Origin: Atrichornis clamosus
Taxonomy: Eukaryota; Chordata; Aves; Passeriformes; Menuridae
Assembly: GCA_013400975.1 (NCBI GenBank)
Contig: WBMZ01014153.1
Location: 62,001-126,000 of the forward strand
DNA: 64,000 bases
Direction: 5' to 3'
Every line of letters starts with the position of its first letter. Positions within the stretch are counted from its first letter, which is position 1. This document shows, piece by piece, positions 1 to 64,000 of this stretch. The notes below the pieces were generated by a model. It saw only the letters and a program-made list of their open reading frames with translations. It had not been told where the DNA came from and searched no databases. A program made the translations under genes and the position numbers.

Positions 1-3000
1 TGGTGTGTCTTAGAGAGGAGAGCTGTCAGTGGGTTCATGTGAATCTGTGTTGGGTTTTAGTTTCCAGAGAGCATCCAGAATTTAAGCATAGTGCAGAAGC
101 ACGAGGTTCTTTCACTGGGCTGTAGCTGCATCAGCTTCAGGTGTCAGAAATCTAAACGCTAAGATACACTAAAGATAACAACCTTGAGTTGCTCACTTAG
201 CTTTGCAAAGGTTCAAGCCATGTATGGAATATTAATCCAACTCATTGGATTAATTGTGTGTTACCTAATGGAGAATGATTATCTATGACAAACAATCTCA
301 AGAAAAGAAGTTGCAAGCCTTCTTTTAGTTTTGCAAATGGTGGCTGAGGTGGGAGGAATTTTTCATACTGACATCTTTAACTGTTGCATCTAAAAGATGT
401 GATCTTGGCTAAAAATATGCAGCAAGGCTCATAGGGAAATGAAGGTTTGCAATGAGGGCTAAAGAAATGGTGATCTTAAAGTAAGACTATTCCTCATGTT
501 AAGCTGCAATGGCAGCTAGGAAAGAGAGTTGTAAAATAAATGCATAATAAAATAATGAAGCTTGTAATATCCACGTTCAAATGATATGCTACTCTACCCT
601 GCCAGTCATTTTAAAAGTGTGTAAATAAGCCTGAGGTTGTGTCAGGATATGATGCACCTTGTTGGTAAGAAAAAGGGAAGTTTCCATAGCACTGACAGTT
701 CTTTTCACTTCCCTTTAGAAGAAAAATGCCTCAGTGCTGACCCTTGGTGTGAACTGCCAAACTCCAAACCAGTTGCTTTTCCCACATCATTTCCCAGGAG
801 CAGGAGCTCGACTGCACAGAGCAGCGTCTTGGGTGAGCAGGGCTCTGGTAGCCAGTGTTGCACACGCGTGGGTCAACCCACAGTGGTTTTCAGAAAGGTT
901 TAGGAGTTGGCCACTGTGAACATGAGCCAGACAAGTGGTGGTAGCAGAGACTTCAGGAGCTCTGGCTTTGACACCCAGGCCATGTGCTGCTGTGGACAGC
1001 TTTAATGGCCATCTGAAGGCACAGGGGAAAGGACGCTCTAAACACTTCAAAAAGTCATCATTGCATTGCTGTGATGATGTATAATAAGGTGAGGAAGAAT
1101 ACATGAGGTGCAGAGGTGAACAGACACAAAAGCCTGTGGGGTATTTCCTCTGCTCAGGCCCATGCATGCTTGTTTGAAGCCGGGACAAGGCCACTCCGTT
1201 TTGGGGACAGCCAGTTCATGACCAGAGATGTAGGTTGGTTTGTGCCTGTTGGTCCTTGGGCAGTGAACTTGCCCTGACACGTTTAAATTAGAGTGTAGAC
1301 ATGCCATGGATCATTACGTTTCATTTCTGGCCATCTTCCTTTGACGTGGAGTGCAGTTTTAGGTGAGTTACTTAGGCCAGTTTCATTATACTGCAACTTT
1401 AATGACAGTGCTGGCTTAAAGAGTCTCCATCCTCATGCCTTTGTAGGCTGTCCTTCAAATTATGGCCAGGCAAGCTAATGGAAAACCAGTGCTGTGAGTG
1501 GAGCAATGAACTGATGCGTGTGAATACAACTCCTTGAAGAGAACTTTGAGGCAGCGCATGAGAGAGCAAGGGTTTGGAGGAAGCAGCAGAGTGGGAACGT
1601 TTTTAATGGTATTTCATGGCAAGCTGGCTATGCTGACTTTTGCCCTTTGCTTGCTCCCTCCAGAAGACAGAGGTGATTTGGCAGAGTCGTTACAGTGAAG
1701 AAACTGTGGGTTGCTATCCCAAGATCCCTCTTTCAATAGTGCAGTAAATATTGTTTGTCATGGCATTTAACATCTCCTTTCTAGGAGACAGTTAAAATGG
1801 GAGAAGAAAAATCTGAGGCCTTGCTATGTTAGGCAAAATGCATCTTGCACGGGATATAACTGGGTAAGAGTGGGAAGGATGCACAGAATATAAGTGTGGG
1901 GAATCACTGTCATAGTGATAGGATGACTCAGTAGATTATGCATTTGTAGATAAATTCTGCTTTACAGTTCTGCATGTGCATTTCAAACCATAGAATGCCT
2001 GAAGTCTGAGTCCAAATTCAGCAATCCTTTTCATTTGTGCATGACTACTTATGCAAATAACTAAGAGAAACTGCAGTTACATTATAGAAAGGGACAGGAT
2101 TTTCAGACTTGCATTTTAGAAGAAAAATTTGTTTCATGTATTGAGAAAGCAACTAAAGGAATTTTCGACTAATCCATCTGGCATGTAACAATTGCAAATT
2201 GTTTGGTATTATTTTCAGTATAAGAATCTAAGACCTTTATAAGGTAGATAGATTTTAAAACTGTTGCAAAAGAAGGTCCAATGAAAATTTCAAATGTCTG
2301 AAATGCTTTAATTTGGAAACACCTTTCCCAAGTTAGATGAGAACAATGTGGTTTAACCTTGGAGAAGCAGAGGAGACAGTCCCAAATGATATATATATTA
2401 TGTTCCTAGTAACTTGACAGAAAAGTAAAAGGCACCTTTAAGTAGCAATGGCCAGAGATGTGTGCTGGTCACCAGTGACAGCACTGACCCCTCCTTGTGA
2501 CTGAACAAGTGGCTTTCTTCAACCAACTGACCACTTGCCCGTAGTATCTAGCAACTTATCCTGGTTTGTTTCATTTCTTTTTCCCATTCCTCTAATTTTC
2601 ATTGTCTCCTTTTGTATCTTGCCCTCTAACTCTTTTACCATCTCAGTTTCCCCTGCCCTTTTCCAAGCTTTTTTTTTTTTGATCCCTCCTTCTTTCCCTC
2701 CCCATGTAATAGCAGTGATAAATATACAGAAAAACCAGATAATGATGAAGAATCAATAGTTAGAAATCTTCATTCAGGCTACTGTGTGACTTATCAGGTT
2801 ATTTTATAAGGATGTTGTTTCCTTAGTGGCCCAACATGCTTAATATTCTAATATCTTACATAGGTTTGCTCATTAATTTTGACTGGCTGAGCTGAAATTA
2901 ATAGGCTATTTTATTATTAAGATGAAAACTTGTTCCAGGTAACTTACAGATTTGAGATTTAACAGATTTCTATGCAGTACAGAAAACATCTCATCTTTGA

Positions 3001-6000
3001 TCCTTTTTCTTAGGGCTTGCCACATTTCACTCCTATATTTTAAAACCTGGAGACTTTTAGATTTGCCCCTTCTGAGTTTTCACTACAGTTAATGGAGTAT
3101 TTAAGGCTTCCTTTCAGGGATGAACATACAGATAAGCTTTTGCTAATTAGTTTTGTCTTGACCTTGAATGATAAACATGGTCTTGAAAACTGCTTTCTCC
3201 CTAGCCATTTATTAATTTCCATGATTACAGTAGATACAAACTTATCAGCTACTGTTGTTGTTTATATAGTTATTCTTTGGATCAGCAATTGATGTCCAGT
3301 TAATTAGAATATGGATACAGAACATATATTTTTCATATTGAAAAAGCAATGGTGTTTTTTTCAGAGTCCTTTTCTTTCCTCCTTGTCTCCTGTTTTTATA
3401 GTTTTGAGTGAAATCTAAAGAAAGCAGATAGAAATGAGTAATTTTAATTCAATGGCACAATGTCTGTGGAAAACACAATGGTTCTTGCCAAAGAAAAGTT
3501 GAGATGTTTGTTCTCTTGGCAAAACTATTTTAACTGAGAAGAACTAATGTTTTTTTGTTTTTCCAGACTGCTGTAACGGTGCTCTGATTCTCATCTAGCC
3601 AGGATGTATTCATAGAGGCCTCGTTCTCCTTCCCCTTCTTTGCTGACATAACTACAAATAAACTACCATAGAAACAAACTACTGCATTCCATGCAACTGA
3701 TAAGTCACGTCCTCAGAATGAAAATATCTCATTTTCCTTGTTTGAGATATGACCAGTGCTTGTGTAATATTCACAAGAATAATTCCTAATTAGTCCAAAT
3801 AGTTTATGCTTAAATTGAACTATAAGATCTCTGTGGATTTTTCAAATGTTTCTACCACTGTAGTTTATTACCTTTTTGCAAGGTAATTTTTTTTTAATTG
3901 CTTGTTTGTCAGTGGTATTATGTTAGCAAACTTCTAGTTGTGCAAGCTCTAAATTTTTGTGCAACCTACAGAAATGGAACAGGAAAAATGATGATTTGGC
4001 AAACTCTCTGTTGTAGTATGCAATCTCCAAACATCACAAATTTAAAGTTAATTTGGCTGTATTCATTAAAACTTGGGATTAAGTGTAGTGCTAGTTAGTG
4101 TAACTTCCAGTATCTGTGTCTGCAACAATGAGTGGAAATGTTTGATTTTTTTTTTTGGTGCTCTTTAGGCTACGCCACAGCTCAGGTCTCTCAGAGAAAA
4201 TACTGTATTAACCTGAGTTGGCAGCTCTGTAGTTGAGGTCTAGTAAACTGTGGTTCCTTGAAATATTTGAACGATGATCTCAGGAGATTAAAGACCAAGG
4301 TAATATGTAATTTAAACAGAAGTTGATCTACAGATTCTTCAAAGCAAAAAAACCTCTCCCTTTCAACTCTCTAAAACACAACTGTTAGAAACAGAATTCT
4401 AAACTAATTTACTTCTCTCTCATTGCTTTTGCATTCCATTGACAATCAGTTCCCTAATGCTGTTCTCTAGTAACCTGCTGCATAATTGTAAATAATCTAA
4501 GCTTACAATTTTATAGACTCCATATATTTACACAGTTGCTATGAAATGTCTTTATACGTGGACAGTGTAAGCATAGAAACAATTGAACTGTCTCTAAAAC
4601 TGAAAATCCCAATGGGGGACAAAATATAAAACTTCAAAATAAATTAATCATTAATAAAATAAAATTTCATACCCAGATCCTAGGTGTTACTAGATCACAC
4701 AGCTAACAATGATAATATGCTTATTTAAATGAATATCTATGTCTTTCCAGTTTAATATATTCATATGAGGGCAATATTAAAGGATTGTTTAATTATCCAT
4801 TCTTTAAGTCTTCTGAGATTCAGGAAAAAATCACACTCATGAATAAAAAGAGAAAAAGATTATAACTGTCAGTCATTTGTATAATTCAATTTTTTAACAG
4901 CATGTGATTCACCTACTGGGGAGATGAATCGAGAAAATATAGATTTTTTTTTTTTTCTTCCCCCTGAAAAATAGATTTAGAATGCCATGGGTGGTCTGTT
5001 CCACAGAAAATTAAAAGAACATCTCTAAAGTTAACACTTTGCATTTTTCAACAAAAATTTAGACAGTTCTGGACAATTGCTTATGAGAACAGACCATGGA
5101 ATTTATTTGGGATTTTTACGTCCTAATCTTCCAGCAGTTCCTCTCTGTTAATATGGTAATATTAGTAAATAACAACTCTCTGAATTTTTGTGTTAATGTG
5201 GGATCTTAATAATTAACAGCGTCATCCAGTCCTCCTAGTTCAAGGCCACTGAAATATAATCGTATATTTAGAAATAGTTCAATTGGAAAAAAAAAAAGCA
5301 TAGCACAAAAAAAAAAATCAAATAATAATGTTTTCAAGTCTTTTATGTTAATGTTTTCCCTTTCCAACGTTCCAACATGTTTCATTCATGATCCCTACCA
5401 CTCAGAATGTGCTTTGTGACTCTTGAGTTACCGTTGACCAATAAAACCCAGAAGTGGCTTTTAACGCTTTCTGTTTGAAAGTAATTGGTCAAAGTCGTTT
5501 AAAATTCTAACATATATATTTGAGAGAAAGAAGATTGTCAATTGAAAAATCCTACTACTCAAAAGAAAGACTTAATTGCTACAATGAACCACAGGTTTGA
5601 TTCAGCTCTAAAGTAGGTCCATGTGTTTAAGTTAGGCTTGGGTTAAAGTTGTAATATTAGTGGTAGAGCTAAATTATCTGCTGCAAACCATTTGTATGAT
5701 TTTTATGAAAATGTTTTCTGAAATGCTTTGATTGCCCACTTGAGCTGTCTTTTGAGTAATCCGAAATAACACCTTTCTGTAGAAAGTTTAGGTGCCTAAA
5801 ATGGTGAATTTGCTTGAAAATTACACTGCTGTGCTGTTCCAAGTGGGCTTACAAAATGTCAAGGATGGTGCTATTTCCAAACCAAAGGAAAAAAGAAGAA
5901 GTCAAACCTATTTTTTTTTTCTGAAGTATTTGACTACTGTAACTCCATGTATTTGTTTTTACTGGTGTGACTCATCCATGAGTTTGCTATTTTCTCCATG

Positions 6001-9000
6001 CTGGGGTATTCTTCAATAGTCTGTCTTTAGGACAGAGGCAGCTAAATAAAGTGGATTATATTTAGACATTTATTAGTTTTAGTATCTTTCTCCTAACACA
6101 AAATCTACTCAACTGTAGTTTGTGAATGTAGGCATTTCTAGTATGAAGATACTCTGTCCCATTTTAGAAACATTTCTAATGTGATGCACTATGGAATTTT
6201 CACAGAACTGAATTTTTGGGACTCTTACATTGTATTTTCTTCCAAAATGCATCTTTTAGAGCTGTCTACTAACTTTTAAATTTTAAAATATACTTCAAAA
6301 CAGTACAGTGTGAGTTCCTTTTCTGAGTTCTCAATAGTGCAGTATGTAAGATATTTAAGCAGTTCTTCACCAAAAAAACTGGAATTCCAGTTGAAAGGAA
6401 GCCAAGAGTCTCATCCACTGAGGTGCTTGAAAGTTTTTCATAAACATGTCTTAGGTCTGCATCATGCTTATAACACATAAATGTTGGCTACTTTGGCAAT
6501 CTGACCATAAGCTCTTTTTGATTTTTGTGTAGGGACTCCTGGAAAGACAATAAAAACTTTTACTCTGTGTGTGTGTGTTCCCAATGTTTTCTATTTTAAC
6601 ACTTGTTTTCTGTGCCAGTTTCACTAATAGGAAAAAAAGAAAAAAAAACGGGGGATTGATTAATGGATTTGCTGAGATATGATTACACATGGCTATTACT
6701 TTTGAAATTAATAGTTAATTAACTAATTAATGGTGGACAAAAAAGTCACAAAAAGATTCATCAATGTGCCATGTATGCCTTACTTGGCTGCATTTTTGCA
6801 CGTCTGATTAAAACAAATAGTTTATATTGTATCACAACATTAAAAAAAAAAAGGCACTTTACTCCAGTTGTGTTTAGATTACCTTTTAAACCCAGTGTTT
6901 TATAGTGATTCTTAATAAAAAATGAGAAGTTAGATTCTAACTTAGAGTACAATAAGCACTCATTTTTAAAAATAATACTGTATTTTTTTCTGTTTAATGG
7001 AAGAGGGGTTTTTTTCATTAACTGCTAAATCTATTTAAATTTCTCTTTTCTTAAGGAAAAGTCAGTCAGGTCAATAGTATGTCTAGTAAGGAATAATGCT
7101 ATTTTTCTGTTCTGTCATTTTTACCTACTCTTTTTGCTCCAAGAATTTCTGTATATATTTTTTTAAATGGAAGAGTGTCAGCTGAGTGTTTCAGAAAGCT
7201 AAGTGTTTAACATGCCAGATATAGCCGAACTTTTGTAAGTTTTATATCATACTGATGGTTTGTCAGAGCAGATACTTTTGAAAGGTCAGTACAGTAGCAG
7301 AACACAAATTTAAATACACATTTTTCATAGTATAAACAAGGATTTATGTATAAACAAGATAAATTTTTATCAATAAACACTGAAGTGCAGGAAAGAAAGA
7401 TCTAATTTTCAGCAAATTATAAATTATTTTATAAATAAAGTACGAATTACTTATAAACAAATTAGTATGGTTCATAACTCTGTCATGGTTTCTACCAAAT
7501 TAGAAATACTAATTGAATGTGTATGGGAAGAATATATGTTGGTCAGGAGTATAGGCAGACTTTGAAGAATGTATTGGATTTACTTACTTAAATGATCTAA
7601 TAAATCTCTGTTTTTCCATGTGGAAAATCTATTGGAATTTTTAACACAAAAGGGAAAAAATCTGGCAACAGGGTGCATTAGAAAAGACTGGTAACGTGTA
7701 TATGTGTCCTAATATAATATGAAATTTATAATGCATATATATCCATTAAAAAAATGGTTAAGGAAAAACACTGTCATAATGGCAAACCAGCTCTGAGATC
7801 CAGATCAGCCCTGATGTTTTCCTCGATTGGAAGCTCTTTGATGTCATAATGGAGGCAGTGGAATTTCAGTACAAATGTGTAACCTGTTCTGCAGGAGTGA
7901 TTTGTTGACCATGGCAAATGACAAATGTTAGATGGACGTGCTCTTAAGGTGCTGCCAGGCCTGCTCCTTCTGCGCATGGGGCTTGTATAATGTGTTTGCC
8001 AATACTTACGCACAGCTAAATGGGAATATCCCTATAATTAGAGTTTTGTATGTCAAACATCAAACATCTGAAAAAATATATATCTCTGGTTATTGTGCTG
8101 GGATTAAACCCTGAGCTGCGTGCTAGTAGCATCCTTGCAGTGCTTAAGGCAGATTGTAACTAAGTTGTTAGTAAATCTTGCATAATATCCTAACACGTTG
8201 TTGTTCTAGTCTCTTGTCCTATCTTTTATCATATTTTACTGGGGTTGTGTAGAAATTATATTGCTGTGGAGAGTTATCAGTCTTACATTTTTTTATATCA
8301 CGAGCATGAATAGCAGCCATCACACTTCGGAAATTTCTTCAATGTGGGCAATAACATGCTCCAGGAATATGTACGAACCTGCTTCATCACAGCGAGGTTG
8401 ATGAAATGTAATGTGCTGCTTTGTGTCTTAACATGCCTGTGGTTTGTATGCAGCATATTGGCTTAAGAAATGCAGAACCTGAAATGTATTATTGCTTGGA
8501 GGAAGAAAAACAAATACTTGGAAGGGGAATAATTTTGAATAAATTTGATGACATTTACTTTCTGTAAAAAAAAAGAAAAAAAAAAAAGGTTGGTCAGAGT
8601 ATTTGGAAAAGAGGGAAGTGTTTCTTAATTAAACAATAATCTCTCAATTCTGCTTTGCTGTCATCTTCCTCACAATTTTTATCAAATTTTCTTTCTGTGC
8701 TGATGTGCACTATGTTCTAAAAATTATTTTTCTGAACAAGTTCAAAATTATCAGTAGATGAAAAAATGATTTTTGTTGAGTGATCACTCATTGAGTGGGA
8801 AATTCACCAAAGTTTGCTGTACTTGAGATTAGAGAAAAAAAAAAAGAGCTGTTTATTTAATTAACACTGTGATTTTTCACCTAAATAGTGGAGAGGAGAA
8901 AACTTTGCTGTAAGGGCTTTAGGATTAGATCACATATGATTTGGCAGATAAGAGTTAAAGTCACACGTACACTGTTAGGTTTGAAGCAGCTTTTCCAGTA

Positions 9001-12000
9001 TGTCTGGAGTCTGGCTCTCCTGAGTCCCAATAAAATGTTATGGTTGCTGGTGCATTGGCCATGTAACAGAGGGGTGCGTATCACTCCAAAAACTGCAAAG
9101 AAGGTACCAGTTGCACTTTGCAGTGTTATGTGCAAATTAAATTTAACAAAAGTAATACCAAGAGTTGGTAATAATTACTTTATTAAATATTTATTTGACA
9201 CTGAGACTTAAACCAGCTCCAGATTCTTGTTCATTAGGTACTTGTTACCTGTGTACGTAAAAGGAACAATTCTTGTTCTCAGAAAAACGGAGCAGTGGTG
9301 CAGCCCAGGAGGTCTTTTTCATTCCTCCTGGCAATCAGTATGTCAGTAGTAAAAATTGATCTAACTAGAAAAACCGAAGCTGGTGGTTATTGTAAGCTTC
9401 AGAAAGATATAAGTCTGTTCTCTTAGGTGGTCTTTAAAATTATCGTAGTAGTCATAGATAGTGCTACTTTTTCTGTGAGATGGTTTTGACTCTCTTGGCC
9501 CCACATAATAGGGATAGTCTATCTAATATAAAGATGTTTTCCAGATAAGTAAGTGGGGAGAGATTTGTCTATTAAGTGTTACAAATAAAAAATAACAAGA
9601 TTAATTATCTATACTTGTTTTCTTCTCCAACGAAGCACAAAGAATTTGGACTTTGGTGTCATCATGCTTTCTCTTCCAAAGGAAGATGACAGAGTTTGGA
9701 GCTGGAGCACAAGGCTCATGACAGTCACTACCCACACCCTTTGTCATTTTCCTTTTAATGATTTTACTATTTGGCTGATCCTTAGCTGGAAAGAAAAAAT
9801 GTTTCCATAAGCATACAAGACATCGAGGCTCATATCCATAATTACTATTCTTTGGAAAGATGACAGCACACTTCACTGTAATTATTGCTCATCTGGATGT
9901 GTGCTTATGAAAAAGAACTCATTTCAGATTATTGTATGGGACGTTAGGGTGGCACTCTCTAATGTGTGGTGTTTGAAACTAGCAAAGAATAGACTTGATA
10001 TTCTTATTGATTTCTAAGTGTAGCAAAATTATTTGCAATAGAACTTGTGAGTATTCAGTTTCTTTGCACAGAAACCAAGAAACTCAATGTTAAAGAAAAG
10101 ATTTAAAACATAACTGCGCTCAGGATTAGACCAAGACATTACTGAAGGCAGCTGGATTAGTTTAAAATGCAGCAAACCAAGGTTATGGCTACGGCAACTT
10201 CAGCACACAGAGAATCCATGCTTGTAGGTAGCAAACCAGCCCACAGCATTTTCGTACGTCCTTAAAATACAGTCATATTTAAAAGCTGACTAGAAAAACT
10301 GGAAGGTGCTGCTTGAAGTATGTGATATCTGGGTGTGTAGATGTCTCCTTGCTTATTTTCATGATGCAATTACGTTGTCATTCCACTACTTTCATCATTA
10401 TGAAATTTTACTCAGATACATTAGGAGAAGTTGCCTATGTATAGTGGGGAACTGAATGTAGACAATCATTTCTGAAATACTGGGCATCTTGGTATAAAAG
10501 AATATATATTCAGTCCTGTGCCATTTCATTCAATGTGTGACGGAATTTCATTAAGAGTTGTGAAAACAAGTTGTCCATGTCAATTTTCAAAACAAAGCAA
10601 AGCATGGCAAGATGTAAGTAACACCTCACACTTGTCTTAACTTAGTTCATTAACTTACTTAAAATTCAGACCAGTGAGCATAATAACATTATATACTGCA
10701 CCCTGCAAAAAAACCCTAACCAAACAACCAAAACAGCTGTCTTACTGTGAATTCTGTAATAGCTTTTGATAGTATGAATTCATGATGAATCAAGAATGTT
10801 TTTGTCAAAAAAACTTGCACTGTGTGTACTACAGCTTCCTGAATAACAGCTGTATATTAAATCTAAATTAAGATAAGATAGTTTCTTATATCTTAAATCT
10901 TTATTAAGGTAATTGTATAAGATTTCTTATATCTTTCCATTTTGAAGATAATAGCACATATATAGCTTTTATAGACCATATTAATGGCTATTTTGCTTAG
11001 TAAAATTTATTAAATATAAAATTATGTATCAGAAACTGCTGTAGAAAAAATAAAATACTTTGAAATGGTCGTGTTAAAAATCTGATTGTGGCCACTATAT
11101 GTTAAGGTGCTATATGACACATCAAGGATCTTGCCAAAAGGCAGACACCTCAAAACAAGCCAAGAAAGTTTATTGCAGTAAAGGAAAGCCTACTGACTCA
11201 GGAACTTCTAGTAAAGGGTGAAAAGGGCCTTCAAAGGGAGGTGCTGGCATTTATACCTGTGTCTGTATGGCTGGATTTGTAAAAGAGTTGAAAGTATTTG
11301 CTGGATCATTCTAAGGTTATACTTGTATGCCATGCTTGTACAGGAGCCGGAAGTATTTACCACTTTATATTGAGAGGCATCAGCTGTGTTCATGCCAGTC
11401 CTGACTTAAGCTTTGACCTCCTTTCGTACACTGCCATTAGTGGTTGAGTTGACCTGTCTGTCCCTCATGACAAAATAGTGAACTAGAAGTAAAAATCTGT
11501 TGCAGTAACAGAGTTTGAGTCGGGTGAGCAATCAGAAGTGGAGTGGAGCTTATAACACATCTAAAACAAATACATAAAAATACGTTCACCATGGGGGAGC
11601 TATAGCTTTGCTTTGGCTTTTGCTACTGCCTGTGTCCACCTAAACCAGCACTTCCAGCTCCTTACCCCTCTGATACTTTTTATTCTGTGTCTTATGCTGT
11701 ACTTATACTGCTGAAAACAGAGCTCCATGTTTCACTAAAATCAATTCCTAATCCCCTACTATTGGGAAGACTCTGAAAGCTGAGACAAATACCATTAGAG
11801 CAATGTCATTGACTGGTATTCCAGCAAATGTGTTAGTTTGTCTGCCAACCCTGCTGTCTAATTATTCCCGAATGAGCAGAGAAAACAACCCCAAAACCTC
11901 CAACGTGACACTGGAGCCTACAAGTGACTTACTGTGCTATTTCTCATTGTAGAAAGTGTGTGTCTGTATATGTTTAAAAAACAATTGAAATTGGGGGTTT

Positions 12001-15000
12001 GCATTTCTGATACTCTTCGTACATATTACTGGGTTTTTTATATACTGTTTTTTATATACTTTTATATTGTGTATGTGCTGCAGAGATCTGAAAGGGTCAA
12101 GAATTTTAAGTCTGTTTTTGTCAATTTTAACTTAAGTATCTTCTACTCGCAGCTGCTTAAAATAAAACCAGATGATAACTACATATTTTAAAGTTCAAAA
12201 TAAGTAATGCATGGGAAGTTTTAGATATCTTGAAAAATGTACATCAGTCAGGTACTGAACTCAGTCTGTCAGAACAAAAGTATTACCTCATCTCTGTTTT
12301 AGATAGTTCCCAGGTGAAATCCAGAGCTCTTTATATTGTAAATAACAGTCCTTGAGACTTACTTTTTTTTGCTGGGATGGAGATCTGTATTTTAGACCTG
12401 TGCCTCAAGATGTTGAACTCCTATATAATAACATTTTAAACATCTACAAGAAAAGCATTAAAGAAGAAAATGGATATTTTTAAACAACATGCAAGCTTCA
12501 TAAAAAGTTGAAGCTTTAAATTAAACAACAGAATAGGAGCCAACCTGTATTCTTCCAGAGCCTCAAATCTCCTGTGATCCAATCCAGTAAATGCCCCTCC
12601 TTGTTTTATTCTTTCAACTCCCACTGCTCAGACAGTCTTTTACAATTAGCATTGCCTGGACAGGTAAAAGATCCATGGTATCTACTGCATTCCTAGGGCA
12701 GACTGGTGGGTTATAATCACAGGCTGGGTGATTTATAGGTTTCTCTGTGTGGGAAAGTTACTGTTCAGTGGGCTGAGGTTTGAATTTACAGTAGTGCTAG
12801 CTTATTCCACTCCAGTTTTTAAATATAGTTGGGAACAAGCTCATTTGAAAGTGAACTTAGAGTACTTAGAGTAGGTTACCTGGCAAATTACTCAGCTGTA
12901 AATTCTAGCTTCAGTTTGTGAATAGGGGTTGGGGCTTTGGTTTTTGTGGTTGGTTTTTTTTGGTTGTTTTTTTTTGGGTCTTCTTTGTTTGTTTGCTTGG
13001 TTTGGTTTGGTAAACAAATAAAATTGTTCTTTTTATTAAAACTTACTAATTGAAACATATGTAATATTTATGGTTTTATTCTATTCAGTGAACCCGATCA
13101 CTGTTGCTACTGTTATTAAGGTACATGAAAAAACAGCCAATTAAAAAAAAATGCTATGAATGTGCTATAGAGCAAATGTGAAGCACAGAAGTAAGGCCTA
13201 CAATATGACTTGGGTTAGAATTTTACCTAGGTTCTATTCTAAATATGTTGACAATATGCCTTAAGCACAAATGATGTTGCTTGCTGTCATGAGGTACATG
13301 TCCTGTAATTGACCTCTCTGTGTTCTGCATATACTGCAACATTACAGGTGTCTGTGTGTTTCTCATCTCTACCGTTGATATTGAAAAAAACCTCCTATTA
13401 CATGGAGAAAAAAAGTGGCTTACATAGTTAATGGAAACCCAGTAAAAAGGCTAAAAGAGAGCAAGTAGCTCCATCAGAACTGAAAGCCAGTCCTGTGGTC
13501 CAGCTTGGATGGGATGGGAGCTTCCTTGAAGGAGTTTTTGGTTTCTATGTATGAAGACTGGTTGTTTCGTTGTGTCAGAAACCACCTATAATTATTTAAT
13601 GCTACTAATTTCCTCCAGCTTCCAGAAAGACAAAGCTGACTTGTACTTCTTAAAACACACAGGCTTCTTGTTTAAGATTTCATTTGAAGCATTTCTTTGT
13701 CCTAATTCATCTGTAAATATGGTGTTGTAATGCTTGCTTACACTTAACAGAGTACATGCCAGTGCTTTCAGGCTCTTTAATGAAAGGCACCTTCATTACA
13801 AATTAATTTATGAATTTTAAGAAACTCTGGGTGTGTTCTGTGACAGAGTACATGTTAGTTTGCCAGCCTGCAGCCCTTGTAATATGAAGCTTCTAAACGT
13901 CAGATGTGGATTCCTAACAAATGTGCTTATTTTCTAGTTAACCTGTAGCATCTGATTTTTTTCTTCTCTATCGCCTTCCCTTGTTAGATAGGAATATTCC
14001 TGAACTCTCGGGAGCAGAGTGATGCCAGTTAATGATTTCAAGCATACTATCTTGACAGGTATCCTTTTACTCCATCACTCATTGTTATAAGATCAACTCC
14101 AGTTGACACATGCCTGAGTTGAAAAATGTTTTTTTAAGAACTGCAGTTACTCCAGCTTTCCAGTAGATAACACTTTCACCAAAACAGTTTCATCTCAATT
14201 CACATATTTTCTGATTCCTTCCTTTTTCCCCTGTTGAGCTGCCATTTTTTGTGCCTTTTTCTTGAAAGGATTCCTTGCTTGGATGCTTGATTACTGCAAC
14301 TTCTCTGTCGTTCCCAAATATACCAGTGATGCAGTAGAACTGCATCAGTGCAATTCACAGGTGTTCCTTCTGTGATTGTGAAGTCCTGTTCTTCAATCCT
14401 CACCCTTTCCTGGTGGCCTAATGGGCAATTGAAAGCTATAGAGATTTTGGACACGCAACAGGCACACCACCTGACTTTGTCAATGCTCATCATATGTCAG
14501 TCTATTGCAATGTAAGTAATATCTTAAAAGAACACCAAGCCTGCTGTAAAAGGTAAATGTAGTCTTACTGTTATAAGTAGCATATAGTCCAAAGTCAATG
14601 TCTTTAAAGAAACTTAAAAACCCAAATGTCCTTACTTCTGGAAGTGCCTAAAACTTCATAATTATGCTATCTTGCAGAATCTTCAGGCCCGCATCAGGCA
14701 TATGATCTGTTTTGTACATTTCAGGGAATGTTGGATGTGTAAGATACTGTAGTCATGTGGGGGACAGATTGAGTGAATTATGAGTAAAGTATTAGAGGAA
14801 AAGATGGAGGCAGAGGGTAAAGCACCCTCACCTGGGGCCAAGAGACTATCAGCTTGGCATACCTTGTGCTCAGGCAGGGAGGGAAACTGTATCTATCCAG
14901 GAGGAGACCCTTTGGATAGATGGAAGCGCCCTGCCTTGGAGGTCAGCAGTTGGGACTCTTTGGTTGTTTAGAGAGGCCATAAGCTGAGAGGCAAAACCTT

Positions 15001-17270
15001 TCTTTGAACCACATCTGTGTTTCCTGTTTGTGCTCAGTCCCCCATGCCTCTAGGGTGGTGTCCCTATTGCCTGGACAACCCGAATCCAAGTAACATGATG
15101 CAGGGCTTAGTGGGCAAAAGGAGTAGGAATAGACTGGCACCAAGAGAGCCAGTATGCTATGATTGTCTACCTTGCTAAAGATTCTTATTTCAGGTACCTG
15201 AGACTTGAGAGTGAGAGGACCAACCAGTCTGATAGCTGTGAGCTGGCAGCAGCAATTGGATGGCTCTGCAGACTCTGATAGGCAGGAACTTGCGTATCTG
15301 GGAGGCTTTGCTTTGGGGCTGGGCATCTATATAATGATCCTGCAGAGACAGATAGGCACCACAGCAGCTTCAAGGATCTAAGCAAGCACACTTACCAAAG
15401 CCAGTGACTCATATCCATGCAGAAAGTGTTCTGCTCCTGAATCAGGTCTTTATTATTTTAAACGCTTAATTAAGTCTCTTTGAACCCACAGGTGCAGCCA
15501 CTTACTGATGCTTATTTGTTTTCTTTTATTTGTCACAAGCTTTCATTTACCAAGATATTTTAGTCAGAAGATTGAATGAGACATATTTGAGAGGATTTTA
15601 ATATATTCTTGAAAACTGTGACCAACTTTGGTATTTTTCTGTTCTGTTCTCTGAATACCAGTATGTGCATCTCTTTGTAGGCAGGTCTCTGGTGGTTGAC
15701 TTGACCACTACCCTTTCCATTCTGCAGGCTGACTGAAAGCTGATTATGTGTGTATGGCTGCTAAATTATTTCTTATGAAAGAGTATTGTTTTTAATCTTG
15801 CATTTTGCAGTGAGTTGAATTTTAATAGTCAAATACCAAATACTAAGAAAAGAAAGCTTTCAGATACATGAGAGGTGAATTAAATACTTAGGATTCACAC
15901 TTTTTCATGTCTCCGTACTGACTAGCCAAACACTTAAAATTTTCAAAATATGAACACACTGACTATTACATTCACTTTCATATGCATCAGTCATACAAAT
16001 CTTTTAACCACTCTCTTCCAAACCCACTGTTGATGTGCTGAATTTTTTCTTTGCTTTAATTTCTGTGAAGTTATTTCACAATACCTGAGCTGTTAGGTTA
16101 TGCTTACTAAGTTATTTCACTGTTAGTTAAGCTGTTTCATTTCATGATTTCTTAAAGCACTGTCTAGAATCCAGGCAGTTACGCAACTTACTGAACTTCA
16201 GTCATTGTGTCTGAATCTTTCTATTATCAATGAATGGTTTTTTGGTTTTAACTTTTTTGGTTTGTCTGTGGTTTTTTGTTTTGTTTTAGGGTTGGGGTTT
16301 TTTAAATCCAAAGCACAATAACTTGGAGGGATTAAAAGGATAATTTATGGAGTAAAGCTTGGCATAGAGGCGTAAGGATAGAAGGAAACTGTAGCACATG
16401 TTCATTCTGGTTTTGCCAGAAGAAATTTCAATCCATATATCCTATTTGCAGGCTAAAATCTTCATCGCTGAGTGTGCAAAGAGAACACTGTTGTGGTTGT
16501 TTAGCTTTATTTTATTAAATGTGACTGGAACCTAAATAAAATAATGTGATTTTTGTGTTAAAAGTATTTAAATGGGTGGTTTTTTCACAGAAATTATTGG
16601 AAATGGTTGTCATAATTTCCAGGGAAGGGAGGTGGAGTAATCTAAGAAGATGTGAAAAACTGTGTGCTAGGAAATTAGTACACACAAAATATAAGTAATT
16701 TATGTAATTTTTAGATTAAATTTTATTGTCAACTTCAAAAACATTTAATGCATGCCCTCTCTATGTTTTACAATTTAGTTGGAATAGTTTGTAACTGATA
16801 ATTTTGCTCTAACCTCCACTTGGAGAGAGTGCTACGCAGACTTTCTGAAAGCTGGGTTTCTTCTTATATTATAATAAAAATGTGCACTGCTTATCATATT
16901 CTGAGAGTATAAATTCAGCTTTAGTGTTCATTATTGTTTTCCATAGGTGTCTGAAGATGTCTAGCCAGAAGGGAACAGTAGGTGCTGGGATTTATGGGAT
17001 CTTTAGATGGCTAAAAATAATGGCTTAGCCTGAAATGTGTTTAGATTCATTCTGGTCTTAAGATATTTTTGACACCGGGCAAGTTGTGGGACATAAAGAG
17101 TACTATGCTATAGGTGAGGTACCAAGATCTCTCCCTCCCTTGAGCCACGGGACTCTCCCTAATAATGCTGGAAGTTAAAATGAATCATTTATGAGCATCA
17201 GTAGACACATGGGTGGGGCCTCTTTTAAAACTGGTATTTTGTTGATGCAACATGTGTGACAGCCTCTTAG
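1..17270. other. AT-rich upstream non-coding sequence
   Basis: I see no open frame that reads like a conserved protein and no RNA gene. The stretch holds A/T runs and a T/G-rich tract at ~12926-13010. A somewhat GC-richer patch at ~14780-15390 has open frames on both strands without family resemblance. A weak LTR-like patch at 11.1-11.4 kb is listed separately. Distal regulatory elements cannot be judged from one sequence. Confidence 0.6.
12926..13010. repeat. T/G-rich simple tract
   Basis: Low-complexity runs of GGTTTTT, TTTGTTTG and TTGGTTTGGTTTGG. Similar short tracts recur at ~16236-16304, ~23298-23330, ~25807-25832 and ~62505-62551. Confidence 0.75.
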
Positions 17271-17277
17271 TTCTGAA

Positions 17278-17283
17278 TATAAG
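17278..17283 (+). promoter_or_regulatory. Possible TATA box of the transglutaminase gene
   Basis: A TATAAG hexamer lies about 120 bases upstream of the proposed start codon. That would place transcription start near 17305-17315 and give a 5' UTR of roughly 90 bases with no further exon. Tissue-restricted epidermal genes often use TATA promoters, and there is no CpG island here. Position and motif are the only evidence, so this is a weak call. Confidence 0.25.
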
Positions 17284-17389
17284 TGTTACTGTGAGGAAAT
17301 TAGGTTGGTTCGCTGAGGAGATCAGCCAGACCTTGCATCTTGCTAAGGAGCTGGTACCTCTACCACTACCGTGCTTCAGCTACCAGTAC

Positions 17390-17395
17390 ATGTAG
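17390..17395 (+). promoter_or_regulatory. Start-stop mini uORF (ATG-TAG)
   Basis: An ATG followed directly by TAG lies seven bases before the proposed main ATG at 17403. If the 5' UTR covers this point, it is a start-stop element, a type of upstream ORF known to stall or divert ribosomes and damp translation of the main frame. The main ATG has a favourable context (A at -3, G at +4), which suggests leaky scanning or reinitiation. Its use is unproven. Confidence 0.35.
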
Positions 17396-17402
17396 AAGAA
17401 AA

Positions 17403-17409
17403 ATGGAAG
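17403..17409 (+). CDS. Transglutaminase coding exon 1 (Met-Glu-Val/)
   Basis: Seven coding bases (ATG GAA G) lie before a strong donor (GTAAGG at 17410). They join in phase 1 to exon 2 to give Met-Glu-Val-Ile-Glu-Leu. Transglutaminase genes typically have a tiny first coding exon with the initiator Met and a few residues, and this one fits in position, phase and Kozak context. It is too short to be found by ORF calling, and I located it by searching upstream of exon 2 for an ATG with a phase-1 donor. Confidence 0.65.
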
Positions 17410-20400
17410 GTAAGGCTCTTGAAACTTTACTATCCCTTAAATTAGGACTGAAAGCAGAAATGATTAAATGATCAGGTGTACTGACATAAAAAATTGCTCA
17501 TATTTTTGTGTATGGCATCAAATCTAGGGACCACTTGTATGTTTGGATGTTCTTTGTGGAGCTAGTGAGAAAGGAAAAGAAAACAACTTTTGAAAACAAA
17601 CCTTTTATGAAGGAAAAAGAGACCTATGGAGAAGATTTAGTGAAACAACAGCCAATTATGAGAATAGGAAATAGCATGGAAAAGAATACATTTTATTTAC
17701 AGCATAAAGTACAAAGTACTAGGCTTCAGTATTCTCATGCAAAAAGCAATTATTTCACAATGAATACCTGAAGTATTCTCTCTTGAATGAAGGCAAAATA
17801 TGAATTCATAGAGAAAACCCACTGACTGGTATTGACGGTCAGGTTTCTACCAGAGGCAGAAAACCAGTAAGAGATGTGAAATTGAATTGTTTTTAGTACT
17901 TTTTTTCTGAACTGCCTTTGCTTAAGGAAGTAATCATTAGCTCTTTTGTGATCCAGTCGTGATACTTAAATCTGATAAGTAAACTGTGGGCTGACTTTAG
18001 AGAACTTCCCTGGGAAACATGCAATATCTCAGCTCCCTGATGTTCCGGTTCAGCTGGATTACTGAATGGATGAAGAGTTGTTTCTTGGTTTATAAATGCC
18101 TCCAGAGGCCGGGCAAGGATCAGGTTCTTTCAGTGTTCTTGAGCGCAGGAATTTGCCATGTGTGCTATAAGCATTTTCAGTTTGACCAGAACACTTTGTG
18201 CTATGGTTGACAAATGTCATTAAGATATGAGATTTTCAGTTCAATTCTGCTGCTATTCCTTGTCAGCAGGTATGTTGTATTCACAAGCAATAATGATGAA
18301 AACTACTGCTGTAATTTTTGGTTGTTGTTGATAGTGTGCATATTTTTAACATGGCTAGCACCCAGATCTGCATTTGTTGCTAATCTCTGTTGAAGAGCTG
18401 AATGACCAATTCATTACCCAATTTAAATGATTAGATGAGAAATGAGATTACTTCTATTCAAGGAAAATGAATCAGAAAAAGTTGTGCCTTTTTCTTCCCC
18501 CTTCCCTACACATCCTCCCCTCCCAATTAATTTAAATTATTATTTAATTCAGGATATTATCCTGGGAAACTCCATTGATTTGTGTTAAAAGTGTCCCAGT
18601 CCCAAGGGCTTAGCTATGAATCCCCCTTTATGTGGATACATCCTTGGTTCTGTATGGGAAAAATTCGTTTCCCTTAAATACCAATTCTGTATTCAATGCT
18701 GTGCTCATGTAATTTGAGAAGTTGCATAGTTAGATTTTTCTGTAGGCTTAGCAGGACCAAACTTAACCCTTTAGAATTATAATGATATACAAGACTTTGT
18801 ACATCAGTAAACCCAATTTCCAAAACTGCTGAGAATCTGTGGCTCCCATCGTCTTCAATTAGAGTGAAGAACTTTGGAAAATAAAAAGTTGTATGCAAAT
18901 AAGCACAGATGAATGTTGCCACCCATCCTTCTGGCACCAGTGTCATAATTACTCCTATGAAATGACTGATATGCAGGCAGGATGCCTAAGGGGGAACAAG
19001 GCAAGATTTTTGTCAAGCTAATCATAGCACTTGGGGTAGATTGTCAGCATTTTTAAATGTCAAAATTTGTGAATATTTCCTTTTCCATTAGGTTCCTCAA
19101 AGATATCTGCAAAGTTTGTATGACTTTGGGAGTGCAGAATGAGACACTTTCCTGCATATTTAACATTATTTACAATTTTTGATAGATATTTATACTTTTT
19201 TTTCATAAATCATTTCGAGTATCACTTAAGCTTTCAAATACCTACGTTTGTTATCCAGTCTTTTATTTATTCTATTTAGTTTATTATTTTATTACTTTCA
19301 TAGAAAAACCCAAACCTCTCAAATGATAGCATGTGCCAAACACTTGCTGTCTAGCTGTGGTTGAAAAGTAACTGTCTGTAGACAGCGTGTTGTAAACTGT
19401 GGAAAGAACATTGCAATGCAAAGTCAATTTTTCAAGTAGAGAAACTATTATCATCCCTCAGCATCAGGTATTTATAATACAAGCAGGCACTTTATAAAGG
19501 AAGTGGAACTTGTATCACAGCTTCAAAAATCAAAGAGTTAGACAAGTTTCCAACTGCAAGCTAGGAAAGTGTTGGACTTTTATGGATGTACATCTCAATT
19601 TCAGTCTTGCTGAATTTTAAACGAAGTCTTGAATGAATTTTTTTAAAGAGTTATCTCTGTGTTTCATCATTGTCTCCTCTTTCACCTAATCCTAGCCACA
19701 GTCAAAGACAGGAACTTAATTATATGTTTTTTTCCTTTGTGGTCCTTTCTGTCCTGCAGTCATTGAGCTGGGAGAAGTTGACTTGAACTGTCCTTCCAAC
19801 TGTCAATTACATAATACTCATTTCTTCGGAACTGACAGACAGATAATAAGGAGAGGACAAGCCTTCAGCTTTTACGCTCGTTTCCAAAATCGGGAATGGG
19901 ATGACTCCGTGGACCAGGCTGCTTTCACTGTGGAGACAGGTAGTCACTCCCAAATACTCTGTAGTTTTCCTAGTCCTTTTGCTGGTTAGTAATATTTCCC
20001 ACAGACGTCTTTCATAGTCTTCATATTCCCATAATCTGCTCATTCATCTTCTGTGTGAAGAGACTACCTTCCCTTAAATCAGGCAGTTCTTCTAATATGT
20101 AAAGTTTTCTCACTCTGCTACAGAAGTGACAAGTGAAAAAGAAATCCACTCTTGGGAGCTTCGCCTTGCAAATCATGGCTAAGCAAATTCCTTGCCTTTT
20201 ACGTGTGCTTTGTTTAGTCTGATGGAAGTGGTTTTTATTTTCCTGAAAAGGTCTCAGACCCTGTGAAACAAATGAGACAAAATGCACCTTCCCAATGGGC
20301 AGATGTCTGGATCAAACCTGCTGGAGTTCTTCCTACAAAATTCATCAGCCAAAATGCATCAGTATCAGCGTGTTTCCTCCCTCCAATGTCTGCATTGGCC

Positions 20401-23400
20401 GTTACATCCTCAATATGCAAATCACATCTTGTGGTCACACATATCAGCGCTGTCTTGGAGATTTTTATGTCCTTTTTAACCCCTGGTGTGCAGGTAAGGA
20501 CTTTAGTGATTATCAGATAGTTTTAAGAAAAATAGCTAATGATGAGTAAAAATGTTGAACTTGTTTATTATTTAGCTGGTAAGTAAAGGATGTAGTCACA
20601 GGAACAATGAGAAACAAGGAAGGATTTCATTTTGTTATTTTTTATTTTTTCATCCAAGTTCAAGACTGTCTTAAGCCAGTGTTTTGATTTCTTTTCTTAG
20701 TGGTAGGAGGGGCGAGATGTAACTTTTTCCCGCAACTTTCACAGTGTCTTGAAAGGAGAGAAAGCACTGGGAACAAACTGAAACACAGAAAGTTGCCTCT
20801 GTTCATCAGGAAACACATTTTTACTGTGAGAGTGACTGAGCACTGGCACAGGTTGCCCAGAGAGGTTGTGGAGTCTCTATCCGTTGAGATGTTCAAAAAC
20901 CGTCTGGATGTGATCCTGGGAAAATGGCTGGAAGCTGGATCAGATCACCTCCAGGCGTCCTTTCCAACCTCCACCATTCTGTAATTCTGTGAATGCTGTG
21001 TTATCACCATAAAATAATTTAGTCCAAATACAAATTAAATTCTGTAGATTTGGCTGTGGTACCAAGCAATTCTGGAGTCTGTAGGGCCTTGCCAAAATCA
21101 TTACATGACAAATATTCACTTTTGTTCTGATTTGATCTAAATCAGACACACAACTCCACGTGCTCAGTGTCTGACTTGTAGAACAGCTTAGGGTGAAGAT
21201 AAATTGCAAGCTCTTCCATTCAGGTGTACTACAGCAGGGAGAGACTTTATAAAGATATTACCTAGCTGTAAGTAGGAATGTACTGTCTGTGAGTACTTAA
21301 AGAGTCCTCAACCTTGAACATGCTTAAAAGTATAAATCAAAAATTGGTAGGAAAGGAAAGAAGGATCCAGTGAAGTAGAAGATACAGAAGTGCTAGAAAT
21401 GTACATTTTGTCTGAATGATAGCTCTACGTCTTTTCCAGATGACCCTGTATATATGGACAATCAGGCCCATAGAGAAGAATATGTTCTGAATGAACATGG
21501 AATACTTTATGAAGGGGTTCACAAGCATATTACCTCTCGACCATGGCATTTTGGACAGGTACTTTTTGAAGACTTTTTTAGAAATAGATTTCATCCATAT
21601 ACTGATAAATGAAGTGTTATCTGTATTTTTCCAGAAATGTATGTTATATTTGTAGTGCAAAGGTTTCTAGGATCAGTCCAGAGTATGCATACAGAAACCA
21701 AAATGTCTGAGGATCTCATTAGAGCTCGAGTAACTGCAACAAAGTTTTCTCTAGCAAAATTAAGGAAACTGCAGAATGTTCTGGAAACAGGTGAAACAAA
21801 TATTGTGCTTCTGGAAGAAAATTATTCCATTGGTCAAACATAAGTAAAAATGAGATGTTTTTCCCTTTGGTTTTCCTTCAGGAAGATAGACAAAACCATG
21901 CAGACCACCAGCAGCTGTGATTGATTTAAAAAAAAAAAGGAAAAAGGGCAGGAGAGGAGAGAGGCAGCTCATAGAAGTGAAAAAGACTGCATTATTGACA
22001 AGAAAAAGGTATTTTATCAACAGCAGAATACCATGATGCTTATGTTATCCTCTCTTCCCCAGTTTGAAGATGGGATTCTGGATATCTGCCTGAAGATCTT
22101 AGATATGGGTGCGAGTTACCATCACGGCTCTGACCGTGACCACTGTTGGCGCAATGATCCTGTGCATGTCAGCATGGTGGTAAATCACATGGTAAGACCT
22201 GTGGGGGTGTCAGACCTCTGAACAGATTGGGTCACACTTCATTATATTACAAAAGGACAAACTGCATTGTAATCTAACACAGTAGGGTAGCAGGGAAAAT
22301 CCCTTATGTGCTCAGATTCACAGGAAAAATTAACTTGTAACACTAATTTTGATGATTTTTAGACATGCTTAGGATGTGAAGACATAGTCAGCTGTTTGAA
22401 AAGGTTGGTTTTGTTTTCTCTTTCTAGATAAGCAGCCATACCACTAACAGTATCATGAAGATTCCAGAAAACAATGATTACCTGAAAGGAACAAAGCCAT
22501 TTTCCTGGAATGGAAGTGTCCCTATTCTTCAGCAGTGGTACAATGGCAGATGCAGGCCAGTCAGATACGGGTACTGCGGATCTCTTGCTTCAGTAATGTG
22601 CACAGGTATGTTTCAGTCTGCCCTTACCTAGTTTATCCAAAAACGAAGAGAGAAAACAAGGATAAAAAACCTTCGACCCTAAAATCTACTTGAAAAATAT
22701 TGCTCATAAACATTTTATTAGACAAGAAACCAAATATTTTTCTCATGCTCCTAATATAATGTTTATTATCAGCCTATTGCTTTCCTATACAGGCTGAAGG
22801 GCAAAAAAAAGAAGATCTGTCTTTTCTGTGACCTTTATGCTATGCAGTTATCAATACTGCAACTTTTATTAAAACACAGAGCAAATACAGCATCATTGAA
22901 TCATAGAATACTTGGGGTTAGAAGGGACCTTTAAAGGTCATCTAGTCCAACCCCATCGTGAAACCAAAATATATGCTTTGGATGAGGTTTGAAGTGTGAT
23001 AAAAAACACTAAGTTATAAACAGGAAGAAGATCTCTAGCAATGCCTCCTCCAAAAAACCAAAACATCAAGCTATTTTGTCCTTTTACTGCGAAGGATGAG
23101 ATTATAGTGGACTAAACTCTACAAAGATTTGAGTTACAACTTTATACCATGTATTTACTGCACCTGCTTCTACATCGCAGACAGTTAAATTGAAATTCCA
23201 TACATGAATCTGTACGTGCCACATTGTTTGCAAGAAAAAAAATTGTGTTTTATTAATGCAGAATGAGGTTAGTGATTTCTGAACTTAAAACAAACCTGTT
23301 TTTTTGGTTGGGGTTTTGTTGGGTTTTAAGTTGAAAGAGTGACAAGCCATTCCTTTCTGGTAGCCTTTATTCAGACTGCTTTTCAAGAAGTAAAAAGAAG

Positions 23401-26400
23401 TTTTGAAGACAGAATCACTGCATCCCAAATATTGCTTCCTATCCATTGTGTTCCTATAATTGCAAAGTAGAATATAAGATAATTATTTATTTAAAAAGTG
23501 AAGGATTTGCTTGATTAATTGTTATTTGTAGTGACTCATTCATATTTGTTTTCTTACAGTGATGAGGTGTTTGGGAATTCCAAGCCGTGTTGTCACAAAC
23601 TTCTGTTTTCCGTGCTCAATTGAGAATCCCCTTGGTATCAATGAGATTTTTGACTGTACTGGCAAAAACCTGTGTGGCAAAGACAAGCTATGGTAAATAA
23701 GAAAAATATAAAGCCCTTTCATTTTAAAAAAATTAAATTATAGGAAGATTGGTGTAAATCTAGCAGATCAGTATCTCTCTTTGGTGTATCCCTTTTTTTG
23801 GTGGGGTAAGGCTCTTCAGTTTCCTAATAATGCATTTCAAACCCATGAAATTACCAAAGAGACAGTCTGCTCAATGTAGATTTTCAAAAAAGGAAAATCT
23901 TTTGTGAGAATTCACGGTGTCTGCTTATCCTTGTTAGCTAAAAAAATAAGGACATCAAATTTAGTATCTGTAAAAGAATGAAGTAGATCATGAAATGCAA
24001 GGGAATAGTTATCACTAATTTGAACTATTACCTTCAGGCATAATCGCTTGGTCGATAACTATGTTGTCCTGATGTTCCTTATAATGAGCTGCTTCCTTAT
24101 AAAGCTTTCAGTTTATCTTAAACTTAAACAAAAGGACTGTGTTAGCACGTTATCAACTAAAAGAACTAATTTGCAATCAGGTCTGTAGAGTTCTGGAACA
24201 AATTTCCAGTCTGAGTGATATAAAACAAACAAAACCACACCTGTCAGAAACATCATTAACAGTGTTAAGACATACAAAGTCTTCAGTTGATTAAAAAATC
24301 AACTCTGACACGGTTTTCCTCTGTCATAAGGCATTTAACTTGATAATCCAAGAGACATATTCAGTTTTATATTCCTTCATCCTGCAGGCGGTACCACTGC
24401 TGGAATGAATCTTGGATGGCTCGCAGAGACATAAATCAGTGCTGTGGTGATTGGCAATGTCTGGATCCAACACCTTTAGAAACAGGAAGAGGTAACTGTT
24501 TATTATAACTGGAATAGTTTTCCTCAGATTTTGTTGTTGACTTTCTCTACTACTCAGGTTACAATGTGTTAAAATATTTTTGTTCTCTGGCTTAGGTTCA
24601 GCTTGCAGTGGTCCTACATGGGTTCGAAGCATCAGGGAAGGGGAACTGGACTTGGATTATGATGGTCATCATATGTTTTCTCGAGTAAATTCAAACTATG
24701 TTGGCTGGCTTTGCCAAAACAATGCCCAAAGAACAAAACTTTTCTGTGACACCTGGCCATGTGGACAACGCCTAATCACCAAGAGTGTTGGCAGTGAGCA
24801 ATTCGAGGATATCACTGGAGCTTACAAGTATGAACTAGGTATGATAAAAACATACTCAGTGTCCTAGATGAAATTTTATATGCTAATCATATAAAAGTAT
24901 CAATGTAATCTCTCCTGTGTTAAAATGCGTAGAACAATCTGAAATTGTCTTTTATTTTTGAAAAAGAAGAAGATGCTTTTCTCTTCAAAGATCTTGACTT
25001 TTAAGCTTCTAAATATATTTAGATGATTCAAATAAAGCACAGAGTAATTAGATCCATTTAGGATAGGATAGGATATTTGAGTTGGAAGGACCTCCGATGA
25101 TCATCTCATCCAACTGCCTCACATGTCAGGACAGACTTATATTGGAAACATAGTATTAAATGCCTCTTTTTAAGGCACTGACAACCATGGGACATCAACC
25201 ACCTCCCTAGGAAGCTTATTCTAGTGCTTGACCAGCCTCGCAATAAAGAAATACTTCCAAATGTCTAGTCTAAACCTTCCCTGGCACAACTTTGAATCAT
25301 TCCCATGGGTCCTGTCCCTGCACAAAAAGAAAAAGAGCTCAGCATCTCTCTTTCCACTTCCTCACCTTAGGAAGCTTCAAAGAACAATGAGGTCACAACT
25401 CAGACTCCTTTTCTCCAAACTAGAAAAAGCCAAAGTCCTTAGCTGTTCCTTAAAGGACAAGCCTTCCAGCCCTTTGAATAACTCTATTTGTATGTACATG
25501 TTTTGGTCTCATCTGTACAGTATTTTAAAATATTAGCAGACTTGAAATAATCTAAAAAAACGCCCAGATTCTTCTAAACCTAGGATTAACATCTTACTTG
25601 TTATTTCTTGTACCAGGTCTGTCAGAAAGCATGCCTACTTACTAAATTCATGTATCATTAGGATATTCTGCTGCTTTTACTTTGGGCTATGGATTACTGA
25701 TTTCCATATTCCAATAGAAGGGAGAAGTTCAACCAGCAAAATCGCCTAAAGGAATGAAGAGTAGATCATAGCTGATTGTACAATTGCAAGTTCTGTGGGA
25801 TTGGGGTTTTTTTTTTTGGTTGGTTTGGTTGGAAAACAACTGCTAGTTTCTTTGTTTGAATGTTGTATTTTACCATTTGAGAGAACTGGTAGCATTTCAT
25901 ATTCACCTTTATCCTTATAAAGAATTATATTTTGAGTTTTGTACTAAGTATATGGTTTGAGATTTACATGATCATTTTAAAATTTCACTGCTTAAAAGTA
26001 CAATAAGGTTTTTAATTTTTTTTTTTCCTGAGATGTTTATTTTCTTCTGTGCATCCAGACTGCCATATCTCATATTTCATTATCTTATGGATTTGCTCTA
26101 CAGCAAGCTACTACTTTAGGTTCCAGGAAGGAGAAGCAATAAATTTAATTATCTTTATTATTTGGGTAGAATAATAATAGGGTTCTTGTGCCTCCAGCAG
26201 ATTCATTATCATGTATCTTCTTCAACAGGTTCTGTTAAAAACAAAGAAGCCTATTACCGGGCTTACAGAAGAATTCACCCAGGGTATTGCAATGCTTCCA
26301 ACTGTCATATTGAGAGAGAGTTATCGTCCCTGAAAAACCCATTTCTGAGTGACTCCGGAATTAACATGAGGTTAAAGATGGCTAACTGCCCAATGTATGG

Positions 26401-29400
26401 TGAAGACGTCCAACTGCACTGGCTGCTTGAAAACCTGCGCAATGAGAACAAAACCCTGAAGTTTAATTTGTGCGCACAAATTATAACCTACAGCGGTTGC
26501 CCAATGGATCAGTTTTGGAAAGACAGTGTGAATGTTACATTGGGTCCAAGAGAAGGTAAGAGGGTGAAATTGTCTAATACCCTTTTATTTTCAGGAGACA
26601 GCTGGTTTTTAGGATTTCTAGAGACTTCCTAATAGTGGTGAGAAGTGAAATGTGTACGGTGTTAAATACTGACAGGTGAATTCCCTTTAGTGTAATCACT
26701 CAAAAATCAACACAGTGTTAATACTATATGTATAGTGACAGGTAAATTGTAGTCTTTCCTTAATTTCTCCAGCTTTAGAGATTCTTACGATAGTTTAAAA
26801 AACTGTTTCCTTTACTATTTCAATCCTGGACTCTATACTCAATACCAAGATAAAGCTGCAGTTGTCTATCAGAAAAGCAATGTTTTCTCTGGCCAGAAGA
26901 TTTTAACCAATGTAAAACATTTGTTTAGACCACCTAGACATACAATATCCTGGGAAGTGCAAAGGTGTAGCAGAACATAAACCCCTGTCTCCATGGTTAA
27001 TATATTTTACTGGAAGAAACAAGATCCCTTTAATTAAACCACATCATTATAAGACAAAATTTCATATTGATATTAACATTCTATTTTACCAGATTTTAAT
27101 TTGTCTATATTTGAATTATTGCTTTAAGGATTGCACTGAGATGAAAGTTTCCAAATGTTGTATAATAATAATGATAATAATAATAATAATAATAACAATA
27201 ACAATAAATCACTAATCTCCTTGTAAATGCACTGATACATTAATTGAAAACTGTGAAACTGATTGATGGAGATAGTAATGTACCACCCTAAGTCAGGAAA
27301 ACTCCTGTCTATTTTCAAAGATGCTGTGATAATATTTATTTAAGCCATTGTAAGTGTCAGTTAAACTACAAGAGGAAGAATGGTGGGAACATGAATCAAA
27401 AATTCAGAAAAAAATTAAAATAAATTTGTTTTACAGTGAAAAAAATTCCTCTGTGTATATCATATAATCAATATGGACCTTATCTCTGTGATCACAACAT
27501 TATGAAAGTGGTTGCTGTCTCAGACCCAGAGTGTGGAGAAGTTCTGATGGTGAGCAGGGATGTTGTGGTCAACAGACCACCTGTTATTGTAAAGGTAAGG
27601 AACTTTAATTATGGGATTTGTGATCTAAAGAACAGATTTGGGGACCCTTATTGGTCACTTCCTAGGTACAATGCCAATGAACTTGAAATACTTTACATTT
27701 TTCTTTCCTTTTATTGCCTTTTTTTATTATTTTAGCAAGATTGGTGTGATTTTTAAAGTAAAACCGTTGACTTAGTAATGTATAGAGATCATAGAAGTAA
27801 ATCACAAAGATAGGCATATGAATAATCCTTTTAAAAGCTTTTTTCCTTGCATTTGTTTACCTCATTGATAATTTTGTAAGGGTTAAAAAACATAAAATGT
27901 GTTTGTTCCTATTCTAACTAGCTACTGAGCCAACCCAGACTGAAAGTACCATGTACTGCAGAGATCTCCTTCTGTAATCCTCTCCAGGAAGATATGAAGA
28001 ACTGCGTAATGACATTAGAAGGCTGTGGTTTATTCAAAGAGCCAATGACCATTGAGTAAGATCATCAGTTCTTTAAATAGTGATAATATTGGGGGTTGAC
28101 CAAGATGTGCAAGATCAGAGCAGGTTTAGAGGGAGACAATAGTTCTGATATTTTCGCCATTTAGCACATGAACAGGACTTTTTGCCCCTTATTACTCTGA
28201 GACTCCATTAAAAGCCTCACTCCTCTTGAGACTGATGGATCATTTAAAGCTGGCAAGATATGCTGCTGCTTCATTTTTCTCAAGATTTAATTTAAGTGGA
28301 TGCATCAAATGTCTGTCTGCACTCTTGTCTTTACAAGAAGCACTAGCTGGGTCCCCCATCCCTTACAATCCTATTGAGTTTATAATAAAATTCCTCTAAA
28401 TATTCATGAACTGGCACCGCATATAGGAACAATTAGAGAACGACAGTGAGAAATAGCAATATGCATTCTAAGCTCATAACACGTTAATCACAGGAAACTG
28501 GAAACTTCCAGGATGCAGTAACATTCTAAGAAAAGTAGCTGTTCATTAATATGCATTGCTTCTCTTCATGACAAGGAGAACTGACAAAAGTATGACTAGT
28601 TTTGAGGGGAAGAAATTAGGAATTGTTCTCACTGAATAATAATGAACTGGATTCTGCAAAGCCACCCTATTGGACTGCTGGAAATGGTAAGCAATAAATA
28701 CACCTTTGAGGCAGAAGGGTGCTACATTTTTTAAGATTTCGAGAGAGTACCACAAATGACTTTCCAATTCCAGTTATAGAATTAACTATGGGAGTCTTCC
28801 AAATCTTGTCTTGGGACAGAAGTTTTTACCATGCTTTTCACAACAGAGAATATGTATTTTTGGAAGAAGACAAGAATAACAGTTATCGTAACAGTTTGTC
28901 TCTAAAAGATGTCACAGTGAATCAATCTTAATTTTGTGCACTCATCTTGTAGTGCTTAGGTCTCTGAGCTACCCAGGGTCCTAATTCTTTTCTTTCTCTT
29001 GCTCCAGTTTGGGAACGCTGGCATCCAACCAACAGGCACGGACCATCGTAGAGTTCACACCTTACAGGCTTGGCAGCCACCGACTCCTGGCCAACTTTGG
29101 ATGTCACAAGTTTGCCTACTGCAAGGGATGTGCCAAGGCTGAAGTGTGTGGCTCCACGGGCCAGAATGGTGTCCGGCCAGTCAGCCAGAACGGGTCACTC
29201 CCCGTGTGTGAAAACGGCTCCCTCCCCGTGAATGGCTCTGGGCCTGTCCCCGTGGCAGACCCTGCGTTCAACTCCATGTGTGAATATATATGTATCCCAG
29301 TGTGCAATCCAAACTGCAGTGCAGGGGGCCAGCCTGTGTACGACTTCGTGTACCTCCCTGCGGGCCATCCCTTATGCAACTCCATCTGCAACCAAGGCTT

Positions 29401-30673
29401 TAATCCAAGCATCAATCCTGGTTTTGAGATGGGATGCGATCCTGGCTTCCGCGTCATATGCGAGACTGTACCTCCTGCTACATGTGCTCCAATGCCTCCA
29501 TCCATGTATGGCTCCATGCCTGCCCCAGCATCCAACCCTGTTTGCACCCCTATGCCTCATGTGGTGTTCGAGACAGGTCCTGCTCCCACACACCCATCCG
29601 CAGGTGGAGGGGGGCCAATGTCCTATTCTGTCTCTGTCCCCGCGAATAATGCGGTGAGTGCATTGCTGACCCACTTCATGGCCGGCCCCAGCCCCAATGG
29701 GGCAACCCAGGCAGTCCCTATGTCTGCTCCACCATCCTACTCCATGTGCTCTCCAGTAGTCCACACCATCGGCAGTCCTTTGCAACCTCCGACTCCCCTT
29801 TCAGTGCCTGGTGCCTCCATCTCACATGTTGTCTGTGGCTCCACACCCTCTCCCACCGCCCAGCCTCCGTGTGGCCCAGTGGCCACCCTGTCCTCCCAGC
29901 CCCTGAGTGCCGCGGTAGCACACGGCGTGTGCTCCCCAGTGGCTTCCCCGGTGCCCCGCGCTGCCGACCGCAGCAGCACCCCAACAGTGCTGCAGATGGG
30001 GAGCAGCACTCGCTCGCTGTGCTCGCCAGCCCCCCGTCCCGTGGGGCCCCCGGCATCCCACTCGCTGTGCTCTCCAGCCTCCCGTCCAGCCGGGCCCCCC
30101 GCGACCCACTCCCTGTGCTCGCCCACCTCCGCCGCGCTGGGGGCCCGCCCTGCCAGCTCGCCCGCCGCGCAGTCCTTGGACCCCTCAGCCGCTGCCTGCC
30201 TGCCGTGCCCCCCGTCCCCGCGCCCCCTGGCAGGTGCCACGGCCCGCTCCCTCTGTGCCGCCACCTCTCGCTCCATCTCCCAGCTCGTGGGCACCCCTGG
30301 GTCTCGCTCACTGTGCGGGTCTCAGTGGGGCCCCTCCTGTGACACCACCAGTCGCTTGGGCTCCCAGTCCACGTGGGCTCTCACCTCCCGATCATTGTGG
30401 AGTCCCGAGGGGCGCTCGGGCTACTCCTCGACCCGTGCCACCTACGGCACACTTACACGGCCTCCGTACAGCTCCTTGAACCGCTCCTCCTACAACACCT
30501 TGTCCCGCTCTGCCTACTCTACCCTACCTCGCTCCTCCTCTCCCTCTGCCTATGCCACCCTCACCCGCTCCGGGTCGTGCCCCTCTGGCAGTACCCTGGC
30601 ACTGGCAGGGTCCCGCAGGCCCTGGAGTCCCGGGAGGAGCACTCTCACCTATTTCAAACGCAAATACTTGTAA
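17403..30673 (+). CDS. Cysteine-rich transglutaminase-like protein with a ~507-residue C-terminal repetitive tail (13 coding exons, 1206 aa)
   Basis: The CDS is spliced: join(17403..17409, 19760..19939, 20251..20493, 21440..21558, 22063..22191, 22428..22605, 23560..23692, 24388..24491, 24596..24838, 26229..26555, 27437..27594, 27922..28055, 29008..30673). All introns are GT-AG and the frame stays open for 3621 bases. Exon sizes such as 119, 129, 178 and 104 bases are those I know for the transglutaminase family. Domains: N-terminal beta-sandwich ~3-145, catalytic core ~146-455, beta-barrels ~490-590 and ~595-699, then a Cys/Ser/Pro tail 700-1206. Family members cross-link Gln to Lys using Ca2+. 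Here the Cys276/His333/Asp356 triad is kept, but the oxyanion Trp and the Ca2+ ligands are substituted, so activity is doubtful. There is no signal peptide, so the protein is probably cytoplasmic. By eye it shares features with TGM3, TGM5 and TGM6; a tree is needed to name it. The intact frame argues against a pseudogene. A structural role in cornified tissue is inference. Confidence 0.9.
19760..19939 (+). CDS. Transglutaminase exon 2 (start of N-terminal beta-sandwich)
   Basis: The acceptor is TGCAG ending at 19759 and the donor is GTAGTC at 19940. The exon is 180 bases, residues 3-62. It carries the family signature around IIRRGQAFSF (the 'hhRRGQ-F' motif) and ends in TVETG. The usual HHT just after the first strand reads HNT here. 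Two extra cysteines flank the first strand. Confidence 0.9.
20251..20493 (+). CDS. Transglutaminase exon 3 (rest of the beta-sandwich)
   Basis: The exon is 243 bases, residues 63-143, flanked by AAAAG and GTAAGG. It ends with the family landmark 'hLFNPWC' and contains the 'IGRY-L' strand. It is unusually cysteine-rich, with nine Cys in 81 residues. Four of them lie in a C-x6-C-x6-C-x4-C spacing at residues 67-86. The correct frame is the one reading VFPPSNVCIGRY; the other open frames over this stretch are shadows. Confidence 0.9.
20709..20997 (+). mobile_element. CR1 LINE 3' fragment (intron 3)
   Basis: One frame reads the C-terminus of the CR1 ORF2 protein (HRKLPLFIRK, FTVRVTEHWHRLPREVVES, FKNRLDVILG). 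The fragment ends in the CR1 3' signature with 'ATTCTGTAATTCTGTGA'. It is 5'-truncated, as is usual for avian CR1. It sits in intron 3 in the same direction as the gene. Confidence 0.9.
21440..21558 (+). CDS. Transglutaminase exon 4 (start of catalytic core)
   Basis: The exon is 119 bases, residues 144-183, between CCAG and GTACTT. It has the family pattern D-x-V-[FY]-h...REEYVLNEHG-hh-x-G followed by the 'W-[NH]-[FY]-GQ' junction (WHFGQ). It is the only exon without an added cysteine. Confidence 0.92.
22063..22191 (+). CDS. Transglutaminase exon 5
   Basis: The exon is 129 bases, residues 184-226, between CCCCAG and GTAAGA. It starts with FEDGILDICLKILD, close to TGM5 and TGM6, and ends in the 'RNDPVHVSMVV' helix. 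The next residues would normally contribute calcium site 1. Here the TGM3 'AM(I)NSNDDN' type stretch spanning the exon 5/6 junction reads HM/ISSHTTN. Confidence 0.92.
22428..22605 (+). CDS. Transglutaminase exon 6 (nucleophile Cys276, altered active-site motif)
   Basis: The exon is 178 bases, residues 227-285, between TTCTAG and GTATGT. The landmarks SWNGSVPILQQW and RPVRYG are normal. The nucleophile is kept as Cys276 (codon 22575-22577), but GQCWVFA has become GYCGSLA. In an ungapped alignment to TGM2, the oxyanion-stabilising Trp241 falls on Glu240. These are family-invariant positions in active transglutaminases. Confidence 0.92.
22894..22957 (-). mobile_element. Short CR1 3'-end fragment (intron 6)
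   Basis: The reverse complement of the CR1 3' end is recognisable ('GAATCATAGAATACTTGG', then 'AGAAGGGACCTTTAAAGGTC', 'ATCTAGTCCAACCCC'). Only about 65 bases are recognisable. It is antisense to the gene. Confidence 0.8.
23560..23692 (+). CDS. Transglutaminase exon 7 (degenerate calcium loop)
   Basis: The exon is 133 bases, residues 286-330, between TTACAG and GTAAAT. The beginning (VMRCLGIPSRVVTNF) is typical. The following loop, usually N-S-A-H-D-T-D-x-N-L, reads CFPCSIENPLG with no gap, removing the Asp ligands of calcium site 3. Five cysteines are present. The exon ends with the Trp codon (Trp330) equivalent to TGM2 Trp332, split by the intron. Confidence 0.9.
24388..24491 (+). CDS. Transglutaminase exon 8 (catalytic His333 and Asp356)
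   Basis: The exon is 104 bases, residues 330-364, between TGCAG and GTAACT. W-N-F-H-V-W-N-E is represented by WRYHCWNE, keeping His333 (24395-24397). G-G-W-Q-V-L-D-x-T-P is represented by DWQCLDPTP, keeping Asp356 (24464-24466). The exon includes a Cys-Cys pair and two other cysteines. Confidence 0.92.
24596..24838 (+). CDS. Transglutaminase exon 9 (end of catalytic core)
   Basis: The exon is 243 bases, residues 365-445, between CTTAG and GTATGA. It has the family pattern C-G-P-x-x-V-x-x-I-[RK]-E-G-[DE]-h (here SGPTWVRSIREGEL), F-x-x-V-N, I-[ST]-T-K-[AS]-V-G-S and E-D-I-T-x-x-Y-K-Y. The PEG after KY, which supplies a calcium-site-2 Glu, reads ELG across the exon 9/10 join. Confidence 0.92.
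25061..25520 (-). mobile_element. CR1 LINE fragment (intron 9)
   Basis: The sequence runs from 'GGATAGGATAGGATATTTGA' and 'GTTGGAAGGACC' through 'CTAGGAAGCTTATTC' and 'TTCCAAATGTCTAGTCTAAA' to 'TTCTCCAAACTAGAAAAAGCC'. This is the reverse complement of a CR1 3' region. The 102-residue open frame over it is not a gene. Confidence 0.85.
26229..26555 (+). CDS. Transglutaminase exon 10 (linker and first beta-barrel)
   Basis: The exon is 327 bases, residues 446-554, between CAACAG and GTAAGA. It covers the helix after the core, a variable linker with NASNC and ANCPMYG, then barrel-1 strands (LHWLLENL, TLKFNLCAQIITYSG, FWKDSV-VTLGPRE). These align well with TGM3, TGM5 and TGM6. Five cysteines are present. 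Confidence 0.9.
27163..27208. repeat. AAT-type trinucleotide microsatellite (intron 10)
   Basis: About 46 bases of ATA/AAT units are interrupted by one ATG and three CAA-like units. The antisense open frame of poly-Leu here is a repeat artefact. Confidence 0.9.
27437..27594 (+). CDS. Transglutaminase exon 11 (first beta-barrel, second half)
   Basis: The exon is 158 bases, residues 555-607, between TTACAG and GTAAGG. It holds the family landmark I-x-Y-x-x-Y-x-x-Y-L (here ISYNQYGPYL), then VVAVSD and the strand leading to the second barrel. Three cysteines lie at positions that are usually polar. Confidence 0.9.
27922..28055 (+). CDS. Transglutaminase exon 12 (second beta-barrel)
   Basis: The exon is 134 bases, residues 608-651, between AACTAG and GTAAGA. 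It carries the motif F-x-N-P-L-x-x-x-h-x-x-C-x-h-x-h-E-G-x-G-L (here SFCNPLQ...CVMTLEGCGL), typical of the C-terminal barrel of the TGM3/5/6 group. The frame continues in phase 2 into exon 13. Confidence 0.9.
29008..30673 (+). CDS. Transglutaminase exon 13: end of second barrel fused to a Cys/Ser/Pro-rich repetitive tail
   Basis: The 1666 coding bases follow GCTCCAG and end at TAA 30671-30673. Residues 652-699 finish the second barrel (TPYRLGSHRLLANFGCHKF, closest to TGM3/TGM6), where related proteins normally end. The frame then runs on for ~507 residues in the same exon. The tail comprises (Q/E)NG-x-x-PV repeats (~704-730), a C-x3-C-x3-C-x3-C cluster (743-755), Cys/Asn/Pro and Met/Pro segments, SLCSP repeats (~890-1080) and Tyr-x-Thr-Leu-x-Arg repeats (~1124-1175), ending in a basic FKRKYL-like terminus. 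It has ~24 Cys and almost no Lys. No stop or splice signal separates barrel from tail. The long open antisense frames here are shadows of GC-rich sequence. Confidence 0.88.
30014..30130 (+). repeat. Coding tandem repeat, 48-base (16-residue) units
   Basis: Two full units (30014-30061, 30062-30109) and the start of a third encode SLCSPAPRPVGPPASH, SLCSPASRPAGPPATH and SLCSPTS. They are in frame with the tail, so copy number can change without a frameshift. Looser relatives (SMCSPV, GVCSPV, SLCAAT, SLCGS, SLWSPE) lie on both sides. Confidence 0.8.
30423..30575 (+). repeat. Coding repeat of Tyr-x-Thr/Ser-Leu-x-Arg type
   Basis: About five imperfect units of 8-12 residues (YGTLTRPP, YSSLNRSS, YNTLSRSA, YSTLPRSS, YATLTRSG) form the penultimate part of the tail. 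Cys gives way to Tyr and Arg here. Confidence 0.7.
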
Positions 30674-30707
30674 TGGAGAGTAACCTGGGATAACCCAAAG
30701 CCAGTGA

Positions 30708-30713
30708 AATAAA
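30708..30713 (+). terminator. Polyadenylation signal AATAAA of the transglutaminase gene
   Basis: A canonical AATAAA lies 34 bases after the stop codon, so the 3' UTR would be only ~60 bases with cleavage near 30725-30740. Nothing between the stop and this signal suggests further exons. Confidence 0.7.
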
Positions 30714-30739
30714 GCCAGTGTGCAGGAGCTTTGGAAGAG

Positions 30740-33700
30740 GTTAAGAATAGGGTGATGAAGAGCAGCGTGCATAGTCCTGAGTATTTATCTATGGATTTGA
30801 GATGTCCCAGAAAGCAGGCTATGAGCCAACTGCTGAGGGATGCATTCGATGTAATACTTGTAAGTCTTGAGATATGGTACGGTGGAAGTGACAAATGAAT
30901 GTGCTCCCCGTGGAGCCGTCGTGACAATAGTTGCACAGTGCAGGTAATCAGACTTACTTGCTCAGTCAAGCTGTTTTATAAATGATGTGCTTTCACTCTC
31001 TCTTCTCTTGATTTCTTGCAATGCACATTTCTCAGATCTCCCTGGGCTACAGCACTTGTAGCAAATCTCTCTCCCTGTGTGAAATGTGCTGTCCTTGGGA
31101 TGCTGCAGAGGTGACAGCAGACATGCCTTATATCTCACCTAACACACACTGGGCCCTTGAACCCCAGCGTTGTAGTGGCTCAAGTCAGTTCTGTGTGCAC
31201 TCTGTTTCCCTAGTTGTGAAGCACTGGAAACTGTGGAACTTGCAGAGTAACTAAATGGTTACAAATCAACTAAAGAGTTTAACTGCTTCTTTTTTCCCCC
31301 TTTTTTCTCTTTTTTAATAATGAATTTAGTTTTACTACTCTTGATGTATTACAGTCCCAGTATCAGGAATCCAAAGGTCAGATTAGAAAGTCTGCAAAAC
31401 TTGATGAATAATTAATATAATTTATTAGCTTTCACAACTGACTGTTTTTCACATAGCATATTCGAAAAATTTTCTAAAATACATTGTATGCATTTAGGTT
31501 CTTGGAAAAGTTCTAATTCCACAGCTGTGCCTTTTTGATTCAATATAGCTAGAAAACTTCTGTCACTAGACCTGAATTTATAGAAGGAAGTACGATGTTA
31601 TCCTTTCCTTCCAACACCCAGCCCCCCCAGCAGAAAGGTTTAGAAGGTGAATGGAATGTACTGCATCTTCTTTAGATGAATGGTACTCTTTCAACGTTAA
31701 CCTTCTCCACCTGTTTTCAGAGTTGAAATCATACATTGTCATAATGTCATAATCCCTGAATTTTGGGTTAGCTCTCAGGAATTTTGGGTTTACTGACAAC
31801 ACCTCCCATCCCTCCATTATTTTCCTCTAGTAGTCTATTATTTTTAGTAGCAAGTGTTAGTGGAGTTTTGTGGTAAGATAAGTTTGCTGGTGCTGCAGAA
31901 TCTTCAGTCATGTAGCAATAGTATTTCAGTAGTATCTGTAGTTCACACCCCTATGTGATGAGATTGAGTAACCTTCTGAGGATTTTGAAAAAGTGTAGTG
32001 TCAGATGATAGCTGTGAACATGCCACCACCACCAACTGCATAGTAATTCTGAGTATGGTAGAAAAAATATATGTCTAGATATTGTAGTAGAGTGGTTGTA
32101 ACTCAGTGACTTGGTTTTTTACACAGTTTCAATAGTCTATGTTAGGTATGCGCTGAGAATTTATTTGCCTGACTGACAATAAAAATAGAAATCTTAAAAA
32201 CACTTGTCATTCTATTGTTTTGGTTTCTTTTTTTTCAGTAATACCTCTTAAAAAGTGAGGACTAAATCTCTCCAAGTGAACTGGTTTGTGAAATCTTCCC
32301 TCCACTCCATTTCTGTTAAATTTCCTCTTCTTTTCCCTAAAGTCTGAAAGCAAGGAGTCAAAATAAGATCTGAAGTTAGGGGAAATCTGTAGATTTCCTA
32401 CTACACTTGAAATATTCAGTTTGATATTAGAGGAAAAATGAAGCCATCCTCTTTGCTCTCAATAAACCTTTCTACTTGTTTCCTTTGGTCTGTGAAACTC
32501 TCCATTCACAGAAATGACAAAATGAACAAACCTTTGGGTGGCAGAGGAAGAAATAGAAAAGAAACCAACAGTATCTACTTAAGAAAAAAAAAAGTGATTT
32601 TTAAAAAAAATAATGTTAATAGTATGTGGTAGCTACATAATTATGAAATAACATCTCAGATTTCTTTTCCAAGTAGTGGCATGACTTTTCAGATATTCCT
32701 AATTTCTAAGAATGAGACTGATTACATATTTCAGAAACTCCAAAGATTTGGTCACTAGAGTTGTTGAGAGTTTGTGCAAACTTCAATCCCACTCTTCTTG
32801 CTATATGTGCTGAAAACGCATTGCTTTTGAAAGCTCTAATAAGTGAATTCCAATTAGAGCCATAGGGGATAACAGAAATCCTTTAAGTTCAAAATTACTC
32901 TAATACTGAAGAAATGATATTGCGTATGGTGTTTCATACAGACTGGCAATAGCAAAAGGTAGCTTGTAGTCTCCTAGCAAGGTCCATTGTACAGTCTTAT
33001 ATTCATCTGGGTGGAGACGGGTGTGGGCAACACAGGGACACCTAAAGAAAAACATCCCCAAAGCCAACAAACAGCCCACCAAAACAACAGAATTTAAGTT
33101 ATCTCCTTCTTAAATGTTTAGCAATGAAAGGCTCTAGCCTATGTTTTATAAGGCAGCTCCTATGACAGGAGGCATGGTTTAAATTTTCACAAAATTTCTG
33201 TTTTGTTTTGCGGTGGGTTGGTTTGTTTGTGAGATATCTTTCCCAAAACTGGCAAAAAAAGTCAGACCAAATCGACTGTCTCAAATATATTTTCTAGAAG
33301 TAAAACCTACAAGAATTTTTTTTTGCCTGATGTATTAAATATATTGAAGATTAACAGTATTCAGTAATGTGGTGTGATACTTAAAGAGGTCTATTTTAGA
33401 GAGTGAAAGGCCAACTCAAGCATGACAGTTATAGTCATCAGACATTAAATACAGTACTGCCATATTTATGTGTCCAGGAATACATTTATAATTTTAATCT
33501 CAGTTCAGACATTATTTTATTTAAGTTAGGGAAATATATTCACATTTTTCCCTAGGCAATGAAGATGAAAGAAGGCATTTACTCATGCATTATCATAGTT
33601 ACCCTTTCTATGATTTAAAATTATAAATGGGACTAGTGGAATTTATTTTTGTATCCAAATTAAATAAGGTTGTATTTATTTTAAAGATGAGGAAAAATCT

Positions 33701-36478
33701 AATATAAGCCAGGTTTCAGTTCTTGTCCCTCACAATTCATTAGACTTTTACAAATAATTTTTTAAATGAGGATTTTTTAAGATTTTTCAGCAAGTTAACA
33801 GTTTCATTTTTAATGCTTTAGGTTTGTGTCTCTTTGGACATCTGCTGATGACAAACCATAAAATGCTTGAGTGAAATGTGATTTTTTTTTACATATTCCA
33901 TTACCTGTAAGAAAAATGTTGAAAGGTATAACTCAATGAGCAGATTTCCTACCAAGCATTAATTGAGGTAAATTAAATTTCATATGTTGTATCAGACAAG
34001 AAGATTAAATTAGGGAAACACTATATTAATTTTATTTGGCATTAAAAACCAAAGAAAATATATTGGAATATATACTATGAATTGTATAAAAATAAAGAAA
34101 TTAAATATACTGACCAGAAAAACATGAAAATAATCAAAATGCAGAAATTAATAAGGATTTATTTTTTTGTCATGCATAAATTTTATGTCATCTGTTGTAT
34201 ACTTCCATTATATCTGAATTTTCAAAAGTAGATTTCTTCATTCTGCATTTGCAGAAGTGTTTTTATAAGGCAAGGTCTTTATTTGTAGAAGGAAATCCTA
34301 TTCAAATACTTTACAGGTATCCCAGCTCTTTCTTTGTTTTGATGCCTTAGATGGGAGGGATTTCTTTCACGCCTTTGCGTGTTCTTCCTTCTTCTTTGTC
34401 TTTGAACTGGAAGGTGTGTTATGTAATGTGCTTTTATGCTCATCTCTATTGAGTAACCTTCTGACTCAGAGTAACATCGGAATAAAAGTTTAGTGCAGGA
34501 TACCAATGCAGGACTGAAAACAGAAACTATTTCCAGCCCAGGTATAAAACACAGTGTATGTGTACAGCTGAACTCTCATTACTATTCTGTTACTTGCTTA
34601 TAGAAATACTTAAGTCTCCTACCACATTCATTTGGATTTTAAATTATGTTTTAGATATTCTAACTGACCACACCTGTCTAACTTTTCAATTAACCATAAT
34701 TTTTTTCTTTTCTCCAGAGAAAAGTTGTCATTGATGGTGTTCTGTAGATTGCTTTATTTATTTGACCACCTTGTACCTTTTTGTGTGCTCACCAGCCATT
34801 ATACATCAGAATTGCATGGATGTTTTCTCCATAAGACATATTTAGTGCAGGCTATCTATCATTGCTACAGGGTTTGGGTAAAGAGCATTCACTGATGCAT
34901 ATGACTCGGTTGGAAAAAATAACAAAATTAAATATCTAGAAAACCAGGAGTTACGTGTAAAGCACGGAAAATCTTCATGGTGCAAGTAAATGTCACAATA
35001 TACACCATTTCCTTTTAGAAAATTACTTATGTGGTTCTTGGCTCTCTGATTCCTCTTTCTGAATACCAAACCTCAAATTTCATTAAAACTATGACAATAT
35101 GTCAAGTTAACTTTAGATTAATTAGAAATAGGAAAGTGCTGATGTTTGAAATAAATATTACCAGGAATCCTTGCTATTCCAATCTATTAAAATATACCAG
35201 TAAACCTAATCCATCATCTGCAGCAGTTTCTGGGTATACAGCTCAGATACTTGCTATTAACCCTGACCTAAAAATACGCTGTGATTCTGGCTGAGCTAAA
35301 TGTAGCCGCTTCATCTCTAATTTCTGCTTATCTGTTAATTTCATTTTGACCTTTTTTTTGGCCTTCATCACTTTTCCAAACAGGTGGAACAATTAAAATA
35401 GCTAGAGACTCCTCAATTGCAAATATCATCAAAATTGCTACAACAGCTTTCATTAGGCATTTCAGAGTATCTAATAGGGAATTCTGTCTTCAGAGCACAA
35501 GCATTATAAGACTGAGAGAATACTGAGGTTTTTGTAATGATCTTGTTTCTTTCCTTTAGGTGATCTCAGTCAATTTTATAATAGCATGAGTCATTAGGGG
35601 TCCCAACTGCACATTAGCTGAATACTAACATGTGCACTTCTCTGCATCAATGAGTGAGGCCATTTGCCAAGGACAGTATCAATGCAGAAGGAATGATAAA
35701 CAGGATTCATTGAGACCTGGTTTACAACAACTTCACAGTGAAACTTTGTATGCTTCTGTAAAACTAGGTATGAAGTTTATTCAAAGACCATGGATCAAAC
35801 AGAAACAAGATATAGAAGGGTTATCTCATACAAGGCAAAATTTAGGCATTAAATGCCCAAAATTATTCTGAAATTTTTGTGATGGATACTGCTTAATTTT
35901 GCTGACAACCAAACCCTGCAGGAGTCTTCCTGCTTCTGTTTAAAATCTTGAAGTGCTTAGATCTATGTCCCAATATGTATCGATTTGAGCCAGTGAGATT
36001 TGCATTGAACTTGGTGTACTTCTCATTACTCTTAAGCCAAGTCAAAGCATTTTCAGCCCAAATTCCATTAGTGATCTAATCTTTGATGTGCTCAGAATGC
36101 ATATAACATAAACACATCCACAAAGTTTATAAATAGCATTCATCATTTGCATTTAAGCTACCCTTTAATGTTTATCTTTAATAAACAGAGGCAAACTAGA
36201 ACCAAAATCTAGGACACGTATACACAGTTAAGTGTCTTATCAATATCCCACAGGATTTACTTTCTTTCTGTTTCTCCCGTGATATAATCTTTTTTCCCAT
36301 CTGTGGCAGAAGGGTGCTGTCTTTCTGTTCCCCATTACAAAAGAGACAGTAATTTCTCTGTCTGTCTGGGAAGGGCATTTCTGGAGGCGAATGTCATATT
36401 CAGTTCCAGTAAGCAAAGACTCAAATAGGAAACTACATCTTGATATAAATTTTCCAGGCACTTGATGCTGGTTGTATT
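30740..36478. other. AT-rich downstream non-coding sequence
   Basis: After the transglutaminase polyadenylation signal I find only short open frames without recognisable motifs, A/T-rich tracts and isolated AATAAA hexamers. There is no second transglutaminase copy and no recognised repeat family. Confidence 0.55.
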
Positions 36479-36847
36479 TTAAAAGAAAGGTTTAGCTTTG
36501 TTCTGCTGATTTCCAGACAGATGGATGTAGCTGTTGCTTTGAGTGATGTCCATAATTCCCATAACATAAAGTTTTTCCACCTGCTTATTTGCTAAATGTT
36601 TTCTTCTTGGGTGTCTCTGGAGAGGTGAAAGCAAACTATCTGCCAGCATTTCCTGGCTTCTTGTCTGTTCCGCTAACAGTCTTGCCATCCACATAGCACC
36701 ATATTCTTGTTTTATTTTAGAGCGAGAAGAATGAATGAATGAGGGGAAAGGTCCTAAACAGTAGTCGTTACAGAGATTATGTAGCAAAGGTATTGTCTGC
36801 TCCGTAGAAGTTTCTGGTTCAACTTCTTCTGTCCTAAATACATTCAT
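36479..36847 (-). other. Unrecognised minus-strand open frame, weak coding-exon candidate
   Basis: This 122-codon frame has mixed, non-repetitive composition with balanced charged and hydrophobic residues (for example KIKQEYGAMWMARLLAEQ). On the minus strand it is preceded by two possible acceptors ending in TTAG, at or just after its ATG. No clear donor is seen inside, so it would have to be a terminal exon or a single-exon remnant. I do not recognise a family and cannot link it to the CpG island at 39.15 kb. It may be chance or a decayed retrocopy. Confidence 0.18.
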
Positions 36848-39149
36848 CTAAGTTACTTTCTCTCAAAGATTGTCCTGTGGCTGCTTTTTAGCAAGAGACG
36901 GTCTACAAGAAGATTTAATTTGTAAAGATGTAAATTACTTGAGTTGCTTTTAGATGTAATCTTTATATTCTGTATCTTGGCTGATAGATTTCCAGAGAGC
37001 TGGCATAGGAAAACAAATGTGAAAAACTTCTGCCAGGTACTTCCTTTGAAGATGGCATAATTTTTGTAGTTACAAATGTATATATTAAAATTAGGGTAAA
37101 ACAACTGCTGAATGTGTGGATGATACTTTTCTGTTAATTTTAAAGCTTGTGATTTATTGACTATGCTTTTGTTAAAAAAGTTTAGTTCTGCTCAATTTGT
37201 TCTTGAGTTTAAAAATAAGCTACAACAGGGCTAAGGCATTGGTCTTCCTTTCACAAATATAGACACATGTATTGGTATATTGGATCTAAAATCTCTTGCA
37301 TATAAATCTTTAAAAGTGAAAAGATTATACTGTCTGTTGTAATGTAAAGAATTCTTTGACATCTCCGCAGTGGAGTATTTCCCAAACAGTTAAACTCCTC
37401 TTAAAATTGTAAAGAATATTTTAAATTGCCAAATTATCTGGGGCTTTTGTGTGTGTGAATCAGCAAACATCTGAAAATAAGTATAAAAATATCAAATCTT
37501 TTTGTTGTAATATAAAAGCAGATAATGGAAAGGAGGGTGTACTTTTTTGTTATCATTTCATTTAAAAGCACTTCAGAGCTAAGAACATGGGAATTTTCAT
37601 CAGTACATGTTGGGTATAGTGCAAATTGTTTGTCATCTTAGGACTCAGGTAGGAGTAAGACAAAGTTTGACAACCTATACTTAACACAGCTAGACTTTCC
37701 TGCATTAATAAAAAAATTGAAGAGGCAAACTTAATTTGGATTGCAAATTTTAAGGTGCTTTTGCTAAGCTTTTATGTGAGCACAACAGTTTTGTCAGAAA
37801 CTATTAAAGTGTAAATTGCAGCTGATAGGCCCCTGTTATTATTCTGAAAAAGAAAAGGAGCTCTTCCTTAATGAGAGATCTGAGCACTGTTCCATTATTT
37901 GGCACAGTGTTGTGTTCGATTAAAAGATAATGACATTGGGCACACAGCTATTTGGATTTGAGTTGCTACTGCAAATCAGGATATTAATCATATGAATTTA
38001 TGCTAAGTGCGCTTAAGTAGAATAATGTTTAAGTAAGCATTATCTTCACCTGTCTCATTGGGACTGGAAAGAGCATTTAAAATAGAACAACTGTTTAATT
38101 ATTTGACTGAATCCTACCTGATGGGAAGCTACTATTCACCATATGGCTTAATGAATCCCTAGTTAATAAACTGTGAATACTATATCTGAAAGATAACAGA
38201 GACAGTTAAATAAGAGCATTTTAATTCTAAACCATATGTCTCAGATATTAAAAGAAAGAAAACTAGGAAGTGATTCATGATATTGGATTGGAAGAAAATA
38301 ATTACTTGGTTTTGTTTGAAAACAATATAGCATAATACACAAGTGCCCTGTATTGATTTTTTTATGGGAAAAAAATTGGATTAAAATAATACTAAAGAGA
38401 AAAAGAGGTAACATAGCCACTTGTGTATTTTCATTGTTCTCCAACTAGAAAAAATCCTTCGTCTTGATTCAGACATTCAAATGAGGGAGGCAGAACTAAG
38501 ATGTATATTTTTGTCTAAAAAACAAACGTTTTGAGGAATAGCAGTAAAATATGGAAGTATTTAGAGCTTGAATGTGAAAGACCTTAAAATGAAGCCTCAT
38601 CAAAACCTTGAAGTAAGCTATTTGGGAGGAAATAATTTACGTCCTGTTGTGGACATCCCTAGTGTCTAAGATCAGTATATAGTGATGCTCAAATGGCCTC
38701 TTTGATTAAGAAATTTTGACGTCTACTTTTCAATGTCTGGTAGATTGTACATACTCTCAAAAGAGTAAAGATTTGCATTGAAAATACTTGATTTATTATT
38801 AAGAAAATCTACTTGAGTTTTCTGGGAATGCAGAGCTTGTACTGCAACTTTTGACCTTGCCTAATATCTGTCAATGTAAAAATCCTTGATTTTAAGTTTT
38901 GCTGGATTAAGGATTTTGCATTAAATGTGAGTCTTACTCCATTTTGTGTTATTTATATCCAAGATTATTGAACTGAGTGTGAAACGCTTTCTTTGACAGA
39001 TGTTCCCTGCGAATACTTCTCCTTTTCAAAATTCTAGGAAATTTTAATTTGTATTATATACATATAAGAGATGATTCTACTTGTCTGACCTCTTGCAGTT
39101 GCTTTGGTAGCTGGTCTTTCGCCCTGGAAATGTTATCATATGCAGCCAT

Positions 39150-39530
39150 GCAGCCGAGCTGTGCGCCGGCGGCTGAGGGAGGGGCGGTCCCCTTGCCCTC
39201 ACCCGGGACCCGCTCGGAAGCCGCCGCTCCTGCCCTTGGTCTTGCCTGAGCCGGCGGGCAGCTACCCCTGAGCCTCCTACCCCCCATTCCCGACCCTGAC
39301 CACCACCTCAGCCTGGCTTCAGCTCCTCCCCGTCCCCGCGTCCCTGCCGAGCCGTCCTGCGGCTGTGAGCGCCGCCGAGGCCCTGCTCTGCCCTCCCCGC
39401 TGAGGCGCTCCGGGGGCAGCAGCTCCCGCGCCGTGTGCTGCCTGCCCCCGGCCGCACTGCCGCGCCTGGCTCCTGGCTCGCCTCCCTCGCAGCTTCCTGA
39501 CAGGCACACGGACCTCCCGCCGCAATTTTG
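39150..39530. promoter_or_regulatory. Isolated CpG-rich island, possible promoter
   Basis: About 380 bases of very GC- and CpG-rich sequence (CGCCGGCGG, CCGGGACCCGC, GCGCCGCCGAGG) interrupt AT-rich DNA on both sides with sharp edges. CpG islands in vertebrates usually mark promoters. Open frames on both strands across it are compositional. On the minus strand an ATG near 39150 opens a 20-codon stretch ending at a weak GTCAGA donor, so a leftward first exon is possible but unsupported. A GC-rich retroposed insert is the alternative. Confidence 0.45.
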
Positions 39531-42500
39531 ATTCCTCCCATTTTCTCCTCGGACTGGTTTTGCTAAATATTCCTTGGGCAATCTTTTGTTTCAGACCTGG
39601 CATCAGTGGGGCAACCTGCTGATGCATAAAATCACTTTAGATGTCTTTCTTCCTTGATTAATTCACAGTTTGATGTGGCTCCTGCAGATATCAGTGTCCA
39701 AAATCCTGCTGGATTCACTGAAGCAGGAAGAAACTTGAAGAATTTTATAGTATAAGCTCTGTGTGTATGAAGGGTATATGAAATCTAATAATAATGTTTG
39801 ATCATCTGAAAATTATATTCTAAGTGTAATATTTATTACCTATATTTCAGCAGGGCTTTCACCATACATCTCTTTTTCCATTAGCAATTTATCATCTTCT
39901 TCATTAGCAATATATCATGTGCATAATAAGTATTTATTACAGTTTCTCTCTGGGCTGAAATTATGTTTCAGAATGAAAATACAAATGATTTATTGACACA
40001 GAAGAATACTAATTACTGACAAAATCCCTGGAAAATTGGGATAACATAGAGCTTTGGCAATGAGATGTTAACTTCTCTACGTACAATAAATTTTCAAACT
40101 TAGCATATGCCTGTGAGGAATAAATATCACAGCCTTACTCATAATAAATATGGAAAGAGCAAATGTGTCTTAAACAAACAAACAAAATATATATAATAGA
40201 ACTTTTGAAAGAATGAACTTCAAGTAAAATAAAAAGTGGATTTTATACTTGAAGTGATCAACAAATATTTTCTGTTGAAGAAGGTATTTGCTTGAAAGGC
40301 AGAAGTTCTTAAATAAATCTTGTCTCCTCTTCCTCATAACTTTATTCTCTAATAATGACTTGGCTTTAAAATTGTGAATCAGTAGCTACTTCTATTATTA
40401 GTCTGAATCAATAGTGATTATTATAATTATTAATTACTATGGTCCTGCAGTTTAGGCTCCCAATGTACAGTATAAATAATTTACAGAAACCAACAAGAAA
40501 AAGGACAGACCCTTTCCAGATAGCCAGGTTCCCTCAGTGCTGACTTTTTAGTGATCTGATTCCCCAAATGGATCCAAATACTCAAACCAATATCATAAGT
40601 TCCCAGATAATGAACAATGGAAATTGCTTGTCTAAAAATTATCCCATTAAACCCAGCATGCCAAGTAACTCTGGAACTATCTAGCCGGAAGTATGGAGCA
40701 GAAGAACAAATTATGGAGGAACATAGGTGACATGGATTGAGATACAGTATGATTTTACAGTATATATGTTAAGGTGGAGGAAATATCTGGTTCTCAGTAC
40801 ATCATCTATATTTTACCCAGTAACCCCTAAAGTGTATAAGAAAAGCAAAAAAAGAAGATGATTTTGGAGTACAGACAGGAAAACAGAGATTCTGTCTTCC
40901 CAGTCTAATACCCTAAGCATTTTGCTATTCAGACATGCTGATTGCTGATCTATAGCACAGAAATTTCATGACTCTTATGTTTCTTTCTGTTCAGCAGCAG
41001 AGTTTCAAGGTAAGAAGTGAAAGATATGTCACAAAACATAGCCTAGGATGAAATGATATATCATCCTACCAGTTAAGGATATTTCCCTCTCCTGTGAGGA
41101 CGAGTTATTCAACAGTCTGTGGAATACAAGAGCTAATGACATCTCCTCCCCCATAAAAGAAAACAGTAGCTGCACTTAATATGAAGATCAACACTATCAG
41201 TGCCAAGTGTGTTAAAGAATGTTTAGCTTGCAGATCTTGAGCTGGGTTTGGTACAAACCAGCTGCTCACGCTGGTGCAAACCAGCTGCTCAGAGAGCACG
41301 AGTGGGATGTGCAAACTGCAAAGTTTGGCCAGTGTGAGGAAACAAACTGGGCACATAGAGAATTACAGTGCCTCCAAGCTAACTCTGCATCTAGGTGCCT
41401 GCATTTGTCAGTATCTCACTTTAAGTGCTTTAACCCACTGTGAAATTCACCTTTATTTAATGAAAATATAACCAACACTAAGGAGAATTCCTATGAATCA
41501 AGGTACCTGTCTCTGTTTTCTTATTGAGGCAAGAAAAAGAAGCTGGATTCCAAAATCACACAGTTAATTTGCATTTTTTCACATATGAAAAATTCACAGA
41601 TTTCTTGCTTCTTTTTTTAAACCATAGATATATGTGCTGGCATTGCATTTTACCATTTCTGTATGACAAGCAGTCTATGTAATATGCTTTTTTAACTTCA
41701 TATTTCATTGGTTTACTTTAGACAGGTTATTTTCATTTTGCTTTGAGTAGCATTGTGTTCATTTTGGCTAAAACTCTTTGGAGTGCACAGAGTAGACTGA
41801 ATGATGATGCCATCATTTTATGTTAGTTTAAGACTACATAAGATGGCACTACTACCTGAAATTCTTGGCAGTGTTTTCTTGCCCCAAACATTGTCCCTTG
41901 TTCTGTAAAAATTTAAAAAAATCCTAGCATCACCAAGCAGCTGAAGAAGGTTCTTTGCAAAAACACCTGGCTGGGAGAGGGAGGTTTAAATGTAAATTTT
42001 TTTTTCTGTTGGCTTTTTCTTCTCCAGGTTAATTATCTCAGATGATCCCCGAGGTAGTTCATTGCAAGGCCACATGACTTCATGTGCCTGCAGTTATGGG
42101 TGGAGAAATAATCACCCAGGAATGAGGGGGTGGTGGGTTGACTCTTTGATGGTTGAGCTGGCTTATGTCATATTAAACTGGTTATGAAACTGCAGTGTAA
42201 AACTACTCCATTTAAATGCCATAGTCAGGATCTGTCTCTATAATTTATAGAATTCTGTAAGTTCTATAATTTACATAGTAGCAATGAGCAAACCCAGGAA
42301 AAATAGGGGATAGCAGTTAGATGAACATAGTTGCTATTAAAATATTCCCACTACCACTTTTTTCCGAATGAATTTTAGTAAATAGACATATATACATGAG
42401 AAGATGCAAGAAAATGAAGCTCAGCAGGCAAATAATTGTACTCTTCTGATTTCTGTGACTTCAATAGAACTTCTCAATCAAACTTAAAGATTTAATTTTT

Positions 42501-45500
42501 TGCCAGCAAGAGTTAGTCCCTCTTCATGAAGATTATTTTATTGATAGCACCTGCTCTGTGCGTTAGAGAGTCTATAGGGCATGTTTGCCACCATAACATC
42601 TATTTGAACATACCTCTGAGTTTAATCACTTTTACCCACATGGTAGAGGAGATTTCTTTACAAAAACAAAAGAAATACAAAGCCATAGTCTCCCTTGAGG
42701 AGTTGCGAACAAGAGATTTCATTGCAAATATGAGTATGTAAACTTATACAACTGTTTTACTGCATAGAATGTACAAAACCATCAAAGACTGTACTTCAGA
42801 AATGCTTAGTTTTTTCTGTGTGCAGAGAAGTAGTCAGAATAATTTGAATGCTTTCTCTAATAAAATGTGTAGGACAAGTGAGAGCAGGAAGCATTTGCAA
42901 ATGTTTATTTGAATAAGTGAGTGTGAGTCACTTGGATAATTTTTGCAACCATTTTCCTTAAACAAATACAGGAAAAAACCCCAACTAACAATACAAGCAA
43001 ATTTTAATCCTCAGTATTTTTAAGAAAGGGCTTGTTTGTGAATATCCATGTCATTAAGAATGTAATCCATATGTCTGTGTGTCTATATTTGAATCTTTCC
43101 AGTGTCCTTCCGGTACTAATAAAAACTGCCATCATCCAGGACAGTAAAAATGCTATTTAATTAAGACAAATGAAGAATACACATAACAGTAAGATAAAAA
43201 TTACTCAGAATGAAACCTGTTTATGCAATTTTGAATTAAAAAACCCCCAAGGTGTAAAGTAACTGATGCTTTGCATTCTTCCTATTCCAGGTAGACCTGT
43301 ACTGGAGTATCAGGAAATAGGAGCTTCCTTCTAAGTAGACCAACCTCCCTGATACTGAAGAAGTTTTGCTGAGTACACAGACCATTGTTTGTGCCCACTA
43401 ACTTTCCCCTTGGCTCTAAAAATTATGTCTACATGATAATGCAAATGAATCGGTAAATGTTAATGCTGAGAATCCAATATGCCAAGAATACGTGCTTCAG
43501 TAGTACATGTAAATGGGTGGAGCTGATCTTCCAGGTCAGCTCGCACAAAAGAAATGTTGTTCGTGTGTTCCACGATGACTGTGAAATATAAAACAAACCT
43601 CGTGACTGAGATTTGAGAGATTAGCTTTAAGAGCACATCTCTGCCCCATAATTCCAGTGCAAATACACAAGCTGTAAACATATGTGTATGTGTCAACGCA
43701 GTGATCTTGCACCACGGAGCACTGTATTCACTCCTGTGCAATACGTGCCCGAAGGCCTCTGCCTGTGTCAGCTGGGCTGTTCTTTTTCTGTACTTGGTTT
43801 CACTGTCACTTTCAGGTCAAGGTAAAATGAAATGAAATATATCTTTCCATGAGTACTTCCTAGGTTCTTCCCATGACTGCGATTGCAGAAGCAATTGTTT
43901 GTGATTGCTTGAATAGGCATGATTTTTCCGTATCAATTCCTCATATAGCAGACTGTGTCATGCTGCGTCCTCTCAGCGTGCCAGTGAGAAATGTTACAAA
44001 CTTATTCATTCACCAACTGGAAACACTACATATGCTGTGCATTGAACTCACACTCCAATAAGAAAAGATAATTTCAGTCAAGTTAAGGGTCTATCAATCA
44101 CAATAATTCCTGAGTCACACAAACCTGTAGGAGTTTTGTCAGGATTAATTCCTTTAACTGCTTTTAGGGTAAGAGCCTGAAATAACCTAAGTATTTAAAA
44201 TACAGACCATTTTACTGCAAACCTGAAAAAACCCATATGGATCACATTTTTTAAGTACTTAAACCTATACAATTAGGTCAAGAAACTATTAAGGTCAAGA
44301 TTGGATATCTGAGCTACTGGGAACTCCCTGTGAACACGTAAACAATCCATGCCAAAAATCCCCTTCCTGCTTCACCAGAAAGGCACAGCTGGAGTTAATA
44401 TAGCTTTCCCAGGCAAGTTTATAAGCATCAGGAATTACAGGGTGTAGCATCACACTAAATATTTCCATTTTATGGACATGACATACATTAAGAGTCTTCT
44501 GTTTTGGAATGTAAATACCACAGAGACAGGCAGCTGAGTTGAGTCATCCAACAGGAGATCAGCTACAACTGCAGAGAAACTGAACCTGCTGCATTGTCCT
44601 GCTTTGACTGTAATGTCATGCCAAGAGAAGGTGAGGATGGAAGCATAGTGGAAAGAAAAAAAGTGATAAACAAGTTGTTTCTTGTATTTTGCCTCTCTGT
44701 GTTTATAGGCAAAATCTATGCCCTATTCTCTCAAAACTGTTCCTGTGTTTATCATGTTCATTCCTATTTTTCTAGATATTTCAGCCTAAGTCCAATGTAG
44801 ATTTTAAGGCACATTTACACTGAGCAGTTTGCACAGATGTGAAATTATATTAAAATATATTTTGCAGTTAATGGTTTAAAGTGGATTTGAGAGAGCCCAA
44901 AATTATGTAATTTACTGTAGTTTTTATCTCCCAGTAAATAATTTTTTTTTCTCCATTAAATCAGTGATAGATTAAAAAAGACATGGCGACAACAAATGGT
45001 TATTAATCCCAGTGCACCCAGTGAAACTGAACGTGGTTTGGTGTAATGATTGTTAAGATAGAAAATGAGGGAGAGCATCTCCTCTAGCTGGTTGCAGCCA
45101 AGGTGCTTAGCAGAGCATGGAGAGAAGGTGAAAGAAAAGCAATGAAACATAAAGCATCAGGGAAGAACTGAGACAGGATGACATGACAGCAGGTAATGAC
45201 TGGGAAAGGGAAGGAAAGCAACGAGACAAATGATGCGTTTAAAGCATAAAATGAAGACAAGCAATCCTTCACATTCCCTGCTGACTGGCAATCGGTGTTT
45301 CGTTAGGATACCTGGTATTTAACAGAGAGAGAGGGACTGGGGAGTGTGTGGTGTGGGGCTGAGTCGGCAGGGAGGCTGCTAACAAGGTCACCTGAGGGAG
45401 TGGGGACCCAGCTGGGAGCTCTGGAATTGGCTTCTCTCTTGCGGTGGCTGAGAAATGGGGTTCACACCACAGAGTGCACAATTGCGCATTGCAATCTGTA

Positions 45501-48289
45501 TGTGTTCATTTTGTGGTGCTATAAATTGGTTTCATTTTAAGAATATATGCTAATTTTGAAAAGCAACTCCACCTAGTACATATGCAGGACTTGATTTTTC
45601 AGCTTACCCAATAATGAGAAAGTGTAGATCTGATTTTAATATAAACCAGGTCTGTTGGCTGAGATCAAAAAGCCTTACTGAGTTCTGTACCTGACAGAAC
45701 CTTAACTATGGAAACCTCCCTCCTATAATTTTGCTCCTAAAATTTCCTTTTCCTCTGATGAAAGAACAGATCAAACTTGTTTCTGCAACCCTTTTCTTCT
45801 GTATACTTTATCTTGTCATGATGAGAAATGATACTATGTGAACAGAAAGGAAAAGAGTGGTTGAGCTGGGACAATGTGTAAGTAAAGTCATCAGGACAGA
45901 TGTCTGCCTACCATCTGTAACATCTTTATATGTCTGGCTGTTCAACAAGGTGGGAGTACACATTCCTCTTGACACTAGGCAGGATCTATTTCCTGCGTCT
46001 TGGCTTATATTAACGTGGGTTAGGTGATAATGCATCACCCTTTCCTCTATAGTGTCCATATACTTTCTATCTGACAGGGTTAGTAACGGAGATTTTTTGG
46101 TTTTTTAGCCACAGCTGCCATACCACTCTCAGCCAAAAATTGCATGATTGGCCAAAGGTAGGACAAATGCACAAACAAACAGTTGCAGATGGGGAGAGTA
46201 AAAAATGATTCAGAGAAATACTTAAAGTTTTGGGTTTGTTTTCTGAAAATATTTAATTAGGACTAAAAAAAATCCGGCAAGAAAGCCTTTAGGGAGTCCA
46301 CTGTGCTTCTCCAGTTCTGATGGAAGATCTGCAGTGTTGTTTAGAACATTTCAGGCTCCAACTTCTATAGCTCATGCCAGCTGGCAGATTCTGCAAGGGA
46401 TTGTTCATCAGCTAGAGAAAGCCTGAATTTGGTGCTTGCGTTCTCCAATACACTTGCAGTATTACCCATGCTTCCCTTGTAAGAAGGAGGTCAGATGAGT
46501 TATTCTGCATCTGTTAAGATTCCCCCTCTTGCTGGAGGCTCTCGCAGCTGTCTTAATCAACTGACTTCTAGCCCTGTACAGCTTTAGCCCAGTAAAATAC
46601 TGTGGGATAAACAAGAACATCTGCTCAGCTGGTTATTCAATGTTTAGTTGAGTTTTTCAAAGTACGATAGCCTCAGTGTTCACTGTATTGGGATTTCTGC
46701 ACATTTGGTGTGAGTGGGATGCCTTAGTGGAATATAGCTATGAATGGAATTGAAACGGCTGATTTAACCTAGAGCTGTTTTTAACTATGATGGTGATTTA
46801 ACCATGGTGTTTTTATGATTCTGCGGTTTGTAGGAGTCTTTCTAGGTCCTGCAACTAAGAATTTATGACTCTGTTGACTATATAATGCAATATAGTAAGC
46901 AAGAGCTTTTATTTTGTTCTGAATAATGCTATTGTTTATACTGATGTTGTATTTGATATAGACTCCAGAAATTGTAATATTAGATCCTTTTGTATTCTGT
47001 CTTTTCCTTATACTTCAGTGGGGTGAGGAAGCTAAGTCACACCTAAAAGAATAACTGAAAGTCAAAGCTAACTAAATTTTCAAACCTTGTAAAATGCTTA
47101 AATGATTTTTTTTAGAAAGCTCACATTCAAAAGAATGTTCCTTTAATAGTAGTATATTAAAGGTGGGGCTTTTTACACTCGTCTAAAAATCTTGCATTCT
47201 CTTCGTATATAATTTAGGTTCTGAATTTTTAGAGATATTTGTCATACTGCATATGACTTGTGGGACACTGTTCGTTGGGTTACTTGACTTTTTTCCTTTA
47301 TAGATTCATTCTAACCTTCACTTATAACAGATGGCCACATTTGCATTGTCCCTGCTGGTGCCAGGTTGTCCTCCTGAGGTGAAGGAGTGAGAACAGAGAT
47401 AAACCTTTTCCTCAGGAAGTCTTGGCTGCTGCTTTTGGAGGTTAGGATTTGCACACAGTGTAGCCCTCAAATAAGAACCACAAATATGGTGTCTGACTTT
47501 TGCAGGTGACCACACTTGGCCATCCAGGACTGCAGAAAGTAAAACTATAGAAATATCCCTTAGGAATAGACATATCCCAAATAATCCTTTGTGAATTCAT
47601 ATGCTGTGTTTCATATCTCAAATGAGAGCTTTTAAAAAACATGGAGGCATAGTTGTGTGTGTTTTTATGCTTTGGGGTTTTTTTTTCCCAGAGGGAAGAG
47701 TATAAGATAACTAGTTTACCTTCTACCTCTCTGCAATTAGCTTCTCTGATTCACCTATTATGCCATATGTGTTTCCCAAATGGTGTTGTCAGAAGCTCAT
47801 TCTGGATAATGTTTTTGTGTCCAAACTCTGACATCCTAAATACCCTAACCATGTCCAGCCTAGAGAGGGTGTCACCTGACACTTGAGTGTAAAGAACCTA
47901 TTTGTGTCACCAAAGCTCTTACAGCAATCAGTTCATCCCACCTTGACTGTGCTGCACATGTCTCATGACTTCCACCTCCCTCCCCACACTTTCATGTACA
48001 TATGTAAGGTTTTATCCAGATTGTCAGGGTTCTGGAGACAACGGAGGCTCTAATTGCCCTGATTGGTCTGTAATGTCTTTCTTCTGCAATCCCTGCCTCT
48101 GCAACCCCTCCCAAAATTCCCTAGGGAGTTTACAGCCTGTGTGAAAACTGGGTTCAGAGATGCTGCAGCTGTAACACTGGAACATCTGAATGGTGCTGGG
48201 AAAAAGGGAGTGGAGGTTCTGGTTAGTTCATTACATGTTGTCTCTGCTGCTCCTTCCTCCTAAGGGAGGACTCCTCACACTCCTGTCCT
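39531..48289. other. AT-rich non-coding sequence
   Basis: I see nothing gene-like. A local direct repeat, CAAACCAGCTGCTCA, occurs twice at ~41254-41295. A GC-richer patch at ~45290-45500 shows no recognisable protein in any frame. Confidence 0.5.
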
Positions 48290-49060
48290 CCTACAAACGT
48301 GGGTCATTCCCATGAGACAATTACCTCCATGAACTGCACTCCCATGGGGTGCAGTTCTTCAGGAACAGCATGGGTTGTCCATGGGGTCACAAGTCCTGCC
48401 AGCTTACCTGCTCTATCATGGGCTCCTCTCTCCACGAGGCCACAAGTCCTGCCAGGAGCCTACTCCAGCTTAGGCTTCCCATGAAGTCACAGCTTCCTCC
48501 TGGCATCCACCTGCTCTAGCGTGGGGTCCTCCATGGGCTGCAGGTGCATCCCCGTGGTCCTCGATGGGCTGCAGGGTCACAGCTGTCTCATCATGGTCTG
48601 CACCACGGGCTGCAGGGGAATCTCTGCTCTGGCACCTGGAGCACCTCCTCCCCCTTCATCTCCACTCACCCTGGTGACTGCACAGCTGTTTCTCTCACAT
48701 ATTCTGATTCCTCTCTTTTCTGGCCCCAATTACTGTTGAACTCCATCTTTTTTCCCTTTGTTGACTACATTATCCCAGAGACACTATCACTGATTCTGAT
48801 TGGCCTTGGCAAGTGGTGGATCCACCTTGGAGCCTGCTGGCATGGGTTCCCTCGGACACGGGGGAAGCTTTTGTCAGCTTCCTACAGAAGCCACCCATTT
48901 CACCCTCTCCACCCCCAGTACCAAAACTTTGCTGTGCAAACCAAATATATCCATGGAGATGGGTTAGCTCCAGCCTTGCTCTTGGAACACGTTTCCTGGA
49001 GAGGCTGCCTTTATTTCTCTTCATCCAGGTTGGCTGAACTGCTGGCTGCCTACAGTCCAC
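48290..49060. repeat. Avian dispersed repeat, probably LTR/endogenous-retrovirus derived
   Basis: The GC-richer block contains a phrase I associate with a widespread bird interspersed repeat: GGGCTGCAGGGGAATCTCTG followed by 'GGCACCTGGAGCACCTCCTC'. GGGCTGCAG recurs at 48535, 48566 and 48607. The assignment to an LTR class is from memory and the edges are approximate. The open frames on both strands show no conserved domain. No viral gene is recognisable. Confidence 0.4.
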
Positions 49061-52000
49061 AGGGATAATGTCTGGCAGACACTTAGCTCCACAAAGGCAC
49101 TATGCACCCTCTTTCTGACAGTGAGTTTCTGCTTTGAGCAGAAGGGCTCTGTTTCAGGTCCATGTTGGCTGGTATGCTCCCAGAGGACACCTCTTACAGT
49201 GTCTGGCTGGTGGTCCTTGCCAAGCAGTGGCACCCTCCTGACTAGCGGAGGTCATTTGTTTCCTAGTCAATAATTTGTGACAATAAAAGCTCACAGCTCT
49301 AACTGTGTGGTTGGCATTCACTGTCAACATGTTCCAGGTGTGAGAGCAAGAAGTTTTCTTCCCCTTCCTCATCAGGATCTTCTCAGACAAAATTCGCACA
49401 GTAACATCAGCTCACACAAACAAATCCATGCATTTGCCAGGAGCCTTTCACACCTGCGTTGCAAGTGCATTGGGAAGTAAATTACAGCCAACATTATTAT
49501 GATGTCAAGTAATACAGAAATATTATTTCAAATGTGGCACCTAACTAATGACATAAAGACTATAGGGTCTCATAGACACATAGAAACGTCTGCAGCCAGT
49601 GGCAGTGTTCTCAGGACCTGCTATGGTTTCTGTCTCATGTTTTCTTTCTTCTTTAGTACGGTCATTGAATTAGTTCCCCACTGAAATGAAAAGACACTGA
49701 AGAAAAAGCTTTGTGCAGAAAAAAAGAAAATATTTACTGTAGCTACTGTTCTTACTGTGCTTTGAAACTGCGCATTTACTGTCAGCTATTTACAAGAAAA
49801 ATATTAGCAGAAGCCTCAGTATATTAGTCATCATGTTTGGACAGTGATGGCAAAACTCTCACATATATTCAACTTTTCAGGACTCAGATCTCATCTGTGT
49901 ACAAAAAAAAGTTAAAATTCTGAAGGCAACCAAAAGTCTATGCTGCAAGCACAGTGAGCAAACAAAATGTACTGGCATTGGCCTTGGCAAATGACGACAT
50001 TGTATTTGTAGACCTCACCACATAATTCAGACTGCACTGCTCCAGTGCTTAGTCTCTTGCCAATGACTTTGTGTGTCAAAGTGAATCAGTCCTGTAGTGA
50101 ATCCAAGTCCTATCACTATCATGGCAGTAACTTCTCTCAAGTTTGAGGGCTTCCTCACTTGTTTTCTCCACTTTTGTGCCACACGGTGTCCTGAATTTTA
50201 CTTTATCTTCTCACATCTCTTCCTTCTCCAGGTTGCCCTTGCTCTAATGGTTCACTAAGTTCTTTCAAGCTCTCTGTTTTTAAGAAAGGATAAAAATTGC
50301 CTACCCTTTTCACCTGATTCACAATTCATTGAACTTAGTTGTTTTATATATTGTTTTACGTTGTTTTTGAGAACACCTTTTACTCGTCTGTATAAGTACA
50401 TCAATTCTGTGTATAAGTAATTCATCTTTTCTATGTAAACTGCTATGATTTTGCCGAAAGACTGAGAAGTAAATGAGATGTACCACTGAAGACATAGGGT
50501 AAGCCAGGGCAGAAAATTTTACCTTTGTGCAACAATATGACTAGATGCAGATCCTGTCTGCCTGGCAGGAGGTCTTTTTGTACAGGTTGGGAGATCTCTG
50601 GCATTCCTTTTATTGCTGCCTTCATTGTTTCTATAGGTTTTGTTAAGATGTGCTGGCACAAGTAGGTGGCAGTAGAGACACATACATTTAATGGCATACA
50701 TGTTAGAGCACATTACTGTTTAAGTAGTAAAGTTGCATATTTAGGGATCATGAAATGACTTTTGATGAACCAATGTCCACCAGCAAATACCACACCGCAC
50801 TGCAAATGCAAAACACTGTTAGTTATTGGTTAGCATTAAAGATGCTTGCAAACCTTAGTGTTAAGCTACTTTGGATATTGAGGTAGACCTGGAATCACTT
50901 ACACTTAAAAGACTTTCTATGTCCCTGGAGTCTGTCTTAGTCGTTTCTTCCTTGGAAGAGGTATAACTTCATTGTGAAGCTTTGAATTTGAAATCCAGAT
51001 CCAATATTTTTTGTTTTTTACAGTGAGTAGCAAGGCCTGAGCTTTTTGCTCAGGAACATGAATAACAGAACTATGTAGTACTTTCTCTCTAAAATAGTGG
51101 ACAAAGTAAACTCATTGGTATGGAGTTGCTCAGCATAGATACAAATGACCTCATTCCTAAAAATCAAGATAGAAGTGGGTCTTTTATTTATTACAGGTTT
51201 ATGAAAGCTTAGAATTTTATAAAATTTACCCATTTTAGAAGTTGCCTCATGCTTCTCCGATATTAACTTATTGTGAGATAGAGTGTGATCTGTTTGTAAG
51301 CAGACACACATATCTCATCTGATTAAAAAATCAACATGATGTCTGAATTCAAAATTGAATGTCTACACTTAAGTAAATGCATACTACACAGGTGAGTTCA
51401 CTGTAATTACAATACAGATACAGGAACAACCTTTTTTTAACTTTATTTTGTTCTTCTTTTATTTTTAGCATTTATTTAAAAGCTATGAAATATTTGTATA
51501 GAACTGAACAGTTACCGAAACAGTGGCTAGTTTTCTAAAATGAAATTCTATCAAGAAAAACAAATAAGGATATGACAGTAAAAGGAATAGCAGGAAGAGC
51601 AAACGTAAAACCATCTGCCAGCCTAGTTTGCCAAAGTGCCAGATGCTGCCTCTAGCAGACTATGTTCCATTGCTTTGGCATCTGGATGGTCCTTTGTAAT
51701 GAGGCAAAACTTTGACAGTTATTGAATTTTGAGAATGTACATGTGCTTGGTTTAACAATGATGATAGTTTCAGAAATCAAGCTTCAGCAGAGCCCATCTC
51801 ATGCTATGTAGGTAGATACAAGCCTTCAAAAAATAAAATACCAATGAAAATTAAAAGTATTTATATATTATTTATAATTCACTTGAGAAGAGATTTGTAC
51901 AATTTTGGTCTGTTTGTAATAAGTGTCTATGAAAGACATATGGAAACTGCTGTTGTTCTTTAAAGAATTGTGTTAAGATAAAGAAAATACAGGCATGCAG

Positions 52001-55000
52001 AGAAGAGAAGTAAATAAAATTTGTTATTCTATTTATGTGATTTATAGAACAAATCAGAGGAACAGAATTTAGGAAACAATTAAAATATTCTGCCTGGGCT
52101 GAATAAGAAAAGCCTTAGAAATATAATTCATTTAAGTTAATCAACAAACAGTATGTTAAGCAGACTTTTTTTACTCTCATAAAAAGAGAAAAGTCTATGT
52201 TCCATGAGTTTCTCAGAGATCACAATTTTTTTTGTCAATACATGTTCTTAGAGAGCATTCATACCATGATTAAAGACAGTAGCATACCATTTTGAAATAT
52301 AAAGATATAGCAGAAAAAATAGTGCTGAAGCGTAATATGGTGTAATATCATACAAATTTTTGTAGCTTATATTTCTGCAAATCCATCTGGAGTCCCAAAT
52401 AGTTGACTCTGTACCTTAAAGCAGACTTAAGGAACAATTTCTAAGTGAGAATTGTGGAAATTTGTTTCCTGATTGTAAAGCTGATGATCTTAAATCAAAG
52501 GCATTAGTTACTTGAAAATCTAGATTTCAGTGTTTATCATGAATGATTGCACCAATTCTTCCTACCAGTAAATGTGCTTCTGCTGAAAACCTGAGCTGAA
52601 AAAAAATATTATAAAGGTTTTCCAGTACTCTTTGAAAGTAATACAATAACTTTAAGATTTGTCAGAATTGGACATTGTGGACTAAAGGCATCCTAGTGGA
52701 AAGATGTAGAACACTATATTCTTTTGTGTAGTGTGGTCTTTTTATAATAGCTGAAATTTCAAAAATGTACCACACTGTGAAAGCCAGACGTGCAGGTGCT
52801 CGTGAAGCCTGAGAAGAGAGTTAGGAATTTCCCTACCGCCAAAAAAGATGAGGAATCAGAGCCTAGACTGTAGCTGAAAACACTTACAAATGCTCTCTGA
52901 AAATAGCACTGCAGACTCTGAAAGCCTTTCAAATGGTCTTTTTCATTTTGCAAGACTTCCTATGACAAATAAAAAGAAGCTCTATTATTTCTTCCTCATG
53001 AAGAATGACTTAAGATGGACAGTCAATGTTGTGCATTAAAAAAAGCCAGGGGCAATACGTGGCAGCAGAGGCACCTATTATTAAAACTGGGTGTGAGTCT
53101 GTCTATGTGTGTATATGTGAGATGTTTTTATCTTTTTCCAGTTTTGTTGTTCATCAGGTTTTGGGTCATAATCACACGGCACAGAATGTGTCTCCCCACA
53201 AAAAACCAAAATAGGAAACTCTTCTTATTTGTCTCCTTTTTGTCCTGGTTATCAACACTGAAAAGTATGTGTTTAGCTTTGTTAGTCATGCTCTAAGAAG
53301 AAATGAAAGGCTTTAGCTCATGCAGAAGAGGGCATGTTATTATAAATAAGTTTTTACATATGACTATGCAGAACCTGGACTCATTTTAAGGTAGTCAAAA
53401 TGAATGTTAATTGAGAATTGGAACTGGAGTAAATGGTAAGAATAAGGAAATCAATGGAGGCTGTGAGGAATTTCACTACTCTGTGGCTGTAGATGTTCAA
53501 GCAAGTGAAGGGCAGCCAAGGTCAAGGACAGCTGTTATGAAATTTGTAATTAAAACATTTGCAATTTGTGTTAAGACAATTAAAGGACTGTGGTAGCATG
53601 TCAACCTTTAAAACAAAATTATAACTAATTCCATCACCTGGTAATTTAGCAGCTAGCCTGGTCATTTAGCAAATAAGAATGACTTGGACTTGTAGTCAGC
53701 AGGACATCATAAACCTTTAAAGACTTTTTTTTTAAACTATGTGTTCTGTGCGAGGGTAAATGTACCTTTTCAAAACAGTGCATCAAGGAATAACTCTGAT
53801 ACCAAGAAATCTACTAGTAGTAGAAGCTATGTACCAAAAGACAATACTAAGATGTTTCTAAAGCCAAGGTAATGTTTTGTGTTTGTTATATCTGGAGAAT
53901 GCCTGGCTGCCCCCTTGAAGGCATATGTACTTCAGTGAGTTCTTTTACATTCAAGGTGTGATATAGTGAACAGATTAAACTGCAATTGTCTGGCAAACAG
54001 GCTTTTAAGTGCATCTTTACAGTACTTTACCTTAAAAGCACACCTTGTCCCTTTAAGGCTCAAATGTTAGTACAACAGAGTTTCCCTCCTAAGTAGCTCA
54101 AAGTAAATTCGGAAAGGGGTAAATTGCTTCAGTTATGCTCAATTCTGCTAATCCTTCTTCTTCACCTCCTCTGCTGTGGTTTATGTATAATCCCTTCCCT
54201 CTTGGCTCAGGTGTCTGTTTCTGAGGAAGCTCATCAACATTTTTTACAAGAAATCTATTTCTTCCAAACCTTAGCAAGGCCCCACGACAGCAGGGAGTAA
54301 GTTAGTTACTTGTTTGTCTATTTGTCTGTTTTTCTGCCCTGGTGTAGAAAAGTCTTATTTAGACTTAGAAAGTCTAGATATTATAAAATTAGTCTTAGAA
54401 AGGACTTCAGAAGTCTTATTTTCCTGGATATGAAAACAAGCACTTACATTGCACTGAACTGCACTGCACAGCATTTAAAAACGTTTCCTTGGAAATCACT
54501 CCTGTAGTGCATGCGCTTCCCTTTCACCCCTGCCCTCTCTTGCTGTACATGAACACCTATGGAAATAAATTCAGAAAGTAAAGGGAGAGAAATTGAACTA
54601 ATTCAATAAAATGCAATATTTTACATGAAATTTGGAGAGCACAGCAGCTGGACTTCTACTGACATTAGCTGTCCTGTATCAAGGCTTGTTTAAAGGCAAT
54701 GAATCACCTGCTTAGGCAACATTTTGTTCCTTTAAAGGCTATTGTGCTCTTATAAGCTTCCAAAACAATCTCATTTCTTTTCAGAGTGTATGTTTTTGCA
54801 GGTATTATATTACATTCTCCTCTTCAATAATTTATTAATGGTATAAATTAAAGTCAATAGTTTGGACATTTTTTTCTTAGGTATATCTTAGAAAAACCTC
54901 TAGTCCTAAAACTCTGAGAAATAAATGCAGGGGTGAGAGGTCTAAACTACTTTTGAGGCTGTTTGTGCCAAAGGGAATTTAATGATGATGTCTTAATCCC

Positions 55001-58000
55001 CTGAAACAACACCTCCAAAATTGACCTATCTGGCCAAAAGTATAGTTTTACATTTAAAAAATATTACAAGGAATTCTCTTCTTCACTGTCAAGACAGACA
55101 CAGATAAACAGAAAGGGAATTATTTTCAAGCACACTAGGTTATTCACTAATGAGCACAGAGTAGAAGGATTAATTCTAGTTGTAGAGGAAAGGTGGATGT
55201 TGAAATAAAATTCTAGTTGTAGAGGAAAGGTGGATGTTGAAATAAATCATAATTACTGGAGTTAATTGGCAGGTTAAACATAAGACAGAGGTATGTTATG
55301 GTCTGCAACAGTATGCATTTGTTGCTTATATACAGCAAAACATGCAATTTAGTCTTTATTGTTGGAATTAATGATTCTTTTCATCAATAACAATTTTAGT
55401 CCTGTAATTAACAACAGATTATGTATAAGGATATAAAAGTCTTGATTTCAAACTTGATTGTGAAAAGTAGGGAGTTTTTATAATGACTACTGGTTGGGGG
55501 GGTGCTCAGTTAATCATTCTCCTTTTATTATATTCCTCATGAATATAGGCTCTTGCTTATAAACATATTTGAAGATTGATACTGTTGTGCACTGTTTTGG
55601 CCACATCACCAACCTCCTTAAAAAAAAAAAAAAAAAAAAAGACAACAAAGAGAAAATAGGACCCAAATTAAAAATGCCACAAATTATGCCAGTAGTTTCT
55701 CAAAAAAAAAAAAAAAAGCCGAGTTAATGTCTCTATGTAATGTTATCTGTCCCTGTGATGAAACAGGATCTAGTGTGCTTTCTCTAAGTGTTGCACTTTG
55801 ACCCTCACCGGCCTCCTGTTTCACCACAGACCCCTTGGAGCCAGCCTAGCACCTGACAGAACAGGGTATCTGCGGCCAACAACTGCTCTGATTAACTCAG
55901 CAGATGTTTTGCTCACCGACAAAGGCATGTTGTGCCATAATCCTCCAATTTTGCTACTCCTTTCTCATTCTTTACCACTTAGCATATTTCCTCTGGCGTT
56001 TCTTATTTTCCGTGTATTTTAGCCTCAATTCTCTTCTCTATCTGCAGACTTCTACCCCTTGATCTGTACCAGTTATAACCTTTCTGTTCCCTCCTTTCAC
56101 AGCCCTACCACCAATTCCACTTTCTCGTATCTGCAGAAATGATACTCTTTTTTTTTTTTTTTAAATACCTTCATTATCAATCCTTTCGTCTTCTCAGACA
56201 TCTCAAATACTTCTTAGCTGAAAATGGGACAGGTACAGCTCATCATGAGCCATTCAAAAGGGATGCAGTGATTGCTGAACCTGCTCTTAATAATTTGTCT
56301 TTCTCCTTATTCTCTCTTCTTTCATCTTCTCTTTCTTTGTTAAGAGAAACCTCTGGGATTTTTAAAGAAACAAAGGCAGAAATCACACTCTTAACACCTT
56401 TTTTACTCCTCTGGGGATTGTCTAGGAGGGTCTTACTATGTAAAATACCTGTCAGTTAGTAACATCAGATGGAATAAGGACATGCAATACAGATCTAGAG
56501 GAAGTTCCACTGTCTGCCTGGAGAAAATAAACATTTTGACCTTGATAAGTTACTTGGCATGAATACGTGTCTTCTTGGATGAACTCTGGTGCTGTGGCCA
56601 GTTCCTGGGTCTCACTGAGTTGCCTCAGGCAAGGGCAGTGCATGGAGACAAACGCTTTCTGTGCTGGTTTTGGCTTAAACCATTGCACTCTCCAACCAGC
56701 AGAACCTGGTTCCTGTCTGCCCACTAATTTCCTAGCCGCATCTACAGAGTTTCATTTTGTATTTCCTCAATGGTCATATTCCAACTTCCTGGACTTTCCT
56801 TCTTCTTGGAAGGAATAATAGCCATGTAAGTACTTTTTTTTTTAAATGGAATGATGTGGGTTTTTTCTGGCTTTGGTATTTTGTTTGGTTTTTTTTTTTT
56901 TCTGATTAGTCATGTTCAACAATAAAATGTTGGGATTATCCCAAACAGAATTGTCTATACATAGTTGGGGGAAATAAAACCCCACAGAAATATGTCACTG
57001 CTTTGTAAGTAATTGTTTTGCAAATCAAAGACAACTGTGAACGCCCCAGTGCACTGTGTGCTAGTAAAGCAAATTAAGCCAGAGGAGCATGCTTCCCCAC
57101 ACAAAACAATGGTGCCAGGGCAATAAAAACAGGTGAAAATGGGATTTTTCTGTGAGGCTGCTTTCATAAAGCAGCTGCTAAAAAAACTGATTAAGCACTA
57201 GGATATGAGTCTCACTTTCCACCAAGTCAGTAAGAGGTTTTTTTTGTTGTGAAGGTCCTGAGCTGACACCTGATGTTGATTTAAAGAGACAGGTGATTAT
57301 CCACAAAGTGAAAAATAATGTGGCATTATTCCCTGAGGTATAAACTCCGATAGTAATCAGAAAAGGGATAGAAGACTACTGTAATAATGGAAGGAGTGCA
57401 GTGCTGACAGTGGTGGAGATGAAGTGAAGTTGACAGGAGTTTCATTCCAGAGTTGGCTGCACTGACGTGGCTTAGGTAGTTCTCAGTCCCCATATCAGCT
57501 GTCAGTAGCACCAGTCCATCCTGAGCCCCCTCTCTCTCCTCCATTCGCTCCTCTGCTTCAAGCCCCAACTTACAATTAATACTTTAAATTAGTCTGCTAA
57601 TATTTACTACGTCTTATTTCAAAAAGTCAACAAATAAGCTAGAAGACCCATCATTATTTCATGACCATTATTTTTTTCCCTTCGCTTGAGAGGAATGGTT
57701 TTATTTCAGGCTACCAGTCACTTTTCTTGTGTTTCTGTTCTCTCTCTCTCTTCCTCTTCTCTTTCTCCCTGTATCTTTCAGTGTCAATTATAAATTATGA
57801 AGAGTATTCCTGTTGCAAAAAGCTAGCTGCTGCTTATCTCCTGGGCTGACACTGAGAAAACTTATATAAGGAAATGAATGTGAAGCGAAGAAAAGCTGAA
57901 GATGAAATACTTTAGAAAAAGGAGAAGATGCAAAAAGTGGACACATTAAAATTATTTCTGTCTTTGTTCTCCTTACCTCTGTTCTGTTACAAATATGTTC

Positions 58001-59688
58001 TTAGTACACAACAGGAATTTTTGGAATGGATATTCATTACAGTTATACTTAACTGCAAAGTTTTGTGTCCATATTTTAATAAAAAAAATTCTGAAAAATT
58101 CCATTAGGTTCTACCAGTTGTACTAACCTCATATTTTGTCATTACCACAGACATTAACAGACATAGATATCAGTATTTTCCTTTGTGGCATTATTTTACA
58201 CATCAAAGGAAATTTAAATATTCTTGCCTTTAATTCAGGATCTTTGTGAATGACCATGATTGCAGATTTTTGTGCCGATCCATGTAAAGTGAAGGTCTCT
58301 TATAGGTTAGGTTTGACCTCTACGATGTATGTGAGAAAAGGAATAATATTCCACTTATTTCGTATGTCATTCATATGTACATGACCTGCTGTGCTAAAGA
58401 GAAGCAGTTTTCTTATCATCCTGGCAGCAAGCACACATTTTCTTGTAATTATATTACATGAGATGCATATTACTATTTCATGAGGCCAATGGAGGTATAA
58501 AGTAAACTCTGATTTATAAAGGGGGGCCAAAAGGATGTGGGATTCTGATCGTATCTACCTCAAAGTTTCATGTATATGATTTATATGCTTTCTGGTTTTA
58601 TTCATTTAGCTTGCAAATTCATCCAGTTATACACCTGAGTTAATTGTCTTGCATAGTCTCTACTGTCAGTCATAAGGAGTGTTACACAAAGGCTAATAAT
58701 AATAGTTTTGGCTTTCTGTAGTTCTTCTGCACCCTTCAAAGGCTTCAGATTTTCACTTGGCATTCTTAGTGCATGAGATATGTTGAGACAATGTGCAACA
58801 AAGAGTTATTGTTATTAGCAGATACAACTTTTGTTGTCTTGGTTTTGTGTATTTGCTAGGAAAACTTTCCAACCAGTGTTGCCAAGGAGTGAATTTGACC
58901 TGTTTCATAGTCTTCTCACCTGTTATAGACAGAATTCTCATTAAGTGCCTGATATTTTTATTCCTGAAACATCTTGGTGTTGCTGGAAGCATATCAATTG
59001 ATAACAGAACACCTTTGAAATAAATTCAGTATTGAATAAACACCTGTTCATTAAATCTGTAGCTCTCTCTGCGCAGTTTGGTAGCAGATGCTGTTGATGA
59101 TTATGATGCAGACTGACAGGCAACTTAGATACTAATGGACAGTTCTACTGATGAGTCTGGATGCTCTAGAAGATTGCATTGCAAAAAGCTCTGTATTTCC
59201 TTCTAAAAATAAAAAAAATCCTTTCTGCATGGAGGACTGAAAAATCATTTTTGTTAATCATTTTGTTAATTTGAACTATCATTTTATATTTGAACCAAAC
59301 TGAATTCTCCAAGGTTTTTGTCTTTTCCTGAGCTTTTTATTTTCAGATGCGTACTCTTGTAGAAAAGGATTTCTGGGCAAGGGAAATGAAATTCAGAAGC
59401 ATGGATAGGAAATTGAGTTTGTTCTGAAAATACTGAGCTTTCTGGATAAACTGAGAGACAGTGTTAGTCTTTTGCTAAAGGCTGATATGAGATGTCTAGA
59501 CAGGCAAGTTTGTACAAATGCCAAAAGTGAACCCAGGGTAAACCTTTCCTTTTTGTTTTTTTTTCACCTGTGGACTCAGAAGTAGCTTGAAAGTCATAGG
59601 AAGGACGAGTAAAAATTTTTTTTTTAACCTTAGCATTAGACCTCAGTGCTTTGCTGCATTAACAAAAAAATATATAAGGGAGAACAAA
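49061..59688. other. AT-rich non-coding sequence
   Basis: Only short open frames without motifs are present. Simple sequence includes A runs at 55620-55640 and 55702-55717 and T runs near 56150 and 56890. The tandem duplication at 55172 is listed separately. Confidence 0.5.
55172..55245. repeat. Perfect 37-base tandem duplication
   Basis: The 37-base unit beginning AATTCTAGTTGTAGAGG occurs twice head-to-tail (55172-55208 and 55209-55245) with no mismatch. Perfect identity in non-coding DNA points to a recent event. Confidence 0.95.
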
Positions 59689-59765
59689 ATACAATAGAAT
59701 GGAATAATTTCTGTTGGAAGAAACCGACAAGGTTCATCTAGTCCAATGACTAGTGTGACCGCTAA
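59689..59765 (-). mobile_element. CR1 3'-end fragment
   Basis: The sequence 'AATAGAATGGAATAATTTCT' then 'GTTGGAAGAAACCGACAAGG' and 'TTCATCTAGTCCAATGACTA' matches the reverse complement of the CR1 3' end. Homology fades soon after, so the insertion is either severely 5'-truncated or old. Confidence 0.6.
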
Positions 59766-60439
59766 GAGATGAATCAGGAGAAGACTCAGAGGAACGTATC
59801 CCTGGTATGCACGATACTGCCACTGAGGGACAACTCCATGTGCTCCTAGCCCAACGCAGCTTCTGTTCTCTCACTCCCTCAGCAGCCTGTAACAGCAGCA
59901 GCCTCTTGCTGCACTTCCAGGTTTTTGCCCTTAGCAAAAATGGGTTAGGTCTGGTGACAAACATGTTCCTTCCTTCAGCTATGTCTACAGCCAGTCCTGA
60001 AAGTATTTTCAATGCCCAAAATCCTGCTTCTGTGCACAAAGCTTAAGACTGGATTAATCTTAAGAAAGAAAGTACAGCAATTAAATGTTGTCTTGAGGGG
60101 AGGTACTAACAGCTAAGAACCAGGGCTTCTTGGATTTAAAGCGAGGGTTCTTACATTGGAAACTAATACGTAAAACAAGCATAGGAATAAATGTTTATGT
60201 TTTCCAAGAGAGATTTGCACTGAGCCTGTGCTTTTCAGAATATAAAGCTATTATTTGGGAAATAATATGAGAAGTAAGGAGAAAAGGTGTCCTAAGAATG
60301 TAAAGTATTAAAGGTGAGAGAAAACCTGTGAGAACCAGTGAAAGGGCTGCCTGAGTAAGCTGGGGACAAAATGACAGAACAGTCAATGTAGATGAGTGTG
60401 AAATGATGTAAAGAAAACTCCCACCCCAAAACCTAACTT

Positions 60440-60845
60440 TACTTATGCAGTGATGCAGCTTAACCAGAGATCCAGAAATGTGATCTTGGAGTTGTAATAA
60501 ATAGTTTTTGAAAAAAACCATGCCCAGTGAGGAGCATATAGGATATTAAAAATTATTAGGGAAAGAATAATGATAAAAGTATGCCTATGTCTTTATTTCA
60601 AATCATGGGACATTAACATCTGCTATACTCTGTGCCATTCTTGTTTTTTTATCTCCTCAAAAGTATTACACCTTCAAAGTGTACAGGAAAGGGCAGTAAT
60701 AATGATCAAAGGAACAAAATAACTTCAAGTGAATAAAGAACTGCTATTCTGTCCTATAATTATACTCTTCCTAAGGCGTTTCCTATGGGCTTCTGTTGGG
60801 GACAGGATGTTGAGCTGTGAGGACCTTTGATGTAGCAGTGCTTCG
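60440..60845 (+). mobile_element. Old CR1-family LINE fragment
   Basis: Decayed phrases recall the ancient amniote CR1 3' region: 'TTGTAATAAATAGTTTTTGA', 'ATGCCCAGTGAGGAGCA', 'AAAGGGCAGTAATAATGATC', 'AAAGGAAC', then 'CTTCTGTTGGGGACAGGATG' and 'GACCTTTGATGTAGCAGTGC'. No frame is open across it. The identification is by recollection of the family consensus. Confidence 0.5.
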
Positions 60846-63114
60846 ACTCTGCTGTGTCTGTCGTGGAGTGAGGAGTATGGTACCAGAGCAAACCAGTGGA
60901 GTTAAATTTCACTGAAACACAATATTCCCCAGTGCTTTCCTTTGAAGAAGTGCTGCTTGCCTTTTACAAGGGAAGTGTAAGAGCGAGTAAGGCTGTAAAG
61001 GAATTCAGATTAAGCACTGCCTCATCTTGAGAAGTTCAGATGCACACCTTCCATATCTAAGGGGATTTCCTCCCTAAAAGGCTGGAATTAAACCTATTCT
61101 CCAAATAAATATTTAATCTGACTTTTCAGTTGCATTTGGCGATGTCTTCATCAGTAAGCAGCACAGCAGAACGGGAGCAGGTCTTTCGAGTGAGTCAAAA
61201 GGAAACCTGTTCATGTGCCAGGGATGGCTCCAGGGATGAACCACATGCTAAGGGACACAGTGGAGGGTTTCACATCACAGCAATAACCCTGCTGCAACAC
61301 TACATGCTAATATGGACGTACTCTAGGGGAATCTAGTTCTTACCCCTCTGTGTAAATAGGCTAGGCTTTAAAAGGAGACTGACAACTCTTGTGTTCATGT
61401 CCTCTATTCTCCTACAGTAATTCTTCTTTTGCAGTACAGCAAAATTTGAATGGCAGAGCAGCACAGAATCGTCTGTAAACAGGTGTCTAGGACAGTCACT
61501 AGAGGACGACAATATGGTTTTGAGTGCCTCTGAGTTGAGAATAGTGCTGCTCAGGAGAGTGCTTGTGAGGTATCACATAATTTCCATCAAACTCTTCTCT
61601 CAACTGCAAAAGATTAAAGGTATAATCCCATCTTGTCTGCCAAAAAAGACATTTTGGGCAACAACAACCAGGTGTTAACAAATCTTAAAGAGGTGTATGA
61701 AACCCTCTCACATTCCTCCTAAAAGAGTGAAGAAATGCAAGACACTTAGTTTCTTCAGTGTTTTTAAAAATCTAATTCTACTGCCCGTTAAATCTTCTCT
61801 GAGGTGCATAACTTTCCCTGAAACTACAGATGAACTTAATAATTACACTCAGCATAAGAAACAAAATTGTGATTTCCACCTTACAGTTGCAGAATAGAAC
61901 CTTCTTTTGTTTTTATCAAAAAGGAAATAATAAGGAATGACAATAATGTTCTGTTAAGGTGTTTCTGTCTTATTTGACTTCTTAAGACCTTCTAAACCCT
62001 TACTTTGTACTTTATATTGCTCTTCCAGTTAATTAAACAATGAACTATTAGAAAGAGATTTTCCTAAAGTACATGCAAGCAGTAACTTGCTTATCTTCAC
62101 CTGTATCTGGTCTACCTGATCTTGGATCTCAACACTGACAGAAGCCACATCTGTGGGACCAAGGGCCATTTCAGTTTGCAGTAGCCAGAATGTTTCCATT
62201 TGACACTTTCTTCACTGACGTGGATTTGTAGCAAGGTCTTAACCCTAAACCCCATTTTCACCCCAGTGAAAACCTAATTCCTTCTTCTGTTATTTTTGTG
62301 GTGCTTATGTTGTAATTTAAAGACTCATTTGGGGTTAAGCCCCTATAGACCTTATTGCCTTGAGATACTAAGCAATTTCCTCTGAATAGTAACCCCTACC
62401 ACATTTATGGGCATAGATGCTGTCTGAATTGTAGTCATTTCCTGACAAGGACTTTGAAAGTAAAAGCTTTAGCCAAGAAGACAAGGAATTTCTCAACTCC
62501 TTATGTTTGGGGTTTTTTTTGGTTTGTTGGTTGGTTGGTTGGTTTGGTTTAGTCAGAGGTTTTTTGATTTTTTTTTTTAACTCATAGCAATTCTCAGACT
62601 TTTTCACAACACAGTTCATTAGCTAGCTCCTTTAAAAAATATCACCCAAGAGTAATACAAAAATATCTTTTGTCTTAGTTGCTTTGTTACCAGGAAGTAG
62701 GATGGTTAAGTGCAGCCAGAGCACACCCCTGTTCCTAACATATCCACAGGAGTAATGAGGGCTTGTTGCACAGCACAATGCTCACTGTATTAAACAAGGA
62801 ATGACTAAACTTTTCTGGAGGCTTCCCACTCTAAACAGCCATCTATCCTGTGTTATTACCTATTTTTCATTGGCTACTAATTTTTCTCCTGGGAGAAGAA
62901 GCTGTCTGGGAGAAGAGGCTGACAAAACAATGCAATCTTCAATTTTGATTTCAATGGAGAAATATTTTCCCATTAATGTATGCTTGAAATAACTCAAACA
63001 ATTTGCTTTTAATTGGTTCCTAGTAATAGTTTTGAATGACCTGTAGTTGAAAATACTTTTCTCTCAGGTTTCTCCTTAATTGCAGCATTAGGTTTTTCCT
63101 CACAGTATAACCAC
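60846..63114. other. AT-rich non-coding sequence
   Basis: I see no gene, RNA or recognised repeat here except the TTGG tract at ~62.5 kb. Confidence 0.5.
62505..62551. repeat. TTGG-type simple repeat
   Basis: GGTT units are repeated from about 62521 to 62549 after a T run. Confidence 0.8.
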
Positions 63115-63893
63115 TTGAAACAAGGACAAATGCTGGATTCTGCATCTGGGACAGTGCAATCCTGGATACTTGGATATAAGTATAGACTGGGGGACAAGAG
63201 CCTGGCAGGCAGCTCTACAGAAAGTGATCTGGGAGTTTTGGTTCGTGGGAAGTTCAGTGTGAACCATGAATGTTCCCTGGGAGCCAAAGGCTCCAACTGC
63301 ATGCTGGGGTGCTTTAAGCAGAGTACAGATAACAGGTCAAAAGAAGAGGTGCTGTTAACCTCAGCAGTGCTATGGCCTCTGCTGGACTACTCTGTGCAGT
63401 TTTGAGCTCCACAATATAAATAACATGTAAAAATATAATGTGATGACCCAAGGTGGGCAACAGAGCTGGTGAAAGGCGTGGAGGACATGACTTGGGATGG
63501 GTGGGTGAGGATACTGGGTTTGTTCAGTTCGGAGGAAGAAGAGGGTGACCTCGTTGTCAACAATTCCCTCATGATGGGGAACAGAGGTGGGGGTGCTGAT
63601 TTCTCCTCTCTGTTGTCTGGTCACAGGACATGAAGGAATGGCCTAAAGTTGCAGATGGAAGTTCAGGTCAGATATCAGATAAAAGATCTTTAACTGAGAG
63701 TGTGGTCAAGCACTGGAACATGCTCCCCTGAGGAGCAGTTATGTCCCCAAGCCTGTCAGTATTAAAGAAGTAATCGGGCAATGCTTTTAGACATCTGGTT
63801 TAGCTTTTATGTTACCCTTTGTGAAGTTAGAAGTTGGATGTATCCTTGTGGATCCCTTCCAGCTCAGGATATTCTGTGGTTCTGTGATCCTGA
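63115..63893 (+). mobile_element. CR1 LINE 3' fragment with part of ORF2
   Basis: One frame reads the C-terminal part of CR1 reverse transcriptase (YRLGDKSLAGSSTESDLGVL, VNHECSLGAKGSNCMLGC, LDYSVQF). Further 3' are the standard CR1 tail phrases, ending in 'GATCCCTTCCAGCTCAGGAT' and 'ATTCTGTGGTTCTGTGATCC'. The frame is broken by stops and small indels, so it is dead. Confidence 0.9.
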
Positions 63894-64000
63894 TACAATG
63901 GTAAACCTAGCTTTTAAAACCATCAAATGGGAATTCACCATCATTTGTCCATTTTTCTTATACTTTTGCTTAATTATATAGTACAAGTAGATATTCATAC

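Follow-up and report, generated by a model that had tools for sequence, protein, structure and literature searches.

Gene Structure and Identity

The window, a 64-kb stretch of Atrichornis clamosus DNA analyzed as a whole, contains a 13-exon transglutaminase gene on the forward strand (17403-30673), with GT-AG splice sites, consistent phases, and in-frame stops in all 11 introns that lie between exon 2 and exon 13. The coding part of exon 1 (17403-17409, ATG GAA G followed by gtaaggct) codes for ME and contributes the first base of the Val3 codon. Most bird orthologs start with MEVIELG or MEVIE, and the candidate chosen ends in G; it is a seven-base coding match only, on which the exon count of 13 leans. 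With this exon (ATGGAAG) included, the predicted protein has 1,206 residues, the same total as in the original prediction.

Exon 2 (19760-19939; GT-AG, phase consistent) encodes the N-terminal domain by homology to TGM3, and exons 3 (20251-20493), 4 (21440-21558), and 5 (22063-22191) continue the model. Exon 6 (22428-22605) holds a remnant of calcium site 1, the place of the oxyanion Trp with no Trp in it, and a changed active-site motif, YGYCGSL (22566-22586; Cys codon 22575-22577). Exon 7 (23560-23692) covers the former calcium site 3, where SEPGD stands in place of the DDNSD of TGM3 with the last Asp kept, and exon 8 (24388-24491) encodes the catalytic His (24395-24397) and Asp (24464-24466), both of which are kept. 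The former calcium site 2 is divided between exon 9 (24596-24838), in which the Asn is kept and the first Glu is Leu, and exon 10 (26229-26555), in which the last ligand is replaced and barrel 1 begins. Exons 11 (27437-27594) and 12 (27922-28055) lead to exon 13, which starts at 29008 behind the acceptor tttctcttgctccag. Its coding part, including the stop (29008-30673), joins the end of barrel 2 (29008-29134) to a Cys/Ser/Pro-rich tail of 512 codons plus TAA (29135-30673) that is common to orthologs, and a poly-A signal, AATAAA, follows at 30708-30713. The best solved-structure match was human TGM3 (E 1.3e-136), and this alignment ends with barrel 2 at approximately 29130. The Ficedula albicollis model (P0001) has a second in-frame copy of exon 8 that is absent from the window model.

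Elsewhere in the window, a stretch of intron 3 (20700-20985) translates as LPREVVESLSVEMFKNRLDV, which may resemble a common avian repeat-derived sequence. On the reverse strand, 39054-39590 is GC-rich with a 178-codon open frame and may be the 5' end of another gene. TMX3 and DSEL are the expected neighbors of TGM9. A search of the window for TMX3, using a human sequence as query, gave no credible match (best E 5.7), and this gene may lie outside the window. The same may be true of DSEL, a long single-exon gene; the longest open frame in the window (562 aa) is too short for it.

Transglutaminase 9 (TGM9) was named and defined in 2024 by Sachslehner et al. (PMC11152450), and in published work its evolutionary gain and loss track those of the egg tooth. 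In chicken, the egg tooth is reported to contain both TGM9 mRNA and protein, and skin in which feathers are growing to contain the mRNA; mRNA is also reported from anole claws and protein from a flycatcher feather data set (PMC11152450). It is treated as a contributor to cornification via crosslinking (PMC11152450) and listed among protein cross-linking enzymes (PMC12821399). In a tree of 51 transglutaminases built by a quick method, 16 TGM9 rows including the window gene formed one side of a branch with 100% SH-aLRT support, in the order platypus, lizards, turtles, crocodile, and birds; the tree carried warnings for long branches (P0092, P0033, P0107, and P0031) and odd composition (P0025, P0016, and P0008). 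The nearest neighbor of the window gene was Ficedula, with 98% identity over 667 columns; the cores of these two proteins likewise agree at 98%. By clade and by species range (birds, crocodilian, turtles, lizards, and platypus), the window gene is the TGM9 of PMC11152450. Databases annotate TGM9 as protein-glutamine gamma-glutamyltransferase 5 or 5-like. Thirteen exons are stated for TG2-7 and Band 4.2 (PMC13073648), and the exon count of the window gene agrees with the TG2-7 gene group.

Sequences for the published TGM9 tree were trimmed to the region from Transglut_N through the second Transglut_C (PMC11152450), so any tail would drop out. Word searches of the main text of PMC11152450 found nothing on a TGM9 tail or extension, or on a loss of its active site. 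In the sections and passages covered of that paper and of PMC12821399, PMC11816140, and PMC12665336, neither the tail nor the missing catalytic residues are mentioned, and no other report of either was among the matches listed in literature searches for related terms. The gene is already known; its tail and lost residues are apparently undescribed in the passages searched.

Composition and Repeats of the Tail

From the final strands of the barrel (exon 13 start, 29008), the frame stays open through the tail to the TAA at 30671-30673 with zero stops between, which bears out the original description of a barrel-to-tail frame uninterrupted by splice site or stop. The tail had been placed at 29150-30673; the end is correct, and the start lies 15 bases earlier (29135), a minor difference. 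The 512 tail codons (29135-30670) include 86 Ser, 78 Pro, 25 Cys, 13 Gln, and 3 Lys, and GC content is 45% in the core versus 65% in the tail.

All three repeat types originally described for the tail (C-x3-C-x3-C-x3-C, SLCSP, and YxTLxR) are present, the first of them once only. The C-x3-C-x3-C-x3-C cluster, CEYICIPVCNPNC, is at 29279-29317, and 15 of 5,000 shuffles also contain one. SLCSP occurs three times (30014, 30062, and 30110; maximum of one in any of 5,000 shuffles), and a 48-bp tandem repeat of 2.5 copies (30013-30130; Tandem Repeats Finder) carries all three. By motif count there are five Y-x-[TS]-L-x-R repeats at 30443-30568 (maximum of two in 5,000 shuffles), partly within a 24-bp unit present 2.3 times at 30461-30517 (Tandem Repeats Finder). 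Two of the three types sit at least partly in DNA tandem repeats. A donor-like GTGAGT at 29654 (between VPANNA and V) and an acceptor-like CAG before WGPS (~30325) would together allow the central portion of the tail to be skipped, a pattern present in the Lonchura gene model P0012.

Stop codons are rare in GC-rich DNA, and the tail could in principle be 3' untranslated sequence that stays open by chance. Other frames also contain long open stretches, and 4 of 5,000 first-order Markov sequences of equal composition were stop-free in frame, so the open frame of the tail alone is modest evidence for coding. The weight of the argument falls on relatives.

Conservation of the Tail

A whole-protein search gave 33 matches to TGM9 and other transglutaminases from the best 7,994 candidates by shared words, and a search with the turtle ortholog gave 103 matches of the same kinds. 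The tail was also found in Ficedula, ostrich, tinamou, crocodile, and turtle. Apparently complete bird orthologs (P0001-P0005, P0008, and P0010) have 1,181-1,256 residues, and the Crocodylus and Lepidochelys orthologs have 1,154. Over the first, middle, and last parts of the tail, the window protein is 94% (170/170 aligned), 82% (154/230), and 94% (109/113) identical to Ficedula. Against crocodile, identity is 74% in the core and 48% (138 aligned), 36% (205), and 53% (70) in the tail parts; against turtle, it is 74% in the core and 37% (156 aligned), 36% (135), and 41% (98) in the tail parts. Five of the 25 tail Cys (744, 748, 772, 800, and 1085, numbered without the three residues beginning in exon 1) are unchanged in every one of the eight orthologs with a tail that were compared. 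The entries with a tail are mostly automated gene models, and P0009, P0011, P0012, P0013, and P0018 are truncated or skip parts of the tail. None of the matches carries the name of chicken (protein XP_040519905.1), for which expression data are most plentiful. In Lathamus discolor, a TGM9 fragment (P0019) is annotated as "mucin-2-like," a label that probably stems from the tail.

One ortholog, P0003 (source labelled lgn), has 1,215 residues and a complete tail, and its longest contig has 4,393 bases. It is closely similar to the mandarin duck model P0011 and probably originates from a duck or goose rather than from the window's species. The gene spans 13.3 kb with in-frame stops in 11 introns, yet the P0003 contig has only 4,393 bases, which points to a spliced transcript. 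Spliced transcripts crossing the exon 12/13 join very likely include the tail.

Because relatives share the tail at the protein level, which is much stronger evidence than an open frame, it is real coding sequence. Protein identity across birds that is still recognizable in crocodile and turtle, the five Cys constant in 8/8 orthologs, a full-length protein encoded by the 4,393-base contig, and a poly-A signal downstream of the tail stop make an untranslated tail extremely improbable. A chance open frame and intron retention were rejected as explanations. Close relatives with a stop at the tail start and a decayed tail region had been raised as a possibility; birds, crocodile, and turtle carry the tail instead. 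The search proposed for the tail and the whole protein did recover TGM9 relatives in birds and reptiles, and for the tail it recovered no protein outside TGM9 among the candidates scored.

Origin of the Tail

In four lizards and platypus, the protein ends 16-17 residues past the barrel with no tail (one of the lizards, P0024, is a chimeric gene model with a chimeric N-terminus). Judged from shared sequence, the tail dates back at least to the last common ancestor of turtles and birds; the gene is TGM9, and a tail that predates the turtle-bird split is not peculiar to the window genome. Since platypus and lizards have no tail, a single gain is simpler than two losses, and we infer one origin of the tail, on the stem leading to turtles, crocodiles, and birds. 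None of the other transglutaminases compared extends more than 58 residues past the barrel, except for three oversized models (P0034, P0070, and P0087). By eye, over the last 300 residues, P0034 ends in a second transglutaminase barrel and looks like two fused models, and the ends of P0070 and P0087 are unlike the TGM9 tail. With these three unlike gene models set aside, the earlier statement that no other transglutaminase has such a tail holds for those compared.

The last exon may have extended past an ancestral stop, after which short repeats would have grown into the tail. In the outgroups (four lizards and platypus), the protein stops at the point from which the tail extends in the other species, as expected if the frame ran on beyond an ancestral stop, and the sea turtle shows a series of PQVVCGS-type repeats near the tail start, which fits short-repeat growth past a lost stop. 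The original proposal of a lost stop and repeat expansion fits these lizard and platypus ends and the repeats in the tail, the stop loss itself being the presumed step.

Fusion is another conceivable source, in which the last exon captured a neighboring or retrotransposed gene for a Cys-rich corneous protein; the composition of the tail resembles corneous proteins, and GC content rises from core to tail. However, the end of the core and the tail share a single exon (exon 13), for which reason exon shuffling was also rejected. A search with the tail gave only five matches, all TGM9 or fragments, among the best 7,993 candidates of 0.55-1.75X query length, and no Pfam family matched the tail at E up to 1; low complexity limits both kinds of search, and the donor gene may since have disappeared or diverged. 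We consider fusion very unlikely and favor extension of the last exon past the ancestral stop. The likeness to hair or feather corneous proteins that had been proposed is one of composition; in these searches no Pfam family and no non-TGM9 protein matched the tail.

Active Site and Calcium Sites

Residues were mapped on TGM3 and compared between 15 TGM9 and 85 other transglutaminases (human TGM3 and 84 database rows, including EPB42, invertebrate rows, and a few fused models). The comparison used the calcium-ligand and catalytic positions of TGM3, at which the residue identities in TGM3 were confirmed. The tally excludes 12 TGM9 rows that are partial or redundant (P0006, P0007, P0009, P0011-P0015, P0019, P0024, P0036, and P0037); those of them that cover the sites have the same losses.

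The oxyanion Trp is strictly conserved in all active human enzymes and essential for stabilizing the oxyanion, and inactive Band 4.2 is without it (2026 review, PMC13073648). This residue (TGM3 237; Trp241 in TG2) is present in 0/15 TGM9, the window gene included, versus 83/85 others, and the two exceptions are annotated EPB42. The Trp after the catalytic Cys shows the same counts (0/15 versus 83/85), and the Gln before this Cys is found in 1/15 TGM9 (platypus) versus 84/85 others. Ligands are replaced at all three calcium sites. N225 (83/85 others), D229 (71/85), N306 (65/85), and E444 (80/85) are absent from all 15 TGM9, and E449 is retained in three (lizards) versus 82/85 others. N394 is kept in 15/15, D325 is Asp or Glu in 15/15, and at D304 all 11 rows from turtles, crocodile, and birds have Glu. 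These losses would abolish crosslinking in TGM9, and because the main ones are common to platypus, lizards, turtles, crocodile, and birds, the loss of function may be placed at the base of TGM9.

The catalytic triad has fared better. Cys273 is present in 13/15 TGM9 versus 83/85 others, both turtles having Ser instead; Trp328 and His331 are kept in 15/15 and Asp354 in 14/15 (absent in one lizard). The full Cys-His-Asp triad thus remains in 12/15, the window gene and birds included. A wholly dead protein need not keep the triad, and the retained N394, the acidic D325, and the Glu at D304 also speak against the dead-enzyme reading. The retained triad favors a rival in which TGM9 is still an active crosslinker with altered, possibly calcium-independent regulation, its tail serving as an anchor or as its own substrate. 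Transglutaminase activity in the egg tooth also overlaps TGM9 mRNA (PMC11152450). However, that tissue activity is blocked by EDTA (PMC11152450), and TGM3 is likewise enriched in the egg tooth (PMC12821399). The oxyanion Trp is absent throughout TGM9, most calcium ligands are replaced, and the two turtle proteins are 88% identical (best local alignment) despite the lost nucleophile. On balance, an active enzyme is improbable, and we favor an inactive one.

Cysteine Enrichment and Proposed Function

The core of TGM9 contains 35-44 Cys in turtles, crocodile, and birds, 33-38 in three lizards, and 24 in platypus; the other 85 transglutaminases have a median of 11 and a maximum of 28. In 39 core columns, 8 or more of the 11 rows from turtles, crocodile, and birds have Cys, and in 26 of these columns fewer than 5% of other transglutaminases have Cys. 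Of the 26, two or more of the three lizards share the Cys in 11 columns, and platypus shares it in eight. Lizards and platypus share extra core Cys, which indicates that Cys enrichment predates the tail. With 25 Cys against just 3 Lys and 13 Gln, the tail would suit disulfides better than isopeptide bonds, an argument from composition rather than a measurement. A structure predicted for the ostrich ortholog shows a core that retains the transglutaminase fold and a disordered tail; its fold matches cover residues 1-702 only, tail excluded.

We propose, with a probability of roughly two in three, that TGM9 is a dead transglutaminase whose role is structural, as a protein linked by disulfides in the cornified parts of the skin. 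The original idea of an enzyme scaffold rebuilt as a building block gains support from the lost catalytic and calcium residues and the many extra core Cys. TGM9 would be made in cornifying cells of the egg tooth, feather, or claw, and its core would fold as a compact, rigid, Cys-studded block of transglutaminase shape. Disulfides of this core and of the flexible tail would lock the protein into the mesh of keratin and corneous proteins as the cell dies, and isopeptide crosslinking would fall to other transglutaminases; the egg-tooth activity that overlaps TGM9 mRNA could derive from TGM3.

Alternatively, TGM9 would be dead but act as a scaffold or regulator, like Band 4.2 in red cells, binding other transglutaminases, keratins, or membranes with its tail as a flexible arm and not as a disulfide-linked building block. 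Band 4.2 is the inactive member named in a recent review of human transglutaminases (PMC13073648). However, the tail has no known domain (no Pfam family matched), and Cys enrichment in both core and tail is better explained by disulfide linkage in cornified cells. We therefore regard a scaffold or regulator as a lesser possibility, unlikely although less so than an active enzyme, and retain the structural protein as the preferred reading.

The fuller history, to which we give about even odds, is that a crosslinker of horn proteins became a horn protein. Its chemistry would have been lost in the first amniotes, its core studded with Cys, and a tail gained in the ancestor of turtles, crocodiles, and birds, so that it is now crosslinked by disulfides into egg tooth, feather, and claw. 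If TGM9 is dead and structural, its link with the egg tooth would tell of how a building block arose, rather than a crosslinking activity, and the gene would offer a stepwise case of an enzyme turning into a structural protein.

Comparison with Known Systems

Band 4.2 (EPB42) resembles TGM9 in having a transglutaminase fold in a structural protein with no oxyanion Trp; bird EPB42 (P0092) has Glu at this position. However, bird EPB42 falls outside the 100% TGM9 branch (its branch is long and its own place unsure), and its pattern of loss differs, as it keeps the QCW motif and several calcium ligands. EPB42 also has a red-cell membrane role and ends 7 residues past the barrel with no Cys-rich tail. 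TGM3 is the best solved-structure sequence match and has the same fold by prediction; unlike TGM9, it has a full set of catalytic, oxyanion, and calcium residues, and nothing follows barrel 2. EDCRP and EDDM are Cys-rich EDC proteins of the egg tooth that are thought to be disulfide-linked (PMC12821399), and TGM9 may act in a similar disulfide-linked manner. TGM9 differs from them in that its tail is fused to a large folded domain and has no detectable homology outside TGM9.
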